From assembly GCA_002839825.1 (NCBI GenBank), contig PGYU01000001.1, positions 248,001-312,000 on the forward strand: DNA of 64,000 nucleotides, given 5' to 3'. This DNA is from Ignavibacteriae bacterium HGW-Ignavibacteriae-1 (GTDB taxonomy: Bacteria > Bacteroidota > Ignavibacteria > Kapaibacteriales > UBA2268). Of the stretch, positions 1-64,000 are shown one piece after another (within the stretch, counting starts at the first letter, position 1; the number at the start of each line of letters is the position of its first letter). The translations under genes were made by a program, and so were the position numbers. Under the pieces are notes generated by a model. That model was not told the origin of the DNA. It saw only the letters and a list, made by a program, of their open reading frames with translations, and did not search any database.

Positions 1-1
1 G

Positions 2-1759
2 ATTTCAACACTGCAAGTCGTAATGTGCACACTTCATGCCGGTGGTAAGTTTGACAAAAACACATACAAAGTATCCGGTGGTTTGCATGGTGTCGGCGTT
101 TCATGCGTAAACGCCTTGTCAGAATATGCAGAAGTCGTGGTTAAACGCGATGGTAAAGAATTCAGACAAACTTATTCAGAAGGTATCCCTACTTCGGAAG
201 TAATCGAAGTCGGCAAAACCTCTGACAGAGGAACCTACGTTTACTTTCTTCCCGATAAGACTTTATTCAAAACTGTCGAATTCAAATATGACAAAACCTC
301 AGAAAGATTGCGCGAACTTGCATTCCTGAATCCCGAAGTCACTATAACATTTATTGACGAAAGACCCGAAGATGGCAATCTTGAAGATGTGTTCCATTAC
401 GAAGGCGGCATCGTTGATTTTGTGAAATATATTGACAGTCACAATTCGCAATTAGTTGATATAATTTATATCAAGGGCGTAGAGCCCGGTGAAACCGGAG
501 CCGAAACAGTGGCTGAAATTGCTTTCCAGTACAATAATGCGTACAATGAAAATGTAATTTCGTATGTCAATAACATTAATACTATCGAAGGTGGCACGCA
601 CGTTACAGGATTCAGGTCAGCACTAACGCGGACTTTGAATCAATATGCGGCTAATATCAACAAAAAAAATAACAAAGTTCAACTCGTTGGCGATGACTTC
701 CGCGAAGGTTTGACTGCGATTATTTCAATCAAAGTTGCCGAACCTCAATTCGAAGGACAAACCAAGACAAAGCTCGGAAACGGCGAGGTCGAAGGAATTG
801 TCAGGACAATCGTTAATGACAAACTAAACCAATATCTTGATTTAAATCCTGCTGCCGCAAAGCGAATAATCGAAAAGGCACAATTGGCTGCTGAAGCCAG
901 AATTGCAGCGAAAAAGTCGCGTGAACTTGTTCGTCGCAAAAATGCACTCGAAAACTCTACATTGCCCGGCAAACTTGCTGATTGCTCTTTGAATTCGCCT
1001 GTTGATACTGAAATTTACATAGTCGAAGGTGATTCGGCAGGTGGCTCTGCAAAACAAGGGCGTGATAGACGTTTCCAAGCGATTTTACCTTTGAAAGGTA
1101 AGATTTTGAACGTCCAAAAAGCACGTATCAATAAAATTTTGGAAAATGAAGAAATCAGGACAATCATCACCGCACTCGGTTCGGGTTTTGGTGAAGATTT
1201 CGATCCGGAAAAATTACGCTACGGCAAAATCATTTTAATGGCGGATGCCGATGTTGACGGTTCGCATATTCGCACGCTGCTTCTGACCTTATTTTTCAAC
1301 TATATGAAAGATTTGATTCTGGACGGAAAGCTTTATATTGCTCAACCGCCACTTTATAAGCTCAAAAAGGGGAGACTCGAATATTACGCTTATAATGATG
1401 CCCAAAGAGACGAACTGTTAGACAGAATCCGCAAGGAATCATCAAAAAATAAAGTTGAAGAACCGGTAGTCGAACCCACAGGCGAAGACCAAGTAGAGGA
1501 AGACTCAGAAAATGAATTAATTTTGGAAGCCAAAAAAGACGGTATCCAAATTTCAAGATTTAAAGGTCTTGGCGAAATGAATCCTGACCAACTTTGGGAT
1601 ACAACAATGAATCCCGAAACACGGACTTTGCTCCAAGTAACCTTGGGCGAAGCAATTCAAGCATCTATGGTTTTCCAAACGCTTATGGGTGACAAAGTTG
1701 AACCCCGACGCGAATTTATAGAACGTAATGCACATTATGTCAAAAATTTGGATGTATAA
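2..1759 (+). CDS. gyrB: DNA gyrase subunit B, 3' portion
   Basis: ATPase and strand-passage subunit of DNA gyrase, which introduces negative supercoils with GyrA. The reading frame is open at the left edge, so the N-terminal part of the ATPase domain is missing. The first visible residues continue into HAGGKFD and the SGGLHGVG ATP-lid motif. The TOPRIM domain follows, with EGDSAGGSA, the ILPLKGKILNV region and the metal-binding DADVDGSHI. The C-terminal RFKGLGEMNPDQLW motif is GyrB-like. An acidic low-complexity stretch of about 35 residues (nt 1450-1545) lies between the TOPRIM domain and that motif. GyrB is preferred over ParE from these motifs. No gyrA, recF or dnaN lies nearby. The stop codon overlaps the next start by one base (TAATG), suggesting coupled translation. 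Confidence 0.96.
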   Translation: MSTLQVVMCTLHAGGKFDKNTYKVSGGLHGVGVSCVNALSEYAEVVVKRDGKEFRQTYSEGIPTSEVIEVGKTSDRGTYVYFLPDKTLFKTVEFKYDKTSERLRELAFLNPEVTITFIDERPEDGNLEDVFHYEGGIVDFVKYIDSHNSQLVDIIYIKGVEPGETGAETVAEIAFQYNNAYNENVISYVNNINTIEGGTHVTGFRSALTRTLNQYAANINKKNNKVQLVGDDFREGLTAIISIKVAEPQFEGQTKTKLGNGEVEGIVRTIVNDKLNQYLDLNPAAAKRIIEKAQLAAEARIAAKKSRELVRRKNALENSTLPGKLADCSLNSPVDTEIYIVEGDSAGGSAKQGRDRRFQAILPLKGKILNVQKARINKILENEEIRTIITALGSGFGEDFDPEKLRYGKIILMADADVDGSHIRTLLLTLFFNYMKDLILDGKLYIAQPPLYKLKKGRLEYYAYNDAQRDELLDRIRKESSKNKVEEPVVEPTGEDQVEEDSENELILEAKKDGIQISRFKGLGEMNPDQLWDTTMNPETRTLLQVTLGEAIQASMVFQTLMGDKVEPRREFIERNAHYVKNLDV

Positions 1760-3093
1760 TGAAAAAGTTTCAATTTTTAATTGCTTTGATGATATTTTTA
1801 TCGTCTTCGGCATTGATTGCACAGCCGCTTGAAAACGCGGAAGCCTTCATTGTGGATTATTTTGAAGGTAAAATCACCGAAACACACAGTAAGTTAGATT
1901 CTGCAGCCCGCACTCAAATCACCGTTGAGCAATTAACGATGATTAGAGGGCAGATTGATGCACAATTGGGTAAACTGAAATCCATAAATGAGCCTGCATA
2001 TCAGTCATACGGCGGGAATGATGTTTTTGTTTTCCCCGTTGCTTTTGAAAAAGGTGAGCTTGATATAACAGTTGCCGTCAGTAAGAGTAGCGAAATTTCT
2101 ACTTTTTACATGGCACCTCGAGCAAATACGCTCCCATATCAAGTTCCTGAATATGCAGACACGACAAAATTCTCCGAAGTGGATATAACTTTTACTCAAG
2201 ATAGGTTTGTTTTGCCCGGTACAATTTCCATCCCTGATTCAAAAAATGAAGAAGTACCAGTAGTGATACTTGTTCATGGGTCAGGTGCTCATGATAGAGA
2301 CGAGTCAATCGGACCAAATAAAACTTTCCGCGATTTAGCTTGGGGTCTCTCATCTAAGGGTGTAGCTGTATTGAGATACGAAAAGAGAACTCATACTTAT
2401 GGCAACGAAATCGGCGAGTATATTGATAATTTGGATTTGTCATTTGAAGTCATTGATGATGCTGTTGCTGCAGCACAGTATTTGTATGATAATGCCGATA
2501 AATATAATATTGACAAAAATAGAATTTTCGTTCTCGGACACAGCCTTGGTGGCGGATTATTACCCCGTATTGATGCTCGCCAACCTAAATTGAAGGGTTT
2601 AATATCATTCGCAGGCATGGGCAGAAGAGTTGAAGATGTGCTCGTTGACCAATATGGCTATTTGTTCGCTCTTGATGGTGAGTTCACTGAAGAAGAACAG
2701 AAAATGCTTGATGAATTGAAAAGTAAGCTAAAAACTGCCTTATCTCCGGATTTGAAAGCATCAACTTCGCGTGACTCTTTGCCATTAAGTTTACCGGCTA
2801 ATTATTGGCTTGATTTCCGTACAATGGACGGCGCCAAAGAGGCAAAAACAATTACCAAACCTATACTAGTGTTGCATGGCGAACGCGATTATCAAGTTAC
2901 TCAAGTGGATTTCGATATATGGAAAGAAGCGCTGAAAAACAATAAACAAGCGAAATTTATTTCATATCCCGGGCTGAATCACCTTTTCTTATTTGGTGAG
3001 CAAAAAAGTAATCCTCAGGAATATTACATAAGAGGCAATGTCAACCCAAAGGTAATCGAGGATATTATTAACTGGATTCAAACAGTTAAGTGA
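1759..3093 (+). CDS. Exported alpha/beta hydrolase with N-terminal DUF3887-like domain
   Basis: A 444-residue protein with a signal peptide (residues 1-21, ending in a small-residue ALIAQ-type site), so it probably acts in the periplasm. Residues about 25-120 resemble the DUF3887 cap often fused to dienelactone-hydrolase/S33-type enzymes. Residues 150-444 form the alpha/beta hydrolase fold, with an HGSGAHDRD oxyanion-type loop, nucleophile Ser262 in GHSLGG, acid Asp377 in HGERDYQ and His408 in GLNHLF. This is a complete catalytic triad. The substrate cannot be read from sequence; an esterase or peptidase on small molecules is plausible. The gene starts inside the gyrB stop codon, so the two may be translationally coupled although no functional link is apparent. 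Confidence 0.85.
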   Translation: MKKFQFLIALMIFLSSSALIAQPLENAEAFIVDYFEGKITETHSKLDSAARTQITVEQLTMIRGQIDAQLGKLKSINEPAYQSYGGNDVFVFPVAFEKGELDITVAVSKSSEISTFYMAPRANTLPYQVPEYADTTKFSEVDITFTQDRFVLPGTISIPDSKNEEVPVVILVHGSGAHDRDESIGPNKTFRDLAWGLSSKGVAVLRYEKRTHTYGNEIGEYIDNLDLSFEVIDDAVAAAQYLYDNADKYNIDKNRIFVLGHSLGGGLLPRIDARQPKLKGLISFAGMGRRVEDVLVDQYGYLFALDGEFTEEEQKMLDELKSKLKTALSPDLKASTSRDSLPLSLPANYWLDFRTMDGAKEAKTITKPILVLHGERDYQVTQVDFDIWKEALKNNKQAKFISYPGLNHLFLFGEQKSNPQEYYIRGNVNPKVIEDIINWIQTVK

Positions 3094-3117
3094 TATTTCT
3101 TAATAATACTTCGTACA

Positions 3118-3161
3118 TTAACTAAAAATTAACATAAATTGAATAAGTTTGTATATGTTAA
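3118..3161 (+). promoter_or_regulatory. Pho-box-like direct repeats upstream of the two-component operon
   Basis: TTAACT (3118-3123) and TTAACA (3129-3134) are 6-mers spaced 11 bases start to start. Weaker copies continue the same phase: TGAATA at 3140 and GTATAT at 3151. The block also contains an inverted repeat, TTAACATA (3129-3136) with TATGTTAA (3154-3161). Direct repeats of TTAACA with 11-bp periodicity are the known form of the Bacillus PhoP box. Here they sit 27-70 bases before a PhoB/PhoR-like pair, so autoregulation is inferred, not shown. Confidence 0.4.
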
Positions 3162-3187
3162 GTTAATCAAATACAAATCGAATATTT

Positions 3188-3919
3188 ATGCTAAATGACA
3201 CAAGTTATTTGACCGAAATGCCTAACGTTAAAGGTACTCCTGCAAAATTAATTGCAATTGTTGACGACGAGCCGGATATTGTCGAGTTGGTTTCTATACA
3301 TTTGGTAAAAGCCGGATATAAAGTAAAATCATTCGAAGATGCCGAGAGTTTGTTCAGATTTTTGAAAACAAATATCCCGGATTTATTCATTTTGGATTTG
3401 ATGCTTCCCGATGCAGATGGTTTTGAAATCTGCAAATATCTTAAAAAAGAAGAAAAATATTCGAATATTCCGGTGATCATGCTTACTGCGAGAACCGATG
3501 AAATGGACAAGGTTCTAGGCTTGGAGCTCGGTGCTGATGATTACGTCACCAAACCATTTTCGCCACGCGAACTTGTTGCGAGAGTCAAAGTTGTTTTGCG
3601 TCGCGACGACAAGTCTGCTAAATCGCAGAAAATCAAAATTGGTGATATACTCGAAATTGACCTCCAGAAATATGATATTTTCGTAGAAGGAGTCAAAGTC
3701 GAATTAACTTCTACCGAATTCAGAATACTCAAATTGCTCTCTGAACGCAAGGGATGGGTCTATGCTCGCGACCAAATTCTTGATTACCTCGGTGTGCAAG
3801 ACAAAGGGGTTTTGGATAGAACAGTTGATGTTCATATCAAAAATCTTCGCGAAAAATTAGGTGTAGCCGGAAAATTCATCAAAAATATTCGCGGCGTTGG
3901 CTACAAACTTGAAGTATAA
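3188..3919 (+). CDS. OmpR/PhoB-family response regulator
   Basis: DNA-binding response regulator of 243 residues. The receiver domain (about 20-140) has the acidic pair Asp26-Asp27, phospho-acceptor Asp70 in FILDLMLPD, Thr100 and Lys122 in YVTKPFS. A winged-helix trans_reg_C domain (about 148-243) follows, with the recognition-helix signature RTVDVHIKNLREKLG and the terminal IRGVGYKL. Its stop overlaps the start of the histidine kinase by one base, so the two form an operon. The sequence and its partner look most like PhoB/PhoR. No pst or phoU genes lie in the window, so a phosphate role rests on similarity and on the Pho-box-like repeats upstream. A start at the second Met (residue 11) is also possible. 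Confidence 0.92.
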   Translation: MLNDTSYLTEMPNVKGTPAKLIAIVDDEPDIVELVSIHLVKAGYKVKSFEDAESLFRFLKTNIPDLFILDLMLPDADGFEICKYLKKEEKYSNIPVIMLTARTDEMDKVLGLELGADDYVTKPFSPRELVARVKVVLRRDDKSAKSQKIKIGDILEIDLQKYDIFVEGVKVELTSTEFRILKLLSERKGWVYARDQILDYLGVQDKGVLDRTVDVHIKNLREKLGVAGKFIKNIRGVGYKLEV

Positions 3920-5667
3920 TGAAATCATTATCCACTAAAATCTTCCTTAGTTTTTTTCTGGTAATAATCATTTTTACCTCATTGATTTTATTATTTACTT
4001 TCAAAACAACTCGCGAACACTATATTGAAACTTTCGCTAAAGATTTGCGAAATCTTAATCTAACGATTATCAAACCTGTCAAACAATATTTGATTAGTTC
4101 TGATTATGACAGCTTACGCGAGTACATTAACGAACACGGCAAAAATATCAATATCCGATTAACAGTTGTAGATTCTACAGGGTTTGTTCTTGCAGATTCT
4201 AAATCCGACCCGATGTTAATGGAAAATCATATGTCTCGCCCCGAATTTCAAAAAGCTTTGAAAGGCAGCAATGATGCTACTCTACGATATTCTACTACTG
4301 TTCATGATGAAATGCTTTACGTTGCAATTCCAATTTATGTAAGTGGAGATTTACTTGGCATTGCTCGCGTTAGTATGTTCCTTAGCGATATTGATGCTCT
4401 TACAACGCGTTTAGCTTCCGATATAATGAATATTGCGGCTGTAATATTGGTACTTATTCTCATCGGAATCCTGTTCTTTTCGCGAAAACTCAGTAAACCT
4501 CTGACGCAATTATCTCAGGCGTCTCGCAAAGTAGCACTTGGCGATTTTGATATTAAGGTGTTCATCAAAGGTCGAGATGAAATCAACGAGCTTGCAGTAA
4601 ATTTCAATCATATGACTGAACGACTCAAAGCGCTATTTGATTTAGTCACTTCCCAAAAGGAAGAGTATCAAACCGTTATTTCGTCAATTCAAGAAGGGTT
4701 AATCGTTACAGACACTTCAGGCAAAATACTGTTGTCAAATACAGGTTTTCATAATATTGTAAAGACCAATAATGTGCTTAACAAAACTATTGAAAACATT
4801 TTCCAAGATGAGCAAGTGCTTGAACTATTCAGATCTGTTCTCAAAAAGAAGAAGCCCCAAACAAATGAAATCCGAATCTACGAAAGTTATTACATTTGTA
4901 GCGCCAACTACATTGCATTGAAGAACGAAATCGTGCTTTTATTCCACGATATTACTAGTATCAAGCGATTAGAAACCATGAAGAAGGATTTAGTAGTAAA
5001 TGTGTCGCATGAATTAAGAACGCCACTTACCGCCATTAAAGGCTTTGTAGAAACGCTCGAAGACGAAGCCAATGAACGTGATAAACATTACATCGAAATA
5101 ATTAAACGCCATACAGACAGGCTTATCAACATTGTACAAGATTTGCTAAACTTATCGGAACTCGAAGAACGACAATCCCAAGTCATGCTCTCTAAGGTGG
5201 ATTTGAGAGTTTTGCTCGAAAATCTGACCAAGATATTTGAATATAAATTATCCGAAAAAAATCTTAAACTAATCATTCACGTGGACGAAGCATTCCCGAA
5301 AATCAAGATTGACCCTTTCAAAATGGAACAAGTTTTTGTAAATTTGATTGATAACGCAATAAAATACACTGACGCAGGATTTGTAAAAATAAAAATCTTT
5401 CAAAAACGCGATAGGGCAATTATTGAAATTTCGGATAGCGGAGTCGGAATTCCCCAAGAGCATCATCCAAGAATTTTTGAACGCTTTTATACTGTGGACA
5501 AGTCGCGTTCCAAGAAGTATGGCGGAACGGGATTGGGACTATCAATCGTAAAGCATATAGTTCTTTTGCATCATGGCGAAATCAATGTTGAAAACAACCC
5601 GGACGGCGGTACAAGATTTGTCATTTCAATTCCAATCAAACTAAAAATTAAGCCGATTAGCTCCTAA
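3919..5667 (+). CDS. PhoR-like membrane sensor histidine kinase
   Basis: Sensor kinase of 582 residues, partner of the preceding response regulator. TM1 spans about residues 8-28. A Cache/PAS-like periplasmic sensor (about 30-165) follows, then TM2 (about 170-190), HAMP (about 190-240), a cytoplasmic PAS (about 250-345), HisKA with His364 in NVSHELRTPLTAIKGF, and HATPase_c. The ATPase domain has N479 in the N box (NLIDNAIKY), a DSGVGIP G1 box and a GGTGLGLSIVKH G2 box. All catalytic boxes are intact, so it should autophosphorylate. The layout is that of PhoR/ResE-type kinases with an extra-cytoplasmic sensor. The signal sensed is unknown. It is translated with a one-base overlap from the regulator gene. 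Confidence 0.92.
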   Translation: MKSLSTKIFLSFFLVIIIFTSLILLFTFKTTREHYIETFAKDLRNLNLTIIKPVKQYLISSDYDSLREYINEHGKNINIRLTVVDSTGFVLADSKSDPMLMENHMSRPEFQKALKGSNDATLRYSTTVHDEMLYVAIPIYVSGDLLGIARVSMFLSDIDALTTRLASDIMNIAAVILVLILIGILFFSRKLSKPLTQLSQASRKVALGDFDIKVFIKGRDEINELAVNFNHMTERLKALFDLVTSQKEEYQTVISSIQEGLIVTDTSGKILLSNTGFHNIVKTNNVLNKTIENIFQDEQVLELFRSVLKKKKPQTNEIRIYESYYICSANYIALKNEIVLLFHDITSIKRLETMKKDLVVNVSHELRTPLTAIKGFVETLEDEANERDKHYIEIIKRHTDRLINIVQDLLNLSELEERQSQVMLSKVDLRVLLENLTKIFEYKLSEKNLKLIIHVDEAFPKIKIDPFKMEQVFVNLIDNAIKYTDAGFVKIKIFQKRDRAIIEISDSGVGIPQEHHPRIFERFYTVDKSRSKKYGGTGLGLSIVKHIVLLHHGEINVENNPDGGTRFVISIPIKLKIKPISS

Positions 5668-5748
5668 TTGCATTGTTTGTAATATTTGATTTCCCTAATT
5701 AATCCAAATTCCTTATTTTCGTTTCATTGATTTGGCAATTTTGGCAGA

Positions 5749-6366
5749 ATGATAATTAATAATCTAAATAATACAAACGATTTAATAGAAGATTTCGCGA
5801 TAATTTCGCAAATACTCGCAGGAGATAGCAATCTATTCGCTAAGTTGGTCTCCAAGTATTCCCGTGTAGTAAAGAGTCTTATCCGCAAAATGATTCGCGA
5901 CGAAGACGACATAGATGATTTGACTCAAGAGACCTTCATCAAAGCCTATAAAGCCCTATCAAGTTTCAAGGAAGGATTCTCGTTTTCATCCTGGATTTAC
6001 AGAATTGCTTCAAACACTTGTATAGATTTCATGCGCCGCAAACGTTTCAATTTTGTATCAATTGATCAACCTATCACAAAGGCGGGTGATGACGAGCAGT
6101 ATATTGACATCGAAGACCAAGATAATACTCCCGAATTAGCGTACATGCTGAATGAGCGGAAAAGAGCTGTCGAGGATGCGATTGACGGGCTGCCTGATAA
6201 TTATAAAGTCATTATCAAGATGCGTCACGAAGATGAGTTGGAGTATGCTGAGATTTCAAAATTGCTCAATATGCCACTTGGTACTGTAAAAGCACACCTA
6301 TTCAGGGCACGAAAAATTTTACTTTCGACTCTCAAGCAAAATAAATCACTTTTTAGTGATTTTTAA
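5749..6366 (+). CDS. RNA polymerase sigma-70 family (ECF-type) sigma factor
   Basis: A 205-residue sigma factor with region 2 (about residues 25-95; the DLTQETFIKAYKALSSF and SWIYRIASNTCIDFMRRKR core-binding and -10 recognition segments) and region 4 (about 140-195; LPDNYKVIIKMRHEDELEYAEIS followed by a helix-turn-helix with PLGTVKAHLFRARKIL). Size and domain content are those of ECF (group 4) factors, close to the RpoE/SigW type. No anti-sigma factor gene is adjacent: the next gene is convergent and metabolic. Regulation may therefore be transcriptional or by a distant partner. Its last codons form one arm of a hairpin that overlaps the stop. Confidence 0.92.
   Translation: MIINNLNNTNDLIEDFAIISQILAGDSNLFAKLVSKYSRVVKSLIRKMIRDEDDIDDLTQETFIKAYKALSSFKEGFSFSSWIYRIASNTCIDFMRRKRFNFVSIDQPITKAGDDEQYIDIEDQDNTPELAYMLNERKRAVEDAIDGLPDNYKVIIKMRHEDELEYAEISKLLNMPLGTVKAHLFRARKILLSTLKQNKSLFSDF
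6343..6364. terminator. Hairpin between convergent genes, overlapping both stop codons
   Basis: Perfect 8-bp stem AAATCACT (6343-6350) / AGTGATTT (6355-6362) with a TTTT loop, ending in a short T run. It is built from the last codons of the sigma-factor gene and lies at the stop of the convergent guanine deaminase gene. It is probably a bidirectional terminator. The T tract on the plus strand is short, which lowers confidence. Confidence 0.5.
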
Positions 6367-7640
6367 AGACTTCCATAAACACGCTTACCTGCAATCAAAA
6401 CAGCTTTTGCAGATTGGTTGAATTTTTTGTAAATCAAACTCCGCAAAATATCTTCCGAATTAGCTGACAATTGCTTGATATCCAAATCAAAAATCGCTAA
6501 ATCGGCATCTAATCCTATATGAATTGTACCAACTTTATCGGCGATATTCAAATTTTCGGCGGCTCCTTTTGTGCTCAAATAAAAGGCATTTGCTGCTGAA
6601 ATATCATTACCGTTTTCATCTTTTGAAATGTCGTAACTTTTAGATGTTTCAATGGCTTCCTTAGCTTCATTTAACATGGATAATGAATACCCTGCAGCAA
6701 CATCAGTTCCAAGCCCGATTCTCAAACCCATTTTTTGGTAGTCTACCAAAGGCATAATTCCACTCGATAGATAGCGATTCGATGTAGGGCAGTGGCACAC
6801 TATACTTCGAGCATTTTGAATCATTGCGAGTTCGGTTTGGTCTAAGTAGATGCAATGTGCAAGCAAAGTTTTATCAGTCAGCAGCCCCGTTTTGTCATAA
6901 ATTCCAGTGTAATTATCGAATTCCGGGTGCAATTTTTTCATAAGCTCAAGTTCGGATTTGTTTTCAGCTAAATGAGTTTGAATGAATAAGTCATTCGATT
7001 TTGCAAAATTTGCAGAATAGCTCATAAGCTCTTTAGTGCAACTTCCGGCGTATCGAGGCGTGACAATGTATTGCAACTTCTCTGAATTTGTGAGATGATG
7101 CTTGTTCACCAAAAAATCAATATCAGACTTGATAGTTTCAAGCGATGAGAAATATCCCGCTTCATTTGGCAAATCAATCAACGAATTGCCAATGAAAGCT
7201 CTGATTCCAATGTCAGATGCCGTTTCAAATGCGATTGAAGTGGCATGTCGATGAATTGAGCAATAAGTTACAATCGTAGTTGTCCCAAATGACAATGCCT
7301 CATTGAAAAATGCAACTGATTGTTCGTGAGCAAATTGTTCATTTGAAAATTTTGATTCGAGAGGGATAATATAGTTGCTCAACCATGGCAGCAATGCACC
7401 CTTTCCGATACCGATTGCACTATACTGCGGAAGGTGCGAATGTAAATCAATAAACCCGGGTGTTATAACGCTATTGCTCAAATCAACTATTCTGTCATTG
7501 TTGCCGGTCAATTTTTCGGAGTATGGCTCTAATGATGCTATTTTGCCTTGTTCATCAATTGTCAAGCAATAATCGCACAAAAAGTCACATTTGTCATGAT
7601 TGACAGGATTCAAAAAATTACTTCTTAAGATTGTTTTCAT
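6363..7640 (-). CDS. guaD: Guanine deaminase (amidohydrolase superfamily)
   Basis: Hydrolyses guanine to xanthine and ammonia in purine salvage and catabolism. The 425-residue form starts at the ATG at 7640. A longer open frame runs to 7853 but would overlap the divergent LytR_C gene and adds residues unlike the family, so I reject it. Metal-site motifs are PGFIDLHSHLPQY (HxH), HLAENKSE, LLAHCIYL and GLGTDVAAGYS with the metal/catalytic Asp. The combination PQY, SNRYLSSG and GTDVA-GYS is characteristic of guanine deaminase rather than other cytosine/adenosine deaminases. It shares a roughly 64-base divergent promoter region with the next gene and converges on the sigma-factor gene. No other purine catabolism genes are adjacent. 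Confidence 0.88.
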   Translation of the reverse strand: MKTILRSNFLNPVNHDKCDFLCDYCLTIDEQGKIASLEPYSEKLTGNNDRIVDLSNSVITPGFIDLHSHLPQYSAIGIGKGALLPWLSNYIIPLESKFSNEQFAHEQSVAFFNEALSFGTTTIVTYCSIHRHATSIAFETASDIGIRAFIGNSLIDLPNEAGYFSSLETIKSDIDFLVNKHHLTNSEKLQYIVTPRYAGSCTKELMSYSANFAKSNDLFIQTHLAENKSELELMKKLHPEFDNYTGIYDKTGLLTDKTLLAHCIYLDQTELAMIQNARSIVCHCPTSNRYLSSGIMPLVDYQKMGLRIGLGTDVAAGYSLSMLNEAKEAIETSKSYDISKDENGNDISAANAFYLSTKGAAENLNIADKVGTIHIGLDADLAIFDLDIKQLSANSEDILRSLIYKKFNQSAKAVLIAGKRVYGSL

Positions 7641-7704
7641 TTCATTCTCGGCACAGAATTTGATTAAATAGTCTAATATGTATAATTTAAAATAAGTTTC
7701 AAAT

Positions 7705-8151
7705 ATGTTCGGAAATATAGTAAAATATCTTAATTTAACAATAATTTTTGTCCTTACAGGTGCAGTTGCCTTGTTGTTAAGCTCATTTATAGATAGGGTC
7801 TTCATCTCTCCGCCTGTATCGGCATCTTTATCGGAGGATTTGAAGAACAACAAGCAGGAAGTGATTCAAATCAACATCTTGAACGCTTCAGGGGAAGCCG
7901 GACTTGCAGCACGAGCCAAAGAATATTTGAGAGTTCGCGGATTCGATGTAGTCGAAATTGGAAATTATCCTGAAAATCTTGAAAATAGCAAAATTATTGA
8001 CAGATTGGGAGACATCAATTCGGCATACAAAGTAGCTTATGCAGTTGGAATTACCGATTCGCTCATCACATCGCAAATTGATTCGAGTCTGTTTCTCAGG
8101 TCTTCAATTATACTCGGCAAGGATTTTGCTTTACTCAAGCCTTTCAAATAA
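7705..8151 (+). CDS. Membrane-anchored LytR_C domain protein
   Basis: A 148-residue protein with one N-terminal transmembrane segment (about residues 9-30) and a C-terminal LytR_C-type domain (about 52-146). The domain is recognised by INILNASGEAGLAARAKEYL, then RGFDVVEIGNY and the terminal SIILGKDF. This domain is found at the C-terminus of LytR-CpsA-Psr proteins and as stand-alone membrane proteins. Its biochemical role is unclear, though a cell-envelope role is usual. It lies 57 bases before rsfS on the same strand and may be the first gene of the rsfS-argS unit. It starts 64 bases from the divergent guaD start. Confidence 0.8.
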   Translation: MFGNIVKYLNLTIIFVLTGAVALLLSSFIDRVFISPPVSASLSEDLKNNKQEVIQINILNASGEAGLAARAKEYLRVRGFDVVEIGNYPENLENSKIIDRLGDINSAYKVAYAVGITDSLITSQIDSSLFLRSSIILGKDFALLKPFK

Positions 8152-8208
8152 AATTTTATCCCATCGCAAAACGTCATACGAATATGTTCAACTATTTTAA
8201 ACGGTCAT

Positions 8209-8643
8209 TTGTCAAAATTTGGTAAACCTCGTACTTCAAAAGGCTTAGCTACACTATGTGCTAAAATTGCAGACAGTAAGCTCGCCCATGATATTTTAAT
8301 AATGAATCTCTCCGAAATTGATACAGCACCATCAGACTTTTTTGTGATTTGCACTTGCGATAGCGATGTGCAAGTTGATGCTGTTGTAAATGCTATCAAC
8401 CGAACGATTAGAGAGTTTGGATTTGCAAGACCTGCTATGGAAGGAATGAATTCCAAAGAGTGGGTCATCCTTGATTTCTTCGATGTAGTGTGCCATGTGA
8501 TGATTTCGCAATCTCGCAACTACTACAAACTCGAAAAACTTTGGGGCGACGCAGCATTTATGAAAATGAATGATGACGGCGAACTTCGTGCTTTGAAAAA
8601 AGCTGATTTGTTAAGCGTAATAAGAGAGAAGGTCTTAGATTAG
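8209..8643 (+). CDS. rsfS: Ribosome silencing factor RsfS (Iojap family)
   Basis: Binds ribosomal protein uL14 and blocks subunit joining when nutrients are scarce. The 144 residues match the family: LCAKIADSKLAHDILIMNLSE, then SDFFVICTCDSDVQVDAV and the C-terminal EWVILDFFDVVCHVM with YYKLEKLWGDA. The proposed start is TTG at 8209, because no in-frame ATG exists between the previous stop (8151) and this point and the family needs about this much N-terminus. The next in-frame Met is residue 33, inside the conserved domain. The stop is one base before the argS ATG, so the two are co-translated. Confidence 0.92.
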   Translation: MSKFGKPRTSKGLATLCAKIADSKLAHDILIMNLSEIDTAPSDFFVICTCDSDVQVDAVVNAINRTIREFGFARPAMEGMNSKEWVILDFFDVVCHVMISQSRNYYKLEKLWGDAAFMKMNDDGELRALKKADLLSVIREKVLD

Positions 8644-8644
8644 A

Positions 8645-10279
8645 ATGTTAAAAATTTATCTCAAAGAAATATTCAATAGTGCTATTCAGAAAATGGGTTT
8701 GGAGATTTCGGGTGAAATCATTATTGATATACCCAAAAATCCTGAACATGGCGATTTGTCGTGCAATGTTGCTATGCAATTTGCCAAACAATTGGGCATG
8801 AATCCACGTCAATTAGCTGAAAAATTTATTGCCAATCTCGATTATGACTCTCAATTCATCGAACGTGTTGATATTGCAGGTCCGGGATTCATCAATATCA
8901 AATTTACTCCCAAATTCATTACTTCTTGCTTTGAACAAATCGCTCAAATCCGCGAAGATTACGGCAAAATCAAGTTAGAATCACCAAAAAAAATCAATGT
9001 CGAATACGTCAGTGCTAATCCCACCGGATTATTACATCTCGGGCATGGCAGAAATGCCGTTATAGGCGACACTGTAGCAAATCTGTACGAATGGACAGGC
9101 AATGAAGTTACTCGCGAATACTATTTTAATAACGCGGGCAACCAAATGAATAATCTCGGGAAATCAATCTTTGCACGATATATGCAATCAACCAAAGACC
9201 CAAATTATCCTTTTCCGGATGATGGCTACCATGGTTTGTATATCACCGATATTGCAAAAGTTTTGGCTTCCGAACTTGGCGATTCGCTTGCAACAGGCAC
9301 TGAAAAAGATTATGAAATTTGCCGTAAACGCGGCGAAGAATGGTGCTTTGAGCAAATTCTAAACACACTTAAACGATTGAAAATTAAGCAAGATATATTT
9401 TTCAATGAAGACAGTTTATATACCGACGGCAAAATCGAAGAAGTGATTCAAGAATTCAAAGCTAAAGATTTGGCTTATGAAAAAGATGGTGCTTTGTGGC
9501 TCAAATTTACCGAACTCGGTCTTGAAAATGATAGAGTAATCGTAAAATCAACCGGCGAACCCACTTATAGATTGCCGGATATTGCCTATCACCGCGAAAA
9601 ATTCCTCCGTGGATACGATTTGATTGTTGACGTTTTCGGTGCCGACCACATAGCAACAGTACCCGATGTTTTAGCAGGTGTGAAGGCTTTAGGCTTTGAT
9701 AATGAAAAGGTTAAAGTATTAATTCACCAGTTTGTGACTCTCACTGAAAATGGCGAACAAGTCAAAATGTCCAAACGTACCGGTAAAAGCTACACATTAG
9801 ATGAGCTCTTGGATGAAGTGGGCGAGGACGTCGTTAGGTTTTTCTTCATCATGAGAGGAATTTCTACCCATCTTGAATTTGATTTGTCCCTTGCTAAGGA
9901 ACAAAGCGAGAAAAATCCTGTGTTCTATTTACAATATGCTCATGCTCGCATCACATCAATAATTGACAAAGCTGAAGTTACTGCAGATAGCGAGATTAAA
10001 TACGAACTCTTAACTCATGAAGCGGAACAAAAGCTAACCAAAGAGCTTCTCCGATTCCCTGAAATTGTAAGTGCAGCGGCGGCAAAGTTTGAACCACAGC
10101 TTTTGGCTGAATACCTTCGTGAAGTCTCGTCCGCATTCCATGTCTTTTACCATGAATGCAGAATTTTGAATACAGAAAATGACATCATGAATGCCCGATT
10201 GGAATTAGCCAAAATGACCAAGCAGGTAATCAAAAACGGGCTTCAAATACTCGGAATTTCAGCACCCGACAGAATGTAA
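8645..10279 (+). CDS. argS: Arginyl-tRNA synthetase
   Basis: Class I aminoacyl-tRNA synthetase charging tRNA-Arg; 544 residues, typical length. The N-terminal Arg-specific Add1 domain (about 1-95) is followed by the Rossmann core, with the HIGH motif as HLGH (131-134) after NVEYVSANPTG. The KMSKR loop is at 374-378. The C-terminal DALR anticodon-binding domain runs from about residue 430 to the end, with YLQYAHARI at its start. ArgRS often lacks a canonical KMSK; here it is intact. It sits directly after rsfS and 11 bases before the CDGSH gene, suggesting a small operon. Confidence 0.97.
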   Translation: MLKIYLKEIFNSAIQKMGLEISGEIIIDIPKNPEHGDLSCNVAMQFAKQLGMNPRQLAEKFIANLDYDSQFIERVDIAGPGFINIKFTPKFITSCFEQIAQIREDYGKIKLESPKKINVEYVSANPTGLLHLGHGRNAVIGDTVANLYEWTGNEVTREYYFNNAGNQMNNLGKSIFARYMQSTKDPNYPFPDDGYHGLYITDIAKVLASELGDSLATGTEKDYEICRKRGEEWCFEQILNTLKRLKIKQDIFFNEDSLYTDGKIEEVIQEFKAKDLAYEKDGALWLKFTELGLENDRVIVKSTGEPTYRLPDIAYHREKFLRGYDLIVDVFGADHIATVPDVLAGVKALGFDNEKVKVLIHQFVTLTENGEQVKMSKRTGKSYTLDELLDEVGEDVVRFFFIMRGISTHLEFDLSLAKEQSEKNPVFYLQYAHARITSIIDKAEVTADSEIKYELLTHEAEQKLTKELLRFPEIVSAAAAKFEPQLLAEYLREVSSAFHVFYHECRILNTENDIMNARLELAKMTKQVIKNGLQILGISAPDRM

Positions 10280-10290
10280 TTTAAAATAAA

Positions 10291-10539
10291 ATGGAAAAAA
10301 TAATGACTGAACCTTTGATGCCCCAAAAGCATTCTTACAAAATCGAACTCGAACCCGGTGAATACTTATGGTGTGCTTGCGGCAAGTCCGAAAATCAACC
10401 ATTTTGCGATGATTCTCATAATGCGACGGATTGTCAACCTGTTCAATTTGAAATTACTGTAAAGAAAATTTATTCCATTTGCGGTTGCAAACGTTCAGAA
10501 AAGAATGCCTTTTGCGATGGTACCCACAAATTATTATAA
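10291..10539 (+). CDS. CDGSH iron-sulfur domain protein with two cluster motifs
   Basis: An 82-residue protein with two tandem CDGSH-type [2Fe-2S] sites: Cys28-Cys30-Cys39-His43 (ending FCDDSH) and Cys64-Cys66-Cys75-His79 (ending FCDGTH). The 3Cys:1His pattern is complete in both. The family (mitoNEET-like) carries redox-active, labile clusters; bacterial tandem forms have no well-defined partner. An internal ATG (residue 6, MTEPLMP) is an equally good start. It probably rides on the rsfS-argS transcript, with an 11-base gap. Confidence 0.88.
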   Translation: MEKIMTEPLMPQKHSYKIELEPGEYLWCACGKSENQPFCDDSHNATDCQPVQFEITVKKIYSICGCKRSEKNAFCDGTHKLL

Positions 10540-10590
10540 TTTGACTTTCGCCTCTAAAGCCATGAGCTAATGATTATATATTGCAATGAC

Positions 10591-11148
10591 TTACATTTTC
10601 CACTTAATGTTGCATCCTATACTTGGAATTTGCATTTCAATCTCATTGGTGCCCGATAAAACTGCATCAATTGCATTAGATAAATCTATACCCGTAACCG
10701 GAACATTATTCCCGGGACGCGAGGCATCGAATTGCCCGTGATAGCGCAACTTCAACTCCGAATCAAAAACGTAAATATCAGGTGTACAAACTGCTTTGTA
10801 TGCTTTGGCAATTTCTTGCGTTTCATCATACAAATACGCAAACTCAAATCCATATTTTTCGGCTGTGATGACCATGTTTTCCGGTGAATCCGCAGGATAG
10901 TTAATCACATCATTTGGGTTGATTCCAATGACTGAAACGCCATTTGCAATGTATTGGCTTGCAAGTTCGGAAAGTTTATCGGCTATATGAATTACAAAGG
11001 GGCAATGATTGCAAATAAACATCACAACTGTTGCTTTTGTTGATTGCAAATCTTGCAATGACTGCTTTTGTTGCAGTTTCGGATTCCATAATTCGAAATC
11101 GGGAGCTTTAAAGTCCATTGGTAAATTTAGAGATTCAGTTCTTGCCAT
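10591..11148 (-). CDS. Thioredoxin-like/AhpC-type redox protein
   Basis: A 185-residue redoxin with a thioredoxin fold. The active-site CxxC is Cys46-Asn-His-Cys49, followed by Pro, in VVMFICNHCPF. The cis-Pro region is VCTPDIYVFD. This is the family of cytoplasmic 'thioredoxin family proteins' related to AhpC/TSA, with the conserved SSPAM-like NYPADSPENM segment. I place the start at 11148 because GAGGAT lies just upstream and the first residues (MARTESLNLPM) match the family. A longer frame to 11223 adds 25 residues without support. No signal peptide is present. Its redox partner is not in the window. Confidence 0.85.
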   Translation of the reverse strand: MARTESLNLPMDFKAPDFELWNPKLQQKQSLQDLQSTKATVVMFICNHCPFVIHIADKLSELASQYIANGVSVIGINPNDVINYPADSPENMVITAEKYGFEFAYLYDETQEIAKAYKAVCTPDIYVFDSELKLRYHGQFDASRPGNNVPVTGIDLSNAIDAVLSGTNEIEMQIPSIGCNIKWKM

Positions 11149-11230
11149 CTTATCCTCAATTATTATAAACATTCTAAGCTTAGTATCGTCTAAGTAACGT
11201 AACATCCTAATTATAAATTGCATAAAGAAA

Positions 11231-12463
11231 ATGAATCAAACCGGAATTTTAATTTTTGTATCTGTTATACTATTGATTTTTGTAGCTTTCGACACCTATT
11301 TTCTAATCAAATGGAAAAAATTAGTTGCCATTCGCCAATGGAAGAAGCTCTATTTCCAAATTCCTCTTATCATATCAATCATAATGTTATTGCTTTTTAT
11401 TTATGTGACATATGGAAGAGTCCTTAATGATGAAAAAAATTCAAGCGTCAATATAGCTTTCATGATTACAAGTATTTGGTATTTGCCCAAAATCATCATC
11501 GTGCCAATTATGTTCTTCTGGGACACAATCAAGGGATTTTATAGATTATTAAGAAATCTTTTCACCAAAAAATCTGTAAAATCAGAAATTCCTATCGTGA
11601 AAAGTCGCAGGAAATTTGTCCAAAATGTGACTTGGAGTTTTGCAGGAATTCCTTTTATCGCTGCTTTCAAAGGCATTCTCCATACTGCATACGATTTCAA
11701 AGTACATCGAATAGACTTGCCGCTTATCAAGTTATCGCCCGAGCTTGATGGATTGAAAATTATTCAAATTTCTGACCTGCATTTTGGTTCCTTTTATTCT
11801 CGAGAACCGTTATTAGATGCTTTGTTTACAATTAACAATCTACATCCGGATTTGATTTTTATCACGGGAGATTTTGTAAATTTCAACCCTAAAGAAATGG
11901 ATTTCGGCTTTGATATCATGGAGAAATTGAAAGCAAAGCATGGCATATATGCTTGTTTGGGCAATCATGACCATTATATGAGCAAACCCGACCACCAATA
12001 TTTATTATCATTTTTTGATGATTCGCCTGTGCGATTACTGAATAACGAAAATACTGTCCTAAACATAAACGGAAAAAATATCAACATAGCCGGAGTGGAT
12101 AATTACGGAAGTCGTCAAACTTTCGGAGATTTTGACAAGGCACTTGCAGGTCTGAATAATACTGATCCGACTTTGCTCTTGTGTCACGACCCGACAAATT
12201 GGGATAGATTTTTGCGCGGCAAAAGCGATGTAGATGTGACTTTTTCCGGTCATACTCATGGCGGTCAATTAGGATTCGATTTATTGGGGAAACACTATTC
12301 TCCCGTTACTTGGGCTTATAAGCAATATGCCGGATTGTATCACGATTCCGACCAATATTTGTACGTAAATCGTGGACTTGGTATGTCTGGACCTCCAATC
12401 AGATTGGGTGTCAATCCGGAAATTACGTTGTTTACACTCAAAACGCCTGATTTTGTGACCTAA
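11231..12463 (+). CDS. Membrane-anchored metallophosphoesterase (YkuE/YaeI-like)
   Basis: A 410-residue protein with an N-terminal membrane part (hydrophobic segments near residues 5-27, 36-58 and 72-95, plus a further one near 140). A calcineurin-like phosphoesterase domain occupies about 165-405. Metal-binding motifs are all present: ISDLHFGS, ITGDFVNF, LGNHDHY and SGHTHGGQLG. In related proteins this domain hydrolyses phosphodiester or pyrophosphate bonds of lipids such as UDP-diacylglucosamine (YbbF/LpxG-like) or other envelope phospholipids. The substrate here is not determinable. It is divergent from the thioredoxin-like gene and convergent, with a 3-base gap, on the M20 amidohydrolase. 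Confidence 0.87.
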   Translation: MNQTGILIFVSVILLIFVAFDTYFLIKWKKLVAIRQWKKLYFQIPLIISIIMLLLFIYVTYGRVLNDEKNSSVNIAFMITSIWYLPKIIIVPIMFFWDTIKGFYRLLRNLFTKKSVKSEIPIVKSRRKFVQNVTWSFAGIPFIAAFKGILHTAYDFKVHRIDLPLIKLSPELDGLKIIQISDLHFGSFYSREPLLDALFTINNLHPDLIFITGDFVNFNPKEMDFGFDIMEKLKAKHGIYACLGNHDHYMSKPDHQYLLSFFDDSPVRLLNNENTVLNINGKNINIAGVDNYGSRQTFGDFDKALAGLNNTDPTLLLCHDPTNWDRFLRGKSDVDVTFSGHTHGGQLGFDLLGKHYSPVTWAYKQYAGLYHDSDQYLYVNRGLGMSGPPIRLGVNPEITLFTLKTPDFVT

Positions 12464-12466
12464 AAT

Positions 12467-13645
12467 TTAGCTTTTAAAATATTCAAAAACGGTTTTGACG
12501 AACATAGAAATGCCGGTAATCATTGCCTTTTCTTCGGGTATGAGTTTGCTATTATGCAAGGGCGGCAAATAGTCTTTATCGTGAGGCTGAACACCCAAGA
12601 GCCAAAAACTTCCCGGAACCTTTTGCAAATAATATGCAAAATCTTCAGCCCAAAGTCGTGGTTCATAATCGTAAACAAAATCATCGCCAAGCAAATCTGT
12701 AGCAATTTGTTTGGCTTTTTGCGTTTCAGCAGGTGAATTCACTATCGGAGAATAACCGGTGACGATATTCACTTCAGCTGTGCAATTATGCAAACTTGCG
12801 ATTGCATGTGTCGAATCGGCAATCAATTTCACCATTTCCTGACGCCAATCTTCATTATAAGTTCTCAGAGTGCCTTTCAGCTCTACTTTTTCAGGGAAAA
12901 TGTTTGTTGTGTTGCCACCGTTTATTGAAGTTATCGAAAGTACGCCCGGCTCGAGTGGATTTCGCTTTTTGTTGATTAATGTCTGGAAATGCTGAATCAA
13001 TTGGGCTGCGGTCAATATTGGGTCGTTCCCCGAATGTGGTTGGGCAGCGTGAGAGCCTTTGCCGTGAATCGTGATGTATATTTCATTCGTTGACGCAAAT
13101 GCCCGACCTTCGCAAAATGAAATTGTTCCTGTTTTGGCATCCGGGAAAATGTGTTGTCCAAAAATCGCATCAACTTTGGGATTATCCAACACACCTTCAG
13201 CTATCATCATTGTAGCGCCTCCCGGGAGAACTTCCTCGCCGGGCTGAAACAGCAACTTCACAGTACCTTTCAATTCGCTCTCGTGCGATTTCAAAATTAT
13301 AGCAGTCCCGAGCAGCATCGAGGTGTGCATATCATGACCACAAGCGTGCATTACACCTTCGTTCACTGATGCAAAATCTAGTTCCGTTTCTTCTAAAACC
13401 GGCAAGGCATCAATATCGGCGCGTAATGCGATACATTTCGATTTATCTGCACCAATAGTCGCTACAACACCTGTATTTGCAATTGATTTATATTCAATTT
13501 TATATTCATCTAAGACACTTTTGATAAATTTCGAAGTGTTATATTCTTGAAAAGATAGTTCAGGATTTTTGTGAATGTGGCGTCTGAATTCAACTACTTT
13601 ATCGAATACTTCATGAGCTTTATCAAAAATTGTTTGATTATCCAT
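12467..13645 (-). CDS. M20D-family amidohydrolase (N-acyl-amino-acid deacylase type)
   Basis: A zinc-dependent peptidase/deacylase of 392 residues. M20D/HipO motifs are the N-terminal FRRHIHKNPELSFQEYNTS, the metal-binding HACGHDMHTSMLLG, the Glu-Glu pair in FQPGEEVLPGGA, and HG.GSHAAQPH in the lid/dimerisation domain. The family covers hippurate hydrolase, IAA-amino-acid hydrolase and N-acetyl-diaminopimelate deacetylase. The gene lies 18 bases downstream of dapF on the same strand. A role in lysine/peptidoglycan precursor metabolism as an N-acyl-DAP deacylase is therefore an attractive but unproven reading. Confidence 0.88.
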   Translation of the reverse strand: MDNQTIFDKAHEVFDKVVEFRRHIHKNPELSFQEYNTSKFIKSVLDEYKIEYKSIANTGVVATIGADKSKCIALRADIDALPVLEETELDFASVNEGVMHACGHDMHTSMLLGTAIILKSHESELKGTVKLLFQPGEEVLPGGATMMIAEGVLDNPKVDAIFGQHIFPDAKTGTISFCEGRAFASTNEIYITIHGKGSHAAQPHSGNDPILTAAQLIQHFQTLINKKRNPLEPGVLSITSINGGNTTNIFPEKVELKGTLRTYNEDWRQEMVKLIADSTHAIASLHNCTAEVNIVTGYSPIVNSPAETQKAKQIATDLLGDDFVYDYEPRLWAEDFAYYLQKVPGSFWLLGVQPHDKDYLPPLHNSKLIPEEKAMITGISMFVKTVFEYFKS

Positions 13646-13663
13646 TTGATTGAACCTTTAAAA

Positions 13664-14497
13664 TTAAATTATAATTTCACTTTCATCTAAAAATATCGCC
13701 GCTCCTTCCAATGTGACTTCAGATATATTTCCGGTCGAAGAGCGCACGAAATTCACAAACAATTCCGAGCCACTTGGTGGAATCAGTTTGATTGGCAGAG
13801 GCAAATTGTCATGTATATGAGCATAAATAGCAGCCGAAACAGAACCTGTGCCGCAAGCACCCGTAATACGCTCGATTCCTCTTTCGTATGTTTTGATTTT
13901 CAAGCAATTATCAGCAATGGCAATCAAATTCACATTGACACCACGCGGAAAAGCACTAAAATCATATCTGATTTTGCGAGCTATTTCGATAAATTTGGAA
14001 TCTTCATCAAAATTGATTCCCAAATCTGAATCGCTTATTACAAAGTGGTCGCTTCCAACATCGAATAAACCGCATTTAATAATCTTACCATCAAATTCAT
14101 ATTCAAAATCAGTGTTGATTTTTATCGGGTCGGGCATTGAAAGTATTATATTTTCCGAATTGAATCTTGCTTTATAATTGCTTCCAGCCATAAAAAATGA
14201 AACTTGACCTTCATCAACGAACTTCAAATCTTTTGCAAACCGAACTGCACATCTGCCACCATTGCCACACATCATTCCCGAGGTACCGTCAGTATTGTAA
14301 AAATTAACTTCAAAATCGTATTTTGACGAATCATTTACAAACATGACACCTTCGCTCAAAAAATTCTCTGTTTTGGTCAATCTGACTATTTCGGGTACTA
14401 ATTGCGTCATTTGTTCGCGAGACAAAGCATAATCACGATTGTCAATTACATTGAACAAATTTCCGGCACCGGACATATTAAAAATTTTCAAATTCAT
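13664..14497 (-). CDS. dapF: Diaminopimelate epimerase
   Basis: Interconverts LL- and meso-diaminopimelate for lysine and peptidoglycan synthesis; 277 residues, the normal length. The two catalytic cysteines are Cys77 (in MMCGNGGRCAVRF) and Cys215 (in ITGACGTGSVSAA). The N-terminal FNMSGAGN matches the usual K/M-x-x-G-x-G-N-D-F signature, except that Leu-Phe replaces the Asp-Phe after Asn. It overlaps the upstream inositol-phosphatase-like gene by 4 bases (ATGA type) and is followed 18 bases later by the M20 amidohydrolase, forming a three-gene minus-strand unit. Confidence 0.95.
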   Translation of the reverse strand: MNLKIFNMSGAGNLFNVIDNRDYALSREQMTQLVPEIVRLTKTENFLSEGVMFVNDSSKYDFEVNFYNTDGTSGMMCGNGGRCAVRFAKDLKFVDEGQVSFFMAGSNYKARFNSENIILSMPDPIKINTDFEYEFDGKIIKCGLFDVGSDHFVISDSDLGINFDEDSKFIEIARKIRYDFSAFPRGVNVNLIAIADNCLKIKTYERGIERITGACGTGSVSAAIYAHIHDNLPLPIKLIPPSGSELFVNFVRSSTGNISEVTLEGAAIFLDESEIII

Positions 14498-15282
14498 TTT
14501 TTGGAATAGTTAATACTTTTTAAAATTTGGTCATGGATTAAACCGTTCGTAGCGAGTATAGTAGGGGAGTCGAGCCAAAATTCGTCTCCGTTGTATTGGG
14601 TGATTTTGCCACCGGCTTCTTTGACGAGTAGATATCCTGCTGCCATATCCCAAGGGAAAAGCGAGCTCTCCCAAAAACCGTCGAATCTACCGGCTGCAAC
14701 GTATGCTAAATCTAAAGCTGCCGAACCGAGCCTTCTAATCGGAATACCGCTCTGAACAATGCCCACAAATGTATCAACACAGTTATGCGGATTTTCGTTG
14801 ACATTGTACGGAAAGCCTGTTACTAAGAGAGAGGTTTTCATATCATCGGAGTCGGAAATACTGATTGTCTTACCGTTTAAATATGCTCCACCACCATTCA
14901 CTGCTACAAACAATTCGTCCAACAATGGGTGATAAATAACTCCGCACAGTACGTCTTTGCCTTTTCGTACAGCAATACTAACACAGAAAACGGGAACAGC
15001 ATGAGCGAAATTGACAGTGCCGTCAAGCGGGTCAATGACCCATTGATAGTCCGAATCTTCTTTTCCGGTATCTCCGGTTTCTTCAGCCAAAAATTTATGT
15101 TCGGGGAAATATGACTTTATCGTTTCAATTATAGCATTTTCAGCCTTGAAATCGTATTCGGTAACCAAATTGTTGATTCCTGTCTTGTTTTTTATTTCAA
15201 ATGTAGAGCCGAAGCCTTCTTTCAATATAGCTCCCGCTTTAAGAGCCGCTTCGATAGCACATTTTTCAAGTAATTCTAACAT
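14494..15282 (-). CDS. Inositol monophosphatase family protein (SuhB-like)
   Basis: Mg2+-dependent sugar/inositol phosphatase of 262 residues from the ATG at 15282. An in-frame TTG at 15291 would add three residues. Signature motifs are LAEETG (metal site), the DPLDGTVNFAHAVP motif 1 and PWDMAAGYLLVKEAGG motif 2. All metal-ligand acidic residues are present, so it should be active. Family members act on inositol phosphates, fructose-1,6-bisphosphate, histidinol phosphate or PAP. Sequence alone does not decide between them, and a SuhB-like inositol-1-monophosphatase is the default. It overlaps dapF by 4 bases and is the first gene of that unit. Confidence 0.9.
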   Translation of the reverse strand: MLELLEKCAIEAALKAGAILKEGFGSTFEIKNKTGINNLVTEYDFKAENAIIETIKSYFPEHKFLAEETGDTGKEDSDYQWVIDPLDGTVNFAHAVPVFCVSIAVRKGKDVLCGVIYHPLLDELFVAVNGGGAYLNGKTISISDSDDMKTSLLVTGFPYNVNENPHNCVDTFVGIVQSGIPIRRLGSAALDLAYVAAGRFDGFWESSLFPWDMAAGYLLVKEAGGKITQYNGDEFWLDSPTILATNGLIHDQILKSINYSKK

Positions 15283-15353
15283 TGTTTTCAATTTTTCTTG
15301 CTTAAATTAAATAATAAAAATATATAGAGACATTTGGACTTGAGTTATTTTAT

Positions 15354-15388
15354 AAAAAAAAACCGAATCCATACAGATTCGGTTTTTT
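15354..15388 (-). terminator. Intrinsic terminator after the P5C dehydrogenase gene
   Basis: Stem AACCGAATC (15361-15369) / GATTCGGTT (15376-15384) with a 6-base loop. It is flanked by an A run on the left and a T run on the right, so it can work in both directions. It lies 20 bases past the stop of the minus-strand aldehyde dehydrogenase gene and upstream of the inositol-phosphatase gene, separating the two units. Confidence 0.85.
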
Positions 15389-15408
15389 AATCAATTCTTA
15401 ATCAAAAA

Positions 15409-16953
15409 TTAAATCTTTGTTGCTACTGATTTACCTTGCAAAAATAGCATGAAATAATCACGGCTTCCGGCTTTCGAATCTGTACCGCTCATGTTGAATC
15501 CGCCGAATGGATGGACATCAACTAATGCACCTGTACATTTGCGATTCAAATAGAGATTGCCAACGTGGAATTCATTTTTTGCACGTTCGAGTTTCGCTTC
15601 GTTCTTTGAATAAACTGCACCTGTCAATCCGTAAAGAGTTCCATTTGCAATATCCAAAGCGTGGTCATAATCGCGAGCTTTTGTGACTGCCAAAACAGGA
15701 CCAAAAATTTCTTCTTGTGCAAGTCTTGCATTTTCATCAATGTCAATGAATACAGTTGGTTCGATATAATATCCGTCCAAAGATTCGACTTTTTTGCCAC
15801 CGCAAAGTAATTTGCCTTCTTCGTGACCAATTTTGATATATTCCAACATTGATTTTTCGGCACTTTGATTGATGACAGGACCAACACGGTAATCTTCTCT
15901 CGGGTCGCCGACTTTAAAAGTTTCAACTTCGGTTTTCAATTTTGCAACGAATTCATCGTAAACTGATGCGTCAATAATGGCACGTGAACAAGCTGAACAT
16001 TTTTGTCCTTGGAAACCGAATGCAGCTGCAGCAACACCTTTTACAGCATCATCTACGTCGGCTTCAGAGTCAACGATAATTGCATCTTTGCCACCCATTT
16101 CCGCAACGACTCTTTTTATCCATATTTGTCCGGGATTTGCTTTGGCTGCACGTTCGATAATTCTAAGTCCAACTTCCATCGAACCTGTGAAAGAAATAAA
16201 TCTTGTTTTCGGATGGTCAACTAAGTAATCTCCGGCTTCAGCACCTGACGCAACGAAGAAATTCAAGACGCCTTCCGGCAATCCGACTTCTTTCATTATA
16301 TCGGCGAACAAATACGCCATCATTGGTGTTTCCGACGATGGTTTCATTACTACAGTATTACCTGTTACAAAAGATGCTGATGAAATCCCTGCCATAATAG
16401 CAAATGGGAAATTCCAAGGTGGGATACAAATACCAACTCCAAGCGGAACGTAGAAATATTGGTTCTTTTCGCCCGGGAATGGAGTAAGAGCTTGGTCTTG
16501 ACCATATCTTATTGCTTCACGACCGTAGAATTCCATGAAATCAATTGCTTCGCAAGTGTCGGCATCAGCTTCTGCAAAGTTTTTACCTGCTTCGGTAATC
16601 ATCCAAGCATTGATTTCGAAACGTCTTTTTTTCATTACTTCAGCTGCTTTGAACAAGTATGAGGCTCTTTCTTCAGCAGGAGTATATTTCCAAGTTTCAA
16701 ATGCTTTGAGTGCTGCTTGGATAGCATCTTCTGCTTCTTTTGCGCCGCCCTTTTGGAATGTACCGACTAATTCGCTTTTGTTGCCGGGGTTATAAGATTT
16801 AGTTTTTTTGTCAGTAAAAACTTGTTTTCCGCCTATAATATTCGGATATTCCTTTCCTAACTGTTGACGTACGTATTCAATCGCTTCTTTTTGCTTTCTA
16901 ACGTTTTCTTCAATTGTAAAATCGAAAGGCATTAAATTTTGAAATTCAGTCAT
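15409..16953 (-). CDS. rocA: L-glutamate gamma-semialdehyde (1-pyrroline-5-carboxylate) dehydrogenase
   Basis: NAD-dependent aldehyde dehydrogenase completing proline (and arginine/ornithine) catabolism to glutamate. At 514 residues it matches the stand-alone RocA/PruA type, not the PutA fusion. Nucleophile Cys319 lies in GFQGQKCSACSR and general base Glu285 in VAEMGGKDAI. The cofactor region is PWNFPFAI...TGNTVVMKPSSETP, and FTGSMEVG forms the NAD-binding turn. The C-terminal HPFGGFNMSGTDSKAGSRDY is typical of the P5C dehydrogenase group. The start has GGAG 8 bases upstream. No proline dehydrogenase gene is adjacent. The neighbouring acyl-CoA dehydrogenase suggests a small amino-acid catabolism area. 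Confidence 0.93.
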   Translation of the reverse strand: MTEFQNLMPFDFTIEENVRKQKEAIEYVRQQLGKEYPNIIGGKQVFTDKKTKSYNPGNKSELVGTFQKGGAKEAEDAIQAALKAFETWKYTPAEERASYLFKAAEVMKKRRFEINAWMITEAGKNFAEADADTCEAIDFMEFYGREAIRYGQDQALTPFPGEKNQYFYVPLGVGICIPPWNFPFAIMAGISSASFVTGNTVVMKPSSETPMMAYLFADIMKEVGLPEGVLNFFVASGAEAGDYLVDHPKTRFISFTGSMEVGLRIIERAAKANPGQIWIKRVVAEMGGKDAIIVDSEADVDDAVKGVAAAAFGFQGQKCSACSRAIIDASVYDEFVAKLKTEVETFKVGDPREDYRVGPVINQSAEKSMLEYIKIGHEEGKLLCGGKKVESLDGYYIEPTVFIDIDENARLAQEEIFGPVLAVTKARDYDHALDIANGTLYGLTGAVYSKNEAKLERAKNEFHVGNLYLNRKCTGALVDVHPFGGFNMSGTDSKAGSRDYFMLFLQGKSVATKI

Positions 16954-17075
16954 GTGATTGCTCCAATATGTTTTATGAAGATTGCATTTAACATAGATAC
17001 AAAATTAATGAAAAAATTATAATAAACAAGGAGAATCGGATTCGCATCGATAAGTTTGCAAAATAATTGATAGCT

Positions 17076-18233
17076 TTACTGATAAGCAGGTAAGCCTGTG
17101 ATATAATGACCAAGAATTAATGTATGTATGTCATGAGTGCCTTCATATGTCTTCACCGATTCCAAATTTGCAGCATGTCGCATAATCGGGTATTCGCCAA
17201 GTATGCCGTTCGCTCCGTGAATTTCGCGAGCTAATCGGGCACAGTTTAGAGCCATTTCTACGTTATTCCGTTTTGCAAAAGAAACGTGTTGTGGCGTGGC
17301 TTTGCCTTCTTCCATCAATCTTCCCAATCGGATATTCACAAGCTGAGCTTTGGAAATTTCAGTCAGCATGTAAACAAGTTTTTCCTGAACTAACTGAAAA
17401 GCACCAATCGGTTTATCAAATTGAATTCGAGATTTTGCGTAATCAACCGAGGACTGATAAACAGCTAATGCGGCACCCACAGCACCCCAGGCTATTCCAT
17501 ATCGAGCTTGAGTCAAACACGATAGCGGTCCTTTCAATCCGGAAATGTTCAAAATGTTTTCAGCAGGGATTTCGCAATCTTGGAATATCAATTCCGACGT
17601 TACAGACGCTCTAAGAGAATGTTTGCCCTTCATTTCGGGAGCTGTAAATCCGGGAGTACCTTTATCAACTATGAATCCGTGAATCTCACCGTCTAATTTT
17701 GCCCATACTACAGCTACATCTGCAACAGTTCCATTTGTAATCCACATTTTAGCACCGTTGAGCAAAAAGCCCTGGCTTGTTTTAGTTGCAGTTGTTATCA
17801 TTCCTGCTGGATTCGACCCGAAATCGGGTTCCGTAAGCCCGAAACAGCCTATGAATTCAGCTTCTGCTAATTTCTTGAGATATTTATCTTTCTGGCTTTC
17901 GCTGCCATATCTCCAAATAGGATACATCACCAAAGAACTCTGAACTGATGCGAAGGACCTAATAGCCGAATCTCCTCGTTCGAGTTCTTGCATAGCGAGT
18001 CCATACATCACATATCCGGCACCGGAGCCACCGTAGTGTTCGGGAAACTTGATGCCAAACACTCCCAAATTGGCTAATTTTTTAGTCAAATGCGATGGGT
18101 AAGTAGCATTTTGGAAATGAGATTCGATTATGGGAATTACTTCATCATCAACAAAATCTCTGACTATATTTCGGAACATTATCTCGTCGTCGGATAATAG
18201 GTCATCGGTATAAAAAAAATCACTCATGGGCAT
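17076..18233 (-). CDS. gcdH: Acyl-CoA dehydrogenase, glutaryl-CoA dehydrogenase type
   Basis: FAD enzyme of 385 residues that in this subfamily oxidises and decarboxylates glutaryl-CoA to crotonyl-CoA (lysine/tryptophan degradation). Subfamily marks are AIRSFASVQSSLVMYPI (with the substrate-carboxylate Arg), GCFGLTEPDFGSNPAGM, the QARYGIAWGAVGAA segment and the catalytic base Glu364 in KTYEGTHDIHTLILG. The N-terminus starts at the ATG at 18233; a second ATG two codons on is equally possible. It is transcribed divergently from nusA. No electron-transfer flavoprotein genes are in the window. Confidence 0.88.
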   Translation of the reverse strand: MPMSDFFYTDDLLSDDEIMFRNIVRDFVDDEVIPIIESHFQNATYPSHLTKKLANLGVFGIKFPEHYGGSGAGYVMYGLAMQELERGDSAIRSFASVQSSLVMYPIWRYGSESQKDKYLKKLAEAEFIGCFGLTEPDFGSNPAGMITTATKTSQGFLLNGAKMWITNGTVADVAVVWAKLDGEIHGFIVDKGTPGFTAPEMKGKHSLRASVTSELIFQDCEIPAENILNISGLKGPLSCLTQARYGIAWGAVGAALAVYQSSVDYAKSRIQFDKPIGAFQLVQEKLVYMLTEISKAQLVNIRLGRLMEEGKATPQHVSFAKRNNVEMALNCARLAREIHGANGILGEYPIMRHAANLESVKTYEGTHDIHTLILGHYITGLPAYQ

Positions 18234-18336
18234 ATTATATTATTGATTTTTAAATGTTTTAAATTCTCATTTGTTAAAAATACCTTAATTTTCTGAAAAA
18301 ATGTGCGAAATATCATGATAAATCAAGAAAAATTGT

Positions 18337-18344
18337 TACTTTTG
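18337..18344 (+). promoter_or_regulatory. Bacteroidota-type -7 element (TACTTTTG) for nusA operon
   Basis: TACTTTTG matches the Bacteroidota sigma-A -7 consensus TAnnTTTG. The extended 11-mer TTACTTTTGTA recurs upstream of gapA (37245-37255). A transcript would start about 7 bases downstream, just before the leader hairpin. No clear -33 TTTG was found, so this is a candidate. Confidence 0.45.
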
Positions 18345-18360
18345 TAAATCTCAAAAAGGG

Positions 18361-18384
18361 ATGGGCTCGTGAAGCCCATTTTTT
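18361..18384 (+). terminator. Leader hairpin with T run in front of nusA (possible attenuator)
   Basis: Perfect 7-bp stem ATGGGCT (18361-18367) / AGCCCAT (18373-18379) with a 5-base loop, followed at once by a run of six T (18379-18384). It begins only about 10-15 bases past the predicted transcription start and 40 bases before the nusA ATG. It has the form of an intrinsic terminator but ends no gene. It may attenuate the operon, for example through NusA itself, or protect the 5' end. Confidence 0.55.
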
Positions 18385-18423
18385 AATTTTTCTTTAATTT
18401 TGATATTATAACTGTTTACAATT

Positions 18424-19764
18424 ATGGCTCGACGTAAACCCAAACATAAGATTGACAAAAAAGTCATCATCGAAGCATTTGCAGAAATGGCTAAGCACAA
18501 AAGCATTGACCGCGATTTGCTTCAAGGTATTCTCGAAGAAACTCTTTCGATGATAATCCGTAAAAAATACGGGCAAGAATCGAAATTCGAGATTATCGTC
18601 AATATGGAAAAAGGCGATATCGAAATTTATCTCATGAGAGAAATTGTCGAGGTTGTCGAGGATGAAGTGCTTCAGATTGCAATTGCGGACGCTCGAAAAT
18701 TTTCCGACGAAGAATATGAAATCGGTGATGAATTCATCGAGGAAATTACTTTGGAAAATATTTCCGATAGCTTCGGCAGACGTCTTGTGACTTTAGCATC
18801 GCAAAATCTAAACCAAAGAATTAGAGAAGTTGAAAAGGATAATGTTTTCCGCGAATATATTGACAAAGTTGGCGAAATCATTATCGGAGAAATTTATCAA
18901 GTTCGCCGCCATGACATCTTAGTCGTCCATAACAAAATCGAGATGAGACTTCCACGCGAAGAACAAATCCCTAATGAGCCTTATCGCTACAAGAAAAATC
19001 AAACTATTAAAGCTCTTATCAAAGAAGTCAAACGCTCAGGTGCAGGCGGACAACCCGAAGTTATTTTGTCACGTGCATCAGAAGACTTTTTGGCGAGATT
19101 ATTCGAAATTGAAATTCCCGAAATTTACGATGGTATAATTCAAATTAAATCAATTGCTCGTGACCCGGGCGAACGTTCTAAGGTAGCAGTTGTGTCCTTC
19201 GACGACAGAGTTGACCCGGTTGGGGCTTGTGTCGGTATGAAAGGGATACGAATTCACTCGATAGTACGCGAATTGAACAACGAAAATATTGATTTGATTG
19301 AATATACTGAAGATATAAATTTATTTATAGCTCGTGCATTGTCGCCGGCTAAAGTAGATGAAATTGAACTTTCAACTGAAACAAGAACAGCAAACGTCAC
19401 TGTTAAGGACGACCAAGTTGCTCTCGCTGTCGGTAAAAATGGACAGAACGTTAGATTGGCTTCAAAATTAACAGGATATAATATTTTGCTCACTAAGCTC
19501 GGTGATGAAGATATTGAACTGACTGAATTTTTGCCGGATATGGGTAAAGAATTATACGACTTGGTATTCGATACAGGCATTGAAACAGCTCGCGAATTCT
19601 TAGAAGCGAACACTGATTTCTTGTTGACTATTCCCGGAATGACCAAAGAAAAACTCGTAGAGCTTCGCCAAATTATGCTTGTAGAATTTGACGAACACGA
19701 ACAACCTGAGATTCTTGAAGCTATTAAAAATTTCAAGCCGAACCAAGACATAATATTGGATTAA
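18424..19764 (+). CDS. nusA: Transcription termination/antitermination factor NusA
   Basis: RNA polymerase-binding elongation factor that modulates pausing, termination and antitermination; 446 residues. The N-terminal polymerase-binding domain (about 10-135) is followed by S1 (about 145-215), then KH1 and KH2 (about 240-370) with DPVGACVGMKGIRIHSIVREL and VGKNGQNVRLASKL. A helix-hairpin-helix-like tail carries TIPGMTKEKLVELR. It heads the nusA-infB-rbfA-truB-ribF-rpsO-pnp run. The usual rimP gene is absent upstream: a divergent acyl-CoA dehydrogenase gene lies there instead. A -7 element and a leader hairpin precede it. Confidence 0.97.
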   Translation: MARRKPKHKIDKKVIIEAFAEMAKHKSIDRDLLQGILEETLSMIIRKKYGQESKFEIIVNMEKGDIEIYLMREIVEVVEDEVLQIAIADARKFSDEEYEIGDEFIEEITLENISDSFGRRLVTLASQNLNQRIREVEKDNVFREYIDKVGEIIIGEIYQVRRHDILVVHNKIEMRLPREEQIPNEPYRYKKNQTIKALIKEVKRSGAGGQPEVILSRASEDFLARLFEIEIPEIYDGIIQIKSIARDPGERSKVAVVSFDDRVDPVGACVGMKGIRIHSIVRELNNENIDLIEYTEDINLFIARALSPAKVDEIELSTETRTANVTVKDDQVALAVGKNGQNVRLASKLTGYNILLTKLGDEDIELTEFLPDMGKELYDLVFDTGIETAREFLEANTDFLLTIPGMTKEKLVELRQIMLVEFDEHEQPEILEAIKNFKPNQDIILD

Positions 19765-19776
19765 CAAATAGGATTT

Positions 19777-22700
19777 ATGGCTACAGATAAAAATATTAAG
19801 CTATTCAAATTAGCATCTGAAATTAACATTGGTAGAGACACTATTGTTGATTTTCTAAACGGTAAGGGTTTTGACATCGTCAATAAACCCATTACTTCAC
19901 TTACACCTGTAATGGTAGATTTGGTTTACGAAAAATTCAGACGCGAAAAGAAAGCCGCCGAAACTGTTCGAGAAAAAATCCAAAAGCATAAAGATATCCG
20001 GGTCGAAAACAAGCGAACTGTTGATGACAAATACCGCGAAGACAAGCTCAAAGAGCAAGCTCTTCATCATCATCTTGAAGAAGTGGCAGCGGAAATAGTT
20101 GAACCAGAACCTATAATCGAACCAATAGTCAAAGCTGTTCCAATTGAACCGATTGAGGAAGTTTCAGCCAAAACTGAAAAAATCATTCCCGAAATCGAAG
20201 AAGCTCCAAAAGCAGAAGTTACAAAAGCTGAACCAGTTGAAATCGTTGAAGAAAAAGTTAAACCGGAAGAAGTTGTACCTGCCAAAGTAATTGAAGTTGC
20301 TCCGGAAGTTGAGGAAGTCAAAGCAATTGAGCCGGAAATAGTTCCTGAAACCGTCGAAATCGTTAAAGAAGTTCCGGTAAAAGAAACAAAAATTGAACAC
20401 AAGCACGTCAAAGCTGCAAAAGAAGAAAAGAAAGAAGACAAAAAAGCAGAAGAAATTGCTCCGCAAAAAGTTGAGCCTGTAGCTGAAACTATAGAAGTGG
20501 TCGAACCTGTAAAAGAAAGTAAAATTGAAGCATCGGTTGAAAAAATTGAAGATAAAAACGAAATTGATGATGTAGATGATATTGACGATGTTGATGAAGT
20601 TGATGATTCAGACGAATCTGATGAAATTGAACGACAACAACTTCAAGAAAAAGATGACATCGCAAGCGGTCGCCAGTTACGTGGGTTGACAGTTCTGGGC
20701 AAAATTGATATTAAAGCCCCCAAATCCCGTAAGGAAAGAGCCGCCGAAAAAGCTGAAAAGAAAATCAAAGCAGATAAAAAAGCTAAACAAGAATCCGACG
20801 AAAAAGCAGCTAAAGCTGAGAAAAGAAGACCGAGGAGAGCCGATACCAGAACAAGTCCGCCTCCGCCTACGGGTAAAGAAAAAGAAGCTCCGGCAGCCGA
20901 TGGTGACAAATCTGCAGCTAAACCAAAGCAATTCAAAAAACGCAAGCATAATGTAGGCGAAACTCCGGTTCAGCAGCCTTCTACCAAGCAAGTTTTGGAT
21001 TTGAAAACCAAATTCAAAGACAAACCAAAAATCGAAGAAAAAGCTCCTGAAAAGGACGACAAAAAGAAACGTAAACGCAAAAAATCTATCCGCGAGACGA
21101 TTAGTCAAGAGGATGTGGACAGAGCGATTCGCGAAACCTTATCGGGTATGGATTCCGGCGGTTCGTCACAACGTAATCGTATGAGATTGAAACGGAAAGC
21201 CGAACGCGAAGAAAAGGAAATGAAAATTGCGGAAGACAAAGCAATTGATGACCAAATCCTAAAATTATCCGAATACGTTACCACAAGTGACTTAGCATCG
21301 CTTATGGGCATTTCGCCTTCTGAAGTTATCATGAAATGTATGGAACTTAATCTTATGGTTACGATAAACCAAAGATTGGATAAAGATACGATTTCGATGA
21401 TAGCTCTTGACTATGGTTACGATGTTGAATTTTTAGACCAAAAACAAGTCCTTCACGTAGAGGAAGACATTGACCCGATTGAGACTTTGAAGCCGCGTGC
21501 TCCAATTGTAACAATCATGGGACACGTTGACCATGGTAAGACATCATTGCTTGACCATATTCGTAGTGCCAATGTTGTAGCTGGCGAAGCCGGCGGTATC
21601 ACCCAACACATCGGTGCATACAGCGTTGAACTTCCAAATGGTAAATCAATCACTTTCTTAGATACTCCGGGTCACGAGGCATTTACAGCTATGCGTGCTC
21701 GTGGTGCTCAAGTTACAGACATCGTTGTATTGGTCGTTGCCGCTGATGATAGTGTGATGCCTCAATCTATTGAAGCCATCAGTCATGCAAAAGCAGCGAA
21801 AGTGCCGATTGTTGTTGCGATTAATAAAGTGGACAAAATCGACTCAAATCCGGACAGAATCAAACAACAACTTGCTGATTACGGTGTTCTTGTTGAAGAA
21901 TGGGGTGGTAATCATCAAGCAGTTGAGATTTCTGCCAAATTCGGAAAAAATATTGATACTTTGCTCGAAAAAATCTTGCTCGAAGCCGAAATTTTGGAAT
22001 TGAAAGCAAATCCTGACAGACTTTGCAAGGGTGTTGTTATCGAATCTAATATGAAACAAGGTTTTGGAGCCGTTGCAACTGTCATCATCCAAAAAGGAAC
22101 ATTGAAAGTTGGCGACCCGTTTGTAGCAGGTTTCCATTCCGGTAAAGTCCGTGCTTTACTCGACGAACGCGAAAAAAGAGTGGATTCTGTAGGTCCGGCA
22201 GACCCGATTTTGGTTGTTGGATTCGACGGATTGCCTGAATCAGGTGATTCATTCATGTCAACAGGAAGTGAAATTGAAGCTCGCGAAATTGCCAACGAAC
22301 GTAAGAAATTGAGACGCGAACAAGAACTTCGCCAAACGAAACTTGTTACACTCGACCAAATTTCTGCACAAATACAGCTCGGTGGAGTGAAGGAATTGAA
22401 TTTGGTCATCAAAGGTGACGTGACAGGTTCTGTCGAAGCATTGAGTGATTCATTGCAAAAACTATCAACCGATGAAGTTAAAGTCCAAATTCTGCACAAA
22501 GGCGTAGGCACAATCTCTGAAACTGACGTTATGTTGGCTGCTGCATCAGGTGCAGTTGTAATAGGATTTAGCGTCAATCCATCTGCTAAAGCTCGCAAAG
22601 CAGCAGAATCGGAACAAGTGGATATCAGACTGTATAATATCATCTATGACTGCATAAATGAGATTCAGTTAGCATTGGAAGGTCTTCTTGCACCGGAATA

Positions 22701-23004
22701 CAAAGAGGAAATCACTGCTACTGTCGAAGTCAGAAAAACATTCAAAATTTCTCGACTTGGAGTAATTGCCGGTTGTTACGTTTTGAGTGGCAAAATCACC
22801 CGTAACGACAAAATCAGAGTCCGCAGAGATGGATTTGTCCAATTTGAGGGTGGAATTTCATCACTCAAACGCGGCAAAGACGATGTGAAAGAAGTTGATA
22901 CAGCATATGAATGTGGTATTCAAATTGACGGTTACAATGATTTGCAGGAGTCTGATATCATCGAGTCTTTCAAATTGGTAGAAATTAAGCGTAAGCTGAA
23001 GTAA
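19777..23004 (+). CDS. infB: Translation initiation factor IF-2
   Basis: GTPase that places initiator tRNA on the 30S subunit and promotes subunit joining. The protein has 1075 residues, longer than most, because of a low-complexity Glu/Lys/Val/Pro/Ala-rich linker (about residues 65-500) with an acidic Asp/Ile/Val patch near 265-285. The first IF2_N domain (1-55) is present, and a second IF2_N-like domain (about 500-560) precedes the G domain. G1 is GHVDHGKTS at 582-590, G3 is DTPGHEAF and G4 is NKVDK; domains II, III and IV follow. It begins 12 bases after nusA. The linker varies greatly between species and is not itself diagnostic. Confidence 0.97.
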
Positions 23005-23012
23005 CAAAAATC

Positions 23013-23387
23013 ATGTCTATAAGAGCCGAAAAAGTAGCAAGTACAGTCAAAAGGCTGCTTGCTCAACATATAACAGATATTTCGCGAGAAATTAAAGCAG
23101 GATTTGCCACCTTGACTTCGGTCAAGATGACAAGTGATTTGCATCTCGTGAAATGTTATGTTAGTTTGTTCGGCAAAGACACCCAGCCCGGCTTGCTGCT
23201 TGAAGAACTCGAAAGGCGTAAACATCTTTTCAAACATTTGATTGCTAAAGAAATGAGATTACGCACGATTCCGGATTTCAAATTTTATTACGATGATACT
23301 CTTGACCAGATTGACCACATCAAAGACCTCATAAATTCCTCCAAAACCGGAAACGCTGATTTGTTCAACGAATCTTCAGATAAATAG
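23013..23387 (+). CDS. rbfA: Ribosome-binding factor A
   Basis: Small KH-fold factor for late 30S maturation and cold adaptation; 124 residues. It starts with the family pattern RAEKVASTVKRLLAQHITDI. The KH-like core has LTSVKMTSDLHLVKCYVSLFG, and RTIPDFKFYYDDTLDQIDHI closes the domain. It lies 8 bases after infB and 4 bases before truB, the standard gene order. Confidence 0.94.
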   Translation: MSIRAEKVASTVKRLLAQHITDISREIKAGFATLTSVKMTSDLHLVKCYVSLFGKDTQPGLLLEELERRKHLFKHLIAKEMRLRTIPDFKFYYDDTLDQIDHIKDLINSSKTGNADLFNESSDK

Positions 23388-23391
23388 CCTT

Positions 23392-24129
23392 ATGATTTTA
23401 ACAAAACGGAATTTAGATGAGTTCCATCAATGGTTCGAAGGCTTGAACACTGACGGTGGAATGATTTTAATTGATAAAGCCCTCGATTGGACATCATTCG
23501 ATGTCGTTGCCAAACTTCGCTCACTCACAAGAATAAAAAAAATCGGTCATGCAGGAACTTTAGACCCTTTGGCTACCGGATTGTTAATTATTTGCTTCGG
23601 GAAATATACAAAAAAAATCAACGAATTTCAAGATTTGCTAAAAGCATACGAAAGTAAATTCAAATTTGGTGCTACTACCAAATCATTTGATTCGGAATTT
23701 GAAGAAGAAAATTTTCGCCCGACAGAGCACATTACTCTCGAATTATTGCAATCATCAGCAAAAGAATTCACGGGTCAAATTTCTCAAATCCCTCCAATTT
23801 TTTCAGCGAAAAAAGTAGCAGGGAAGAGCCTTTACAAATATGCCCGAAAAAATCAAGAAGTTGAAATTAAGCCTTCAATCGTTGAAGTTTATAATTTCGA
23901 CATTTTGAATTACGAAAATTGCATTGCCGACGTCTTTATAAAATGTTCAAAAGGGACGTATATTCGTTCATTAGCGAATGATTTGGGGCAAGCTGTTGGT
24001 TCAGGTGCTTATTTGAATCAATTGCGTCGCACAGCTATTGGCGATTTTTTAGTTTCGGATGCAATCACCATAAATGAATTTATGGAATTATTAAACAATT
24101 ATAAAGCGAATACCGTTGAAAGTTTATAA
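23392..24129 (+). CDS. truB: tRNA pseudouridine(55) synthase
   Basis: Makes pseudouridine 55 in the T-loop of tRNAs; 245 residues, a short TruB lacking much of the C-terminal PUA-like extension. The catalytic Asp58 lies in GHAGTLDPLATGLL, with GGMILIDKALDWTSFDVV just before it. The KCSKGTYIRSLANDLG motif is conserved. It overlaps ribF by 14 bases, indicating tight coupling. Confidence 0.96.
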   Translation: MILTKRNLDEFHQWFEGLNTDGGMILIDKALDWTSFDVVAKLRSLTRIKKIGHAGTLDPLATGLLIICFGKYTKKINEFQDLLKAYESKFKFGATTKSFDSEFEEENFRPTEHITLELLQSSAKEFTGQISQIPPIFSAKKVAGKSLYKYARKNQEVEIKPSIVEVYNFDILNYENCIADVFIKCSKGTYIRSLANDLGQAVGSGAYLNQLRRTAIGDFLVSDAITINEFMELLNNYKANTVESL

Positions 24130-25072
24130 TTCTCTCAGTGAGATAGATAAATTCAGTAATAGAATTTTGACCGTTGGCACATTTGATGGTGTGCATATCG
24201 GTCATAAGGAAATATTCAAAACTTTGCTTGATGATGCTTCTGCAAGTAATTCCGAACACTTAGTTGTGACTTTCGACCCGCATCCTCGATTAGTTCTCGG
24301 CAAACACGACAAACCAAAGTTATCGCTGCTTACTTCGACGGAAGAACGTTTATTGCTTTTTGAACGCAATAATATCGAGCACGTTTTTGTTATAAAATTT
24401 GATTACGATTTCTCTCAACTTTCCGGAAGAGAATTCATTATTGATTATCTTTATGAAAAAATTGGTTTCAATAAGATTTTAATTGGTTACGACCATACTT
24501 TTGGTAAAAATCGTTCGGGAAATATAGATTTATTGAGAGCCTTGGCGCTAGAATTTGGTTTTGAAGTCGAAAAAATTGAGCCATTTAAAGATGGCGAAAT
24601 CATAATTTCGAGCACCAAAGTCCGAACAGCGTTGCAAGCTAATGAAATTGAATTGGCAAATGAATTATTAGGCTATACTTTTTTTGTTTCTGGACATGTC
24701 ATCAGAGGCGCCAGACGCGGCTCTACGATTGGATTCCCAACGGCAAATATAATGGTGCCATACGAATTTAAGATAATGCCGGCAATTGGAGTTTATTTGG
24801 TTAGTTCAGTTATTGACGGCATTCATTATTGGGGAATGGCAAATATCGGCTATAGACCTACTGTTAGCGATGACAAACAGGTTTCGCTCGAAGTGCATTT
24901 TTTTGATTTTGATGGCGACATTTATGATAAAGAGTTGCGAATTAATTTTCATTATTTCTTGAGACACGAACAAAAGTTCAATAGTTTAAACGATTTGACT
25001 AATCAACTCGTTATAGATAAAGAAAACTCGATAAAAATACTCCCAAATCATAAAAATGATTTTATTATTTGA
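24116..25072 (+). CDS. ribF: Bifunctional riboflavin kinase / FAD synthetase
   Basis: Converts riboflavin to FMN and then FAD; 318 residues, normal length. The N-terminal nucleotidyltransferase domain has GTFDGVHIGHKEIF, then TFDPHPR and the SSTKVR motif. The C-terminal riboflavin kinase domain has RGARRGSTIGFPTANI and YWGMANIGYRPT, followed by LEVHFFDFDGDIYDKEL. The start is TTG at 24116, inside the 3' end of truB; no in-frame ATG offers a better N-terminus. The gene order truB-ribF-rpsO is common. Confidence 0.95.
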   Translation: MKVYNSLSEIDKFSNRILTVGTFDGVHIGHKEIFKTLLDDASASNSEHLVVTFDPHPRLVLGKHDKPKLSLLTSTEERLLLFERNNIEHVFVIKFDYDFSQLSGREFIIDYLYEKIGFNKILIGYDHTFGKNRSGNIDLLRALALEFGFEVEKIEPFKDGEIIISSTKVRTALQANEIELANELLGYTFFVSGHVIRGARRGSTIGFPTANIMVPYEFKIMPAIGVYLVSSVIDGIHYWGMANIGYRPTVSDDKQVSLEVHFFDFDGDIYDKELRINFHYFLRHEQKFNSLNDLTNQLVIDKENSIKILPNHKNDFII

Positions 25073-25128
25073 AAAAAAAGTCGTATTTTTAAAATTCGTT
25101 TAATAGGAAAAATTTTAAGGAAATTTAG

Positions 25129-25395
25129 ATGATTACATCTGAACAAAAGTTAGAAGCTGTTACAAAATTTGGTGCAGACCAAGCTGATTCCGGCAAGCCG
25201 GAAGTCCAAATTGCATTGTTTACCTTGAGGATTACTCATCTGACAGGTCACCTTGATACACATAAAAAAGACCACCACAGTCGTAGAGGTTTGATTAGGT
25301 TAGTATCAAAAAGACGCAAGCTTCTTAAGTATTTGATGGAGAATGATATCAGCCGTTACCGCCAGGTGATAGCCGCCTTATCACTTCGTAAATAA
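25129..25395 (+). CDS. rpsO: 30S ribosomal protein S15 (uS15)
   Basis: Primary 16S rRNA-binding protein of 88 residues, with the signature [48 protein letters not shown] and the terminal [12 protein letters not shown]. It follows ribF by 56 bases. That gap contains a T-rich stretch and an AAGGAAA-type ribosome binding site before the ATG. It ends at a strong terminator before pnp. In other bacteria S15 represses its own mRNA; nothing in the short leader here proves that. Confidence 0.97.
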
Positions 25396-25401
25396 CTAAA
25401 G

Positions 25402-25428
25402 AACGGCGATTTCGCCGTTTTTTTTTCA
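25402..25428 (+). terminator. Intrinsic terminator after rpsO
   Basis: Stem AACGGCG (25402-25408) / CGCCGTT (25413-25419) with an ATTT loop, followed by a run of nine T. It ends the nusA-rpsO transcript, so pnp probably depends on its own promoter or on read-through. Confidence 0.88.
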
Positions 25429-25463
25429 TCCGAACATTATTGTTAAATTATAATTGATATATT

Positions 25464-27722
25464 ATGTCAAAAGTTAGCGTATCTTTAGATTTTCACGGCA
25501 AGGAATACACCTTAGAAACCGGTCGCTTTGCAAAATTCTCCAACGGTGCTGTCATGGTTAGTTGCGAGGATACTTACGTTTTAGTGACTGTTGTTGCCGC
25601 AGATACCCCAAAACTTGATATTGATTTTTTGCCTCTACAAGTCGAATATCGAGAAAAAACCTCAGCTGCCGGAAAAATTCCCGGTGGTTACATCAAAAGA
25701 GAAGGAAGACCGAGCGAAAAGGAGATTTTAACCTCGCGTTTGATAGACAGACCAATCAGACCAATGATTACAAAAGGTTGGAATTACGAAACACAAATTA
25801 TCGCTTCAGTTTATTCGGCAGACGCAGACAATGACCCTGATACTTTAGCAGCAGTTGGCGCTTCCGCAGCATTGCTTATCTCAAGTATTCCATTCAATGG
25901 ACCTCTTTCTGAAGTGAGGGTGGGTATGATTGATGGCGAATTTATTGCTAATCCTTCTTACGACCAATTGAAAGAATCTGTTCTCGATATTATCGTTGCA
26001 GGTACTGACAATGCGATTTTGATGGTTGAAGGCGAATCTAAAGAAATCAGCGAAGAATTATTCGTTCAAGCGCTTGAATATGCTCACAAAGAAATCAAAG
26101 TTTTGAATGGTTTGCAAAATCAATTATTGGCTCAATATAGCAATGAAAAACGCGAAGTTCTTGTCAATGAAATTCCCGACGAAGTTTATGACCTCATAGT
26201 GAATGAAATTGAAGATGAATTGAATACTTATGTTCACAAAATCACTACTAAAAGTGAAAGACAAGAGCAACGTAGAGCAATCTTTGATAAAGCAGTTTTG
26301 AAAATGACAGAACAATTTGCTGAAAATGAAGAAATTGCTCCTAAAATCGAAAAATATACTTCAAAAGTCGTTTCTGAACTCGAAAAGAGAATGATGAGAT
26401 TGATGATTCTCGACGATAAAATTCGTCTTGATGGAAGAGGCACTTCAGACATTCGCGCTATTAGCGGCGAAGTCGGTTTATTGCCACGTACTCATGGTTC
26501 AGCACTCTTTACTCGTGGCGAAACACAAAGTTTGACATCTGTTACTCTCGGTACTAACCGCGATGAACAAATGATTGATGGCTTGCTTCCGCTCCAATCC
26601 GAGCGTTTCATGCTTCATTATAATTTCCCGCCATTTTCAACCGGCGAAGTCGGAAGAATGTTCGGCACAAGTCGTAGAGAAGTAGGGCATGGAAATTTAG
26701 CTTTAAGAGCTTTGAAAGGTATGCTTCCTGATGCGGCAGATTTCCCTTACACAATGCGCGTAGTTTCCGATATTTTGGAATCTAATGGCTCATCCTCGAT
26801 GGCAACTGTATGTGCAGGTTCAATGGCACTTTTCGAAGCAGGTGTACCGATGAAAAAACCTGTTGCAGGTATTGCAATGGGCTTGATTAAGGAAGATGAC
26901 AAAGTAGCAGTTTTATCAGATATTCTTGGCGACGAAGATTTCTTGGGCGATATGGACTTCAAAGTCACCGGAACCGAAGACGGAATCACCGCCTGCCAAA
27001 TGGATATTAAAATTGAAGGTTTATCTCTCGAAATTATGACGACTGCTTTGCATCAAGCAAAAATCGGTCGCTTGCATATTTTGAACATCATGAACAAAAT
27101 CATTGACACACCAAAAGATGACATTTCGCAATATGCACCAAGATATACTTCAATGACTATACCACAAGATATGATTGGAGCTGTCATTGGGACAGGTGGC
27201 GAAACTATTCGTGGTTTATGCAAAGAATATGCAGTCGAAATCAATATCGAAGATGACGGGACTGTATTGATTGCTTCTACAAGCAAAGAAGCAGCAGACC
27301 AAGTTGTGCTATTAATCGAAGGATTGGTCTCTAAACCTAAAGAAGGTGAAATTTATCACGCTACAGTTAAGGAAATAAGAGAAGGACTCGGCGCATTTGT
27401 CGAAATCCTACCTAAAACTCAAGGTTTGCTCCATATTTCACAAATAGCTTACGAAAAAGTAGAAAATGTAGCTGATGTTTTGACAGTTGGTGATAAGATT
27501 GATGTAAAATTACTCGAAATTACTCGCGACGGCAAATTCAGATTGAGCCGCAAAGCATTGTTGACACCGCCTGAAGGCTATGTTGAACCACCACCGTACA
27601 ATCGTGACCGCGATAGCAGAGACAGTCGTGGCGGTGATAGAGGTAGAGACAGTCGCGGCGGCGACAGAGGTAGAGGCGGAGACCGTGACAGAGGCGGCGA
27701 CCGCGACAGAAACAGAAGATAA
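25464..27722 (+). CDS. pnp: Polynucleotide phosphorylase
   Basis: 3'-5' phosphorolytic exoribonuclease of the RNA degradosome; 752 residues. Two RNase PH domains (about 1-230 and 320-545) include the substrate segments EYREKTSAAGKIPGGY and LFTRGETQSL, and an active-site DILGDEDFLGDMDFKV. KH (about 555-615, MIGAVIGTGGETIRGL) and S1 (about 625-700) domains follow. The last roughly 45 residues form an Arg/Gly/Asp-rich tail of RGGDRGRD-type repeats, which may bind RNA. It converges with the alkylation-repair gene, leaving only 2 bases between stops. Confidence 0.97.
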   Translation: MSKVSVSLDFHGKEYTLETGRFAKFSNGAVMVSCEDTYVLVTVVAADTPKLDIDFLPLQVEYREKTSAAGKIPGGYIKREGRPSEKEILTSRLIDRPIRPMITKGWNYETQIIASVYSADADNDPDTLAAVGASAALLISSIPFNGPLSEVRVGMIDGEFIANPSYDQLKESVLDIIVAGTDNAILMVEGESKEISEELFVQALEYAHKEIKVLNGLQNQLLAQYSNEKREVLVNEIPDEVYDLIVNEIEDELNTYVHKITTKSERQEQRRAIFDKAVLKMTEQFAENEEIAPKIEKYTSKVVSELEKRMMRLMILDDKIRLDGRGTSDIRAISGEVGLLPRTHGSALFTRGETQSLTSVTLGTNRDEQMIDGLLPLQSERFMLHYNFPPFSTGEVGRMFGTSRREVGHGNLALRALKGMLPDAADFPYTMRVVSDILESNGSSSMATVCAGSMALFEAGVPMKKPVAGIAMGLIKEDDKVAVLSDILGDEDFLGDMDFKVTGTEDGITACQMDIKIEGLSLEIMTTALHQAKIGRLHILNIMNKIIDTPKDDISQYAPRYTSMTIPQDMIGAVIGTGGETIRGLCKEYAVEINIEDDGTVLIASTSKEAADQVVLLIEGLVSKPKEGEIYHATVKEIREGLGAFVEILPKTQGLLHISQIAYEKVENVADVLTVGDKIDVKLLEITRDGKFRLSRKALLTPPEGYVEPPPYNRDRDSRDSRGGDRGRDSRGGDRGRGGDRDRGGDRDRNRR

Positions 27723-27724
27723 TT

Positions 27725-28399
27725 TCAATCTTTGAATGTCTTTTTTTCTAATTCTCTTAACGCATCTTTTGCATTCCACAAAGCAGTTCTGTTTTGTGGA
27801 TTTTGCTTTATAATAAGCTCCGCAATTTCGATTGATTCATCGCACAACGTCGCATTGCGTTTGCCAATCTGCCTCAAAGCCCAATTGACTGCCTTGGCAA
27901 TATGTTTGCGTTCATCTGTGCAATTATCTAACATCATTTTATAATACTGCTTAAAATCATTATCTGACAGCTTTTTCATATGAACTGCAATAACTGCTAT
28001 GCTTGCAAAAGCCGCTCGTTTGACATATAGTTTATCGGATTTGACCCAAATATTTATTGCTTCCAAAATATAAGGACCTTTTCTAAAATATTTGTTACAA
28101 ACGCTATCACAGACAGCCCAATTATCAAAATCATTTGCCCAACTGCTCATTAGTTCGATTGTTGCAAGGCTTGGTTCTGCAACCATAGCTGCAAGCATTC
28201 GTGCTTCGTGGATTTCGCTATCCCAGAGTTCTAATGCTAAATCATGGTTTTTGCCGATTTGCTTTTTCATATTTTCCAAGTCTTTCATAGAAATGCCGAG
28301 CATGATTTTTGATTCAATTCCGAATCTTTTCATCCCTGCAATGTTTGTTTCATTACGCATAGATTTGAGTAAATCCAGAATTATTTGAGATTCTTTCAT
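27725..28399 (-). CDS. DNA alkylation repair protein (AlkD-like HEAT-repeat)
   Basis: A 224-residue all-helical protein of the AlkC/AlkD DNA glycosylase superfamily. Recognisable segments are KRFGIESKIMLGISMKDL near the N-terminus, the LWDSEIHEARMLAAM repeat, FDNWAVCDSVCNKYF (with the conserved Trp and Asp) and WVKSDKLYVKRAAFASIAV, then a C-terminal VNWALRQIGKRN repeat. The family removes bulky or positively charged N3/N7 alkyl lesions without base flipping. It is a single-gene unit convergent with pnp and divergent from the phosphatase gene. Confidence 0.82.
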   Translation of the reverse strand: MKESQIILDLLKSMRNETNIAGMKRFGIESKIMLGISMKDLENMKKQIGKNHDLALELWDSEIHEARMLAAMVAEPSLATIELMSSWANDFDNWAVCDSVCNKYFRKGPYILEAINIWVKSDKLYVKRAAFASIAVIAVHMKKLSDNDFKQYYKMMLDNCTDERKHIAKAVNWALRQIGKRNATLCDESIEIAELIIKQNPQNRTALWNAKDALRELEKKTFKD

Positions 28400-28492
28400 A
28401 TGTTCCTATCCTATTTTTTATTATTTTTAAATAATCATAACTTTTTTGTTTTGAGAACGTAATTTAACTATTATTAATTTTAAAATCTAAAT

Positions 28493-31309
28493 ATGACTTA
28501 CTGGGACAAAAATCCAAATGTTTTCAAAAATATTATTGCCATAGCTTCATTGCTGGTAGTGAGTCATATTGTGCTTGTTTTTTATTTATTGATAACAAGC
28601 ACAACCGATGATAATCTTTACACCCAATTAAACGATTTCAATTATACAACAAAAACCATAATCGGCAAAAATCCGGACAAAGAAAACAAACTTGACACAA
28701 TCAAACCCGGTCACGTACTGATTGCAATCAATGATTCATCGTTAGCGCCTCCAAATTATGAATATAACGATTATTTTGATAAAATTTCTCCAAATTCTAC
28801 AGTGACATTGCGATTTCTAAATCTTCAGCAACGAACTACGCTTACCCTTTTAATTAAAAAGTCTGATATTCCGGAACAATTTACTGTATTTGTTCCAATG
28901 TCTGCATGGGTGAATTTTGTAGCAGAAGGCGGAGCTTCTGATAGGGCAGGGCTTAAGCAAGGCGACTTGATTATAAGAGTCAACGGCAAAACATTCAATG
29001 ATACTTTCGAAGCTGACAGGCTCATGAGACGCATGGGAAGCGGTAATGAAATCATGTATGAAGTCTTACGATATGAGAAAAAGTTTGACGTAAAAGTTGT
29101 GCTTTCAAAAATCGGAATAAGTTGGTATTCCTTAGTTAGTCTTATTACAAGCATTCTTACGATAATCTTAGGATTCTGGATTGGTTTCAACAAACCTAAT
29201 TTAGTTGCCGGTAGGATGATTTCCATTTCAATAATTTTTGTTGGAACCCTATTGTTTCACTTGTTTGTACGTGTGCCGATTGACCAAATTTTATTATCCG
29301 AAGTTGGCTTTTTCGTGACGAATTTTGTATTAATATTCAGTACACCATTATTCTTTCACACAGCATTGTATTTTCCTTCGGAAAAGCCCCAAATCATCAA
29401 GAAACAAAAGCCAATTTTAGTTGGTTATCTTATGGCTGCGATTTTATTCTCATTGGCTTCGATACTTTTTTTTCTACATATCAAATCATACATGCCGTAT
29501 TTATTCATGTATGGCGTAACTGTCATTTTGCTGTATTTCATAGTCCTTTTTATTTTAAATAGAAAGCATTTCAAGAAAGAAGAAAAACGCAAAAGCCTTT
29601 TTATAAGAATAATCATCATTGCTGTATCATCATTTATGATTTTCGATTTGATTATCCAAAATTTTAATTTGATGAATCGAGATTATGTCAATACTGTTAT
29701 CGAGTTTCTACCATTAGTAATATTTATGATTCCTGTCGGAATAGTTTATACAATTTGGCGTTACAGACTTTTGGATTTTGATTTCAAATTCAGACGGAAT
29801 ATAATTTTTGCATTTGCTCTTACTCTTGTCAACGTTATGTTTATCGTGATTCTGGCAGTAATAATTTTCTTTATTACCGGAATTGACATCATAGTTCCGG
29901 AGATTGTTTTTACAGGCACTGCTATCGAAGTATTGGGCGATAACCAGATTGGCAGCAATTCCAAACGTATCGAATTTTTTATTTTGTTGGGTGCTTCGGT
30001 TATAGCATTTTTCGGCGTTTATCAACTTCGCCTGAATACATCTATTTGGCTAAATAAGAAATTTGATCGTCAGACGATTAACTACAAATCTGTTTATTCG
30101 CAAATTTTTGAATCTATCGAACCAAGCTCCGGAATTGAAACAATTGCTGATACATTTATGGCAAATCTTGATAGGGTAATAGGATTCAAGCGATTTGGAA
30201 TAATTATTTATGGCACTGACCAGCTAATCCGCTTCCAGAATTATGGCGGATTTGACGGAATTGAATTAGAGAATTTCAACAAATCCCTTTCGCGTCGCTT
30301 TAATTTTTATTTGAAGGAATTCAACGGAGTATTTTCATCCGATTATTTACCTGATGGCATCAAAGAAGTTTATTACAAATATGAAATTGAAAATTTAGTT
30401 CCAATCAAGACTCGAGACCAATTCAATGGTGTAATATTATTAGGTGAGAAATTATCCGAAACAGGATTGACTCATGACGAAATTGATTTGCTCAAATCTA
30501 TTGCCAATCAAGCTTCAGTAACTATCAACAACTCACTTTTATACGAAAAACTGTCGCAACAGGAGCGAATTAGACACGAACTCGAATTTGCCAGAGAAAT
30601 CCAAACAGCTTCTTTGCCTTCCAAAGCTCCTGATTTAGAAGGTTTCGATATTTTCGGGGTTTCGATTCCGGCTTTAGAAGTTGGTGGCGATTTCTATGAT
30701 TATTTAGGTAGCAAAGACGGCAAATCGCAAACTTTCATCATAGGTGACGTGAGCGGCAAAGGAACCTCAGCTGCCTTGTATATGTCCAAAATCCAGGGCG
30801 TAATCCGTACTTTGAATGTGTTCGACCTTTCGCCACGCAATCTTATGATATATGCCAATACTCAGCTTCACAAAAAGATCGATAAAAGCTTTTTTGTGAC
30901 TGCACTCACAGCGAAACTGAACACTTCCGATATGACTTTGAAAATTGTCAGAGCCGGGCATAATCCGCTTTTATACTTTGATTCAACAACCGGAAAGGCT
31001 GAAGTTATCAAACCAATTGGCATGGGATTAGGTTTGACCGATTCGGAAACTTTTGCTTCAAATCTTGAAGAATACCACAGAAAAATCACCAAAGGCGATG
31101 TCATCTTGTTATACACAGATGGAATTACGGATAGCCGCAATCATGAAAATGATGAATATGGTGATGAAAGGTTGTCTGACGTGCTTTTGGCAAATTCACA
31201 TTTATCATCACTCGAAATTAAAGATGCGATTTTTGATGATATAAGTAATTATACAAACGGTACAATGCAATTTGATGACATGACATTGTTGATTGTCAAA
31301 ATCTTATAA
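28493..31309 (+). CDS. Membrane PDZ-GAF-SpoIIE (PP2C-type) phosphatase
   Basis: A 938-residue signalling protein. After TM1 (about residues 13-35) comes a periplasmic part with a PDZ-like domain (about 130-200; GGASDRAGLKQGDLIIRVNG). A block of seven or eight predicted TM helices (about 210-470 and 500-520) follows, then a GAF-like domain (about 545-690), a short coiled linker (QQERIRHELEFAREIQ) and a SpoIIE/RsbU phosphatase (about 715-938). Phosphatase metal residues are present in VGGDFYDYL, IGDVSGKGTSAALYMS and LLYTDGITDSRN. Such enzymes usually dephosphorylate anti-sigma-factor antagonists, but no RsbV/RsbW-like gene is near. Its 3' end overlaps the convergent DUF5683 gene by 14 bases. 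Confidence 0.85.
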   Translation: MTYWDKNPNVFKNIIAIASLLVVSHIVLVFYLLITSTTDDNLYTQLNDFNYTTKTIIGKNPDKENKLDTIKPGHVLIAINDSSLAPPNYEYNDYFDKISPNSTVTLRFLNLQQRTTLTLLIKKSDIPEQFTVFVPMSAWVNFVAEGGASDRAGLKQGDLIIRVNGKTFNDTFEADRLMRRMGSGNEIMYEVLRYEKKFDVKVVLSKIGISWYSLVSLITSILTIILGFWIGFNKPNLVAGRMISISIIFVGTLLFHLFVRVPIDQILLSEVGFFVTNFVLIFSTPLFFHTALYFPSEKPQIIKKQKPILVGYLMAAILFSLASILFFLHIKSYMPYLFMYGVTVILLYFIVLFILNRKHFKKEEKRKSLFIRIIIIAVSSFMIFDLIIQNFNLMNRDYVNTVIEFLPLVIFMIPVGIVYTIWRYRLLDFDFKFRRNIIFAFALTLVNVMFIVILAVIIFFITGIDIIVPEIVFTGTAIEVLGDNQIGSNSKRIEFFILLGASVIAFFGVYQLRLNTSIWLNKKFDRQTINYKSVYSQIFESIEPSSGIETIADTFMANLDRVIGFKRFGIIIYGTDQLIRFQNYGGFDGIELENFNKSLSRRFNFYLKEFNGVFSSDYLPDGIKEVYYKYEIENLVPIKTRDQFNGVILLGEKLSETGLTHDEIDLLKSIANQASVTINNSLLYEKLSQQERIRHELEFAREIQTASLPSKAPDLEGFDIFGVSIPALEVGGDFYDYLGSKDGKSQTFIIGDVSGKGTSAALYMSKIQGVIRTLNVFDLSPRNLMIYANTQLHKKIDKSFFVTALTAKLNTSDMTLKIVRAGHNPLLYFDSTTGKAEVIKPIGMGLGLTDSETFASNLEEYHRKITKGDVILLYTDGITDSRNHENDEYGDERLSDVLLANSHLSSLEIKDAIFDDISNYTNGTMQFDDMTLLIVKIL

Positions 31310-31859
31310 AAACAGCTACTCGGGGATTAAGAGAATGGGGGATAAAGCCAATACTGAGGTTTTCTTCTACTTCAAAATCGAATAAATGTGCCCCAACGTA
31401 AGCATCAACTGCCGCTAAAACATAAACACCGATTAGGTAAAATCCGCTCATATCGCGATTATCCCGGAAATATTCCCTGCGGAGCAAAGTTATTTCGTAT
31501 TCAGGGTTGTCTTTTTCCATTCCATCGAGTATTTCAGCATAATTACTAAACTCGATTTGGTTGTAAATAATCGAGCCATATAGCCCGAGTGCCCCTGCCA
31601 GAAATATGGGAGCTTTCCAATAACTTTCGACATACCATTGTCCCCATCCGGGTATCGCCAACGAGCGATATATAGCACCGGTTGGGGATTTGGTCATTTG
31701 AAATTCTGGCTTTTTTTCAGGACTTTCTACTTCTACCGAATCAATTTCATCTTGCGACATACAAAATGCAATATTTGCAATAAATATAAATGAAATTAAC
31801 AATATTTTGAGTAAAGTTTTCAATCTTTTTGTCAGATTAGTAAACTGCAATTGCTTCAA
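31296..31859 (-). CDS. DUF5683-type membrane protein
   Basis: A 187-residue protein with an N-terminal signal or anchor (about 13-33, ending near AFCMSQ) and a core [33 protein letters not shown]. This is the PGWGQ-Y-x-YWK pattern of DUF5683 proteins, which are frequent in Bacteroidota/Chlorobiota. A second hydrophobic segment (about 140-160) fits a small membrane protein. Function is unknown. Its 5' end overlaps ridA by 23 bases and its 3' end overlaps the phosphatase gene tail to tail. Confidence 0.68.
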
Positions 31860-32214
31860 TTTCTACCAAAACATCTTTAGGAAGACGTGCTACTTCGTAG
31901 GCTGCACGAGCAGGTTTGCTTGTTTCAAAAAATTGATTGTACATTTCGTTCATCTCGGCAAAATGCTCCATATTTTTGAGCAAAACGGTTGTTTTTACCA
32001 CATTTTCCAATGTCAACCCAACTGATTCCAAAATGGCTGCAATATTTCTGATTGATTGTTGAGTTTGGACCCTTATGCCCTCGCCGACCAATTGTCCTTC
32101 GGGAGTAAATGGTATTTGTCCTGAAATGAAAATGAATTTTCCTTCGGCTCTTACAGCTTGCGAGTATGGTCCAATTGGAGCAGGAGCGTTTTTTGTTAAA
32201 ATCTGTTCTTTCAT
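31837..32214 (-). CDS. ridA: RidA family enamine/imine deaminase
   Basis: Hydrolyses reactive 2-aminoacrylate-type enamines released by PLP enzymes; 125 residues. The family pattern is complete: [42 protein letters not shown] and the C-terminal [23 protein letters not shown] with the catalytic-site Arg. It overlaps the upstream ROK kinase gene by 4 bases and the downstream DUF5683 gene by 23 bases, so it is part of a compact minus-strand run. Confidence 0.95.
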
Positions 32215-33134
32215 ATTTTTTCCTTTTGTTTAATGGATAACAATTTTGATTTTGCACAATAAGCAGCGCCATAGATGCCGGAATCCTCATTATGCGTGGC
32301 TCTTTTTATAGAGATTAATTCCTTATTTCCATACATTACACGTTTGTTGACGTATTTTGTGGTTTTTTGTAATAAATAATTTGAATTTGCAATGCCGCCG
32401 CCGATGACAATTTTGCAAATATTCAGGGCATGAATTATGGATATTATTCCTGAAGCAAGGTGAAATGCTGTATTGTCGAGTGTTTTGATAGCAATCGAAT
32501 CGCCATTTTCTGCCAATTTTGTGATAGCTTCAACGCCAATAGTTTCGTTTGAGGTATTGAGTGAGTTGTAGAAATCAACAATTCCTTGTTTGCCGCATTT
32601 TGATTCGAGAGTGCCAACCCTGTAATCGTCAGCATTTTCGTCGAATATGCTGTCAATAATTATATGCCCGATTTCTCCGGCAAATCCGAAGTCCCCATGG
32701 AAAGGTTGTCCATCAATTATTATCGCCCCGCCAACTCCTGTGCCAATTGTAAGATATATAAAGTCACCAATGCTTTGGTCCGATTGACCGATTAGTTCGC
32801 TCATAGCTGCCATATTAGCATCATTTTCGATTACAGCGGGAACAGTTAATTTATTCAGCAAATTTTCATCGAGATTGACGCCCTCGAGAAATTTCAAATT
32901 TGGAGATTTTTCCAAAATGAAATCTTTGGATAGCAATCCCGGAATTCCAATTCCGATTGCTTCAATATTATAAGCATCTGAGATAGTAGAGATGTCTTGA
33001 TTTAAATACTCGAAAAATTTTGATGAATCATCAAATGAATCGCTTGGGAAGGAATAATTTTTGATTAGAGACAATTCCATATCGAATAAGCCGACTTTTA
33101 TAGATGTTCCGCCAATATCAATCCCGAGCAACAT
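32211..33134 (-). CDS. ROK-family sugar kinase (glucokinase-like)
   Basis: A 307-residue ATP-dependent sugar kinase of the ROK family. It has the phosphate loop [12 protein letters not shown] (Asp6-Thr10), catalytic Asp105 in IENDAN, and the ROK signature [15 protein letters not shown]...GEIGHI with the zinc-ligand-type His157. The usual CxCGxxGCxE zinc motif is reduced here to SKCGKQGI: only Cys180 remains, with Ser178 and Ile185 in the other ligand positions. The structural zinc is therefore probably absent. Glucose or N-acyl-hexosamine are likely substrates. It overlaps ridA by 4 bases and follows the ftsB-like gene by 1 base. Confidence 0.87.
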
Positions 33135-33135
33135 A

Positions 33136-33453
33136 TCATTTGCCTTCGTTGTCTTGTATAACGAAAACTGTCTCGTTTCGTTTTTTCATGCCGTATTTTT
33201 CGCGGGCAACTTTTTCGATAGTTGTAGTATCAGTTTTGAGCATCTCGATTTCCTCCAGAAGCATTTCGTTGCTGTCCTTCAATGCAATAATTTCGCGCTC
33301 AAGACTTTTTGTTTCGTATTCCAATGTAAACCTGTTCCAAAGCCCGTAATCGGATATAGTCACAATCAATGCAATAGACAAAATGGCAGAAACGCCGATA
33401 ATTGTCCATCGGCGTTTCTTGTAAAAATTTATATCCGGGAAGCTGAATTTCAT
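33136..33453 (-). CDS. FtsB/DivIC-family septum formation protein
   Basis: A 105-residue bitopic protein with a basic cytoplasmic N-terminus, one TM (about 17-37) and a coiled coil (about 40-80). The characteristic ending is IEKVAREKYGMKKRNETVFVI. This is the layout of FtsB/DivIC, which bridges early and late divisome parts with FtsL and FtsQ. It overlaps gcvPA by one base and precedes the ROK kinase gene, so it is embedded in a metabolic operon rather than the division cluster. Confidence 0.85.
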   Translation of the reverse strand: MKFSFPDINFYKKRRWTIIGVSAILSIALIVTISDYGLWNRFTLEYETKSLEREIIALKDSNEMLLEEIEMLKTDTTTIEKVAREKYGMKKRNETVFVIQDNEGK

Positions 33454-34793
33454 TAAACTTGGTATTTCTTCAAAAATTCAACCAATTTGTCCAATTCTTC
33501 TTTAGTTCTCTTCTCGGTAACGGCTATCATCAATCCTTTACGATTGGGCATAAAGCGAGAAATATCCAAACCGGCGATTAAACCTTCGGGAATCCCTTCG
33601 GAAATGATAGTTGATGCATCCACAGGAGTTTCGACCACGAATTCGTTAAAGAATGGCAAAGTATTAATCAGTTTGAAGCCATTAATTTGACTTATTTGCT
33701 TAGCCAAATAATGAGCACGATGGAAACTTTGTTCAGACACTTCCTTGATGCCCGATTTGCCCATTGTAGTCATATAGACTGTGGCTGCAAGCATAAACAA
33801 GCCTTGGTTTGTACAAATGTTCGAAGTTGCTTTTTCGCGTTTGATTTGTTGTTCGCGAGTTTGCAAAGTCAATACGAAGCAACGAGTGCCTTCCGAATCT
33901 TGTGTAATTCCGGATAGTCTTCCGGGGATTTTGCGTACAAATTCTTGCTTACAAGCAAACAATCCTAAGTATGGTCCGCCGTAGCTAAGTGAGATACCTA
34001 ATGATTGACCTTCGCCAACTACGATATCAGCATTATAATTGCCCGGTGCTTCAAGCACGCCAAGTGCAATCGGGTTTGTAACCACTATAAACAAAGCTTT
34101 TTTGGAATGAGCGATTTTTTCGATAGCGTAAACATCTTCGATATTTCCGAGGAAATTTGGTGTTTGCACTACGACGCCTGAAATATCATCAGTCATAGCC
34201 GCTTCCAAAGCGTCCAAATCAGCCGAACCATCACTTTTGATAAATGATTCGTATGTGAATTCTCTGCCTGCTGTGATTGTTTTTGTAGCTTCGATGTAGC
34301 TTGGATGGACAGTTCCGGCAAATAGGAACTTCGACTTTCTGTTGTGGGCGTTCGACATCAGACATGCTTCTGCCAAAGCGCTTCCGCCATCATACAACGA
34401 AGCATTTGCAACGTCCATTCCGGTGATTTCGCAAATCATAGATTGGAATTCATACATTACTTGCAAAGTGCCTTGCGAAACTTCCGCTTGATAGGGAGTG
34501 TAGGCTGTTTTGAATTCAGGTTTTTGTAGCACTGAACCAACAATAGACGGCACGTAATGGTCATATGCACCACCGCCAACATAGCAAATATGCGATACTG
34601 CCGAAATGTTGCGGGCAGCGTATTTGTCCATCAATTTGAATGCTTCCAGCTCAGAAAGACGGCTTTCCAAATTCAAGGGTTCGGTTATTTTAAATTTACT
34701 TGGTATATTTGCAATCAAGTCATCAAATTTTTCCACACCGATGGTTTTCAACATTTCAGCTCTTTCGGAATCGGTGTTTGGTACGAATGTCAT
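33453..34793 (-). CDS. gcvPA: Glycine dehydrogenase (decarboxylating) subunit 1
   Basis: N-terminal half-protein of the P component of the glycine cleavage system, which decarboxylates glycine; 446 residues, as for split P proteins. Marks include YVGGGAYDHYVPS, TPYQAEVSQGTLQVMYEFQSMICEITGMDVANASLYDGG and GEGQSLGISLSYGGPYLGLFA, plus RREQHIRREKATSNICTNQ-like residues near the C-terminus. The PLP-lysine lies in the partner subunit gcvPB, which is not in the window, nor are gcvT and gcvH. AGGAG lies 6 bases before the ATG. The split form supports a Chlorobi-side rather than Bacteroidia affiliation. Confidence 0.94.
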   Translation of the reverse strand: MTFVPNTDSERAEMLKTIGVEKFDDLIANIPSKFKITEPLNLESRLSELEAFKLMDKYAARNISAVSHICYVGGGAYDHYVPSIVGSVLQKPEFKTAYTPYQAEVSQGTLQVMYEFQSMICEITGMDVANASLYDGGSALAEACLMSNAHNRKSKFLFAGTVHPSYIEATKTITAGREFTYESFIKSDGSADLDALEAAMTDDISGVVVQTPNFLGNIEDVYAIEKIAHSKKALFIVVTNPIALGVLEAPGNYNADIVVGEGQSLGISLSYGGPYLGLFACKQEFVRKIPGRLSGITQDSEGTRCFVLTLQTREQQIKREKATSNICTNQGLFMLAATVYMTTMGKSGIKEVSEQSFHRAHYLAKQISQINGFKLINTLPFFNEFVVETPVDASTIISEGIPEGLIAGLDISRFMPNRKGLMIAVTEKRTKEELDKLVEFLKKYQV

Positions 34794-34830
34794 TGTTACT
34801 CCTAACTTTGATATTTTTTTTTAAAAATTG

Positions 34831-34874
34831 AAAAATGTTATCATACAAAATTACTGCTATTTGCAATGATAACA
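34831..34874 (-). terminator. Candidate terminator after the manC-PGI/PMI unit
   Basis: On the minus strand, a 9-bp perfect stem (34866-34874 with 34836-34844, TGTTATCAT/ATGATAACA) encloses a 21-base loop and is followed by TTTTTC. It lies just past the stop of the isomerase gene and before gcvPA. The long loop lowers confidence. Confidence 0.55.
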
Positions 34875-34897
34875 AAAAATATCTTGAAAATGGTTTA

Positions 34898-35962
34898 TTA
34901 ACTCTTATGTTTTGCCAAAATCTCTTTCAAACGATTGATGACCGGAATACTTATGGGGTCTTGCTTGTTGAGCACGGCTAAATAATAGCTTAACCAATCG
35001 CCAAGGTAAATCAGATCGAACATTCGCGCCAAAATGTGATTGCCCGTTCCGTAAAATTCATAAACATCATAAAATTCCGATAGCATCTCTTTGATTGCAT
35101 CGAAACGAATTTTCACTCTTGGGTGGTCTTCTTTATCTCGCAAGAAAATGAATTTGAATCTTGGAGAATTAGGCTCAGTTGCGAACCAGGCATTTATTTC
35201 ATTGTGGTTCATTTCGGGCAAATAGCTCCCAAAAGCCGGTGATTTGGCATTTTCGTGAATCTGTGCTTGCCAGCGCAAATTGATTGAATCTGTTATCGAA
35301 TCAGCCGAATAGATGACAGGATAGCTTCTGAACAAATCATTTGCAGCTTTGAATGCCGGATTGGAAAAGTCATGACTTTCGTAACGACTTGTTACGCGTT
35401 TGAGCAATTCTTGAGCTTCGGTAAGTCCTGCAATTGTGCTTTTGCTCAATTCCGGCGAAAATACTTTGCTTTTAATAAGAATATAAAGCAAACCTACGAA
35501 TGAATATGCTAAGGCACATCGTGGTTGAAATCCATCGGGAATTATCAAACAAGGAATATTCTTAGAATTTGCTATTTTCTTCACTTTCCCACCGGAAGTT
35601 AAGCAAATTATACTCAAATCATTATCATAGGCACTTTCCATTGCTGCGAGAGTTTCTTCTGTATTTCCGGAATATGAACTAATGATAATTAGTGAATTTG
35701 CTGAAATGTTATGAGGCAAACCATAGCCCTTATTCACGCGAATTTTGATATTGGATTTGCAACTCGGTGATTGCAAATATGAATTCAGAAGATTACCCCC
35801 CAAAGCTGAACCGCCCATTCCGCAAATCACTATTTCGCGAACGTGATCGTAGGAAGTATCAATTTCGAAAGATTCGCCGATTTCGATAGCATGTTTGAAT
35901 TGCACATGAAAATTGTGCAATATCTCTTGCATCGAATGAATGTCGTATTTAATTGTTAACAT
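34898..35962 (-). CDS. Bifunctional phosphoglucose/phosphomannose isomerase
   Basis: SIS-domain isomerase of 354 residues that interconverts glucose-6-P or mannose-6-P with fructose-6-P. The SIS part has VICGMGGSALGGNLL and ISSYSGNTEETLAAM (phosphosugar-binding Ser/Thr). The bact-PGI_C part has PEMNHNEINAW and the terminal YLGDWLSYYLAVLNKQDPISIPVINRLK, which identify the dual-specificity PGI/PMI family. It lies 29 bases downstream of manC, so the pair can turn fructose-6-P into mannose-6-P and feed GDP-mannose synthesis. The phosphomannomutase step is not encoded here. Confidence 0.9.
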   Translation of the reverse strand: MLTIKYDIHSMQEILHNFHVQFKHAIEIGESFEIDTSYDHVREIVICGMGGSALGGNLLNSYLQSPSCKSNIKIRVNKGYGLPHNISANSLIIISSYSGNTEETLAAMESAYDNDLSIICLTSGGKVKKIANSKNIPCLIIPDGFQPRCALAYSFVGLLYILIKSKVFSPELSKSTIAGLTEAQELLKRVTSRYESHDFSNPAFKAANDLFRSYPVIYSADSITDSINLRWQAQIHENAKSPAFGSYLPEMNHNEINAWFATEPNSPRFKFIFLRDKEDHPRVKIRFDAIKEMLSEFYDVYEFYGTGNHILARMFDLIYLGDWLSYYLAVLNKQDPISIPVINRLKEILAKHKS

Positions 35963-35991
35963 ATGATTGCTCTGCTAAAAAATTTATAAAA

Positions 35992-37113
35992 TTAGAGCCA
36001 CTTATCCATTTTTTTGTTGCGTAATTCCGCAACTATTTTCTTTACGTCTTGAACTTTCGACTTATGACATACAAGCACAGCATCGTCAGTTGTGATTATG
36101 ATAATATCTTCCAAACCGAGTGCCGATACCATTCTACTGTCATCTGTGTTGTTGATTATCATCGTATCTTTAGAGTCAACCGATACAATGCTATCGCCAA
36201 AATTTAAATTGCCATCATCGTCTGACCCGTGCAAACGTGAAAAAGAATCCCAAGAGCCAATGTCGTCCCAAGTAAAATCAGCTTTAGCAACATAGACTGA
36301 ATTTGATTTTTCCAACAATGCATAGTCAATTGATTTATCAGGGAAACAATTGTAAAGCTCATTTATTTTTTCATTTGTACCGGGGAACGCTGTTTCAGTT
36401 GTTCCGGAATGAAGATCAGCCATAGCGTCAATTTGCTCGCCGACTTCCGGAAAATGTTGTTTCATCTCGTTGATAAACACATCTAATCTCCAGAAGAACA
36501 TTCCACTATTCCAAAAGAAATTCCCGCTTTCGATATATTCGCTTGCTTTCCCGGCATCCGGCTTTTCATGAAATCTCGCAACGGGAGCAATTTGCGTTTT
36601 TCCGTAATTGACAAATTCAGTTTCTACTTCGATATAACCGTAACCTGTTTCAGGTCTTGCCGGTTTTATACCAATAGTGCATAGTCCTTGATTTAGAGAA
36701 GCAAAATCCAGAATCGCCGCAATGTTCATTTGGAAGTCTTCATCAGATTCAATTTTGTGGTCAGCCGTCAATACTGCCATCAAAATTTCCGATTCGTTTG
36801 CTCGATACTTCGCTTTCAAAAATGCAGCTGCATAAGCCAAACATGGTGCCGTATTCTTTTTAGATGGCTCGGCTATAACGTTACTTGCCGGTATATCAGC
36901 TAATTCTCTGCGAATCGGCTCCAAAAGGTTGACTGATGTTACAATGAAAATATCAGCTTTGTCTATGACTTTACCAATCCTGTCAATAGATTGCCTAAGC
37001 ATAGTTTTATATTTCGAATCAAGCTTCAGAAGTTGTTTGGGACGGTCTTTGCGACTTAGGGGCCAAAACCTTTCACCCGAACCACCCGCCATTATAACAC
37101 ACGTTTTAATCAT
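35992..37113 (-). CDS. manC: Mannose-1-phosphate guanylyltransferase
   Basis: Makes GDP-mannose from mannose-1-P and GTP for glycan synthesis; 373 residues, the length of the single-function form without a C-terminal isomerase cupin. The nucleotide-binding loop is MAGGSGERFWPLSRKDRPKQLL. Further marks are AEPSKKNTAPC, TADHKI, RPETGYGYIE, FHEKPD, NSGMFFWR and TWDDIGSWDS. It is followed by the PGI/PMI gene on the same strand and is divergent from gapA across a 173-base regulatory region. Confidence 0.95.
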   Translation of the reverse strand: MIKTCVIMAGGSGERFWPLSRKDRPKQLLKLDSKYKTMLRQSIDRIGKVIDKADIFIVTSVNLLEPIRRELADIPASNVIAEPSKKNTAPCLAYAAAFLKAKYRANESEILMAVLTADHKIESDEDFQMNIAAILDFASLNQGLCTIGIKPARPETGYGYIEVETEFVNYGKTQIAPVARFHEKPDAGKASEYIESGNFFWNSGMFFWRLDVFINEMKQHFPEVGEQIDAMADLHSGTTETAFPGTNEKINELYNCFPDKSIDYALLEKSNSVYVAKADFTWDDIGSWDSFSRLHGSDDDGNLNFGDSIVSVDSKDTMIINNTDDSRMVSALGLEDIIIITTDDAVLVCHKSKVQDVKKIVAELRNKKMDKWL

Positions 37114-37190
37114 TATATAATTTCTTATTTAATACAAACAGCAAATATAAGAACATTTCTTTGGATAATTCCTTTTTTGGGATAACTACT

Positions 37191-37209
37191 AAAGTTTAAA
37201 TTAAACTTT
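37191..37209. promoter_or_regulatory. Perfect palindrome in the manC-gapA divergent promoter region
   Basis: AAAGTTTA (37191-37198) and TAAACTTT (37202-37209) are exact inverted repeats around a 3-base centre. They lie 37 bases before the gapA -7 element and about 78 bases before manC. The form is that of a dimeric-repressor operator, but AT-rich palindromes can arise by chance. Confidence 0.35.
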
Positions 37210-37245
37210 TACAATCTCAGAATCGTTTTAAGCAATATAAATTAT

Positions 37246-37253
37246 TACTTTTG
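37246..37253 (+). promoter_or_regulatory. Bacteroidota-type -7 element (TACTTTTG) for gapA
   Basis: TACTTTTG fits TAnnTTTG and sits inside the same TTACTTTTGTA 11-mer seen before nusA. It is 33 bases before the gapA ATG, and AAAAGGA follows as a ribosome binding site near 37277. Confidence 0.5.
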
Positions 37254-37286
37254 TAGTATGTTTTTAACTTCATTAAAAGGATAATC

Positions 37287-38288
37287 ATGGCAATCAAGAT
37301 TGCAATAAACGGATTTGGTCGCATAGGAAGGCTTGTAGCCCGCGAAATTTTCAATCGTAACAGTGGACTGGAATTGGTCGGTATAAATGATTTAACTGAT
37401 GCCGCTACTTTGGCACATTTGTTTAAGTATGATTCTGTACATGGCAAATTCAAAGGGGAAGTGTCTCATACTGAAAATTCAATTGTTGTCAATGGTCAAA
37501 CAATTCCAATTTCAGCTGAAAAAGCTATCGAAAACATTCCATGGAAAGATATTGACTTAGTCTTGGAATCTACCGGTGCTTTCACCAAAAATGAACAACT
37601 TCTGAAACATATAGAAACAAGTGGAGCCAAAAAAGTGATTCTCTCAGCTCCGTCAAAAGATGCTCTAGATGCAACAGTTGTATTAGGAGTCAACGATTTC
37701 GTTCTCACAGGTGAAGAAAAAACGATTTCCAACGCATCTTGTACTACAAACTGTTTAGCACCTATGGCTAAAGTTCTAAATGATGAATTTGGAATTCATT
37801 CCGGATTTATGGTTACTATCCATGCTTATACAAATGACCAAAGAATTCTCGATTTACCGCATAAAGATTTGAGACGTGCCAGAGCCGCCGCAGCTAACGC
37901 AATTCCTACAACTACCGGCGCTGCAAAAGCAGTAGGCTTAGTATTGCCCGAATTGAAAGGCAAATTGAACGGTTATGCTGTACGCATTCCAATTCCGGAC
38001 GGTTCATTGACAGATTTAACAGCTATTTTGAATACAGAAGCAACTGTAGAGCAAATCAATAATGCTATGAAATTAGCTTCGGAAACAAGCATGAAGGGAA
38101 TTATGGAATATTCTGACGAGCCATTAGTCTCTTCAGACATTGTCGGAAATCCACATTCATGTATTTTTGATAGTCAATTGACTCAAGTTAGCGGCAATCA
38201 TGTAAAAGTAGTAGGTTGGTACGACAATGAATTCGGCTATTCTAATCGTATTACAGACTTATTGGAAAAATTAGGCACTGATTTGTAA
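37287..38288 (+). CDS. gapA: Glyceraldehyde-3-phosphate dehydrogenase (type I)
   Basis: NAD-dependent glycolytic enzyme of 333 residues. The Rossmann start is INGFGRIGRLVAREI, and nucleophile Cys152 lies in SNASCTTNCLAPMAKVL. HAYTNDQ carries the catalytic His region, and RRARAAAANAIPTTTGAAKAVG forms the substrate-phosphate and S-loop region. WYDNEFGYSNR is the C-terminal signature. It has its own promoter and is followed 54 bases later by pgk, a common glycolytic pair. Confidence 0.97.
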   Translation: MAIKIAINGFGRIGRLVAREIFNRNSGLELVGINDLTDAATLAHLFKYDSVHGKFKGEVSHTENSIVVNGQTIPISAEKAIENIPWKDIDLVLESTGAFTKNEQLLKHIETSGAKKVILSAPSKDALDATVVLGVNDFVLTGEEKTISNASCTTNCLAPMAKVLNDEFGIHSGFMVTIHAYTNDQRILDLPHKDLRRARAAAANAIPTTTGAAKAVGLVLPELKGKLNGYAVRIPIPDGSLTDLTAILNTEATVEQINNAMKLASETSMKGIMEYSDEPLVSSDIVGNPHSCIFDSQLTQVSGNHVKVVGWYDNEFGYSNRITDLLEKLGTDL

Positions 38289-38342
38289 TCATTCTTAATA
38301 TCGAAATTATCTTTTTTATCAAACACAACAAAGGTTGAAATT

Positions 38343-39533
38343 ATGATTCGTTCCTTGGATGAAGCTGATTTCCAAAATAAAAATGTTCTTGTCAGAGTTG
38401 ACCTCAATGTTCCTTTGGACAAAAGTGGCAAAATTACTGATGACACAAGAATTGTAGAATCTTTATCCACTATTGATATTATTATTGATAAGGGTGGAAT
38501 TCCGATTTTGATGTCTCATCTGGGAAGACCCAAAGGAAAAGTCAATCCTGAATTTTCTTTAAAACCTGTTGCGGATTATTTGAGAGACCATTTCGGTTAC
38601 AAAGTGATTTTCGCCGAAGATTGCATTGGCACTTCAGTCAAAAAAGCTATTGATAACGCAGAATTGGGCGAGCTTATATTGCTCGAAAATTTGCGTTTTC
38701 ATAAAGAAGAAGAAGCCAATGACATCGAATTTGCCAAAAAATTAGCCGACTTGGGCGATGTTTATGTGAACGACGCATTTGGAACAGCCCATAGAGCACA
38801 TGCAAGCACTGCTGCTATTGCCGGATTTTTTGACGAAAAATATGCCGGAATGCTCATGCTTAAAGAACTGAACTATCTCGGGAACGCAATCAAAAATCCT
38901 CGCAAACCATTTGTAGCAGTCATCGGTGGCGCCAAAATTACAGGCAAAATTGATGTTATCAGGCAGTTATTTACCAAATGCGATTCGATTTTGATTGGTG
39001 GCGGAATGATGTTCACTTTCTACAAAGCACTGGGCTATGAGATCGGCAAATCTATTTGCGAAGATGATAAATTGGATTTAGCCAAAAGCTTGTTGGATGA
39101 AGCAAGTAGCAAAAACATCAAGTTAATGCTGCCAACCGACGTAGTCGTAGCTGATTCATTCAATAACGATGCTCCTTTCAAAACGGTCGCCTTCGACAGC
39201 ATTCCAAGCGATTCAGTAGGAATGGACATTGGCGAGAAAACAGCACAAGAATTTTGCGATATTATTTTGAATGCTTCAACTGTTGTTTGGAACGGACCGA
39301 TGGGCGTTTTTGAAATGAGTAATTTTGCTAACGGAACAAAATCAATTGCACAGGCTCTTGCCGATTTGACTTCCAAAGGCGGGATAACTGTTGTTGGTGG
39401 CGGAGATTCAGTCGCTGCAATCAGTCAATTAGGCCTTGAGAAAAAAGTATCGCACGTATCAACAGGTGGAGGAGCTTCTCTCGAATTTATGGAAGGCAAA
39501 GTTCTCCCGGGTGTTGCTGCTTTAGAATTATAA
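38343..39533 (+). CDS. pgk: Phosphoglycerate kinase
   Basis: Catalyses 1,3-bisphosphoglycerate + ADP to 3-phosphoglycerate + ATP; 396 residues. Marks are [13 protein letters not shown] near the N-terminus, [49 protein letters not shown] and the C-terminal [13 protein letters not shown] with [12 protein letters not shown]. It is the second gene of the gapA-pgk unit and ends at a terminator. Confidence 0.98.
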
Positions 39534-39551
39534 TTATGTACGAAATTCGAT

Positions 39552-39585
39552 AAGGGAGTGCGTTGCAAAATACGCTCCCTTTTTA
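39552..39585 (+). terminator. Intrinsic terminator after pgk
   Basis: AGGGAG-T-GCG (39553-39562) pairs with CGCTCCCT (39573-39580) with one bulged base, followed by TTTTT. It closes the gapA-pgk transcript 20 bases after the pgk stop. Confidence 0.8.
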
Positions 39586-39591
39586 AATATA

Positions 39592-39975
39592 ATGTCAAAA
39601 CCGAATTACATAGAAAATCACGTTGAGCTTATTGATTCCATTATAAAATCAATAAACGATAACTTTTTTTTATTGGAGCAATCTGTCGAACTGAACAAAG
39701 TGATTTATGACACTGTTTGTAATATTTTGAAATTTCTTAATAATTCTCTTAAATTACTTCCCCTTATATTGTTCACACGTTCAAAGGATTCCGTAAGTAA
39801 AGAACAATTGATTGAGTCATTTGAGCAAGTTCTTTCTTCATGGTCAGAATATCTTGTGTCCAAGGAATCGTTTACAAACGATTGGAATGTATTTGTTCAC
39901 AAATGGGATTCGTACAAAGCAGACTTCTCGAAAACATCTAATTCCACACATACGATTTACATTTCGATGAATTAA
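39592..39975 (+). CDS. Hypothetical protein, 127 residues
   Basis: A 127-residue frame starting only a few bases after the pgk terminator. I do not recognise the family. The composition is soluble and helical: an N-terminal Ile/Asn/Glu-rich stretch, a mildly hydrophobic [10 protein letters not shown] segment near residue 56, and several Trp residues in the second half. No signal peptide or metal motif is visible. It may be read through from pgk or have its own promoter. It could be a fast-evolving lineage-specific gene. The evidence for coding is length, codon pattern and the lack of any competing frame. Confidence 0.5.
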
Positions 39976-40048
39976 GAAATGATAAGCACCTCAGCAATTC
40001 TTGGCATTCAGAAACGTCACAACCAATATTGAAAATCATTATGAGAAT

Positions 40049-41023
40049 ATGAATATGAGAGGTATGGGCAGTTTTTCACTTTTTCCACCTGTAATGAAAA
40101 TGCTGTTGATTATCAACGTTGCAGTTTTCATTTTCCAGTATTTGATTTTGAGCGGTTTGACTTTTGATGGTCAAAATCTCAATGACTTGTTTATGAAATA
40201 TTTCGCTTTACAGCCATTCAACGCTGAAATAATGTTTGATTTTTCGAAAAATATATTCCTTCCTTGGCAATTAATTTCGTATCAATTCATGCACGGTGGT
40301 TTATGGCATTTATTCTTCAATATGTTTGCTCTATGGATGTTCGGTTCTGAATTAGAAGGTTTGTGGGGAAGCAAACGATTTTTGATTTATTATTTACTTG
40401 CAGGTGTTGGTGCAGCAATCGTACATATGTTTATTACGCCGCTAATTACAGGCTTGTCAGTTCCAACAGTAGGGGCATCGGGCTCTGTTTACGGCATTTT
40501 GCTTGCATTTGCATTCACTTTCCCGAATAGACCAATTTTCATGTTTCCGTTTTTCATTCCAATTCCGGCTAAGTTTTTCGTATTGATTTTTGTTGTTATA
40601 GAAATGATTTCCGGTGTTTCAGGAGGTTCCGGAATAGCACATTTTGCCCATCTTGGCGGCGCACTAACCGGATTTATACTTTTGAAATGGGGCGATAAAA
40701 TGGGTGTTTTCAAATGGTTTTCCAAAAAATCTGATGACTACGACCCTGGATTTGGTACTACAGGTGCCTTTCAGTCCGATTCATATTCAGGCAGCAAAAA
40801 ACCAAACGTTATCCAAGTGAAATGGGCTCAAATCAATCAAGAAAGACCAGTCCAACCCAGACCTGAACCAAGAGTCGAGAACAAAGGAAAATATATAATT
40901 GACGGCGAAGAGATAACTCAAGTAAAAATTGATTCAATATTAGACAAAATTTCCGAAAGCGGTTATCAAAATTTGACCGAAAAAGAAAAGTTCATTTTAA
41001 CAGAGCTTAGCAAGCGAATATAA
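40049..41023 (+). CDS. Rhomboid-family intramembrane serine protease
   Basis: Six-TM intramembrane protease. I place the start at the ATG at 40049 (324 residues); a TTG at 40001 would add 16 residues. The opening SFSLFPPVMKMLLIINVAVF is typical of Bacteroidota rhomboids. The conserved HGGLWHLFFNMFALWMFG (TM2), the nucleophile Ser in GASGSVYGI (TM4) and the catalytic His in AHFAHLGGALTG (TM6) are all present, so it should be active. After TM6 comes a linker rich in Ser/Gly/Pro (about 60 residues) and a short helical end domain (KIDSILDKISESGYQNLTEKEKF) seen on other FCB-group rhomboids. Substrates are unknown. Confidence 0.9.
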   Translation: MNMRGMGSFSLFPPVMKMLLIINVAVFIFQYLILSGLTFDGQNLNDLFMKYFALQPFNAEIMFDFSKNIFLPWQLISYQFMHGGLWHLFFNMFALWMFGSELEGLWGSKRFLIYYLLAGVGAAIVHMFITPLITGLSVPTVGASGSVYGILLAFAFTFPNRPIFMFPFFIPIPAKFFVLIFVVIEMISGVSGGSGIAHFAHLGGALTGFILLKWGDKMGVFKWFSKKSDDYDPGFGTTGAFQSDSYSGSKKPNVIQVKWAQINQERPVQPRPEPRVENKGKYIIDGEEITQVKIDSILDKISESGYQNLTEKEKFILTELSKRI

Positions 41024-41054
41024 ATTTATCCACATAATTAATTTTGATTACTAA

Positions 41055-42206
41055 ATGCAAATAAATAATCATATAGAAGGATTGACCGTAATAAACAATC
41101 CGATTGTAACGAGCAAGAGCGTTGCCGGGGGGAATTCCTTTCCTCGACGTATCTCACGCAAAGTGATGGTAGGAAATGTGCCTGTAGGTGGTGGTTCGCC
41201 TATTTCTGTCCAAACTATGACGAAAGTCAAAACTTCTGATGTCGAAGCTATCGTGAACCAGATTAAACTTAGCGAGGAAGCAGGAGTGGATATTGTTCGG
41301 ATTACAGTAAACAATAAGGACGCAGCCGAAGCTATTGGCGAGATTGTCAAACGAGTGAACGTGCCTATAGTTGCCGATATTCATTTCAATTATATGTTCG
41401 CACTTGCTTCCATCGAAGCCGGAGTGGCAAAAGTGAGAATCAATCCGGGAAATATTGGCAAAGTTGAACGAATCAAAAAAGTTCTCTCTGCCGCAAAAGA
41501 GAGAGGAATTCCGATTAGAATTGGAGTTAATTCCGGTTCTTTAGAAAAGGACATTTTGGATAAATATGGCTACCCAACTGCCGAAGCTTTGTACGAATCA
41601 GCTATCAGACACGTTGAAATCGCTCAAGATTTCGGCTTTGACGATTTGGTAATATCGGTGAAATCAACGTCAGTTCCATTGATGATTGAAGCTTATAGAC
41701 TGATTGCTCAAAGAACGGATTTCCCTTTGCATCTTGGCGTAACCGAAGCCGGTAGATTGAGAACAGGTACAATCAAATCGTCGGTTGGTATCGGGACTTT
41801 GCTTGCAGAAGGAATTGGCGACACTATTCGCGTTTCCTTGACTGATGAACCCGAACTCGAAGTAGAAGTTGGGAAAGAAATTCTTCGTTCACTTGGTCTG
41901 GCGCAACGTAATGTAGAAATTATTTCATGCCCGACTTGCGGAAGACTCGATGTTGATTTGTTCAAAATCACCGAGGAAATCGAAAAAGCTGTCAAGGACA
42001 TCAAAAAGCCGATGACTGTGTCAATTCTCGGGTGTGCTGTAAATGGTCCCGGTGAGGCGAGAGAAGCAGATTTGGGCGTTGCGGCTGCAAAAGGCAAAGC
42101 ATTGTTGTTCAGACGTGGTGAACCTTTGCGCTATGTACCCGAAGCGGACATCGTCCCCGAATTATTAAAAGAAATTTACGCATTCGTTCCTGATGAACAA
42201 AAATAA
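41055..42206 (+). CDS. ispG: 4-Hydroxy-3-methylbut-2-enyl diphosphate synthase, short form
   Basis: [4Fe-4S] enzyme of the MEP isoprenoid pathway (MEcPP to HMBPP); 383 residues. The TIM-barrel part carries VQTMTKVKTSDVEAIVNQI, VADIHFNYMFA and IRIGVNSGSLE. The cluster domain has ISCPTCGRLDVDLF and SILGCAVNGPGEAREADLG with the three Cys ligands. It is the two-domain form; many Bacteroidota and Chlorobi have a longer version with an inserted domain. A start a few codons in is possible because the first 25 residues are poorly conserved. A strong terminator shared with dtd follows. Confidence 0.95.
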   Translation: MQINNHIEGLTVINNPIVTSKSVAGGNSFPRRISRKVMVGNVPVGGGSPISVQTMTKVKTSDVEAIVNQIKLSEEAGVDIVRITVNNKDAAEAIGEIVKRVNVPIVADIHFNYMFALASIEAGVAKVRINPGNIGKVERIKKVLSAAKERGIPIRIGVNSGSLEKDILDKYGYPTAEALYESAIRHVEIAQDFGFDDLVISVKSTSVPLMIEAYRLIAQRTDFPLHLGVTEAGRLRTGTIKSSVGIGTLLAEGIGDTIRVSLTDEPELEVEVGKEILRSLGLAQRNVEIISCPTCGRLDVDLFKITEEIEKAVKDIKKPMTVSILGCAVNGPGEAREADLGVAAAKGKALLFRRGEPLRYVPEADIVPELLKEIYAFVPDEQK

Positions 42207-42226
42207 TTAGACTAATAAAATCAAAC

Positions 42227-42262
42227 GGGGCTGTTACTCTTGAGTATCAGCCCCTTTTTTTT
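42227..42262. terminator. Bidirectional terminator between ispG and dtd
   Basis: GGGGCTG (42227-42233) pairs with CAGCCCC (42248-42254), and the stem extends inward through TACTC/GAGTA after one T-T mismatch. A run of eight T follows on the plus strand. The dtd stop codon (42234-42236) lies inside the hairpin. Confidence 0.85.
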
Positions 42263-42692
42263 CGATTATAACTGTCACCGGACCATCATTTATCAATTCT
42301 ACATCCATCATTGCCCCAAAAATGCCTGCTTCAGTTTTGATGTTCATTTCACGAAATTTCGCTATCATTTTCTCATACATTTTTTCGGCAAATTCAGGTG
42401 CAGCAGCGTTCGTAAAGCTCGGTCTGAATCCTTTAGCAGCATTGCCGCAAACAGTGAAATTTGACACTACCAATATAGAACCGCCTACATCTTGCACAGA
42501 TAGATTCATTTTTTGATTTTCATCTGAAAATATTCTCAATCCGGCAATTTTATTGCATACCCAATCCAAAATTTCAGGCGTATCTGCTTGGCAAACTCCC
42601 GCCAACAACAAAAGTCCTTTATCAATTTGTCCGGTGATCGCACCTTCAACAGTAACTTTTGCCGATTTGACTCTTTGCACCACTACTTTCAT
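42234..42692 (-). CDS. dtd: D-aminoacyl-tRNA deacylase
   Basis: Removes D-amino acids (and glycine) mischarged on tRNA; 152 residues, typical. The N-terminus MKVVVQRVKSAKVTVEG and the C-terminal NDGPVTVII (the NxGPxT motif with the cis-Pro that enforces chirality) are clear. The other active-site motif, usually SQFTL, is here Ser77-Asn-Phe-Thr-Val81, followed by a non-standard CGNAAKGFRPSF. The key Thr80 is kept. It converges on ispG and is divergent from argD. A TATTTTGC sequence in the upstream region could be its -7 element. Confidence 0.93.
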   Translation of the reverse strand: MKVVVQRVKSAKVTVEGAITGQIDKGLLLLAGVCQADTPEILDWVCNKIAGLRIFSDENQKMNLSVQDVGGSILVVSNFTVCGNAAKGFRPSFTNAAAPEFAEKMYEKMIAKFREMNIKTEAGIFGAMMDVELINDGPVTVIIEKKGADTQE

Positions 42693-42827
42693 GTTAAAAA
42701 TTTCACTAAAATTTCTTAAACAACAATTGATTTTTCATCTTTGCAAAATAACTTATTATTTGGAAAGTTTATACTAAATCATTTGAACAAAATTTTAAAA
42801 TAATAAACTATATTTCTTAGGTAAACT

Positions 42828-44030
42828 ATGCAAGACGTTGAAAAATATAAAAATTCTCTGATTGAGAACGAACACGATTTCATTCTAAGCACGTATAAAA
42901 GACTTCCGATTGCCGTTGATAAAGCTGTCGGATGCCGAGTTATAGATGTAAATGGTGATGAATATTTGGATTTTCTCGCAGGAATCGCTGTAAATGCTCT
43001 CGGGCATTCGCATCCACGTATAATCAATGCAGTGCAGGAGCAAATTTTCCGCTATATGCACGTATCTAACTATTTTTATCAGGACACTCAAATAAAATTA
43101 GCTCAAAAGCTATGCGAAATGTCGGGCTTTAGCAAAGTTTTCTTTACTAATTCCGGCACTGAAGCCACCGAAGCTGCAATAAAGCTAATCCGCAGATGGG
43201 GCTTGAAGCACAATAAGACAAATATTCTTGCTTTCAGTGGTGGATTTCACGGCAGAACCTACGGGGCATTGTCAATAATGGATAAACCGCGTTACAAAGA
43301 TACGATGGGACCCTTCTTGCCGAATACGCAAGTAATCCCGCTCAATGACATCGAAACATTAATGAGTAGCGTTCACTCCGATACCGCCGGTGTAGTTCTC
43401 GAATTTATTCAGGGTGAAGGTGGGATTTCGATGCCGACACCGGAATTTATCGAAATGTTGATGGAATTGAAGTCTGTTCATAATTTCCTCTTAGTCGCGG
43501 ATGAAGTTCAATGTGGCATTGGCAGGTCAGGACGCTTTTTCGCATTTGAACATTGGAATATTCGTCCCGATGTCGTAATTATGGCAAAAGGTCTGGGCGG
43601 CGGGTTGCCATTAGGCGGTATTTTGGTTGATGAACATTTGAGCGATATTTGGGAATCCGGTATGCACGGAACCACTTACGGAGGCAATGCCGTGGCTTGT
43701 GCGACGGGAATGGTTGTCCTTGAAGAACTCGAAAGCGGTCTAATGGAGCATGTCCAATCTATGGGTGAATATTTCCGTCAAGAGCTTGACAAAATCCAAG
43801 CATCTAATCCCCAAAAAGTATTGCAAGTACGCGGTCTTGGACTGATGTGCGGATTGTTGCTATCATTTGATGCGGGTTTGCTCGTAAATGCTCTTATGGA
43901 AAGGAAAGCTATTGCCAATGCGGCTTCAGGCAGTGTACTGAGAATGGTTCCACCATTGATTATCGGCAAATCTGAGATTGACGAATTCGTTTCAATTTTG
44001 CAATATTCCTTGGATTCGATTGATATTTAG
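42828..44030 (+). CDS. argD: Acetylornithine/succinyldiaminopimelate-type aminotransferase
   Basis: Class III PLP aminotransferase of 400 residues. Marks are GCRVIDVNGDEYLDFLAGIAVNALGHSHP, FFTNSGTEATEAAIKLIRRWG, FHGRTYGALS, LEFIQGEGGI, LLVADEVQCGIGRSGRFFAFEH and the PLP-lysine in MAKGLGGGLPLGGI. The GSGTEA- and VQCGIGRTG-like motifs place it with acetylornithine aminotransferase (arginine synthesis), which often also serves succinyl-DAP. Ornithine or 4-aminobutyrate activity cannot be excluded. No other arg genes are next to it. Confidence 0.88.
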   Translation: MQDVEKYKNSLIENEHDFILSTYKRLPIAVDKAVGCRVIDVNGDEYLDFLAGIAVNALGHSHPRIINAVQEQIFRYMHVSNYFYQDTQIKLAQKLCEMSGFSKVFFTNSGTEATEAAIKLIRRWGLKHNKTNILAFSGGFHGRTYGALSIMDKPRYKDTMGPFLPNTQVIPLNDIETLMSSVHSDTAGVVLEFIQGEGGISMPTPEFIEMLMELKSVHNFLLVADEVQCGIGRSGRFFAFEHWNIRPDVVIMAKGLGGGLPLGGILVDEHLSDIWESGMHGTTYGGNAVACATGMVVLEELESGLMEHVQSMGEYFRQELDKIQASNPQKVLQVRGLGLMCGLLLSFDAGLLVNALMERKAIANAASGSVLRMVPPLIIGKSEIDEFVSILQYSLDSIDI

Positions 44031-44085
44031 TGATTTAGCTCGCTGAATTGTAACTTTTTAAGTCTTCATAACGTATCTTGGCTAT

Positions 44086-44523
44086 ATGAAAAATGAAAAA
44101 ATGAAAATATATTTAATTTCAGCATTCTTTGCATTGTTGATTTTGAATTCTTGCAGCGATGTTAATGCTCCTTCAAAAAACGAATTCGATTTAGTTGGTT
44201 CTTGGGTGTCGGAAAGCGTAACTTTGGCAAACAAGCCTGATACTTATGTGATTGAAACTCCTGAAAATTACCAAGTTAAATTGACAATTTTAGCTGATGG
44301 AAATTTTGAGCTCACGCGTAGTACAGACAAGGACAATATTAGCGATTCCGGCTTGTGGTATTATTCCGAGAACGAAATAATTTTAAAGCTCAGATGCGAA
44401 ACCGGATTGGAATATGATTTGGATTATGACCCCACAAATGCTACAATTTTATTCAAATCTTTCGAATTTTACGACTTAGAACTCTTTGAAATTAATGCAA
44501 TCTTGGTTAAATCTAAAGTGTAA
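44086..44523 (+). CDS. Small lipoprotein with lipocalin-like domain
   Basis: A 145-residue predicted lipoprotein: basic start (a second ATG at 44101 is an alternative), hydrophobic h-region, and a lipobox ILNSC with the lipidated Cys about residue 23. The mature part opens with DLVGSWVSESVTLA and has repeated beta-prone segments (KLTILADGNFELTRS, SGLWYYSENEIILKL). This resembles the small lipocalin-like / META-type lipoproteins of Bacteroidota. No function can be assigned. It carries the TTGTAACTTTTT motif 38 bases upstream. Confidence 0.65.
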   Translation: MKNEKMKIYLISAFFALLILNSCSDVNAPSKNEFDLVGSWVSESVTLANKPDTYVIETPENYQVKLTILADGNFELTRSTDKDNISDSGLWYYSENEIILKLRCETGLEYDLDYDPTNATILFKSFEFYDLELFEINAILVKSKV

Positions 44524-44583
44524 GCCTTAGTTTTTCAACCATTTCTAAGCCTTTTAACACAATATTTCTCGTCACTTCAATAT

Positions 44584-44610
44584 CAAAAGCAATTTGCAAA
44601 TTTGCTTTTG
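44584..44610. repeat. Inverted repeat, possible terminator of the lipoprotein gene
   Basis: CAAAAGCAA (44584-44592) and TTGCTTTTG (44602-44610) form a perfect 9-bp stem with a 9-base loop, 60 bases after the lipoprotein stop. No immediate T run follows, so terminator function is uncertain. Confidence 0.4.
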
Positions 44611-44715
44611 TATCATATTAATATTATTCTTTTTTGAAATTGACAACGATTTTATCATTCAAAAATCATGCAAAAATGTTAAATTGTATTTTATTTTGTA
44701 ACGAATCTTAAAAAT

Positions 44716-47700
44716 ATGTGTTATAGTAGTATGAGTAAAATGAAAAATGTAATTAGATTGTCGCTTCTGTTTGTTATCGTTTCTTGCATTCCCGTCACCG
44801 CACATCCTTGGTATCACTTGGTTCCTAAGGATAGTGTTGACAGTTTCTATGCTGTTCAAAATGCCTATAACCAATATTGGAGTGATCAAGAGCAAAGCAA
44901 AGGCTCGGGTTGGAAACAATTCAAAAGATGGGAGCATTTTTGGGGTGAACGTGTTTATCCGAGTGGAATATTTCCCGATGCATATGATGTAATGACAAGT
45001 TATAGCCAATTCCTCGAAGGGCAAAAAGATAGAGACAATTTGCAAAAGACATATTTTTGGCGTGAGGAAGGTCCAAAAGAAGTGCCCGAAAATTTACTCA
45101 GCTACCAATCATCAGGCATTGGCAGGCTGAATGTGGTTCGGATGCACCCTACAAACAGCAATATAATTTTTGCAGGTTCTGCAAGTGGCGGGATTTGGAA
45201 AAGTACAGACAAAGGCGGGACTTGGGAATTACTTCAATTCTCAGATGTCTTATCACTCGGTATTAGCGATATTGCAATTTCCAATCAGAATCCTGATTTG
45301 ATATATGCCGCCACCGGTGATGACAATGGTCACTTTCAATCAAGAACTTACTCAATTGGTGTTTTGAAATCAACTGATGGTGGCAAAAGTTGGCTATCAG
45401 TAGGTCTGGATTATGAAATTCCACAAAGAGTCTTAGCGTCACGAATACTGATTCATCCCGAAGATGATAATATCGTCATTGTGGGTGGCTCAAACGGTAT
45501 TTTCAAAACAACTGACGGTGGTAATGAATGGGTGCGAGTGTATTCTGCCCGATTTGTCAAGCGTATGGAATTCAAACCCGATGACCCAAGTATAGTTTAT
45601 GCTGCAACGTCCGGATTTTATTCATCATTTTCAGAAGCGGAATTTTACAAGAGCACTGATGGTGGAGACACATGGGAATACATTCGTCGTTTCAATGGAG
45701 CTGTTAGATTAGAAATTGGCGTTACTCCACATGATGCTAATTATGTTTACTTGTTAGGTGCAAATAGTACTTATGGTGGTTTGCATGGGATATTCCGTTC
45801 AACAGATGCCGGAAGCACATTTGAACTTATGGCTAATACTCCTAATATTTTGAATATTAATGTTAATGGCGAAGGTAGTACAGGGCAGGGTTTTTATGAT
45901 TTGGCTCTTGCTGTTTCACCGGTTGATAAAGACCAATTGTATGTTGGTGGAATTCATATTTGGAAAAGTATGAATGGAGGAAAAAATTGGCAGTTACTAA
46001 ATCATTGGACCGGTTCAAATGGTCTGCCTTTCGTACATGCCGACCAACATAATTTAGTCATTAATCCGGAAACTTTAGATTTATTCTCTGCAAATGACGG
46101 TGGTTTGTATGTTTCGACCAATAACGGTTCTTCATGGAAAGATATTAGCTCCGGGCTTGGAATTACCCAATTATGGAGTATTGACGTTTCTCAAACCGAA
46201 CCCGGTTACATTGCATTAGGCACTCAAGATAATGGTTCGCATATTTTGAAAAACGGCAAATGGTATCATGTAAATGGTGGAGACGGTATGGTGCCTTTGA
46301 TTGATTCCGAGAGTCCACAATATCTATACACAAGTATGCAAAATGGAAATATCTATCGCTCGGTCAATGGTGGAAATTCCTTTAGCCGTATTCTTCATAC
46401 GGGTCGATTCACTAATGAAAGTTCTGCTTGGGTAGCACCATTTGTAATGAATCCATACAGTGGCCGAAGCCTTTATGTTGGATATCGAAATATATACAAA
46501 TCTGAAAATAGAGGTTCTAATTGGAGGAAAATTTCTTCAATTGATAGATACCCCCTAAATGTAATTGCAATTGCACCATCAGATACGAATGTGATTTATA
46601 CAGCAACTGCATCTGATTTATATGTTACCAAAGATGAAGGAAAATCGTGGAAAGTGCTTTTTTCGGCAAATGCTCAAATTAAAGGTATTGCTGTTGATAA
46701 CAAAAATCCGGAAAGACTTTGGGTTACACTAAGCGGATATTCTGACGGAAATAAAGTTTTTGAAATCAATGGCGACAAAGCTCAGAATATTTCATATAAT
46801 TTACCAAACGTTCCAGTAAATTCAATTATTTACCACAAAAATTCTGCACGTACTCTTTATATCGCTACTGATGTAGGAGTTATGGTGTTTGACCCATTTA
46901 GCTTAGAATGGCAAGTTCTAAATGTTGGTTTGCCACCTGTAGTTGTTAATGATTTGAAAATAAGTTATTTGGAAGGAAGAATTTTTGCAGGGACACATGG
47001 CAGAGGTGTATGGTCAACTCAGGTTTTTGATTGTAATACCGAAAAACCTGATTTTACATTCTCCGGACCACTCGCTTTTTGCCAAGGTCAAGATAGCGTA
47101 AAGTTAACGCTGCAAGGTGAACATTACGATTTTACTTGGTCAAATGGTGAAACAACGAGAACAATCTGGGCTAAGGAATCCGGCGCCTATTATGTAAATG
47201 TGCGGAATGCCGAAGGCTGTAGTGAACGTTCAGATTACATAACTGTCAATGTAACATCTGTTCCTGTGTTTGAAATTAAGCATAATGGCGCCGGAACAGG
47301 AGTTATATGCGGACAAAGTGAAATTAGCTTATATGCTAATTTTGGATTAAAAGATTATAAATGGTCAACCGGCGCAACATCGGCAAAAATTGAAGTTACA
47401 GAAGCCGGTGAATATTGGGTGACTGCGGTCACTCAAGAAGATTGCCCTGTAAAAGCAGGTCCTTTTATAGTTGCAAAAGCAGAATTCCCTGAAAAACCAT
47501 ACATCTTTTTTGACCAAAATTATCTTAAGTCAACTGAAGCCGTTTCATATAAATGGTATTTTAATGATGTATTCATTGAGAACTCAGATACGATTGCGAT
47601 TGAACTAACTAAAATCGGTAAATATGTGGTTGAAACCTTTAACGAGTACGGTTGCTCTTCAAAATCAGAAGCATTATTGATTGAAACGAGTGTTTATGAT

Positions 47701-47952
47701 GATGTAAATGGTCAATATATACAAATCATACCAAATCCTGCGCGAGATTTTGTCAATATCATACTATCACCGGAACTAAACGCAAAAGAGTTGATAATAT
47801 ATGATGCTATTGGAAGAGAGATTTTAAGAATTGAATCCGGCAATGAACTCAACCATTCCATAAACACAGGTAAATACCCCAACGGAGTGTATAAAATTGT
47901 GGTTAGTAGTTCCGACAAACAAATCGTCCAACAGCTAATAATTGCTAACTAA
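44716..47952 (+). CDS. Secreted BNR/sortilin-like beta-propeller protein with T9SS sorting domain
   Basis: A 1078-residue exported protein. The signal peptide follows a second or third Met (44731 or 44740; hydrophobic MKNVIRLSLLFVIVSC). Residues about 110-780 contain repeated BNR/Asp-box and VPS10/sortilin-like blades (GGIWKSTDKGGTWE, VLKSTDGGKSWLSV, YKSTDGGDTWEYI), i.e. a multi-blade propeller. Residues about 790-970 hold Ig-like modules with Y-x-W-S-x-G-x-T-x-x-I motifs and Cys pairs. The last roughly 75 residues are a type A T9SS signal (PNPARDFVNI...IYDAIGREI...YPNGVYKIVV). The next gene is a full-length paralogue. Function is unknown; adhesion or degradation of extracellular polymers is possible. 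Confidence 0.85.
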   Translation: MCYSSMSKMKNVIRLSLLFVIVSCIPVTAHPWYHLVPKDSVDSFYAVQNAYNQYWSDQEQSKGSGWKQFKRWEHFWGERVYPSGIFPDAYDVMTSYSQFLEGQKDRDNLQKTYFWREEGPKEVPENLLSYQSSGIGRLNVVRMHPTNSNIIFAGSASGGIWKSTDKGGTWELLQFSDVLSLGISDIAISNQNPDLIYAATGDDNGHFQSRTYSIGVLKSTDGGKSWLSVGLDYEIPQRVLASRILIHPEDDNIVIVGGSNGIFKTTDGGNEWVRVYSARFVKRMEFKPDDPSIVYAATSGFYSSFSEAEFYKSTDGGDTWEYIRRFNGAVRLEIGVTPHDANYVYLLGANSTYGGLHGIFRSTDAGSTFELMANTPNILNINVNGEGSTGQGFYDLALAVSPVDKDQLYVGGIHIWKSMNGGKNWQLLNHWTGSNGLPFVHADQHNLVINPETLDLFSANDGGLYVSTNNGSSWKDISSGLGITQLWSIDVSQTEPGYIALGTQDNGSHILKNGKWYHVNGGDGMVPLIDSESPQYLYTSMQNGNIYRSVNGGNSFSRILHTGRFTNESSAWVAPFVMNPYSGRSLYVGYRNIYKSENRGSNWRKISSIDRYPLNVIAIAPSDTNVIYTATASDLYVTKDEGKSWKVLFSANAQIKGIAVDNKNPERLWVTLSGYSDGNKVFEINGDKAQNISYNLPNVPVNSIIYHKNSARTLYIATDVGVMVFDPFSLEWQVLNVGLPPVVVNDLKISYLEGRIFAGTHGRGVWSTQVFDCNTEKPDFTFSGPLAFCQGQDSVKLTLQGEHYDFTWSNGETTRTIWAKESGAYYVNVRNAEGCSERSDYITVNVTSVPVFEIKHNGAGTGVICGQSEISLYANFGLKDYKWSTGATSAKIEVTEAGEYWVTAVTQEDCPVKAGPFIVAKAEFPEKPYIFFDQNYLKSTEAVSYKWYFNDVFIENSDTIAIELTKIGKYVVETFNEYGCSSKSEALLIETSVYDDVNGQYIQIIPNPARDFVNIILSPELNAKELIIYDAIGREILRIESGNELNHSINTGKYPNGVYKIVVSSSDKQIVQQLIIAN

Positions 47953-48335
47953 TGTGAAACTGAGAGTAGTTTATATTTTGCTTTTCCTGATGCCGATATG
48001 TATAAATGTATCGGCATTATTTTTTAATACTTTCGATACAGAAAAATTTGAAACTTGGATCTCGAAAACGACAAAGTAAGTTACGAAAATTCATATTTTT
48101 GATTTGTTGGAATAAATCTGCTATGGGAATGTAGATTATACATTCAAATAAGCTCAACACTATTATAAACAATGACTTACACGAATCTAATCAAGCACGT
48201 ATTGCATTATTTTTCTCTTACGTTCGTCAGAATAATATAAACTTTTATTAAATTTTTGTAACTTTTTGAGCATTTGAAGTGTCTATTAAGTATATGCATA
48301 TTGCAAACTTTGAATATTAAATATAATTGGTGCTT
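47953..48335. other. Intergenic region between the two BNR paralogues
   Basis: About 380 bases without a convincing gene. It holds a terminator hairpin near 47991-48026 and the TTGTAACTTTTT motif at 48257-48268. The rest is AT-rich with no RNA gene that I can recognise. Confidence 0.6.
47989..48026 (+). terminator. Intrinsic terminator after the first BNR gene
   Basis: TGCCGATA (47991-47998) / TATCGGCA (48009-48016) with a 10-base loop, followed by TTATTTTTT. It separates the two paralogous genes transcriptionally. Confidence 0.75.
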
Positions 48336-51300
48336 ATGAAAAACATTTTGATGGTTGCTGTCCTTCTGGCAGCTTTTTTTTCGGCTAATACCGCAGAATC
48401 CCAAAAAACATTCATAAATTTGAGTGACGGAAGCGAACTAAATTTTCACAAAATCGTACAAATGCAAGTTGAACATTGGGGCGACGCTCCAATATCAGAA
48501 CGAAAAGGATACAAACAATTTAAACGATGGGAACAATTTTGGCTTCCGCGAACTTTCCCTACAGGTAATTTCCCCGAAGGAACTGAAATATTCGAGGAAA
48601 TGAGAATTATTGATAATTATTCAAAAGACGACCCTTCGTTGATGAGTTCAGATTGGCAATCAGTTGGTCCATTTAACGAGCCAAATGCTTCTGACGAGCA
48701 ACGTGGTATCGGCAGAGTAAACGTGGTTAGACTTCACCCTCAAGATGAAAATGAAATTTGGATTGGTTCGGCTTCCGGTGGTTTGTGGCGTTCTAAAGAT
48801 GCCGGAGCCAATTGGGAAACTTTCCCTTTTACGCAATTCCTTTCTCTTGGTATATCCGATATTACATTTAGTAAATCTAATCCTGCAATCATTTACGTTA
48901 CAACAGGCGATGTATATGGTTCATCCGGCTCTCGCGATTTTTACAGTATTGGATTAATCAAAACTACTAATGGTGGCAATACTTGGGAGCTAACAAATTT
49001 ACGAAGAGAATTATCTGACCAAAAGCATGTATGTAAAGTGATTATTCATCCAAGCGACCCGAATAATCTAACTGTAGCAACTAGTGAAGGAATGTTCAAA
49101 TCATTCGATGGTGGCGATACTTGGGAATTGAAAAGTGACCCGGTGTTTTTCATTGATTTGAAAGCGAATCCCGAAAATCATGACATAATGTATGCTTCGA
49201 CATTTAGTATGGTTAATGGAGCGGGAAATATATATGTAACTGAAGATGGAGGTATGACTTGGACAAGCACTTTCAATGGTTCAAACATAGTAAGAATTGC
49301 CTTAGCGGTTACTCCGGCAGAACCAAATTTGGTTTATGCCTTGATAGCCAACAAAAATAATTTCGGTTTTCACTCTTTACTCGAATCCAAAGACGCAGGC
49401 AAAACTTGGGAAACAATTGCCAACCCAACATCTAATGGTAATATTCTTGGTTGGTATAATGGCACTCTTTCAAATGATTTCAGAGGGCAGGGACAATATG
49501 ATTTGTGTATTGCAGCCTCACCGTCAAATTCCAGGGAAGTCTATGTTGGTGGAATAAATATCTGGAAAAGCAACAACGGTGCAAGAAATTTCACAAAAAA
49601 CTCCCATTGGGTATCTTTAGACCCTAATTTCCCATATGTTCATGCAGATATTCATGAGCTTGTATTTAATGCAAATGGGTCTATTATTTATTCCGCTAAT
49701 GATGGTGGTATTTATCGCAGTACAAATGGCGGTGGTGTCTGGACAAGTATTTCAAACGGACTAAATATCACCCAATTTTATCGTATTGGAGTTTCGCAAA
49801 AAGATGTTTCTTTATCATTCTTAGCCGGAGCTCAAGATAACGGTACTAAAAGAGTGAAATTCAATCAATGGGCTAAAGTTCATGGGGGAGATGGTATGGA
49901 ATGTATTATTGACCCAGATGATAATTCAAGAGTTTATGCTTCTACATATAATGGTCAATTCCGTCGCTCACTCAATGGTGGTAATAGTTTCGCAAATATG
50001 TTATCCGAAAATTATACAAATGAAAAAGGGGCTTGGACAGCGCCGTTAATTTTAAACCCGCAAAATTCCGCAACAATATTTGCCGGTTACCAAAACGTAT
50101 GGGTGTCACGAAATTATGGAGCATCCGGTTCATGGTCTAAAATATCAGCGATTAATCCGGGTTCCAGCTTAATTGCACTTGCATGTGCACCATCAGATAC
50201 AAATGTTATATATGCTGCATCACTGACCAAAATTTTCGCTACATATAATAATGGTGCAAATTGGGAAGAAATTCATACTTCGGAAAGAGCTATAACTTAT
50301 CTTTGGGTTGACGAAAATGATGCTCGAAGGATTTGGGTCTCAAAATCGGGATATACAGATTATGATAAGGTTTACGAAATCAACGGCACTGAAGTAATAA
50401 ATATGTCAGGAAATTTGCCGAATTTGCCTATAAATTGCATTATCAAGCAAGAAGATTCCCCCGATAGACTTTATGTCGGTACAGATATAGGCGTCTTTTA
50501 CAGTGATTTTGGTTCTGCTAATTGGAAAAGATTCGGAAATGGTTTACCAAATGTTATAGTGAATGAATTAGAAATTCACAAGAATTCGAAGCGTTTAGTA
50601 GCCGCGACCTACGGCAGAGGCATCTGGGTTACAGACTTGATTGAATGCGACGGAATATCGCCCAATATCAAAGCAGATACCGACACTGAATTGTGCCCTG
50701 GAGAAACTGCAGTTTTGAGCATTGACGGACCGTATTCCGGTTACAAGTGGTCAACAGGTGAATCCACTCCATCAATTACTGTCAACAAAACAGGAGCATA
50801 TTCGATTTACATAGTCAGTCAAGACGCATGTGAAATCAAATCTAAGGCGATTTTTGTTAATGTCAGAGAAGTACCTGAATTAAATATTCAGAGTAATGGT
50901 AGTGATTTTATATGCGAAAATGGCGAAACACTTTTATTCGCGTCATCAGGATTTGAATCTTACCAATGGAGTAATGGTATGACCGATAGAAATATCACTA
51001 TTTCCGAACCGGGAGATTATTTCGTTGTTGGAACTACTATTTCAGGTTGTACCGAAACAAGCGAATCCATAACCATCGTTCAAAAACCTGCTCCTGCTAA
51101 ACCATTTATCAGTTTCCAAGGAAATACTTTAGTGGCATCTGAAGCTGATAGTTACCAATGGTATCTGAACGGCAAAAAATTAGTTTTTGAACGCAAACAG
51201 ACAATCCAATACAAACAAATTGGTGAATATCAAGTAGAAATAAGTGACGAATTTGGTTGTACAAACATCTCCGAACCATATTCAATTATCACAAGTGTAG

Positions 51301-51554
51301 AAGAGATTTCGGAAACAAGTGATATCACGATTTCTTCAAATTCCGAAAATGGATTATTTCAAGTTATGCTCTCAGAAACAGTAAACGATATTAAGGTTGA
51401 AGTTACTGATTATACCGGCAGAACATTGATACAGAATAATCACACAAACATAAACCGCTTTGAGATTGATTTGCAGAATTATCCTACATCTGTATATTTT
51501 GTCAAATTGACGATTGGCGGCAAATCATTTTACGAAAAATTGATAGTAAAATAA
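48336..51554 (+). CDS. Secreted BNR/sortilin-like paralogue with T9SS sorting domain
   Basis: A 1072-residue protein from the ATG at 48336 (a TTG three codons earlier is the only other option). The signal peptide is MKNILMVAVLLAAFFSANTAES. Its architecture is the same as the previous gene: an N-terminal KQFKRWEQFW segment found in both, BNR/VPS10 blades (GGLWRSKDAGANWETF, IKTTNGGNTWEL, ESKDAGKTWETI) to about 770, Ig-like W-S-x-G modules with Cys (about 780-960), and a T9SS-like end (VTDYTGRTLIQ...YPTSVYFVKLTIGG). Order, length and shared motifs show a tandem duplication, now clearly diverged. It ends at a strong terminator. The role is unknown. Confidence 0.85.
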   Translation: MKNILMVAVLLAAFFSANTAESQKTFINLSDGSELNFHKIVQMQVEHWGDAPISERKGYKQFKRWEQFWLPRTFPTGNFPEGTEIFEEMRIIDNYSKDDPSLMSSDWQSVGPFNEPNASDEQRGIGRVNVVRLHPQDENEIWIGSASGGLWRSKDAGANWETFPFTQFLSLGISDITFSKSNPAIIYVTTGDVYGSSGSRDFYSIGLIKTTNGGNTWELTNLRRELSDQKHVCKVIIHPSDPNNLTVATSEGMFKSFDGGDTWELKSDPVFFIDLKANPENHDIMYASTFSMVNGAGNIYVTEDGGMTWTSTFNGSNIVRIALAVTPAEPNLVYALIANKNNFGFHSLLESKDAGKTWETIANPTSNGNILGWYNGTLSNDFRGQGQYDLCIAASPSNSREVYVGGINIWKSNNGARNFTKNSHWVSLDPNFPYVHADIHELVFNANGSIIYSANDGGIYRSTNGGGVWTSISNGLNITQFYRIGVSQKDVSLSFLAGAQDNGTKRVKFNQWAKVHGGDGMECIIDPDDNSRVYASTYNGQFRRSLNGGNSFANMLSENYTNEKGAWTAPLILNPQNSATIFAGYQNVWVSRNYGASGSWSKISAINPGSSLIALACAPSDTNVIYAASLTKIFATYNNGANWEEIHTSERAITYLWVDENDARRIWVSKSGYTDYDKVYEINGTEVINMSGNLPNLPINCIIKQEDSPDRLYVGTDIGVFYSDFGSANWKRFGNGLPNVIVNELEIHKNSKRLVAATYGRGIWVTDLIECDGISPNIKADTDTELCPGETAVLSIDGPYSGYKWSTGESTPSITVNKTGAYSIYIVSQDACEIKSKAIFVNVREVPELNIQSNGSDFICENGETLLFASSGFESYQWSNGMTDRNITISEPGDYFVVGTTISGCTETSESITIVQKPAPAKPFISFQGNTLVASEADSYQWYLNGKKLVFERKQTIQYKQIGEYQVEISDEFGCTNISEPYSIITSVEEISETSDITISSNSENGLFQVMLSETVNDIKVEVTDYTGRTLIQNNHTNINRFEIDLQNYPTSVYFVKLTIGGKSFYEKLIVK

Positions 51555-51578
51555 AAAAAAATCAATCTTCTTTTAAAC

Positions 51579-51606
51579 ACCCCCACAGTAGTTGGGGGTT
51601 TTTTAT
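51579..51606 (+). terminator. Intrinsic terminator after the second BNR gene
   Basis: ACCCCCA (51579-51585) / TGGGGGT (51593-51599), 7-base loop, followed by TTTTTT (51599-51604). It lies directly before the ruvA promoter. Confidence 0.88.
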
Positions 51607-51614
51607 TATTTTTG
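51607..51614 (+). promoter_or_regulatory. Bacteroidota-type -7 element (TATTTTTG) for ruvA
   Basis: TATTTTTG matches TAnnTTTG exactly, is followed by C as in many Bacteroidota promoters, and lies 27 bases before the ruvA ATG. GGAGAG at 51622-51627 is a good ribosome binding site. Confidence 0.5.
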
Positions 51615-51633
51615 CTGATATGGAGAGCAAAAT

Positions 51634-52236
51634 ATGATATATGCATTAGAAGGAAAATTATTCAACAAGACTTCAACCGAAGTTGTTGTGAATTGCAACG
51701 GAATTCACTATTTGGCAGGTATTTCGCTCAATACATTTGAAAAATTACCCGCTGCCGGCAATCCTGTATTCATTTTCACTTATCACCAAACCCGAGAAGA
51801 CGGAACCTTTTTGTTCGGCTTTTCGGATGTTAATGAATTGGAATTGTTCAAATTGCTAATCTCTATTTCGGGAATTGGTCCCAAAAGTGCACTCGGTATT
51901 TTGTCTTCAGTTACTCCTGATGATTTCCATGATATACTGTTATCCAAAGATTTGAACAGATTAACCAAGTTTCCGGGAATCGGCAAAAAAACAGCCGAAC
52001 GAATCTTATTCGAACTCGGTGACAAATCCTTGGCAATAATTGCTAAATTCAGCAAATCCGACAGAAAAATCGGTCTTTCGTCAAATGTGGATGACGCCAT
52101 AGCAGCACTTACATCATTGGGATACAATCACGCAGTAGCCGAGAAATCTGTTAAAGCTGTAATCCGAGACGGCGATAGTCAGAATCTGACCACTGAAGAT
52201 ATTATCAAACTTGCCTTAAAATTTCAAATGAGATAG
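51634..52236 (+). CDS. ruvA: Holliday junction DNA helicase subunit RuvA
   Basis: Holliday-junction-binding subunit of the RuvAB branch-migration motor; 200 residues, typical. The N-terminal OB domain (MIYALEGKLFNKTSTEVVVNC to FGFSD) is followed by two helix-hairpin-helix motifs (ISGIGPKSALGIL; FPGIGKKTAERIL) and a C-terminal RuvB-binding three-helix domain (VDDAIAALTSLGYNHAVAEKSV). No ruvB or ruvC is adjacent. The HisA-like gene begins 2 bases after the stop, so the two are probably co-transcribed. Confidence 0.97.
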   Translation: MIYALEGKLFNKTSTEVVVNCNGIHYLAGISLNTFEKLPAAGNPVFIFTYHQTREDGTFLFGFSDVNELELFKLLISISGIGPKSALGILSSVTPDDFHDILLSKDLNRLTKFPGIGKKTAERILFELGDKSLAIIAKFSKSDRKIGLSSNVDDAIAALTSLGYNHAVAEKSVKAVIRDGDSQNLTTEDIIKLALKFQMR

Positions 52237-52238
52237 CC

Positions 52239-52976
52239 ATGTTATTAGTAATACCTGCGATAGAGATGAGAAATGGAACTTGCTTTGGCTGCATCGAAGG
52301 CGAAGCAGGCACTTTTGACTATTATCAAGAATTGTTCGAAAACCCATTGCTCTTAGTCAAACTGATGAGAGAAGAGAATTCCAAGGCACTCCATGTTTAT
52401 GATTATGATTCATTTCATACCGACGACAGCTCTGCAAATCTCAAGTCAATTCTGAACTTAAGCCAAAACTTCGATATTCCGATTCAACTTCACACCAAAT
52501 ACATTGATACAGCTCACAGCAAGATGCTGCTTGATAGTGGAATTTATCGTCTCATTATAAATGAACTGAATCATGAAAACTTACAATCAGTAGCGAGTTT
52601 ATTGAAATCCTATTCGCCATCAAGAATCGTTTTTTGGTGCGAACTTGACCAACAAAACCAATTATTGAGCAAAAGTGGGAGAGACTTAGATGAATGTCTG
52701 AAGCAAATTCAGAGTATTGGGGGCAAAAGAATTGTTGTCAAATATTCTGATAGGATGTTTGACGATTCTCGTTACGAATTTACAAAAACATTATATAGTA
52801 ATTACCACTTGAAAATATCGCTCTACGAGGGAGTTTATGACTATCAAGAGTTGATAATGCTCAATAAGGAAACCTCAAGTGGCATAGATTCTGTGATTAT
52901 GTCGGAATCTCTTTTCCAAAATTGTTTCCCTTGTCAGAAAATTTGGAGATTAGCAGAATCAAAATTGATGAACTAA
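52239..52976 (+). CDS. HisA-fold (TIM-barrel) protein with lost active site
   Basis: A 245-residue protein whose start (LLVIPAIEMRNGTCFGCIEGEAG), NPLLLVKLM...ALHVYDYDSF and PIQLHTKYID segments align by eye with HisA (phosphoribosylformimino-AICAR-P isomerase). Key residues differ. The first catalytic Asp of PALDL is Glu9. The first phosphate loop, normally GGGxR, is HTKYID (residues 83-88), and the second, normally GGI, is YEGVYD (194-199). It therefore probably cannot bind the bis-phosphorylated HisA substrate. It may be a repurposed barrel or a relic kept for another role. It is tightly linked to ruvA (2-base gap), and no his operon is present. Confidence 0.6.
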   Translation: MLLVIPAIEMRNGTCFGCIEGEAGTFDYYQELFENPLLLVKLMREENSKALHVYDYDSFHTDDSSANLKSILNLSQNFDIPIQLHTKYIDTAHSKMLLDSGIYRLIINELNHENLQSVASLLKSYSPSRIVFWCELDQQNQLLSKSGRDLDECLKQIQSIGGKRIVVKYSDRMFDDSRYEFTKTLYSNYHLKISLYEGVYDYQELIMLNKETSSGIDSVIMSESLFQNCFPCQKIWRLAESKLMN

Positions 52977-53022
52977 ATTGCTATAAAGTGATAAATGATT
53001 TTATCTGATAAGGATAATTTCG

Positions 53023-53029
53023 TATTTTG
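53023..53029 (+). promoter_or_regulatory. Near-consensus -7 element (TATTTTGC) for nuoG
   Basis: TATTTTGC in the 125-base gap before nuoG is one base short of TAnnTTTGC. The same sequence occurs before dtd on the other strand. An AAAGCGGAG ribosome binding site follows near 53087. This is a candidate only. Confidence 0.3.
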
Positions 53030-53101
53030 CATATTGAAAATTTTACGATTTCATTAAAAAGTTATTGAAATATTTATAATAAATAAAGCGGAGCATTTAA
53101 T

Positions 53102-54877
53102 ATGCCTCATTTTTTTATAGATGGGAAAAAAATTGAAACCAAACAGGGCAAGACAGTAATCGAAGCCGCATATGAGAATGGTTTGCAAATCCCCCATTTT
53201 TGTTGGCATCCTGAGTTGTCTGTATCCGGTAACTGTAGAATGTGCTTGGTTGAAATTGGAATGCCTAAGAGATTGCCTGACGGTACTCCCGAAAATGATG
53301 AAAATGGCAATCCTATGGTCAATTACATTCCCAAGCTTCAAATTGCTTGTGCTACACCTGTAACAGATGGAATGTATGTCAATACCAACAACGCTAAAGT
53401 AGTCGAAGCCCAAGAAGCAGTAATGGAATTTTTGTTGATTAACCATCCGCTTGATTGTCCGATTTGCGACGAAGCGGGCGAATGCAAACTCCAAGATTAC
53501 GCTTTCAGGTATTCTGACGGCGAAAGTCGTTTCGACGAAATGAAAAATCACAAGGATAAACGCCAGAAATGGGGACCAAATGTGATGTTCGACGCAGAAC
53601 GCTGCATCTCATGTTCGAGATGTATTCGATATTCCCAAGAAATTGCCAAGCAAGATGTGTTGACATTTGTCCAAAGAGGCGACCATGTCACGATTAAGTT
53701 ATTCGATGGAACTCAACTTGATAACCCATATTCAATGAACGTTATCGAGATTTGTCCTGTGGGTGCATTGACAAGCCCTGACTTCAGATTCAAAGCACGT
53801 GTATGGGATATGAGCTTCAATGATTCGATTTCCTTTGCGGATTCTACCGGCTCTAATATTAAGTTAGGCGTTCGTAATAACGAAATTCTGAGAATCGAGC
53901 CACGCACCAATCCATATGTCAACAGACATTGGTTGACTGATGATGCACGATTAAACACATATGAATTCGTGAACAAAAATCGTATCGTTCAACCTTTAAT
54001 CAAGCAAGGCTCAGAACATTTCCCTGCAAGCTGGCAAGACGCTTGTCAAGCAGTTGCTAACGGATTATCGAGTTTCAAACCGAATGAAATAATGTTTTTG
54101 GCATCTGCCAAAGCTACAAACGAAGACAATTATGCCTTTATGAAACTTGCTCGTCAGGTGGTCAAATCTCCAAATATTGATTTTCTCTTACACACTGACC
54201 AATCTTTCAATGATGAATTTTTCTTAGCTGTTGCCGATAGAACTCCTAATGCAACCGGTGCAATTGCAGTCGGTATCAATAGTGATGAAAGCAATATAAA
54301 AGCTAAGGAACTTGCCGAAAACATCAAAAAAGGCTATATTCGGGCATTAGTTGTACTCGAAGAAGATTTCTCTCATCACGAACATATTATCGAATCCCTT
54401 GATAATCTGGAATTTCTCGTAGTGCTTCATTATAATCATAATAAAATCACTCAGAAAGCTCATGTAGTGCTTCCTGCATCTACTTATGCAGAAATCGAAG
54501 GTACATATACCAACAAAGATAGACGTGTCCAACATCTCAGCCCGGCATTGGTAACCAAAGAAAATCTGCGATTTATGGGCATGAAAATGAGCCGTCTCGA
54601 TAAATTCGGTGCTTATAATGACCAATGGACTCAGCACGAATTGCGCGATTGCAAGCAAAGTTGGAGAATAATTGCTACAATTGCAAATCTGCTTGGTACA
54701 AACTGGAAATTCAAAAATTCAGAAGATATATTTGATGAAATTTGTGAGAAAATTCCACAGTTTGCAAATATGTCTTACGATAAGTTATTAGAATATCAAG
54801 GTTTAGTTTTGGGCAAAGGAGATAATCCTGACCCGAAATTAATTAATTATGAATCTCATGTTTTTAAACCACAATAA
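53102..54877 (+). CDS. nuoG: NADH-quinone oxidoreductase subunit G
   Basis: Large iron-sulfur subunit of complex I; 591 residues, shorter than the roughly 900 of E. coli. The N-terminal [2Fe-2S] ferredoxin domain has Cys34, Cys45, Cys48 and Cys83. The His-Cys [4Fe-4S] motif is His115-Cys119-Cys122-Cys128, and the next [4Fe-4S] cluster uses Cys168, Cys171, Cys174 and Cys218. The molybdopterin-oxidoreductase-like part (from about 230) has no Cys motif for the extra N7 cluster. It continues to the ASTYAEIEGTYTNKDRRVQ segment and stops soon after. It is followed by nuoH and nuoI, but nuoE/nuoF are not upstream. Confidence 0.92.
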   Translation: MPHFFIDGKKIETKQGKTVIEAAYENGLQIPHFCWHPELSVSGNCRMCLVEIGMPKRLPDGTPENDENGNPMVNYIPKLQIACATPVTDGMYVNTNNAKVVEAQEAVMEFLLINHPLDCPICDEAGECKLQDYAFRYSDGESRFDEMKNHKDKRQKWGPNVMFDAERCISCSRCIRYSQEIAKQDVLTFVQRGDHVTIKLFDGTQLDNPYSMNVIEICPVGALTSPDFRFKARVWDMSFNDSISFADSTGSNIKLGVRNNEILRIEPRTNPYVNRHWLTDDARLNTYEFVNKNRIVQPLIKQGSEHFPASWQDACQAVANGLSSFKPNEIMFLASAKATNEDNYAFMKLARQVVKSPNIDFLLHTDQSFNDEFFLAVADRTPNATGAIAVGINSDESNIKAKELAENIKKGYIRALVVLEEDFSHHEHIIESLDNLEFLVVLHYNHNKITQKAHVVLPASTYAEIEGTYTNKDRRVQHLSPALVTKENLRFMGMKMSRLDKFGAYNDQWTQHELRDCKQSWRIIATIANLLGTNWKFKNSEDIFDEICEKIPQFANMSYDKLLEYQGLVLGKGDNPDPKLINYESHVFKPQ

Positions 54878-54906
54878 ATATTATTAACCAAGAAATAAAT
54901 TAAGAA

Positions 54907-55959
54907 ATGAATGATTTATTATGGATAACAATCGAAGCTCTCGCCAAAGGGCTTGCCATAGTATTGGCAATACAACTTATGGCGGCTTTAAATGTGTATC
55001 TCGAGCGTAAGGTTTCGGCTTTCATACAAGGAAGAATCGGACCCAATAGGGTAGGACCCTGGGGCACATTACAACCATTTGCAGATGTCGCAAAATTATT
55101 TTTGAAAGAAGATATAGTGCCGGCAGCAGCGGATAAGTTCTTCCATTCATTAGCTCCGGTGATTGCTTTGGGAGTTGCTTTGGCAACTTGGGCAGTAATA
55201 CCTTTTTCGAGCTATATACAATTAGAAGACCGAATTATTTATCTCGGAATCGCACCGGATTTGAATATCGGTATACTTTATGTATTGGCAATGACTTCAT
55301 TAGGCGTTTACGGTATAACACTCGCCGGTTGGTCATCAAACAATAAGTATTCCTTATTAGGTGGACTTCGTTCATCAGCCCAGATGATTTCGTACGAACT
55401 TTCGATGGGTCTCTCTTTAATCGGGACTGTATTGATTGTCGGCTCATTTTCCATAAACGATTTTGTTGAATTTCAACAAGGTTGGGGAGGAATGAGATGG
55501 CTGATATTCTTACAACCAATTGGGTTTATAATATTTTTAATTGCAGCATTTGCAGAAACAAATAGAGCACCATTCGACTTGCCGGAAGCAGAACCGGAAC
55601 TTGTCGGCGGTTTCAACACCGAGTATTCGGGTATGAAATTCGGTATGTTCTTTTTGGCAGAATATGCTAATATGACCACATCCTCAGTGCTAATCGTATT
55701 GTTATACTTAGGCGGTTGGTCTATTCCATTTGCCTACGAAGCATTAGGATTGCAAGAAGGCTCGATTCTTATGGCATTAGCGCATTTCTTAGTCTTCTTT
55801 GCAAAAGTATTGTTCGTACTATTCTTCTTTATTTGGGTTCGTTGGTCAATACCGCGTTTCCGTTATGACCAATTGATGAATTTGGGCTGGAAAGTATTAT
55901 TGCCATTGGCAATTGTAAATGTTGTAGTCACTGCTTTAGGTGTATTGTTTTTCATGTAA
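54907..55959 (+). CDS. nuoH: NADH-quinone oxidoreductase subunit H
   Basis: Membrane subunit at the quinone-binding junction of complex I; 350 residues with eight hydrophobic helices. Signatures are LNVYLERKVSAFIQGRIGPNRVGPWG near the N-terminus, FAETNRAPFDLPEAEPELVGGFNTEYSG in the loop with the conserved acidic residues, and FIWVRWSIPRFRYDQLMNLGWK near the C-terminus. It is between nuoG (29-base gap) and nuoI (61-base gap). Confidence 0.97.
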   Translation: MNDLLWITIEALAKGLAIVLAIQLMAALNVYLERKVSAFIQGRIGPNRVGPWGTLQPFADVAKLFLKEDIVPAAADKFFHSLAPVIALGVALATWAVIPFSSYIQLEDRIIYLGIAPDLNIGILYVLAMTSLGVYGITLAGWSSNNKYSLLGGLRSSAQMISYELSMGLSLIGTVLIVGSFSINDFVEFQQGWGGMRWLIFLQPIGFIIFLIAAFAETNRAPFDLPEAEPELVGGFNTEYSGMKFGMFFLAEYANMTTSSVLIVLLYLGGWSIPFAYEALGLQEGSILMALAHFLVFFAKVLFVLFFFIWVRWSIPRFRYDQLMNLGWKVLLPLAIVNVVVTALGVLFFM

Positions 55960-56020
55960 AAATTACTCATTGTAGTTTTTAATCTTAGATGTTTTTATAA
56001 ATGAATATAAAAGGTGTTCG

Positions 56021-56518
56021 ATGAATAACACTAAAAATACAGAAGTCGAAAGAAGAAGTTTTTGGGAAAAATTATATATCCCCGAAATTGCCAAAGGTTT
56101 GGGATTGACTTTGGCAGAAATGTTCAAACCCAAATTTACTCGTCAGTATCCTGAAGAGCGTTGGGAGCCATTGGGCTCGTATCGCGGCAGACCCGTACTC
56201 GTGGATGATGTTGATGGCGAACGTTGCGTAGCTTGCGGGCTATGCTCACGTGTATGCCCTGCATTAGCAATCGAAGTTCAAGCCGATGAGACTGACCGCG
56301 AAAAGGAAAGATTCCCGGTCAAATTTGAAATAAATATGTTGCGCTGTATTTACTGCGGATTTTGCGAGGAAGTTTGTCCCGAAGAAGCTATTGTAATGAG
56401 CAAAGATTACGAACTCGTGTTCCAAAGACAAGAAGATGCTCTAATGAACAAAGAGCAATTGCTCGTTCCGATTGCTCAACTTCAGGACAGGTTAGAGTTT
56501 TTACGCCAATATAAATAA
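56021..56518 (+). CDS. nuoI: NADH-quinone oxidoreductase subunit I
   Basis: Peripheral-arm ferredoxin-like subunit of 165 residues carrying clusters N6a and N6b. The two motifs are [18 protein letters not shown] and [18 protein letters not shown], separated by a typical 40-residue spacer. The N-terminal helix ([29 protein letters not shown]) matches the membrane-contact segment of the family. It is the last nuo gene here; nuoJ-N do not follow. The next gene is a lipoprotein peptidase. Confidence 0.95.
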
Positions 56519-56591
56519 TTATAATTGTAAACAAAGATACCGAAGCAATTCATTGTTTCGGTTGATTTTCTAATTTTTGGGAGTATTTAAT

Positions 56592-58304
56592 ATGAAATTT
56601 TTAATGCCTTTAGCCCTGATTACATTGTTAATGATGGGAGTAATCTCATGCGGGGAAAATGCCGAACAATTAAGAAATGAGGAAATTGCAAAGATGGAAC
56701 AAGAATTTTCAACATTCGCTGATTCGCTGGAAAAAGTTATTGCTGTAGAATATACCGAAGTTTGCACTAAATATTGGGAAGCATCGCTCAATTCCAACGA
56801 AGAAAATTGGAATAATTACTCACAAGCGGACATGAAATTCAACGAAATTTTAGCAAATAAGAGTAACTTCGAAACTCTCAAAAAATTCAAGGAAAGTAAT
56901 AATATTACTGACACCTTGATGGCGAGAAGATTGGAAGTTATGTACTTAGGTATGTTATCCAAACAAATTGATACCGCCAAACTAAACCAATTATCTGCGA
57001 TGCAAGCTCAAATCGAAAACAAATACTCCAATTACAGAGCGAAAGTCGGAAATAAAGATTTGACCGATAACCAAGTAGAAGATGTATTGAAAACATCTAA
57101 AAATCAAAAAGAACTCCAAGCAACATGGTTAGCTCATAAAGACATTGGTCCTGTTGTAAAAGAGGACATTTTGAACCTTGTACGTTTGAGAAATGAAATT
57201 GCTCACGAATTAGGCTACAAAAACTATCATGAAATGAGCCTTAAACTCAGCGAACAAGACCCCGCACAAATCGAAAATCTGTTTGACGAATTAGACGCTT
57301 TGACTCGCGATACTTTCGTGAAGTTGAAAGGTGAAATTGACACATTTTTAGCTGCTCAAAACAAAATCAAAGTCGAACAATTAATGCCGTGGCACTACCA
57401 AAATCGTTATTTCCAAGAAGCACCGAAAATCTATGAAGTTGATATGGACAAATACTACAAAGACCAAGATTTGGTGAAATTGTCAGTAGATTATTTCCAA
57501 TCGCTCAATTTGCCGATTGATGACTTAGTAGCCAAAAGCGATTTGTTCGAAAAACCAAACAAAAATCAACATGCTTATTGCATCAACATTGACCGCCACG
57601 CAAAAGACATCAGAGTTTTGTGCAATGTAGTGCCAAATTCTCGTTGGGGCGAAACGATGCTTCACGAATACGGACACGCACTTTACGAATACCATTATGA
57701 TGCATCATTGCCTTGGACGCTTAAAGAACCTGCTCACATCTTCACAACCGAAGCGATTGCGATGTTGTTCGGCAGAATGGCATCAGACCCATCATGGATG
57801 CAATCAATGATAGGAATCAGCGCCGGAGAAAAAGACAGCATCGCTGAAACTTGCCACAACATTCTAAAGCTCCAACAACTCGTTTTCAGCCGTTGGTCAC
57901 AAGTAATGTACAGATTTGAAAAAGAACTTTATGCCAATCCCGAGCAAGATTTGAACGCACTTTGGTGGTCATTGGTCGAAAAATATCAAATGATGAAGAA
58001 ACCCGAAGGCAGAGACATGCCGGATTGGGCAACAAAAATTCATATTGCAACATCGCCATGCTACTACCATAACTATCATTTGGGCGAATTGCTCGCATCG
58101 CAATTATATAATACAATCACAACGAAAGTATTGAAAGATGTGCCAAATGCTAATCCGGGCTTAGTCGGACATCCCGAAGTCGGCGAATATCTAATCAAAA
58201 ACGTTTTCCAACCCGGCAAACGCTATTTGTGGAACGATATGATTGAAAAAGCAACCGGCGAAAAGCTCACTCCAAAATACTACGCAATCCAATTTGTAGA
58301 TTAG
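56592..58304 (+). CDS. Lipoprotein zinc metallopeptidase (gluzincin, M2/M3-like)
   Basis: A 570-residue predicted lipoprotein from the ATG at 56592, with GGGAG 9 bases upstream. A TTG 15 bases earlier is less likely. The lipobox GVISC puts the lipid on Cys20. The mature protein is helical. Zinc ligands are His358 and His362 in HEYGH, with catalytic Glu359; Glu387 in TTEAIAMLFG is the probable third ligand, as in gluzincins. The segments LVRLRNEIAHELGYKNYHEMSL and MPWHYQNRYFQ look like bacterial M2 (ACE-like dipeptidyl carboxypeptidase) proteins, with M3 oligopeptidases as the alternative. It probably trims peptides outside the inner membrane. It lies downstream of nuoI and ends at a terminator. 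Confidence 0.8.
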   Translation: MKFLMPLALITLLMMGVISCGENAEQLRNEEIAKMEQEFSTFADSLEKVIAVEYTEVCTKYWEASLNSNEENWNNYSQADMKFNEILANKSNFETLKKFKESNNITDTLMARRLEVMYLGMLSKQIDTAKLNQLSAMQAQIENKYSNYRAKVGNKDLTDNQVEDVLKTSKNQKELQATWLAHKDIGPVVKEDILNLVRLRNEIAHELGYKNYHEMSLKLSEQDPAQIENLFDELDALTRDTFVKLKGEIDTFLAAQNKIKVEQLMPWHYQNRYFQEAPKIYEVDMDKYYKDQDLVKLSVDYFQSLNLPIDDLVAKSDLFEKPNKNQHAYCINIDRHAKDIRVLCNVVPNSRWGETMLHEYGHALYEYHYDASLPWTLKEPAHIFTTEAIAMLFGRMASDPSWMQSMIGISAGEKDSIAETCHNILKLQQLVFSRWSQVMYRFEKELYANPEQDLNALWWSLVEKYQMMKKPEGRDMPDWATKIHIATSPCYYHNYHLGELLASQLYNTITTKVLKDVPNANPGLVGHPEVGEYLIKNVFQPGKRYLWNDMIEKATGEKLTPKYYAIQFVD

Positions 58305-58330
58305 TATTTGATGTGTTTACGAATTTTAAG

Positions 58331-58359
58331 AAGCTGTCCAAACGGGCAGCTTTTTTTTT
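58331..58359 (+). terminator. Intrinsic terminator after the metallopeptidase gene
   Basis: AGCTGTCC (58332-58339) / GGGCAGCT (58344-58351) with a 4-base loop and one G-T pair, followed by a run of nine T. Confidence 0.87.
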
Positions 58360-58378
58360 GTTGTGGTTATGTATGTAG

Positions 58379-58399
58379 GGACAGAACGCTGTTCTGTCC
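58379..58399. repeat. Short perfect palindrome in intergenic DNA
   Basis: GGACAGAAC (58379-58387), GCT, then GTTCTGTCC (58391-58399). It is more GC-rich than its surroundings, begins within GTAGGGACAG, and resembles the small dispersed palindromes found in other genomes of this superphylum. No second copy was noticed in the window. Confidence 0.5.
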
Positions 58400-58737
58400 G
58401 AAACAAGCTCATGAATTTATTCATTGGTTATGAAATAATAATCCAAAAGAAAATTCACATGACCATGACACCATGGTAGTTTTACAGCCTTTTACACTAT
58501 ATCTTATAACTGACTATGTAAATCTCGATATATAATTCTCGATAAAAAAGCTCAAAGCATAAACAATGTTAAATTAGGCATACATAATCTATTAATCATT
58601 TATGAAGTTATAATTAATTATTCCATTTTTGAAAATAATTTGTAACTTTTTAGAAGTTGTGTTTGTCTTTTGTATTGACAGAGTTGAAAATGAAGATAAT
58701 GTTATAGATTTGTAATTCATTTATAAAGGGTGTTGCT

Positions 58738-60894
58738 ATGAAAAAGCATTTAGTTTGTACATTGTTAATTGCATTTTTGCTGTCAATATGTTCGGTTTTT
58801 GCACAAAATACGTCAATAAGACTGATTGACCCTCAAAAATCTTGGTTGAGTTCAGAAGCTATCATGGATAGTTTGACAGTAATTATTCAACCAAATGGCG
58901 GTTATACACAGATTTCTTACTTAATCAACATTTCTACATCAGGAACAATTTTTGACAAACAAAGTGATACTGTCGAAATTGAAAGTTTTTTTACATTGCC
59001 TGAAGAAGCAATCGTAGTTGATTCATGGCTCTGGGTCGAAGATACACTTGTATATGCAGATTTGATAGACCGATGGACTGCAAGCCAGATTTATGAAAAT
59101 ATTGTAAAACGAGTTCGCCGTGACCCGTCACTTTTCTTGAAAAATTCTCCAACAGCTTACGAATTTAGACTTTTCCCGCTTGTAGGCACTACACACCGAA
59201 AATTTTTAATTAGTTTTATGATACCAAATCGAATTGAAAATGACAAATTCAAATTCGAAATTCCCAAAATTTGGTTTACACGAACATTGATGCCGAATAA
59301 TATGAAAATTGTTTTCATCAACAGAAACGATGTCAATAATTTGTATGTATCTAATGATATGGATTTGCCTATGAATAATGATAACGATATGTTCTTTGGT
59401 CATTATAAGTCAACGGTAATTCCAATGCAGGATTTTCTAAGTTACAATACTTACGGTTACAATTCAAATTTCAAAGACGGTATAAGCATTACTAATTATG
59501 ATGTTGCTGGCGAAAAGTACTATCACATGATTATGGATTTGAATACTTTGACACCAAATCGTAAGGCACTTAAACATCTTGTCCTTTTTGAATATGTTAA
59601 CGGTAAATCCAAAATTAGTTTTGAGAATACCATTCAACCCTTTTTAGATGCTTTAGACGTTACATATAGTGTTGGGGACTCGATAAACATAATGTATTGT
59701 GATATGATTAGTGATGTCAAGTTACTCTTTCCAGAATTTATTGAGGTAAATCCTGAGAGCATTAGTAAGCTGAAATCAGAGTTTCAAAAAGCACAAAGTA
59801 AGATTTCTCGCTCAGCAATTTTACCATTACTTTTAAATAATGCTGTTTCTCTTCTGCAAACTACAGATACGACAGGTTCTGTAGTAGTCTTTTCTAATAA
59901 TGATGAACTTGGCTCTTTAGATATAGCGAATACATTTATTAAACTTATAATGGATAAAAGCAAAGGTAAAATTCCATTTTATTTTCTTGACCATGGGTCA
60001 ACATCAAATAAAAAATATTCAATTAATTCTGTCAATTATATAGGCAACGAGTATCTTTATTTAAATTTATCAAGAGCTACTAAAGGTGAATACTATAACA
60101 TTTGGAGTAATGCAAATAGCATCGGCAATCTTTTCTCAATTTTCTTTAATGGAGTTAATACATCATATAAGGACTTAAATTATTATATTCTTACAACCGA
60201 CGGGTTTGTTTACCAAACTTTCGAACCTTATAAGTCAATATTAGCTTCAAAAGGAATGTTATCAAGCCTCGGTAAATATGTCGGTGGTCCCGATTTCATA
60301 ATTAGATTGACTTTTATGCTTGATGATGAGCCTCACATAAAAGAAGTGAAAATTGCTGAAGATGATATAATAAAAAGCAATGCATTGCCACAAATATGGG
60401 TAGGAAACCACCTTAAGTACCTCGAAGCTATCGCTAAACCAAACAACAGTACAGTCCAAGATATAATAAAAATAAGCATGGATAACCGTGTTCTATCGAG
60501 TTATACAGCTTTTCTGGCTCTTGAGCCATGGATGAGGGCTGAATTGCTTGGTGAAGATGATCCTGACGATCCCGAACTTACAGACGTGGATGATGAAATC
60601 GAAATTTTAAACAGCGAATTAGGCATTTCGGCTCATCCAAATCCTGCTATGACAAATACTAATCTTATCTTCAACTCTCCTCTTGAAACTAATATCACAT
60701 CTATTGATATTTATGATTTGAATGGTTCGGTAATTCGAAAATTAAATGTACCGACACATGCAATTAAAGGAGAATACATCATATTTTGGGATTTATTGGA
60801 TGATTTCGGTCGTCCGGTTCCTGAAGGAACATATTTTGTCATTGTAAATGTTGGATTGAAATCATTTAGTCATAAAATTTTGGTTGTAAAGTAA
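58738..60894 (+). CDS. Secreted VIT-domain protein with T9SS/FlgD-like C-terminal domain
   Basis: A 718-residue protein with a signal peptide (1-22, cleaved after a FAQ site). Residues about 25-190 form a VIT domain of the inter-alpha-trypsin-inhibitor type (DRWTASQIYENIVKRVRRDPSLF is the clearest mark). The following vWA-like region (about 275-440) has LVLFEYVNGKSKI where the metal-ion site DxSxS would stand, so the MIDAS is lost. The SYTAFLALEPW segment near 600 is also typical of VIT proteins. An acidic linker leads to a terminal FlgD/T9SS-type domain (HPNPAMTNTNLIF, IYDLNGSVIRKL, GRPVPEGTYFVIV). It is probably surface-exposed. The role is unknown. Confidence 0.78.
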   Translation: MKKHLVCTLLIAFLLSICSVFAQNTSIRLIDPQKSWLSSEAIMDSLTVIIQPNGGYTQISYLINISTSGTIFDKQSDTVEIESFFTLPEEAIVVDSWLWVEDTLVYADLIDRWTASQIYENIVKRVRRDPSLFLKNSPTAYEFRLFPLVGTTHRKFLISFMIPNRIENDKFKFEIPKIWFTRTLMPNNMKIVFINRNDVNNLYVSNDMDLPMNNDNDMFFGHYKSTVIPMQDFLSYNTYGYNSNFKDGISITNYDVAGEKYYHMIMDLNTLTPNRKALKHLVLFEYVNGKSKISFENTIQPFLDALDVTYSVGDSINIMYCDMISDVKLLFPEFIEVNPESISKLKSEFQKAQSKISRSAILPLLLNNAVSLLQTTDTTGSVVVFSNNDELGSLDIANTFIKLIMDKSKGKIPFYFLDHGSTSNKKYSINSVNYIGNEYLYLNLSRATKGEYYNIWSNANSIGNLFSIFFNGVNTSYKDLNYYILTTDGFVYQTFEPYKSILASKGMLSSLGKYVGGPDFIIRLTFMLDDEPHIKEVKIAEDDIIKSNALPQIWVGNHLKYLEAIAKPNNSTVQDIIKISMDNRVLSSYTAFLALEPWMRAELLGEDDPDDPELTDVDDEIEILNSELGISAHPNPAMTNTNLIFNSPLETNITSIDIYDLNGSVIRKLNVPTHAIKGEYIIFWDLLDDFGRPVPEGTYFVIVNVGLKSFSHKILVVK

Positions 60895-60923
60895 TCATAA
60901 TGTTTTTATCTTTCGCAAATAAC

Positions 60924-60963
60924 AAACTCTTCTGATAGTATTAAATTTCAGAAGAGTTTTTTT
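60924..60963 (+). terminator. Intrinsic terminator after the VIT-domain gene
   Basis: Perfect 12-bp stem AAACTCTTCTGA (60924-60935) / TCAGAAGAGTTT (60948-60959) with a 12-base loop and a seven-T tail. Confidence 0.9.
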
Positions 60964-61035
60964 GCTTTTTTATAAGCGATACATTCGCTAATTTTACTTT
61001 ATTAATTTTTCATTTTCCGAATAAGTATTTTAAGT

Positions 61036-63510
61036 ATGAAAAAAACGAAACTCAACATCGGCACCGCTACTAAATTAGATTATAATCAGCTGAGATGGCA
61101 ATGCCCCACAAGCATTTTCAAATTCAAGACTACAGCCGAAATCAACCCTTTGCACGAAATCATCGGTCAACCAAGAGCCGTCGAATCTATTAAACTCGGC
61201 GCTTCTATGCGAGCAAAAGGCTACAATATCTTTGTTACGGGGCTTTCCGGTACCGGCAGAACGACCACCGTTAAGCAAATTCTCGAATCCATTTCCGGCA
61301 TTTGCCCTGATTTGTTCGATTATTGCTACGTCAATAATTTTGTTGACTCGGACAAACCAATTTTGCTCAAATTAGCTCCCGGACAAGGCAAAGCGTTCCA
61401 AACCGCCATGAATGAAAGCATCAATTATCTGAGAAGGAAGATTCCGGGCTTGTTCGAGGAGGAATCTTATCATCAGACCAGAAAAAAAATCACGAATGAA
61501 TACCAAACCCAAGAACGTTTGGTAATCGAAAATTTTGATGCGAAAATTAGCAAACATGGTTTCGTTCGCGGTCAACTCGAAAAAGATGACGGTACTGTCC
61601 AAGCCGAGGTTTTCCCGGTTGTTGATGGCGAAGCTGTTCCCATCAGCGATTTGGACAGACTTGTGGCTGAAAAGAAGTTGAAAGCAAACGAAGCGGCACT
61701 TTTCAAAAAGTATTGGCAAGCCTTTCATGAAGAAATCTACGACCTTGCCCGCAAGGGAATGAAAATCATGCAAGAATATAGGGCTGCTCTAATCGAAAGC
61801 GATAAAAATTTCGCAAAGGAACTCGTCAGTACGGTTTTTGCGGATACACTCGAACGATTCGAAAACGAAAAACTTCACGCGTACATCGGGCATGTCAAAG
61901 AGCATATTCTTGAAAATTTACACTTTTTTATCCCAAATCCCAATCAAAATTTCGCAAAAAACGATGTAATCATCAAGTTGGAAGAATCGGAAATATTTTC
62001 CATTTTTTATGTAAACGTTATTTTGGATAATTCCAAAACTGAACGCGCACCTGTCGTAATCGAAACGAACCCAACATATACAAATCTTTTTGGCACTATC
62101 GAAAAAGTCTATGACGCTCGCGGATTTTGGCGTTCCGATTTTACTAAGATAAAAGCCGGCTCATTGTTGTGTGCAGACCAAGGTTTCCTCGTTGTCAATG
62201 CAACTGATTTGTTCCAAGAGCCAAACGTATGGAACAAATTGCAACAAGTCTTGCTGTACGATAAAATTGAAATTCAACCTTATGATTCAATTTTCCAGTT
62301 GACTCAATCGCATCTGAAACCTGAGTCAATTGATGTGAACATCAAAGTTATCATCATTGGCGGGCAAACGCTATACAGATTTTTGCATTCCTACGAAAAA
62401 GGTTTCAAGAAGATTTTTAAAATTAACGCCCAATTTGATTATGAAACGGACAAAAATGAGGAATCTTTCCATCATTACGCAAGATTTGCCGCGAAAATAT
62501 GCATGGAGGAAAATATTCCACATTGCGACGTGAGTGCAGTGGCAGCAATTGTGGAATGGGGCGTCGAATTTGCCGGTTCACAAGAAGTAATAACACTAAA
62601 ATTTTCGGACGTTGCCGATTTAATTCGCGAATCAGCATATTTTGTCAAGGAATCGAAAAAGAAAATCATAAGCAGAGAGGACGTGGAAAAAGCCATTGAA
62701 TCACGCAAAAGACGCAATGATATGACTGATGAGAAAATCCGAAAGCATATCGTAAAAGATACGATTATGATTGATACTTCCGGTACGCGTGTTGGCATAA
62801 TCAATGGTCTGACCGTTTATAACAGTGGTATATATTCATTCGGCAAGCCCGCTCGAATCAGCGCTAACGTTAGCGTTGGCACTGCCGGCATTATCAATAT
62901 CGAACGCGAATCCGATATGAGCGGAAGATTGCACAACAAAGGCATTTTGATCATTTCGGGATTTTTGCGTGAGAAATTTGCTACCAAACGGACATTATCA
63001 TTGAGTGCCTCGATTGCATTCGAGCAAAATTATTCCGGAATTGATGGTGACAGCGCCTCGGCAGCAGAAATCTATGCAGTCTTGTCAGCTACTTCCAATA
63101 TGCCGATTAATCAAAGCATAGCTATAACAGGCTCTGTAAACCAAAAAGGTGAAATTCAGCCAATTGGCGGAGTTAACGAAAAAGTAATTGGATTTTACGA
63201 AGTTTGTCGTGAGCGCGGTTTTACTAAGGAACACGCTTGCATTATACCATCACGGAATGTTAAAGACCTGATGTTGAGCAAAGAAGTAATCGAAGATGTC
63301 CGCAAAGGTAATTTCCATATTTATTCAATCGATACAATTGACGATGCTATTCAATTGCTATTCGGATTGGAAGCAGGTGTAGCCGATAAAGACGGCAACT
63401 ATCCAAAGCAATCTCTGTACGGATTAGTTGATGCAAGAATCGAAGAATTTGCTCAAATACTAAAACCCGTTAAAAAAGAAACTGAAAAACCAAAAGGAAC
63501 CCGTAAATGA
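61036..63510 (+). CDS. Lon-like ATP-dependent protease (LonB/AAA_32 type)
   Basis: An 824-residue protease of the bacterial Lon-related (S16) family that lacks the Lon N-terminal substrate domain. The Walker A motif is GLSGTGRTT (69-77); a long helical insertion (about 130-300) follows, then the rest of the AAA module with SLLCADQGFLVVNATDLF and an AAA-LID. The C-terminal protease domain has catalytic Ser673 in DGDSASAAE and Lys716 in NEKVIGFYEVC, 43 residues apart as in Lon. No TM segment is seen, so it should be cytoplasmic. It overlaps rpe by 4 bases. Confidence 0.9.
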   Translation: MKKTKLNIGTATKLDYNQLRWQCPTSIFKFKTTAEINPLHEIIGQPRAVESIKLGASMRAKGYNIFVTGLSGTGRTTTVKQILESISGICPDLFDYCYVNNFVDSDKPILLKLAPGQGKAFQTAMNESINYLRRKIPGLFEEESYHQTRKKITNEYQTQERLVIENFDAKISKHGFVRGQLEKDDGTVQAEVFPVVDGEAVPISDLDRLVAEKKLKANEAALFKKYWQAFHEEIYDLARKGMKIMQEYRAALIESDKNFAKELVSTVFADTLERFENEKLHAYIGHVKEHILENLHFFIPNPNQNFAKNDVIIKLEESEIFSIFYVNVILDNSKTERAPVVIETNPTYTNLFGTIEKVYDARGFWRSDFTKIKAGSLLCADQGFLVVNATDLFQEPNVWNKLQQVLLYDKIEIQPYDSIFQLTQSHLKPESIDVNIKVIIIGGQTLYRFLHSYEKGFKKIFKINAQFDYETDKNEESFHHYARFAAKICMEENIPHCDVSAVAAIVEWGVEFAGSQEVITLKFSDVADLIRESAYFVKESKKKIISREDVEKAIESRKRRNDMTDEKIRKHIVKDTIMIDTSGTRVGIINGLTVYNSGIYSFGKPARISANVSVGTAGIINIERESDMSGRLHNKGILIISGFLREKFATKRTLSLSASIAFEQNYSGIDGDSASAAEIYAVLSATSNMPINQSIAITGSVNQKGEIQPIGGVNEKVIGFYEVCRERGFTKEHACIIPSRNVKDLMLSKEVIEDVRKGNFHIYSIDTIDDAIQLLFGLEAGVADKDGNYPKQSLYGLVDARIEEFAQILKPVKKETEKPKGTRK

Positions 63511-64000
63511 AAGAAATAAAATTAGCACCTTCATTATTATCAGCCGATTTTGCAAACCTTGAAAGAGACATCCGAAAATGCGAACAGGGTGGGGCAGAGA
63601 TACTTCATATAGATGTTATGGATGGGCATTTTGTACCGAATATTACGATTGGAGTGCCCGTTGTAGCAGCTATTCGCAAAGTCTCAGATTTGTTGCTTGA
63701 TGCGCATCTGATGATTTGTGAACCCGACCGATATATTAACGATTTCGCCGAAGCAGGCGCTGATATGATTTCGGTGCATTACGAAGTTTGTAATCATTTA
63801 CACAGAACATTATCGAGCATTAAAGGTCTTGGCAAACAAGCGGGAATCGTGCTCAATCCTCTTACTCCAATCGAATTGATATACGATGCAGTCGAGTATT
63901 GCGATTTCGTATTGCTCATGTCAGTCAATCCGGGTTTTGGAGGACAAAGTTTTATCAATTCATTCCACAACAAATGCTACAAATTAAAAAGCTTTTTAGT
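63507..64000 (+). CDS. rpe: Ribulose-phosphate 3-epimerase, 5' portion
   Basis: Interconverts ribulose-5-P and xylulose-5-P (pentose phosphate pathway). The gene runs off the right edge; about 164 codons are visible. The TIM-barrel family motifs are LAPSLLSADFANLERDI, LHIDVMDGHFVPNITIG, DAHLMICEPDRYI, ISVHYE, AGIVLNPLTP and VLLMSVNPGFGGQSFI, with both metal-site His/Asp positions present. The ATG overlaps the Lon-like stop (ATGA), implying coupled translation. Confidence 0.95.
   Translation, partial: MKEIKLAPSLLSADFANLERDIRKCEQGGAEILHIDVMDGHFVPNITIGVPVVAAIRKVSDLLLDAHLMICEPDRYINDFAEAGADMISVHYEVCNHLHRTLSSIKGLGKQAGIVLNPLTPIELIYDAVEYCDFVLLMSVNPGFGGQSFINSFHNKCYKLKSFL

What the first reader, a model, noticed from the sequence alone, without database searches (positions are those of the whole stretch)
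52239..52976. HisA-fold protein with both phosphate loops lost, coupled to ruvA
The N-terminus and strand order follow HisA, but the catalytic Asp is Glu9 and the two Gly-rich phosphate loops have become HTKYID and YEGVYD. A full-length, undamaged frame placed 2 bases after ruvA argues for a kept, new function rather than decay. No other his gene is near.
Basis: partly seen in the sequence, partly recalled or inferred. Interest (0 to 1): 0.52.

Follow-up and report, generated by a model that had tools for sequence, protein, structure and literature searches.

The report
Dead histidine enzyme kept by bacteria
A bacterium that appears unable to make histidine still keeps one histidine-pathway enzyme whose active site is gone but whose other side is strictly preserved across its relatives, which suggests the protein now does a different, probably non-catalytic job.

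Summary
Window 52239-52976 encodes an intact 245-aa HisA-type TIM barrel (AF2 pTM 0.84; best PDB matches all HisA/PriA/HisF), 2 bases after ruvA. Both phosphate loops are replaced and three active-site Asp positions read Glu9, Glu135, Met173. It is the genome's only HisA-type gene; HisF, HisD, TrpF and TrpC were not found. It is under purifying selection (dN/dS 0.13-0.14). It belongs to a class-wide set: 240 of 294 sampled genomes of its class carry this HisA type and 145 of those lack hisD; outside the class 48 of 49 tested carriers have hisD. In a 34-row clade that includes the window no sequence keeps all three Asp, and different lineages lost different ones, while R44, E46, N228, F230, C232, W236, R237 and E240 are invariant in all 70 class sequences. 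ruvA adjacency recurs in 36 of 42 loci of its order but in 0 of 20 elsewhere in the class, so it is a later arrangement. Most likely: a HisA-derived pseudoenzyme kept for a non-catalytic binding role, partner unknown.

The parts
52239..52976 (+). HisA-derived TIM-barrel protein, 245 aa, probable pseudoenzyme
   Evidence: dN/dS
51634..52236 (+). ruvA, upstream partner gene of the pair
   Evidence: TIGR00084 183.5 bits; adjacency in 36 of 42 own-order loci
51579..51599 (+). terminator-like hairpin upstream of ruvA, suggesting that ruvA and the HisA-like gene start a transcription unit
   Evidence: 1 found, shuffles mean 0.9, so statistically weak
52263..52265 (+). Glu9 codon, Asp in ordinary HisA (beta1)
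52374..52376 (+). Glu46 codon, invariant in 70 of 70 class sequences, Gln in 12 of 13 ordinary HisA of the phylum
52491..52508 (+). HTKYID, replaced first phosphate loop (GGGIRS in ordinary HisA)
52641..52643 (+). Glu135 codon, Asp in ordinary HisA (beta5)
52755..52757 (+). Met173 codon, in ordinary HisA the Asp of the R-D-G motif after beta6
   Evidence: catalytic Asp (D176 SeHisA, D175 MtPriA) in PMC9088769, passage; that it is this R-D-G Asp is recalled
52824..52841 (+). YEGVYD, replaced second phosphate loop (SGGVSG in ordinary HisA)
52920..52958 (+). NCFPCQKIWRLAE, C-terminal motif (residues 228-240); N228, F230, C232, W236, R237 and E240 invariant in 70 of 70 class sequences, Q233 in 69 of 70

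Best explanation
It is a HisA-derived pseudoenzyme. Shown: an ordinary HisA of the Chlorobi-Rhodothermota type, marked by a C-terminal FPCQ-x-x-W motif, is the closest relative; in this class the gene was kept where hisD is absent; its catalytic Asp set is broken in every member of a 34-row clade, at different residues in different lineages; selection still acts on the window gene; and a separate residue set (R44, E46, N47, R104, R164, D217, S218, N228, F230, C232, Q233, W236, R237, E240) is nearly or fully invariant. Inferred: the protein no longer isomerises ProFAR or PRA; it works by binding, through the side of the barrel formed by the end of helix 1 and helix 8, either another protein or itself, with the old active-site mouth no longer needed in the window's family. 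In the window's order the gene came to lie behind ruvA and is probably co-translated with it; this gives housekeeping-level expression rather than naming the partner.
For: Only HisA-type gene, no HisF or HisD, no TrpF or TrpC. dN/dS 0.139 and 0.126 against G002 and G001, with ruvA 0.041 and 0.035. Class sample: type present at E<=1e-40 in 240 of 294 genomes, 95 with hisD and 145 without (hand tally); outside the class 48 of 49 tested carriers have hisD. All three of Asp 9/135/173: 13 of 13 phylum HisA, 3 of 27 class copies, 0 of 43 own order. Mean pairwise identity at 13 active-site positions against 14 other positions: phylum HisA 0.94 / 0.83, class 0.58 / 0.995, own order outside f1 0.58 / 1.00, window's family f1 0.20 / 0.97 (sites chosen after seeing the alignment). 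E46, N228, R237, E240 invariant in 70 of 70 but variable in phylum HisA. Tree without active-site columns: 34-row clade 87/90, with the own order plus f13 at 100/99 inside it.
Against: No partner, ligand or phenotype is known. A new catalytic activity is not excluded: own-order proteins outside f1 share Arg135 (15 of 18), Trp172 (15 of 18), Glu173 (17 of 18) and keep the second phosphate loop (18 of 18), which looks like a ligand site. Asp-to-Glu at position 9 alone need not kill catalysis. Parsimony needs only 2 changes for the whole-triad label, so the count of independent losses rests on single residues (9: 8 changes; 135: 3; 173: 4). One phylum HisA from a hisD-bearing genome (L128, G319) already has E46, N228, R237 and E240, so that set is older than the loss of the pathway. 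The gene has no match in 14 of 62 own-order genomes sampled, so it is dispensable in some lineages. No coordinates were available, so the spatial cluster is inferred from secondary-structure order only.
Confidence: 0.57

Rival explanations
1. Neofunctionalised enzyme: the HisA barrel took a new, smaller substrate with one phosphate, using the second phosphate loop and new residues R135, W172, E173; the window's family went further and changed the substrate again.
For: In own-order copies outside f1, loop 2 GG is kept in 18 of 18, R135 in 15 of 18, W172 in 15 of 18, E173 in 17 of 18. HisA relatives AglZ/HisF2 and PriA-derived AdeK show that the fold is easily recruited.
Against: In f1 (the window) these residues are not kept: mean identity at active-site positions 0.20, below the 0.34 mean of all positions. 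No constant gene neighbourhood of a pathway.
Confidence: 0.24
2. RuvA accessory factor: the protein binds RuvA or the RuvAB complex and the gene pair is a functional module of recombination.
For: ruvA is the upstream neighbour in 36 of 42 own-order loci, often with 0 to 5 nt between the genes, and the pair stays together while its flanks differ.
Against: The same invariant residues occur in class copies that are not next to ruvA (0 of 20) and in f9 of the same order (4 of 4 away from ruvA). nuoGHI also stay downstream in many loci, so position alone may be inherited.
Confidence: 0.1
3. Relic in slow decay after loss of the histidine pathway.
For: Active site gone; the window's lineage is fast (end branch 1.5); 14 of 62 order members have no match.
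Against: dN/dS 0.13-0.14; open full-length frames in the family; 13 positions invariant in all 42 own-order rows.
Confidence: 0.05
4. PriA-like or TrpF-like isomerase kept for tryptophan synthesis, as in Actinomycetota.
For: Precedent of PriA retained after gene loss (PMC5404923, passages); best PDB matches include PriA and subHisA.
Against: No TrpF and no TrpC in the genome; catalytic Asp and both phosphate loops lost.
Confidence: 0.02

Closest known systems
HisA, ProFAR isomerase (TIGR00007, PF00977), Chlorobi-Rhodothermota type with an extra C-terminal peptide (PMC8305728, passages)
   Same: Fold, full-length alignment, C-terminal FPCQ-x-x-W motif, R44, R104, R164, D217
   Different: Three active-site Asp and both phosphate loops lost; far under the TIGR00007 cut-off (57.9 against 228.95); no HisF or HisD in the genome
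PriA / SubHisA2 / SubTrpF retained after gene loss in Actinomycetaceae (PMC5404923, start of abstract and passages)
   Same: HisA-fold enzyme kept and changing after loss of his and trp genes
   Different: There the retained enzymes tested kept HisA or TrpF activity; here trp genes are also absent and catalytic residues are gone, while another face is invariant
AglZ/HisF2 family acetamidino modification protein (NF038364)
   Same: HisA/HisF-fold protein recruited outside histidine synthesis
   Different: Window scores 16.6 bits against a cut-off of 310
AdeK, PriA copy recruited into nucleoside antibiotic clusters (PMC13055916, passages)
   Same: Expansion of a HisA-fold enzyme into another role
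   Different: AdeK kept HisA activity according to the paper; the window gene follows ruvA and precedes nuo-like genes

Membership tests
HisA (TIGR00007) | score above the curated cut-off 228.95 bits | tested here: not met
   57.9 bits
HisA (TIGR00007) | beta-alpha-8 barrel of HisA type | tested here: met
   AF2 pTM 0.84, Z 23.9 to 4wd0
HisA (TIGR00007) | active-site Asp at beta1, beta5 and after beta6 | tested here: not met
   E9, E135, M173; D in 13 of 13 phylum HisA
HisA (TIGR00007) | two Gly-rich phosphate loops | tested here: not met
   HTKYID and YEGVYD
HisA (TIGR00007) | rest of the histidine pathway in the genome | tested here: not met
   no HisF, no HisD
PriA/TrpF-type isomerase | tryptophan pathway lacking its own TrpF | tested here: not met
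   no TrpF and no TrpC in G000
PriA/TrpF-type isomerase | PRA isomerase activity | not testable with these tools
   needs assay or complementation
AglZ/HisF2 | score above cut-off 310 | tested here: not met
   16.6 bits
Pseudoenzyme derived from HisA | catalytic residues lost while the protein is under purifying selection | tested here: met
Pseudoenzyme derived from HisA | no catalytic activity | not testable with these tools
   needs assay

The most novel reading that the evidence does not exclude
In one bacterial class, HisA acquired a second, non-catalytic job before the histidine pathway was lost. After the loss the enzyme was kept for that job alone in much of the class; catalysis then broke at different residues in different lineages, while a binding face made of the end of helix 1 and helix 8 was frozen. 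This would be a class-wide family of HisA pseudoenzymes with an unknown, probably widely conserved partner.
Probability: 0.45. Interest if true: 0.68.

Novelty: new variant of a known kind. Interest (0 to 1): 0.52.

Why it matters
HisA is a textbook model for enzyme evolution and bifunctionality. A natural series from working HisA to active-site-free descendants, kept without hisD in 145 of 240 sampled carriers of the class, makes it possible to test whether metabolic enzymes carry hidden non-catalytic functions. It also warns that automatic annotation can report a histidine-pathway gene in organisms that lack the pathway.

Tried and rejected
PriA/TrpF replacement: rejected because TrpF and TrpC are absent in the genome. 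Only hisA of a histidine-making organism: rejected, HisF and HisD absent; the second PF00977 hit is a 43-position stretch inside a 508-aa frame, not examined further. AglZ/HisF2: rejected by score. Decay: disfavoured by dN/dS. A constant functional neighbour in the class: not found; next to the gene in other families lie a roughly 755-aa propeller-like protein, a nucleotidyltransferase-like protein, a glycosyltransferase-like protein and others (these names are recalled from the look of the sequence, no family search was run on them). Paper searches: hisA+ruvA+Ignavibacteria gave 0 papers, HisA+pseudoenzyme+TIM barrel gave 0, Kapabacteria+histidine+amino acid biosynthesis gave 0, Ignavibacteria+histidine biosynthesis+auxotroph gave 1, unrelated by title. 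I did not find this family described in those searches or in the listings; the library is open-access only.

A family-wide count of independent losses is not firm: the whole-triad label needs only 2 changes on the tree. The 13 plus 14 positions compared were picked after seeing the alignment, so those means describe rather than test.

Full report
What is there. The ORF at 52239-52976 (+) is intact, 245 aa, and starts 2 bases after the stop of ruvA (51634-52236). It matches PF00977 over its whole length (E 3e-15) but scores 57.9 bits against the TIGR00007 HisA cut-off of 228.95. An AlphaFold2 model from a five-row alignment has pLDDT 84.5 and pTM 0.84. Its nearest solved structures are HisA, PriA and HisF (best 4wd0, Z 23.9, rmsd 2.3 over 214 residues; the 50 rows shown run down to Z 21.7).

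The active site. Against ordinary HisA of the same phylum, HTKYID stands where GGGIRS is and YEGVYD where SGGVSG is. Glu9 replaces the beta1 Asp, Glu135 the beta5 Asp and Met173 the Asp of the R-D-G motif. PMC9088769 (one passage) names D176 of S. enterica HisA as the catalytic aspartate and W145 as the residue that stacks on ProFAR; that D176 is the R-D-G Asp is recalled. A Trp column that is W in 13 of 13 phylum HisA, which I take to be that stacking Trp, is W in 0 of 43 own-order sequences. ProFAR isomerisation by this protein is therefore very unlikely (inference).

The genome. In the 3.23 Mb, 98.8%-complete assembly this is the only HisA/HisF-type gene apart from a 43-position stretch inside a 508-aa frame. 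HisD, TrpF and TrpC are not found; the same searches rang in 13 or 14 of 14 control genomes. So the protein serves neither histidine synthesis through HisF/HisD nor tryptophan synthesis through TrpC.

Selection. Between the window gene and its two same-genus relatives (87 and 80% identical) dN/dS is 0.139 and 0.126; for the neighbouring ruvA it is 0.041 and 0.035. The gene is constrained, though less than ruvA.

The family. A profile of 39 order members (A1) was run over 294 genomes of the class: 269 match at E <= 1e-10. With a stricter line at 1e-40, which sets aside 29 genomes with weaker hits, among them ordinary HisA of another type in family f7, 240 remain. hisD was found in 111 of the 294; 95 of these are among the 240, so 145 genomes keep this protein without a hisD match. 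In the own order 41 of 62 sampled genomes have it, 2 of them with hisD (G044, G117); 6 genomes of f7 match only weakly, 14 have no match and 1 (G026) is weak. Over the phylum sample 172 of 296 genomes match at 1e-38. I tested 49 of the out-of-class carriers for hisD (all 45 outside family f37, and 4 of f37): 48 have a match, 47 of them over the family's cut-off. Outside the class the type is thus the working HisA; inside the class it is mostly an orphan.

Pattern of constraint. I compared 13 phylum HisA (12 and L036), 27 class copies and 43 own-order copies. All three active-site Asp are present in 13 of 13, 3 of 27 and 0 of 43. The three class copies with an intact set (L108, L112, L116) all lie next to a second HisA/HisF-type gene and come from hisD-bearing genomes. 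In other class families a different Asp is broken: D173 to Val in f15 and f22, D173 to Asn in f18, f20 and f28, D9 to Glu in f21 and f25, D9 to Arg with D135 to Ser in f29, D135 in f13 and (with one exception, L029) in the own order. Four positions that vary in phylum HisA (46, 228, 237, 240) are E, N, R and E in all 70 class and own-order sequences, beside R44, F230, C232, W236, R164, L205 and S218. In the window's family the active-site positions have a mean pairwise identity of 0.20, below the 0.34 average of the protein, while the other set stays at 0.97. Results that temper this: one ordinary HisA outside the class (L128, f32) already carries the four residues, so they did not arise with the loss of the pathway, and the two site sets were chosen by looking.

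History. In a tree built without the active-site columns (57 rows, rooted on f7/f10 HisA) phylum HisA form one group (95/89), the three intact class copies together with f12 form another (83/85), and all others, 21 class and 13 own-order rows, form a clade (87/90) in which no row has the full Asp set. f13 is sister to the own order (100/99) and shares the loss of loop 1. A larger tree (72 rows) likewise puts the own order together (93/88) with f13 as its sister. Deep support is moderate. By parsimony the triad label changes twice, position 9 eight times, 135 three times, 173 four times. So either one early loss was followed by reshuffling of residues, or, more simply read, different lineages lost different residues; I lean to the second.

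The ruvA link. ruvA lies directly upstream on the same strand in 36 of 42 own-order loci (longest-ORF distances up to 145 nt, some negative because ORF starts were taken too far upstream). Exceptions are four f9 genomes, G024 and G011 (ruvA 0.86 kb away on the other strand). No ruvA was found in 0 of 20 class-level loci fetched (that is, none of the 20 has it within the fetched flanks), nor in the Rhodothermia locus L036. In up to 20 own-order loci nuoG, H and I homologues follow (names by the look of the sequence), and in others the pair stands between different flanks. The link is old in the order and probably gives co-translation, but the constraint on the protein is older than the link.

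Known context. PMC8305728 (passages) reports that HisA of Chlorobi and Rhodothermota has an extra C-terminal peptide, and that Ignavibacterium album and Melioribacter roseus have a shorter HisA in a compact his operon probably gained by transfer. This fits the f7/f10 type seen here. The passages and listings that I saw do not describe retained HisA without the pathway in this group. The nearest precedent is PriA in Actinomycetaceae (PMC5404923, passages), where the retained enzymes tested keep HisA or TrpF activity. Titles of matching public contigs (Ignavibacteria bacterium UBA7675, a Bacteroidetes bacterium, a record named Desulfobulbaceae) suggest an Ignavibacteria-like class; this is an inference.

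Mechanism. My best reading is a HisA-derived protein that works by binding, not catalysis, through the side of the barrel that holds the end of helix 1 (R44, E46, N47) and helix 8 (C232, Q233, W236, R237, E240). E46-R237 and R44-E240 could be salt bridges or contacts to a partner; no coordinates were available to check this. The strongest rival is a new enzyme using the remaining phosphate loop, which fits copies outside the window's family better than the window itself.

Noticed in passing
L033 (JAGXRP010000033.1, 391961 bases) and G001:C33 (391961 bases): A contig deposited under the name Desulfobulbaceae bacterium has the same length as a contig of the same-genus genome G001 and encodes an 80%-identical copy; the MAG is probably misnamed or mixed.
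   Followed up: partly
window 44716-47952 and 48327-51554: Two adjacent long, similar genes (1078 and 1075 aa) with repeats and a C-terminal region like a secretion sorting domain (recalled, no family search), upstream of ruvA; homologues lie near the pair in 14 of the order loci.
   Followed up: partly
L007, L008, L009 (G014, G023, G001): AglZ/HisF2-type genes in three genomes of the window's family that lack hisD: another HisF-fold protein outside histidine synthesis.
   Followed up: partly
L113, L114, L120, L115, L121: In families f15 and f22 the retained HisA-like gene lies beside or near a propeller-like protein of up to about 770 aa; seen in 5 of 5 fetched loci of these families with flanks.
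   Followed up: no
L110, L142, L146 (f12): f12 copies have Glu at both position 9 and position 135 with intact phosphate loops, two of three in genomes without a hisD match: a separate route of active-site change.
   Followed up: no
own order, families f4 and f5 and genera g3, g4, g9 of f1: Sampled members of these lineages have no match to the HisA-like profile; comparing their gene content with carriers could point to the partner.
   Followed up: no
G026 (f1, g25): Genome rated 100% complete with only a weak match (3.3e-17); may be an extreme form of the family.
   Followed up: no
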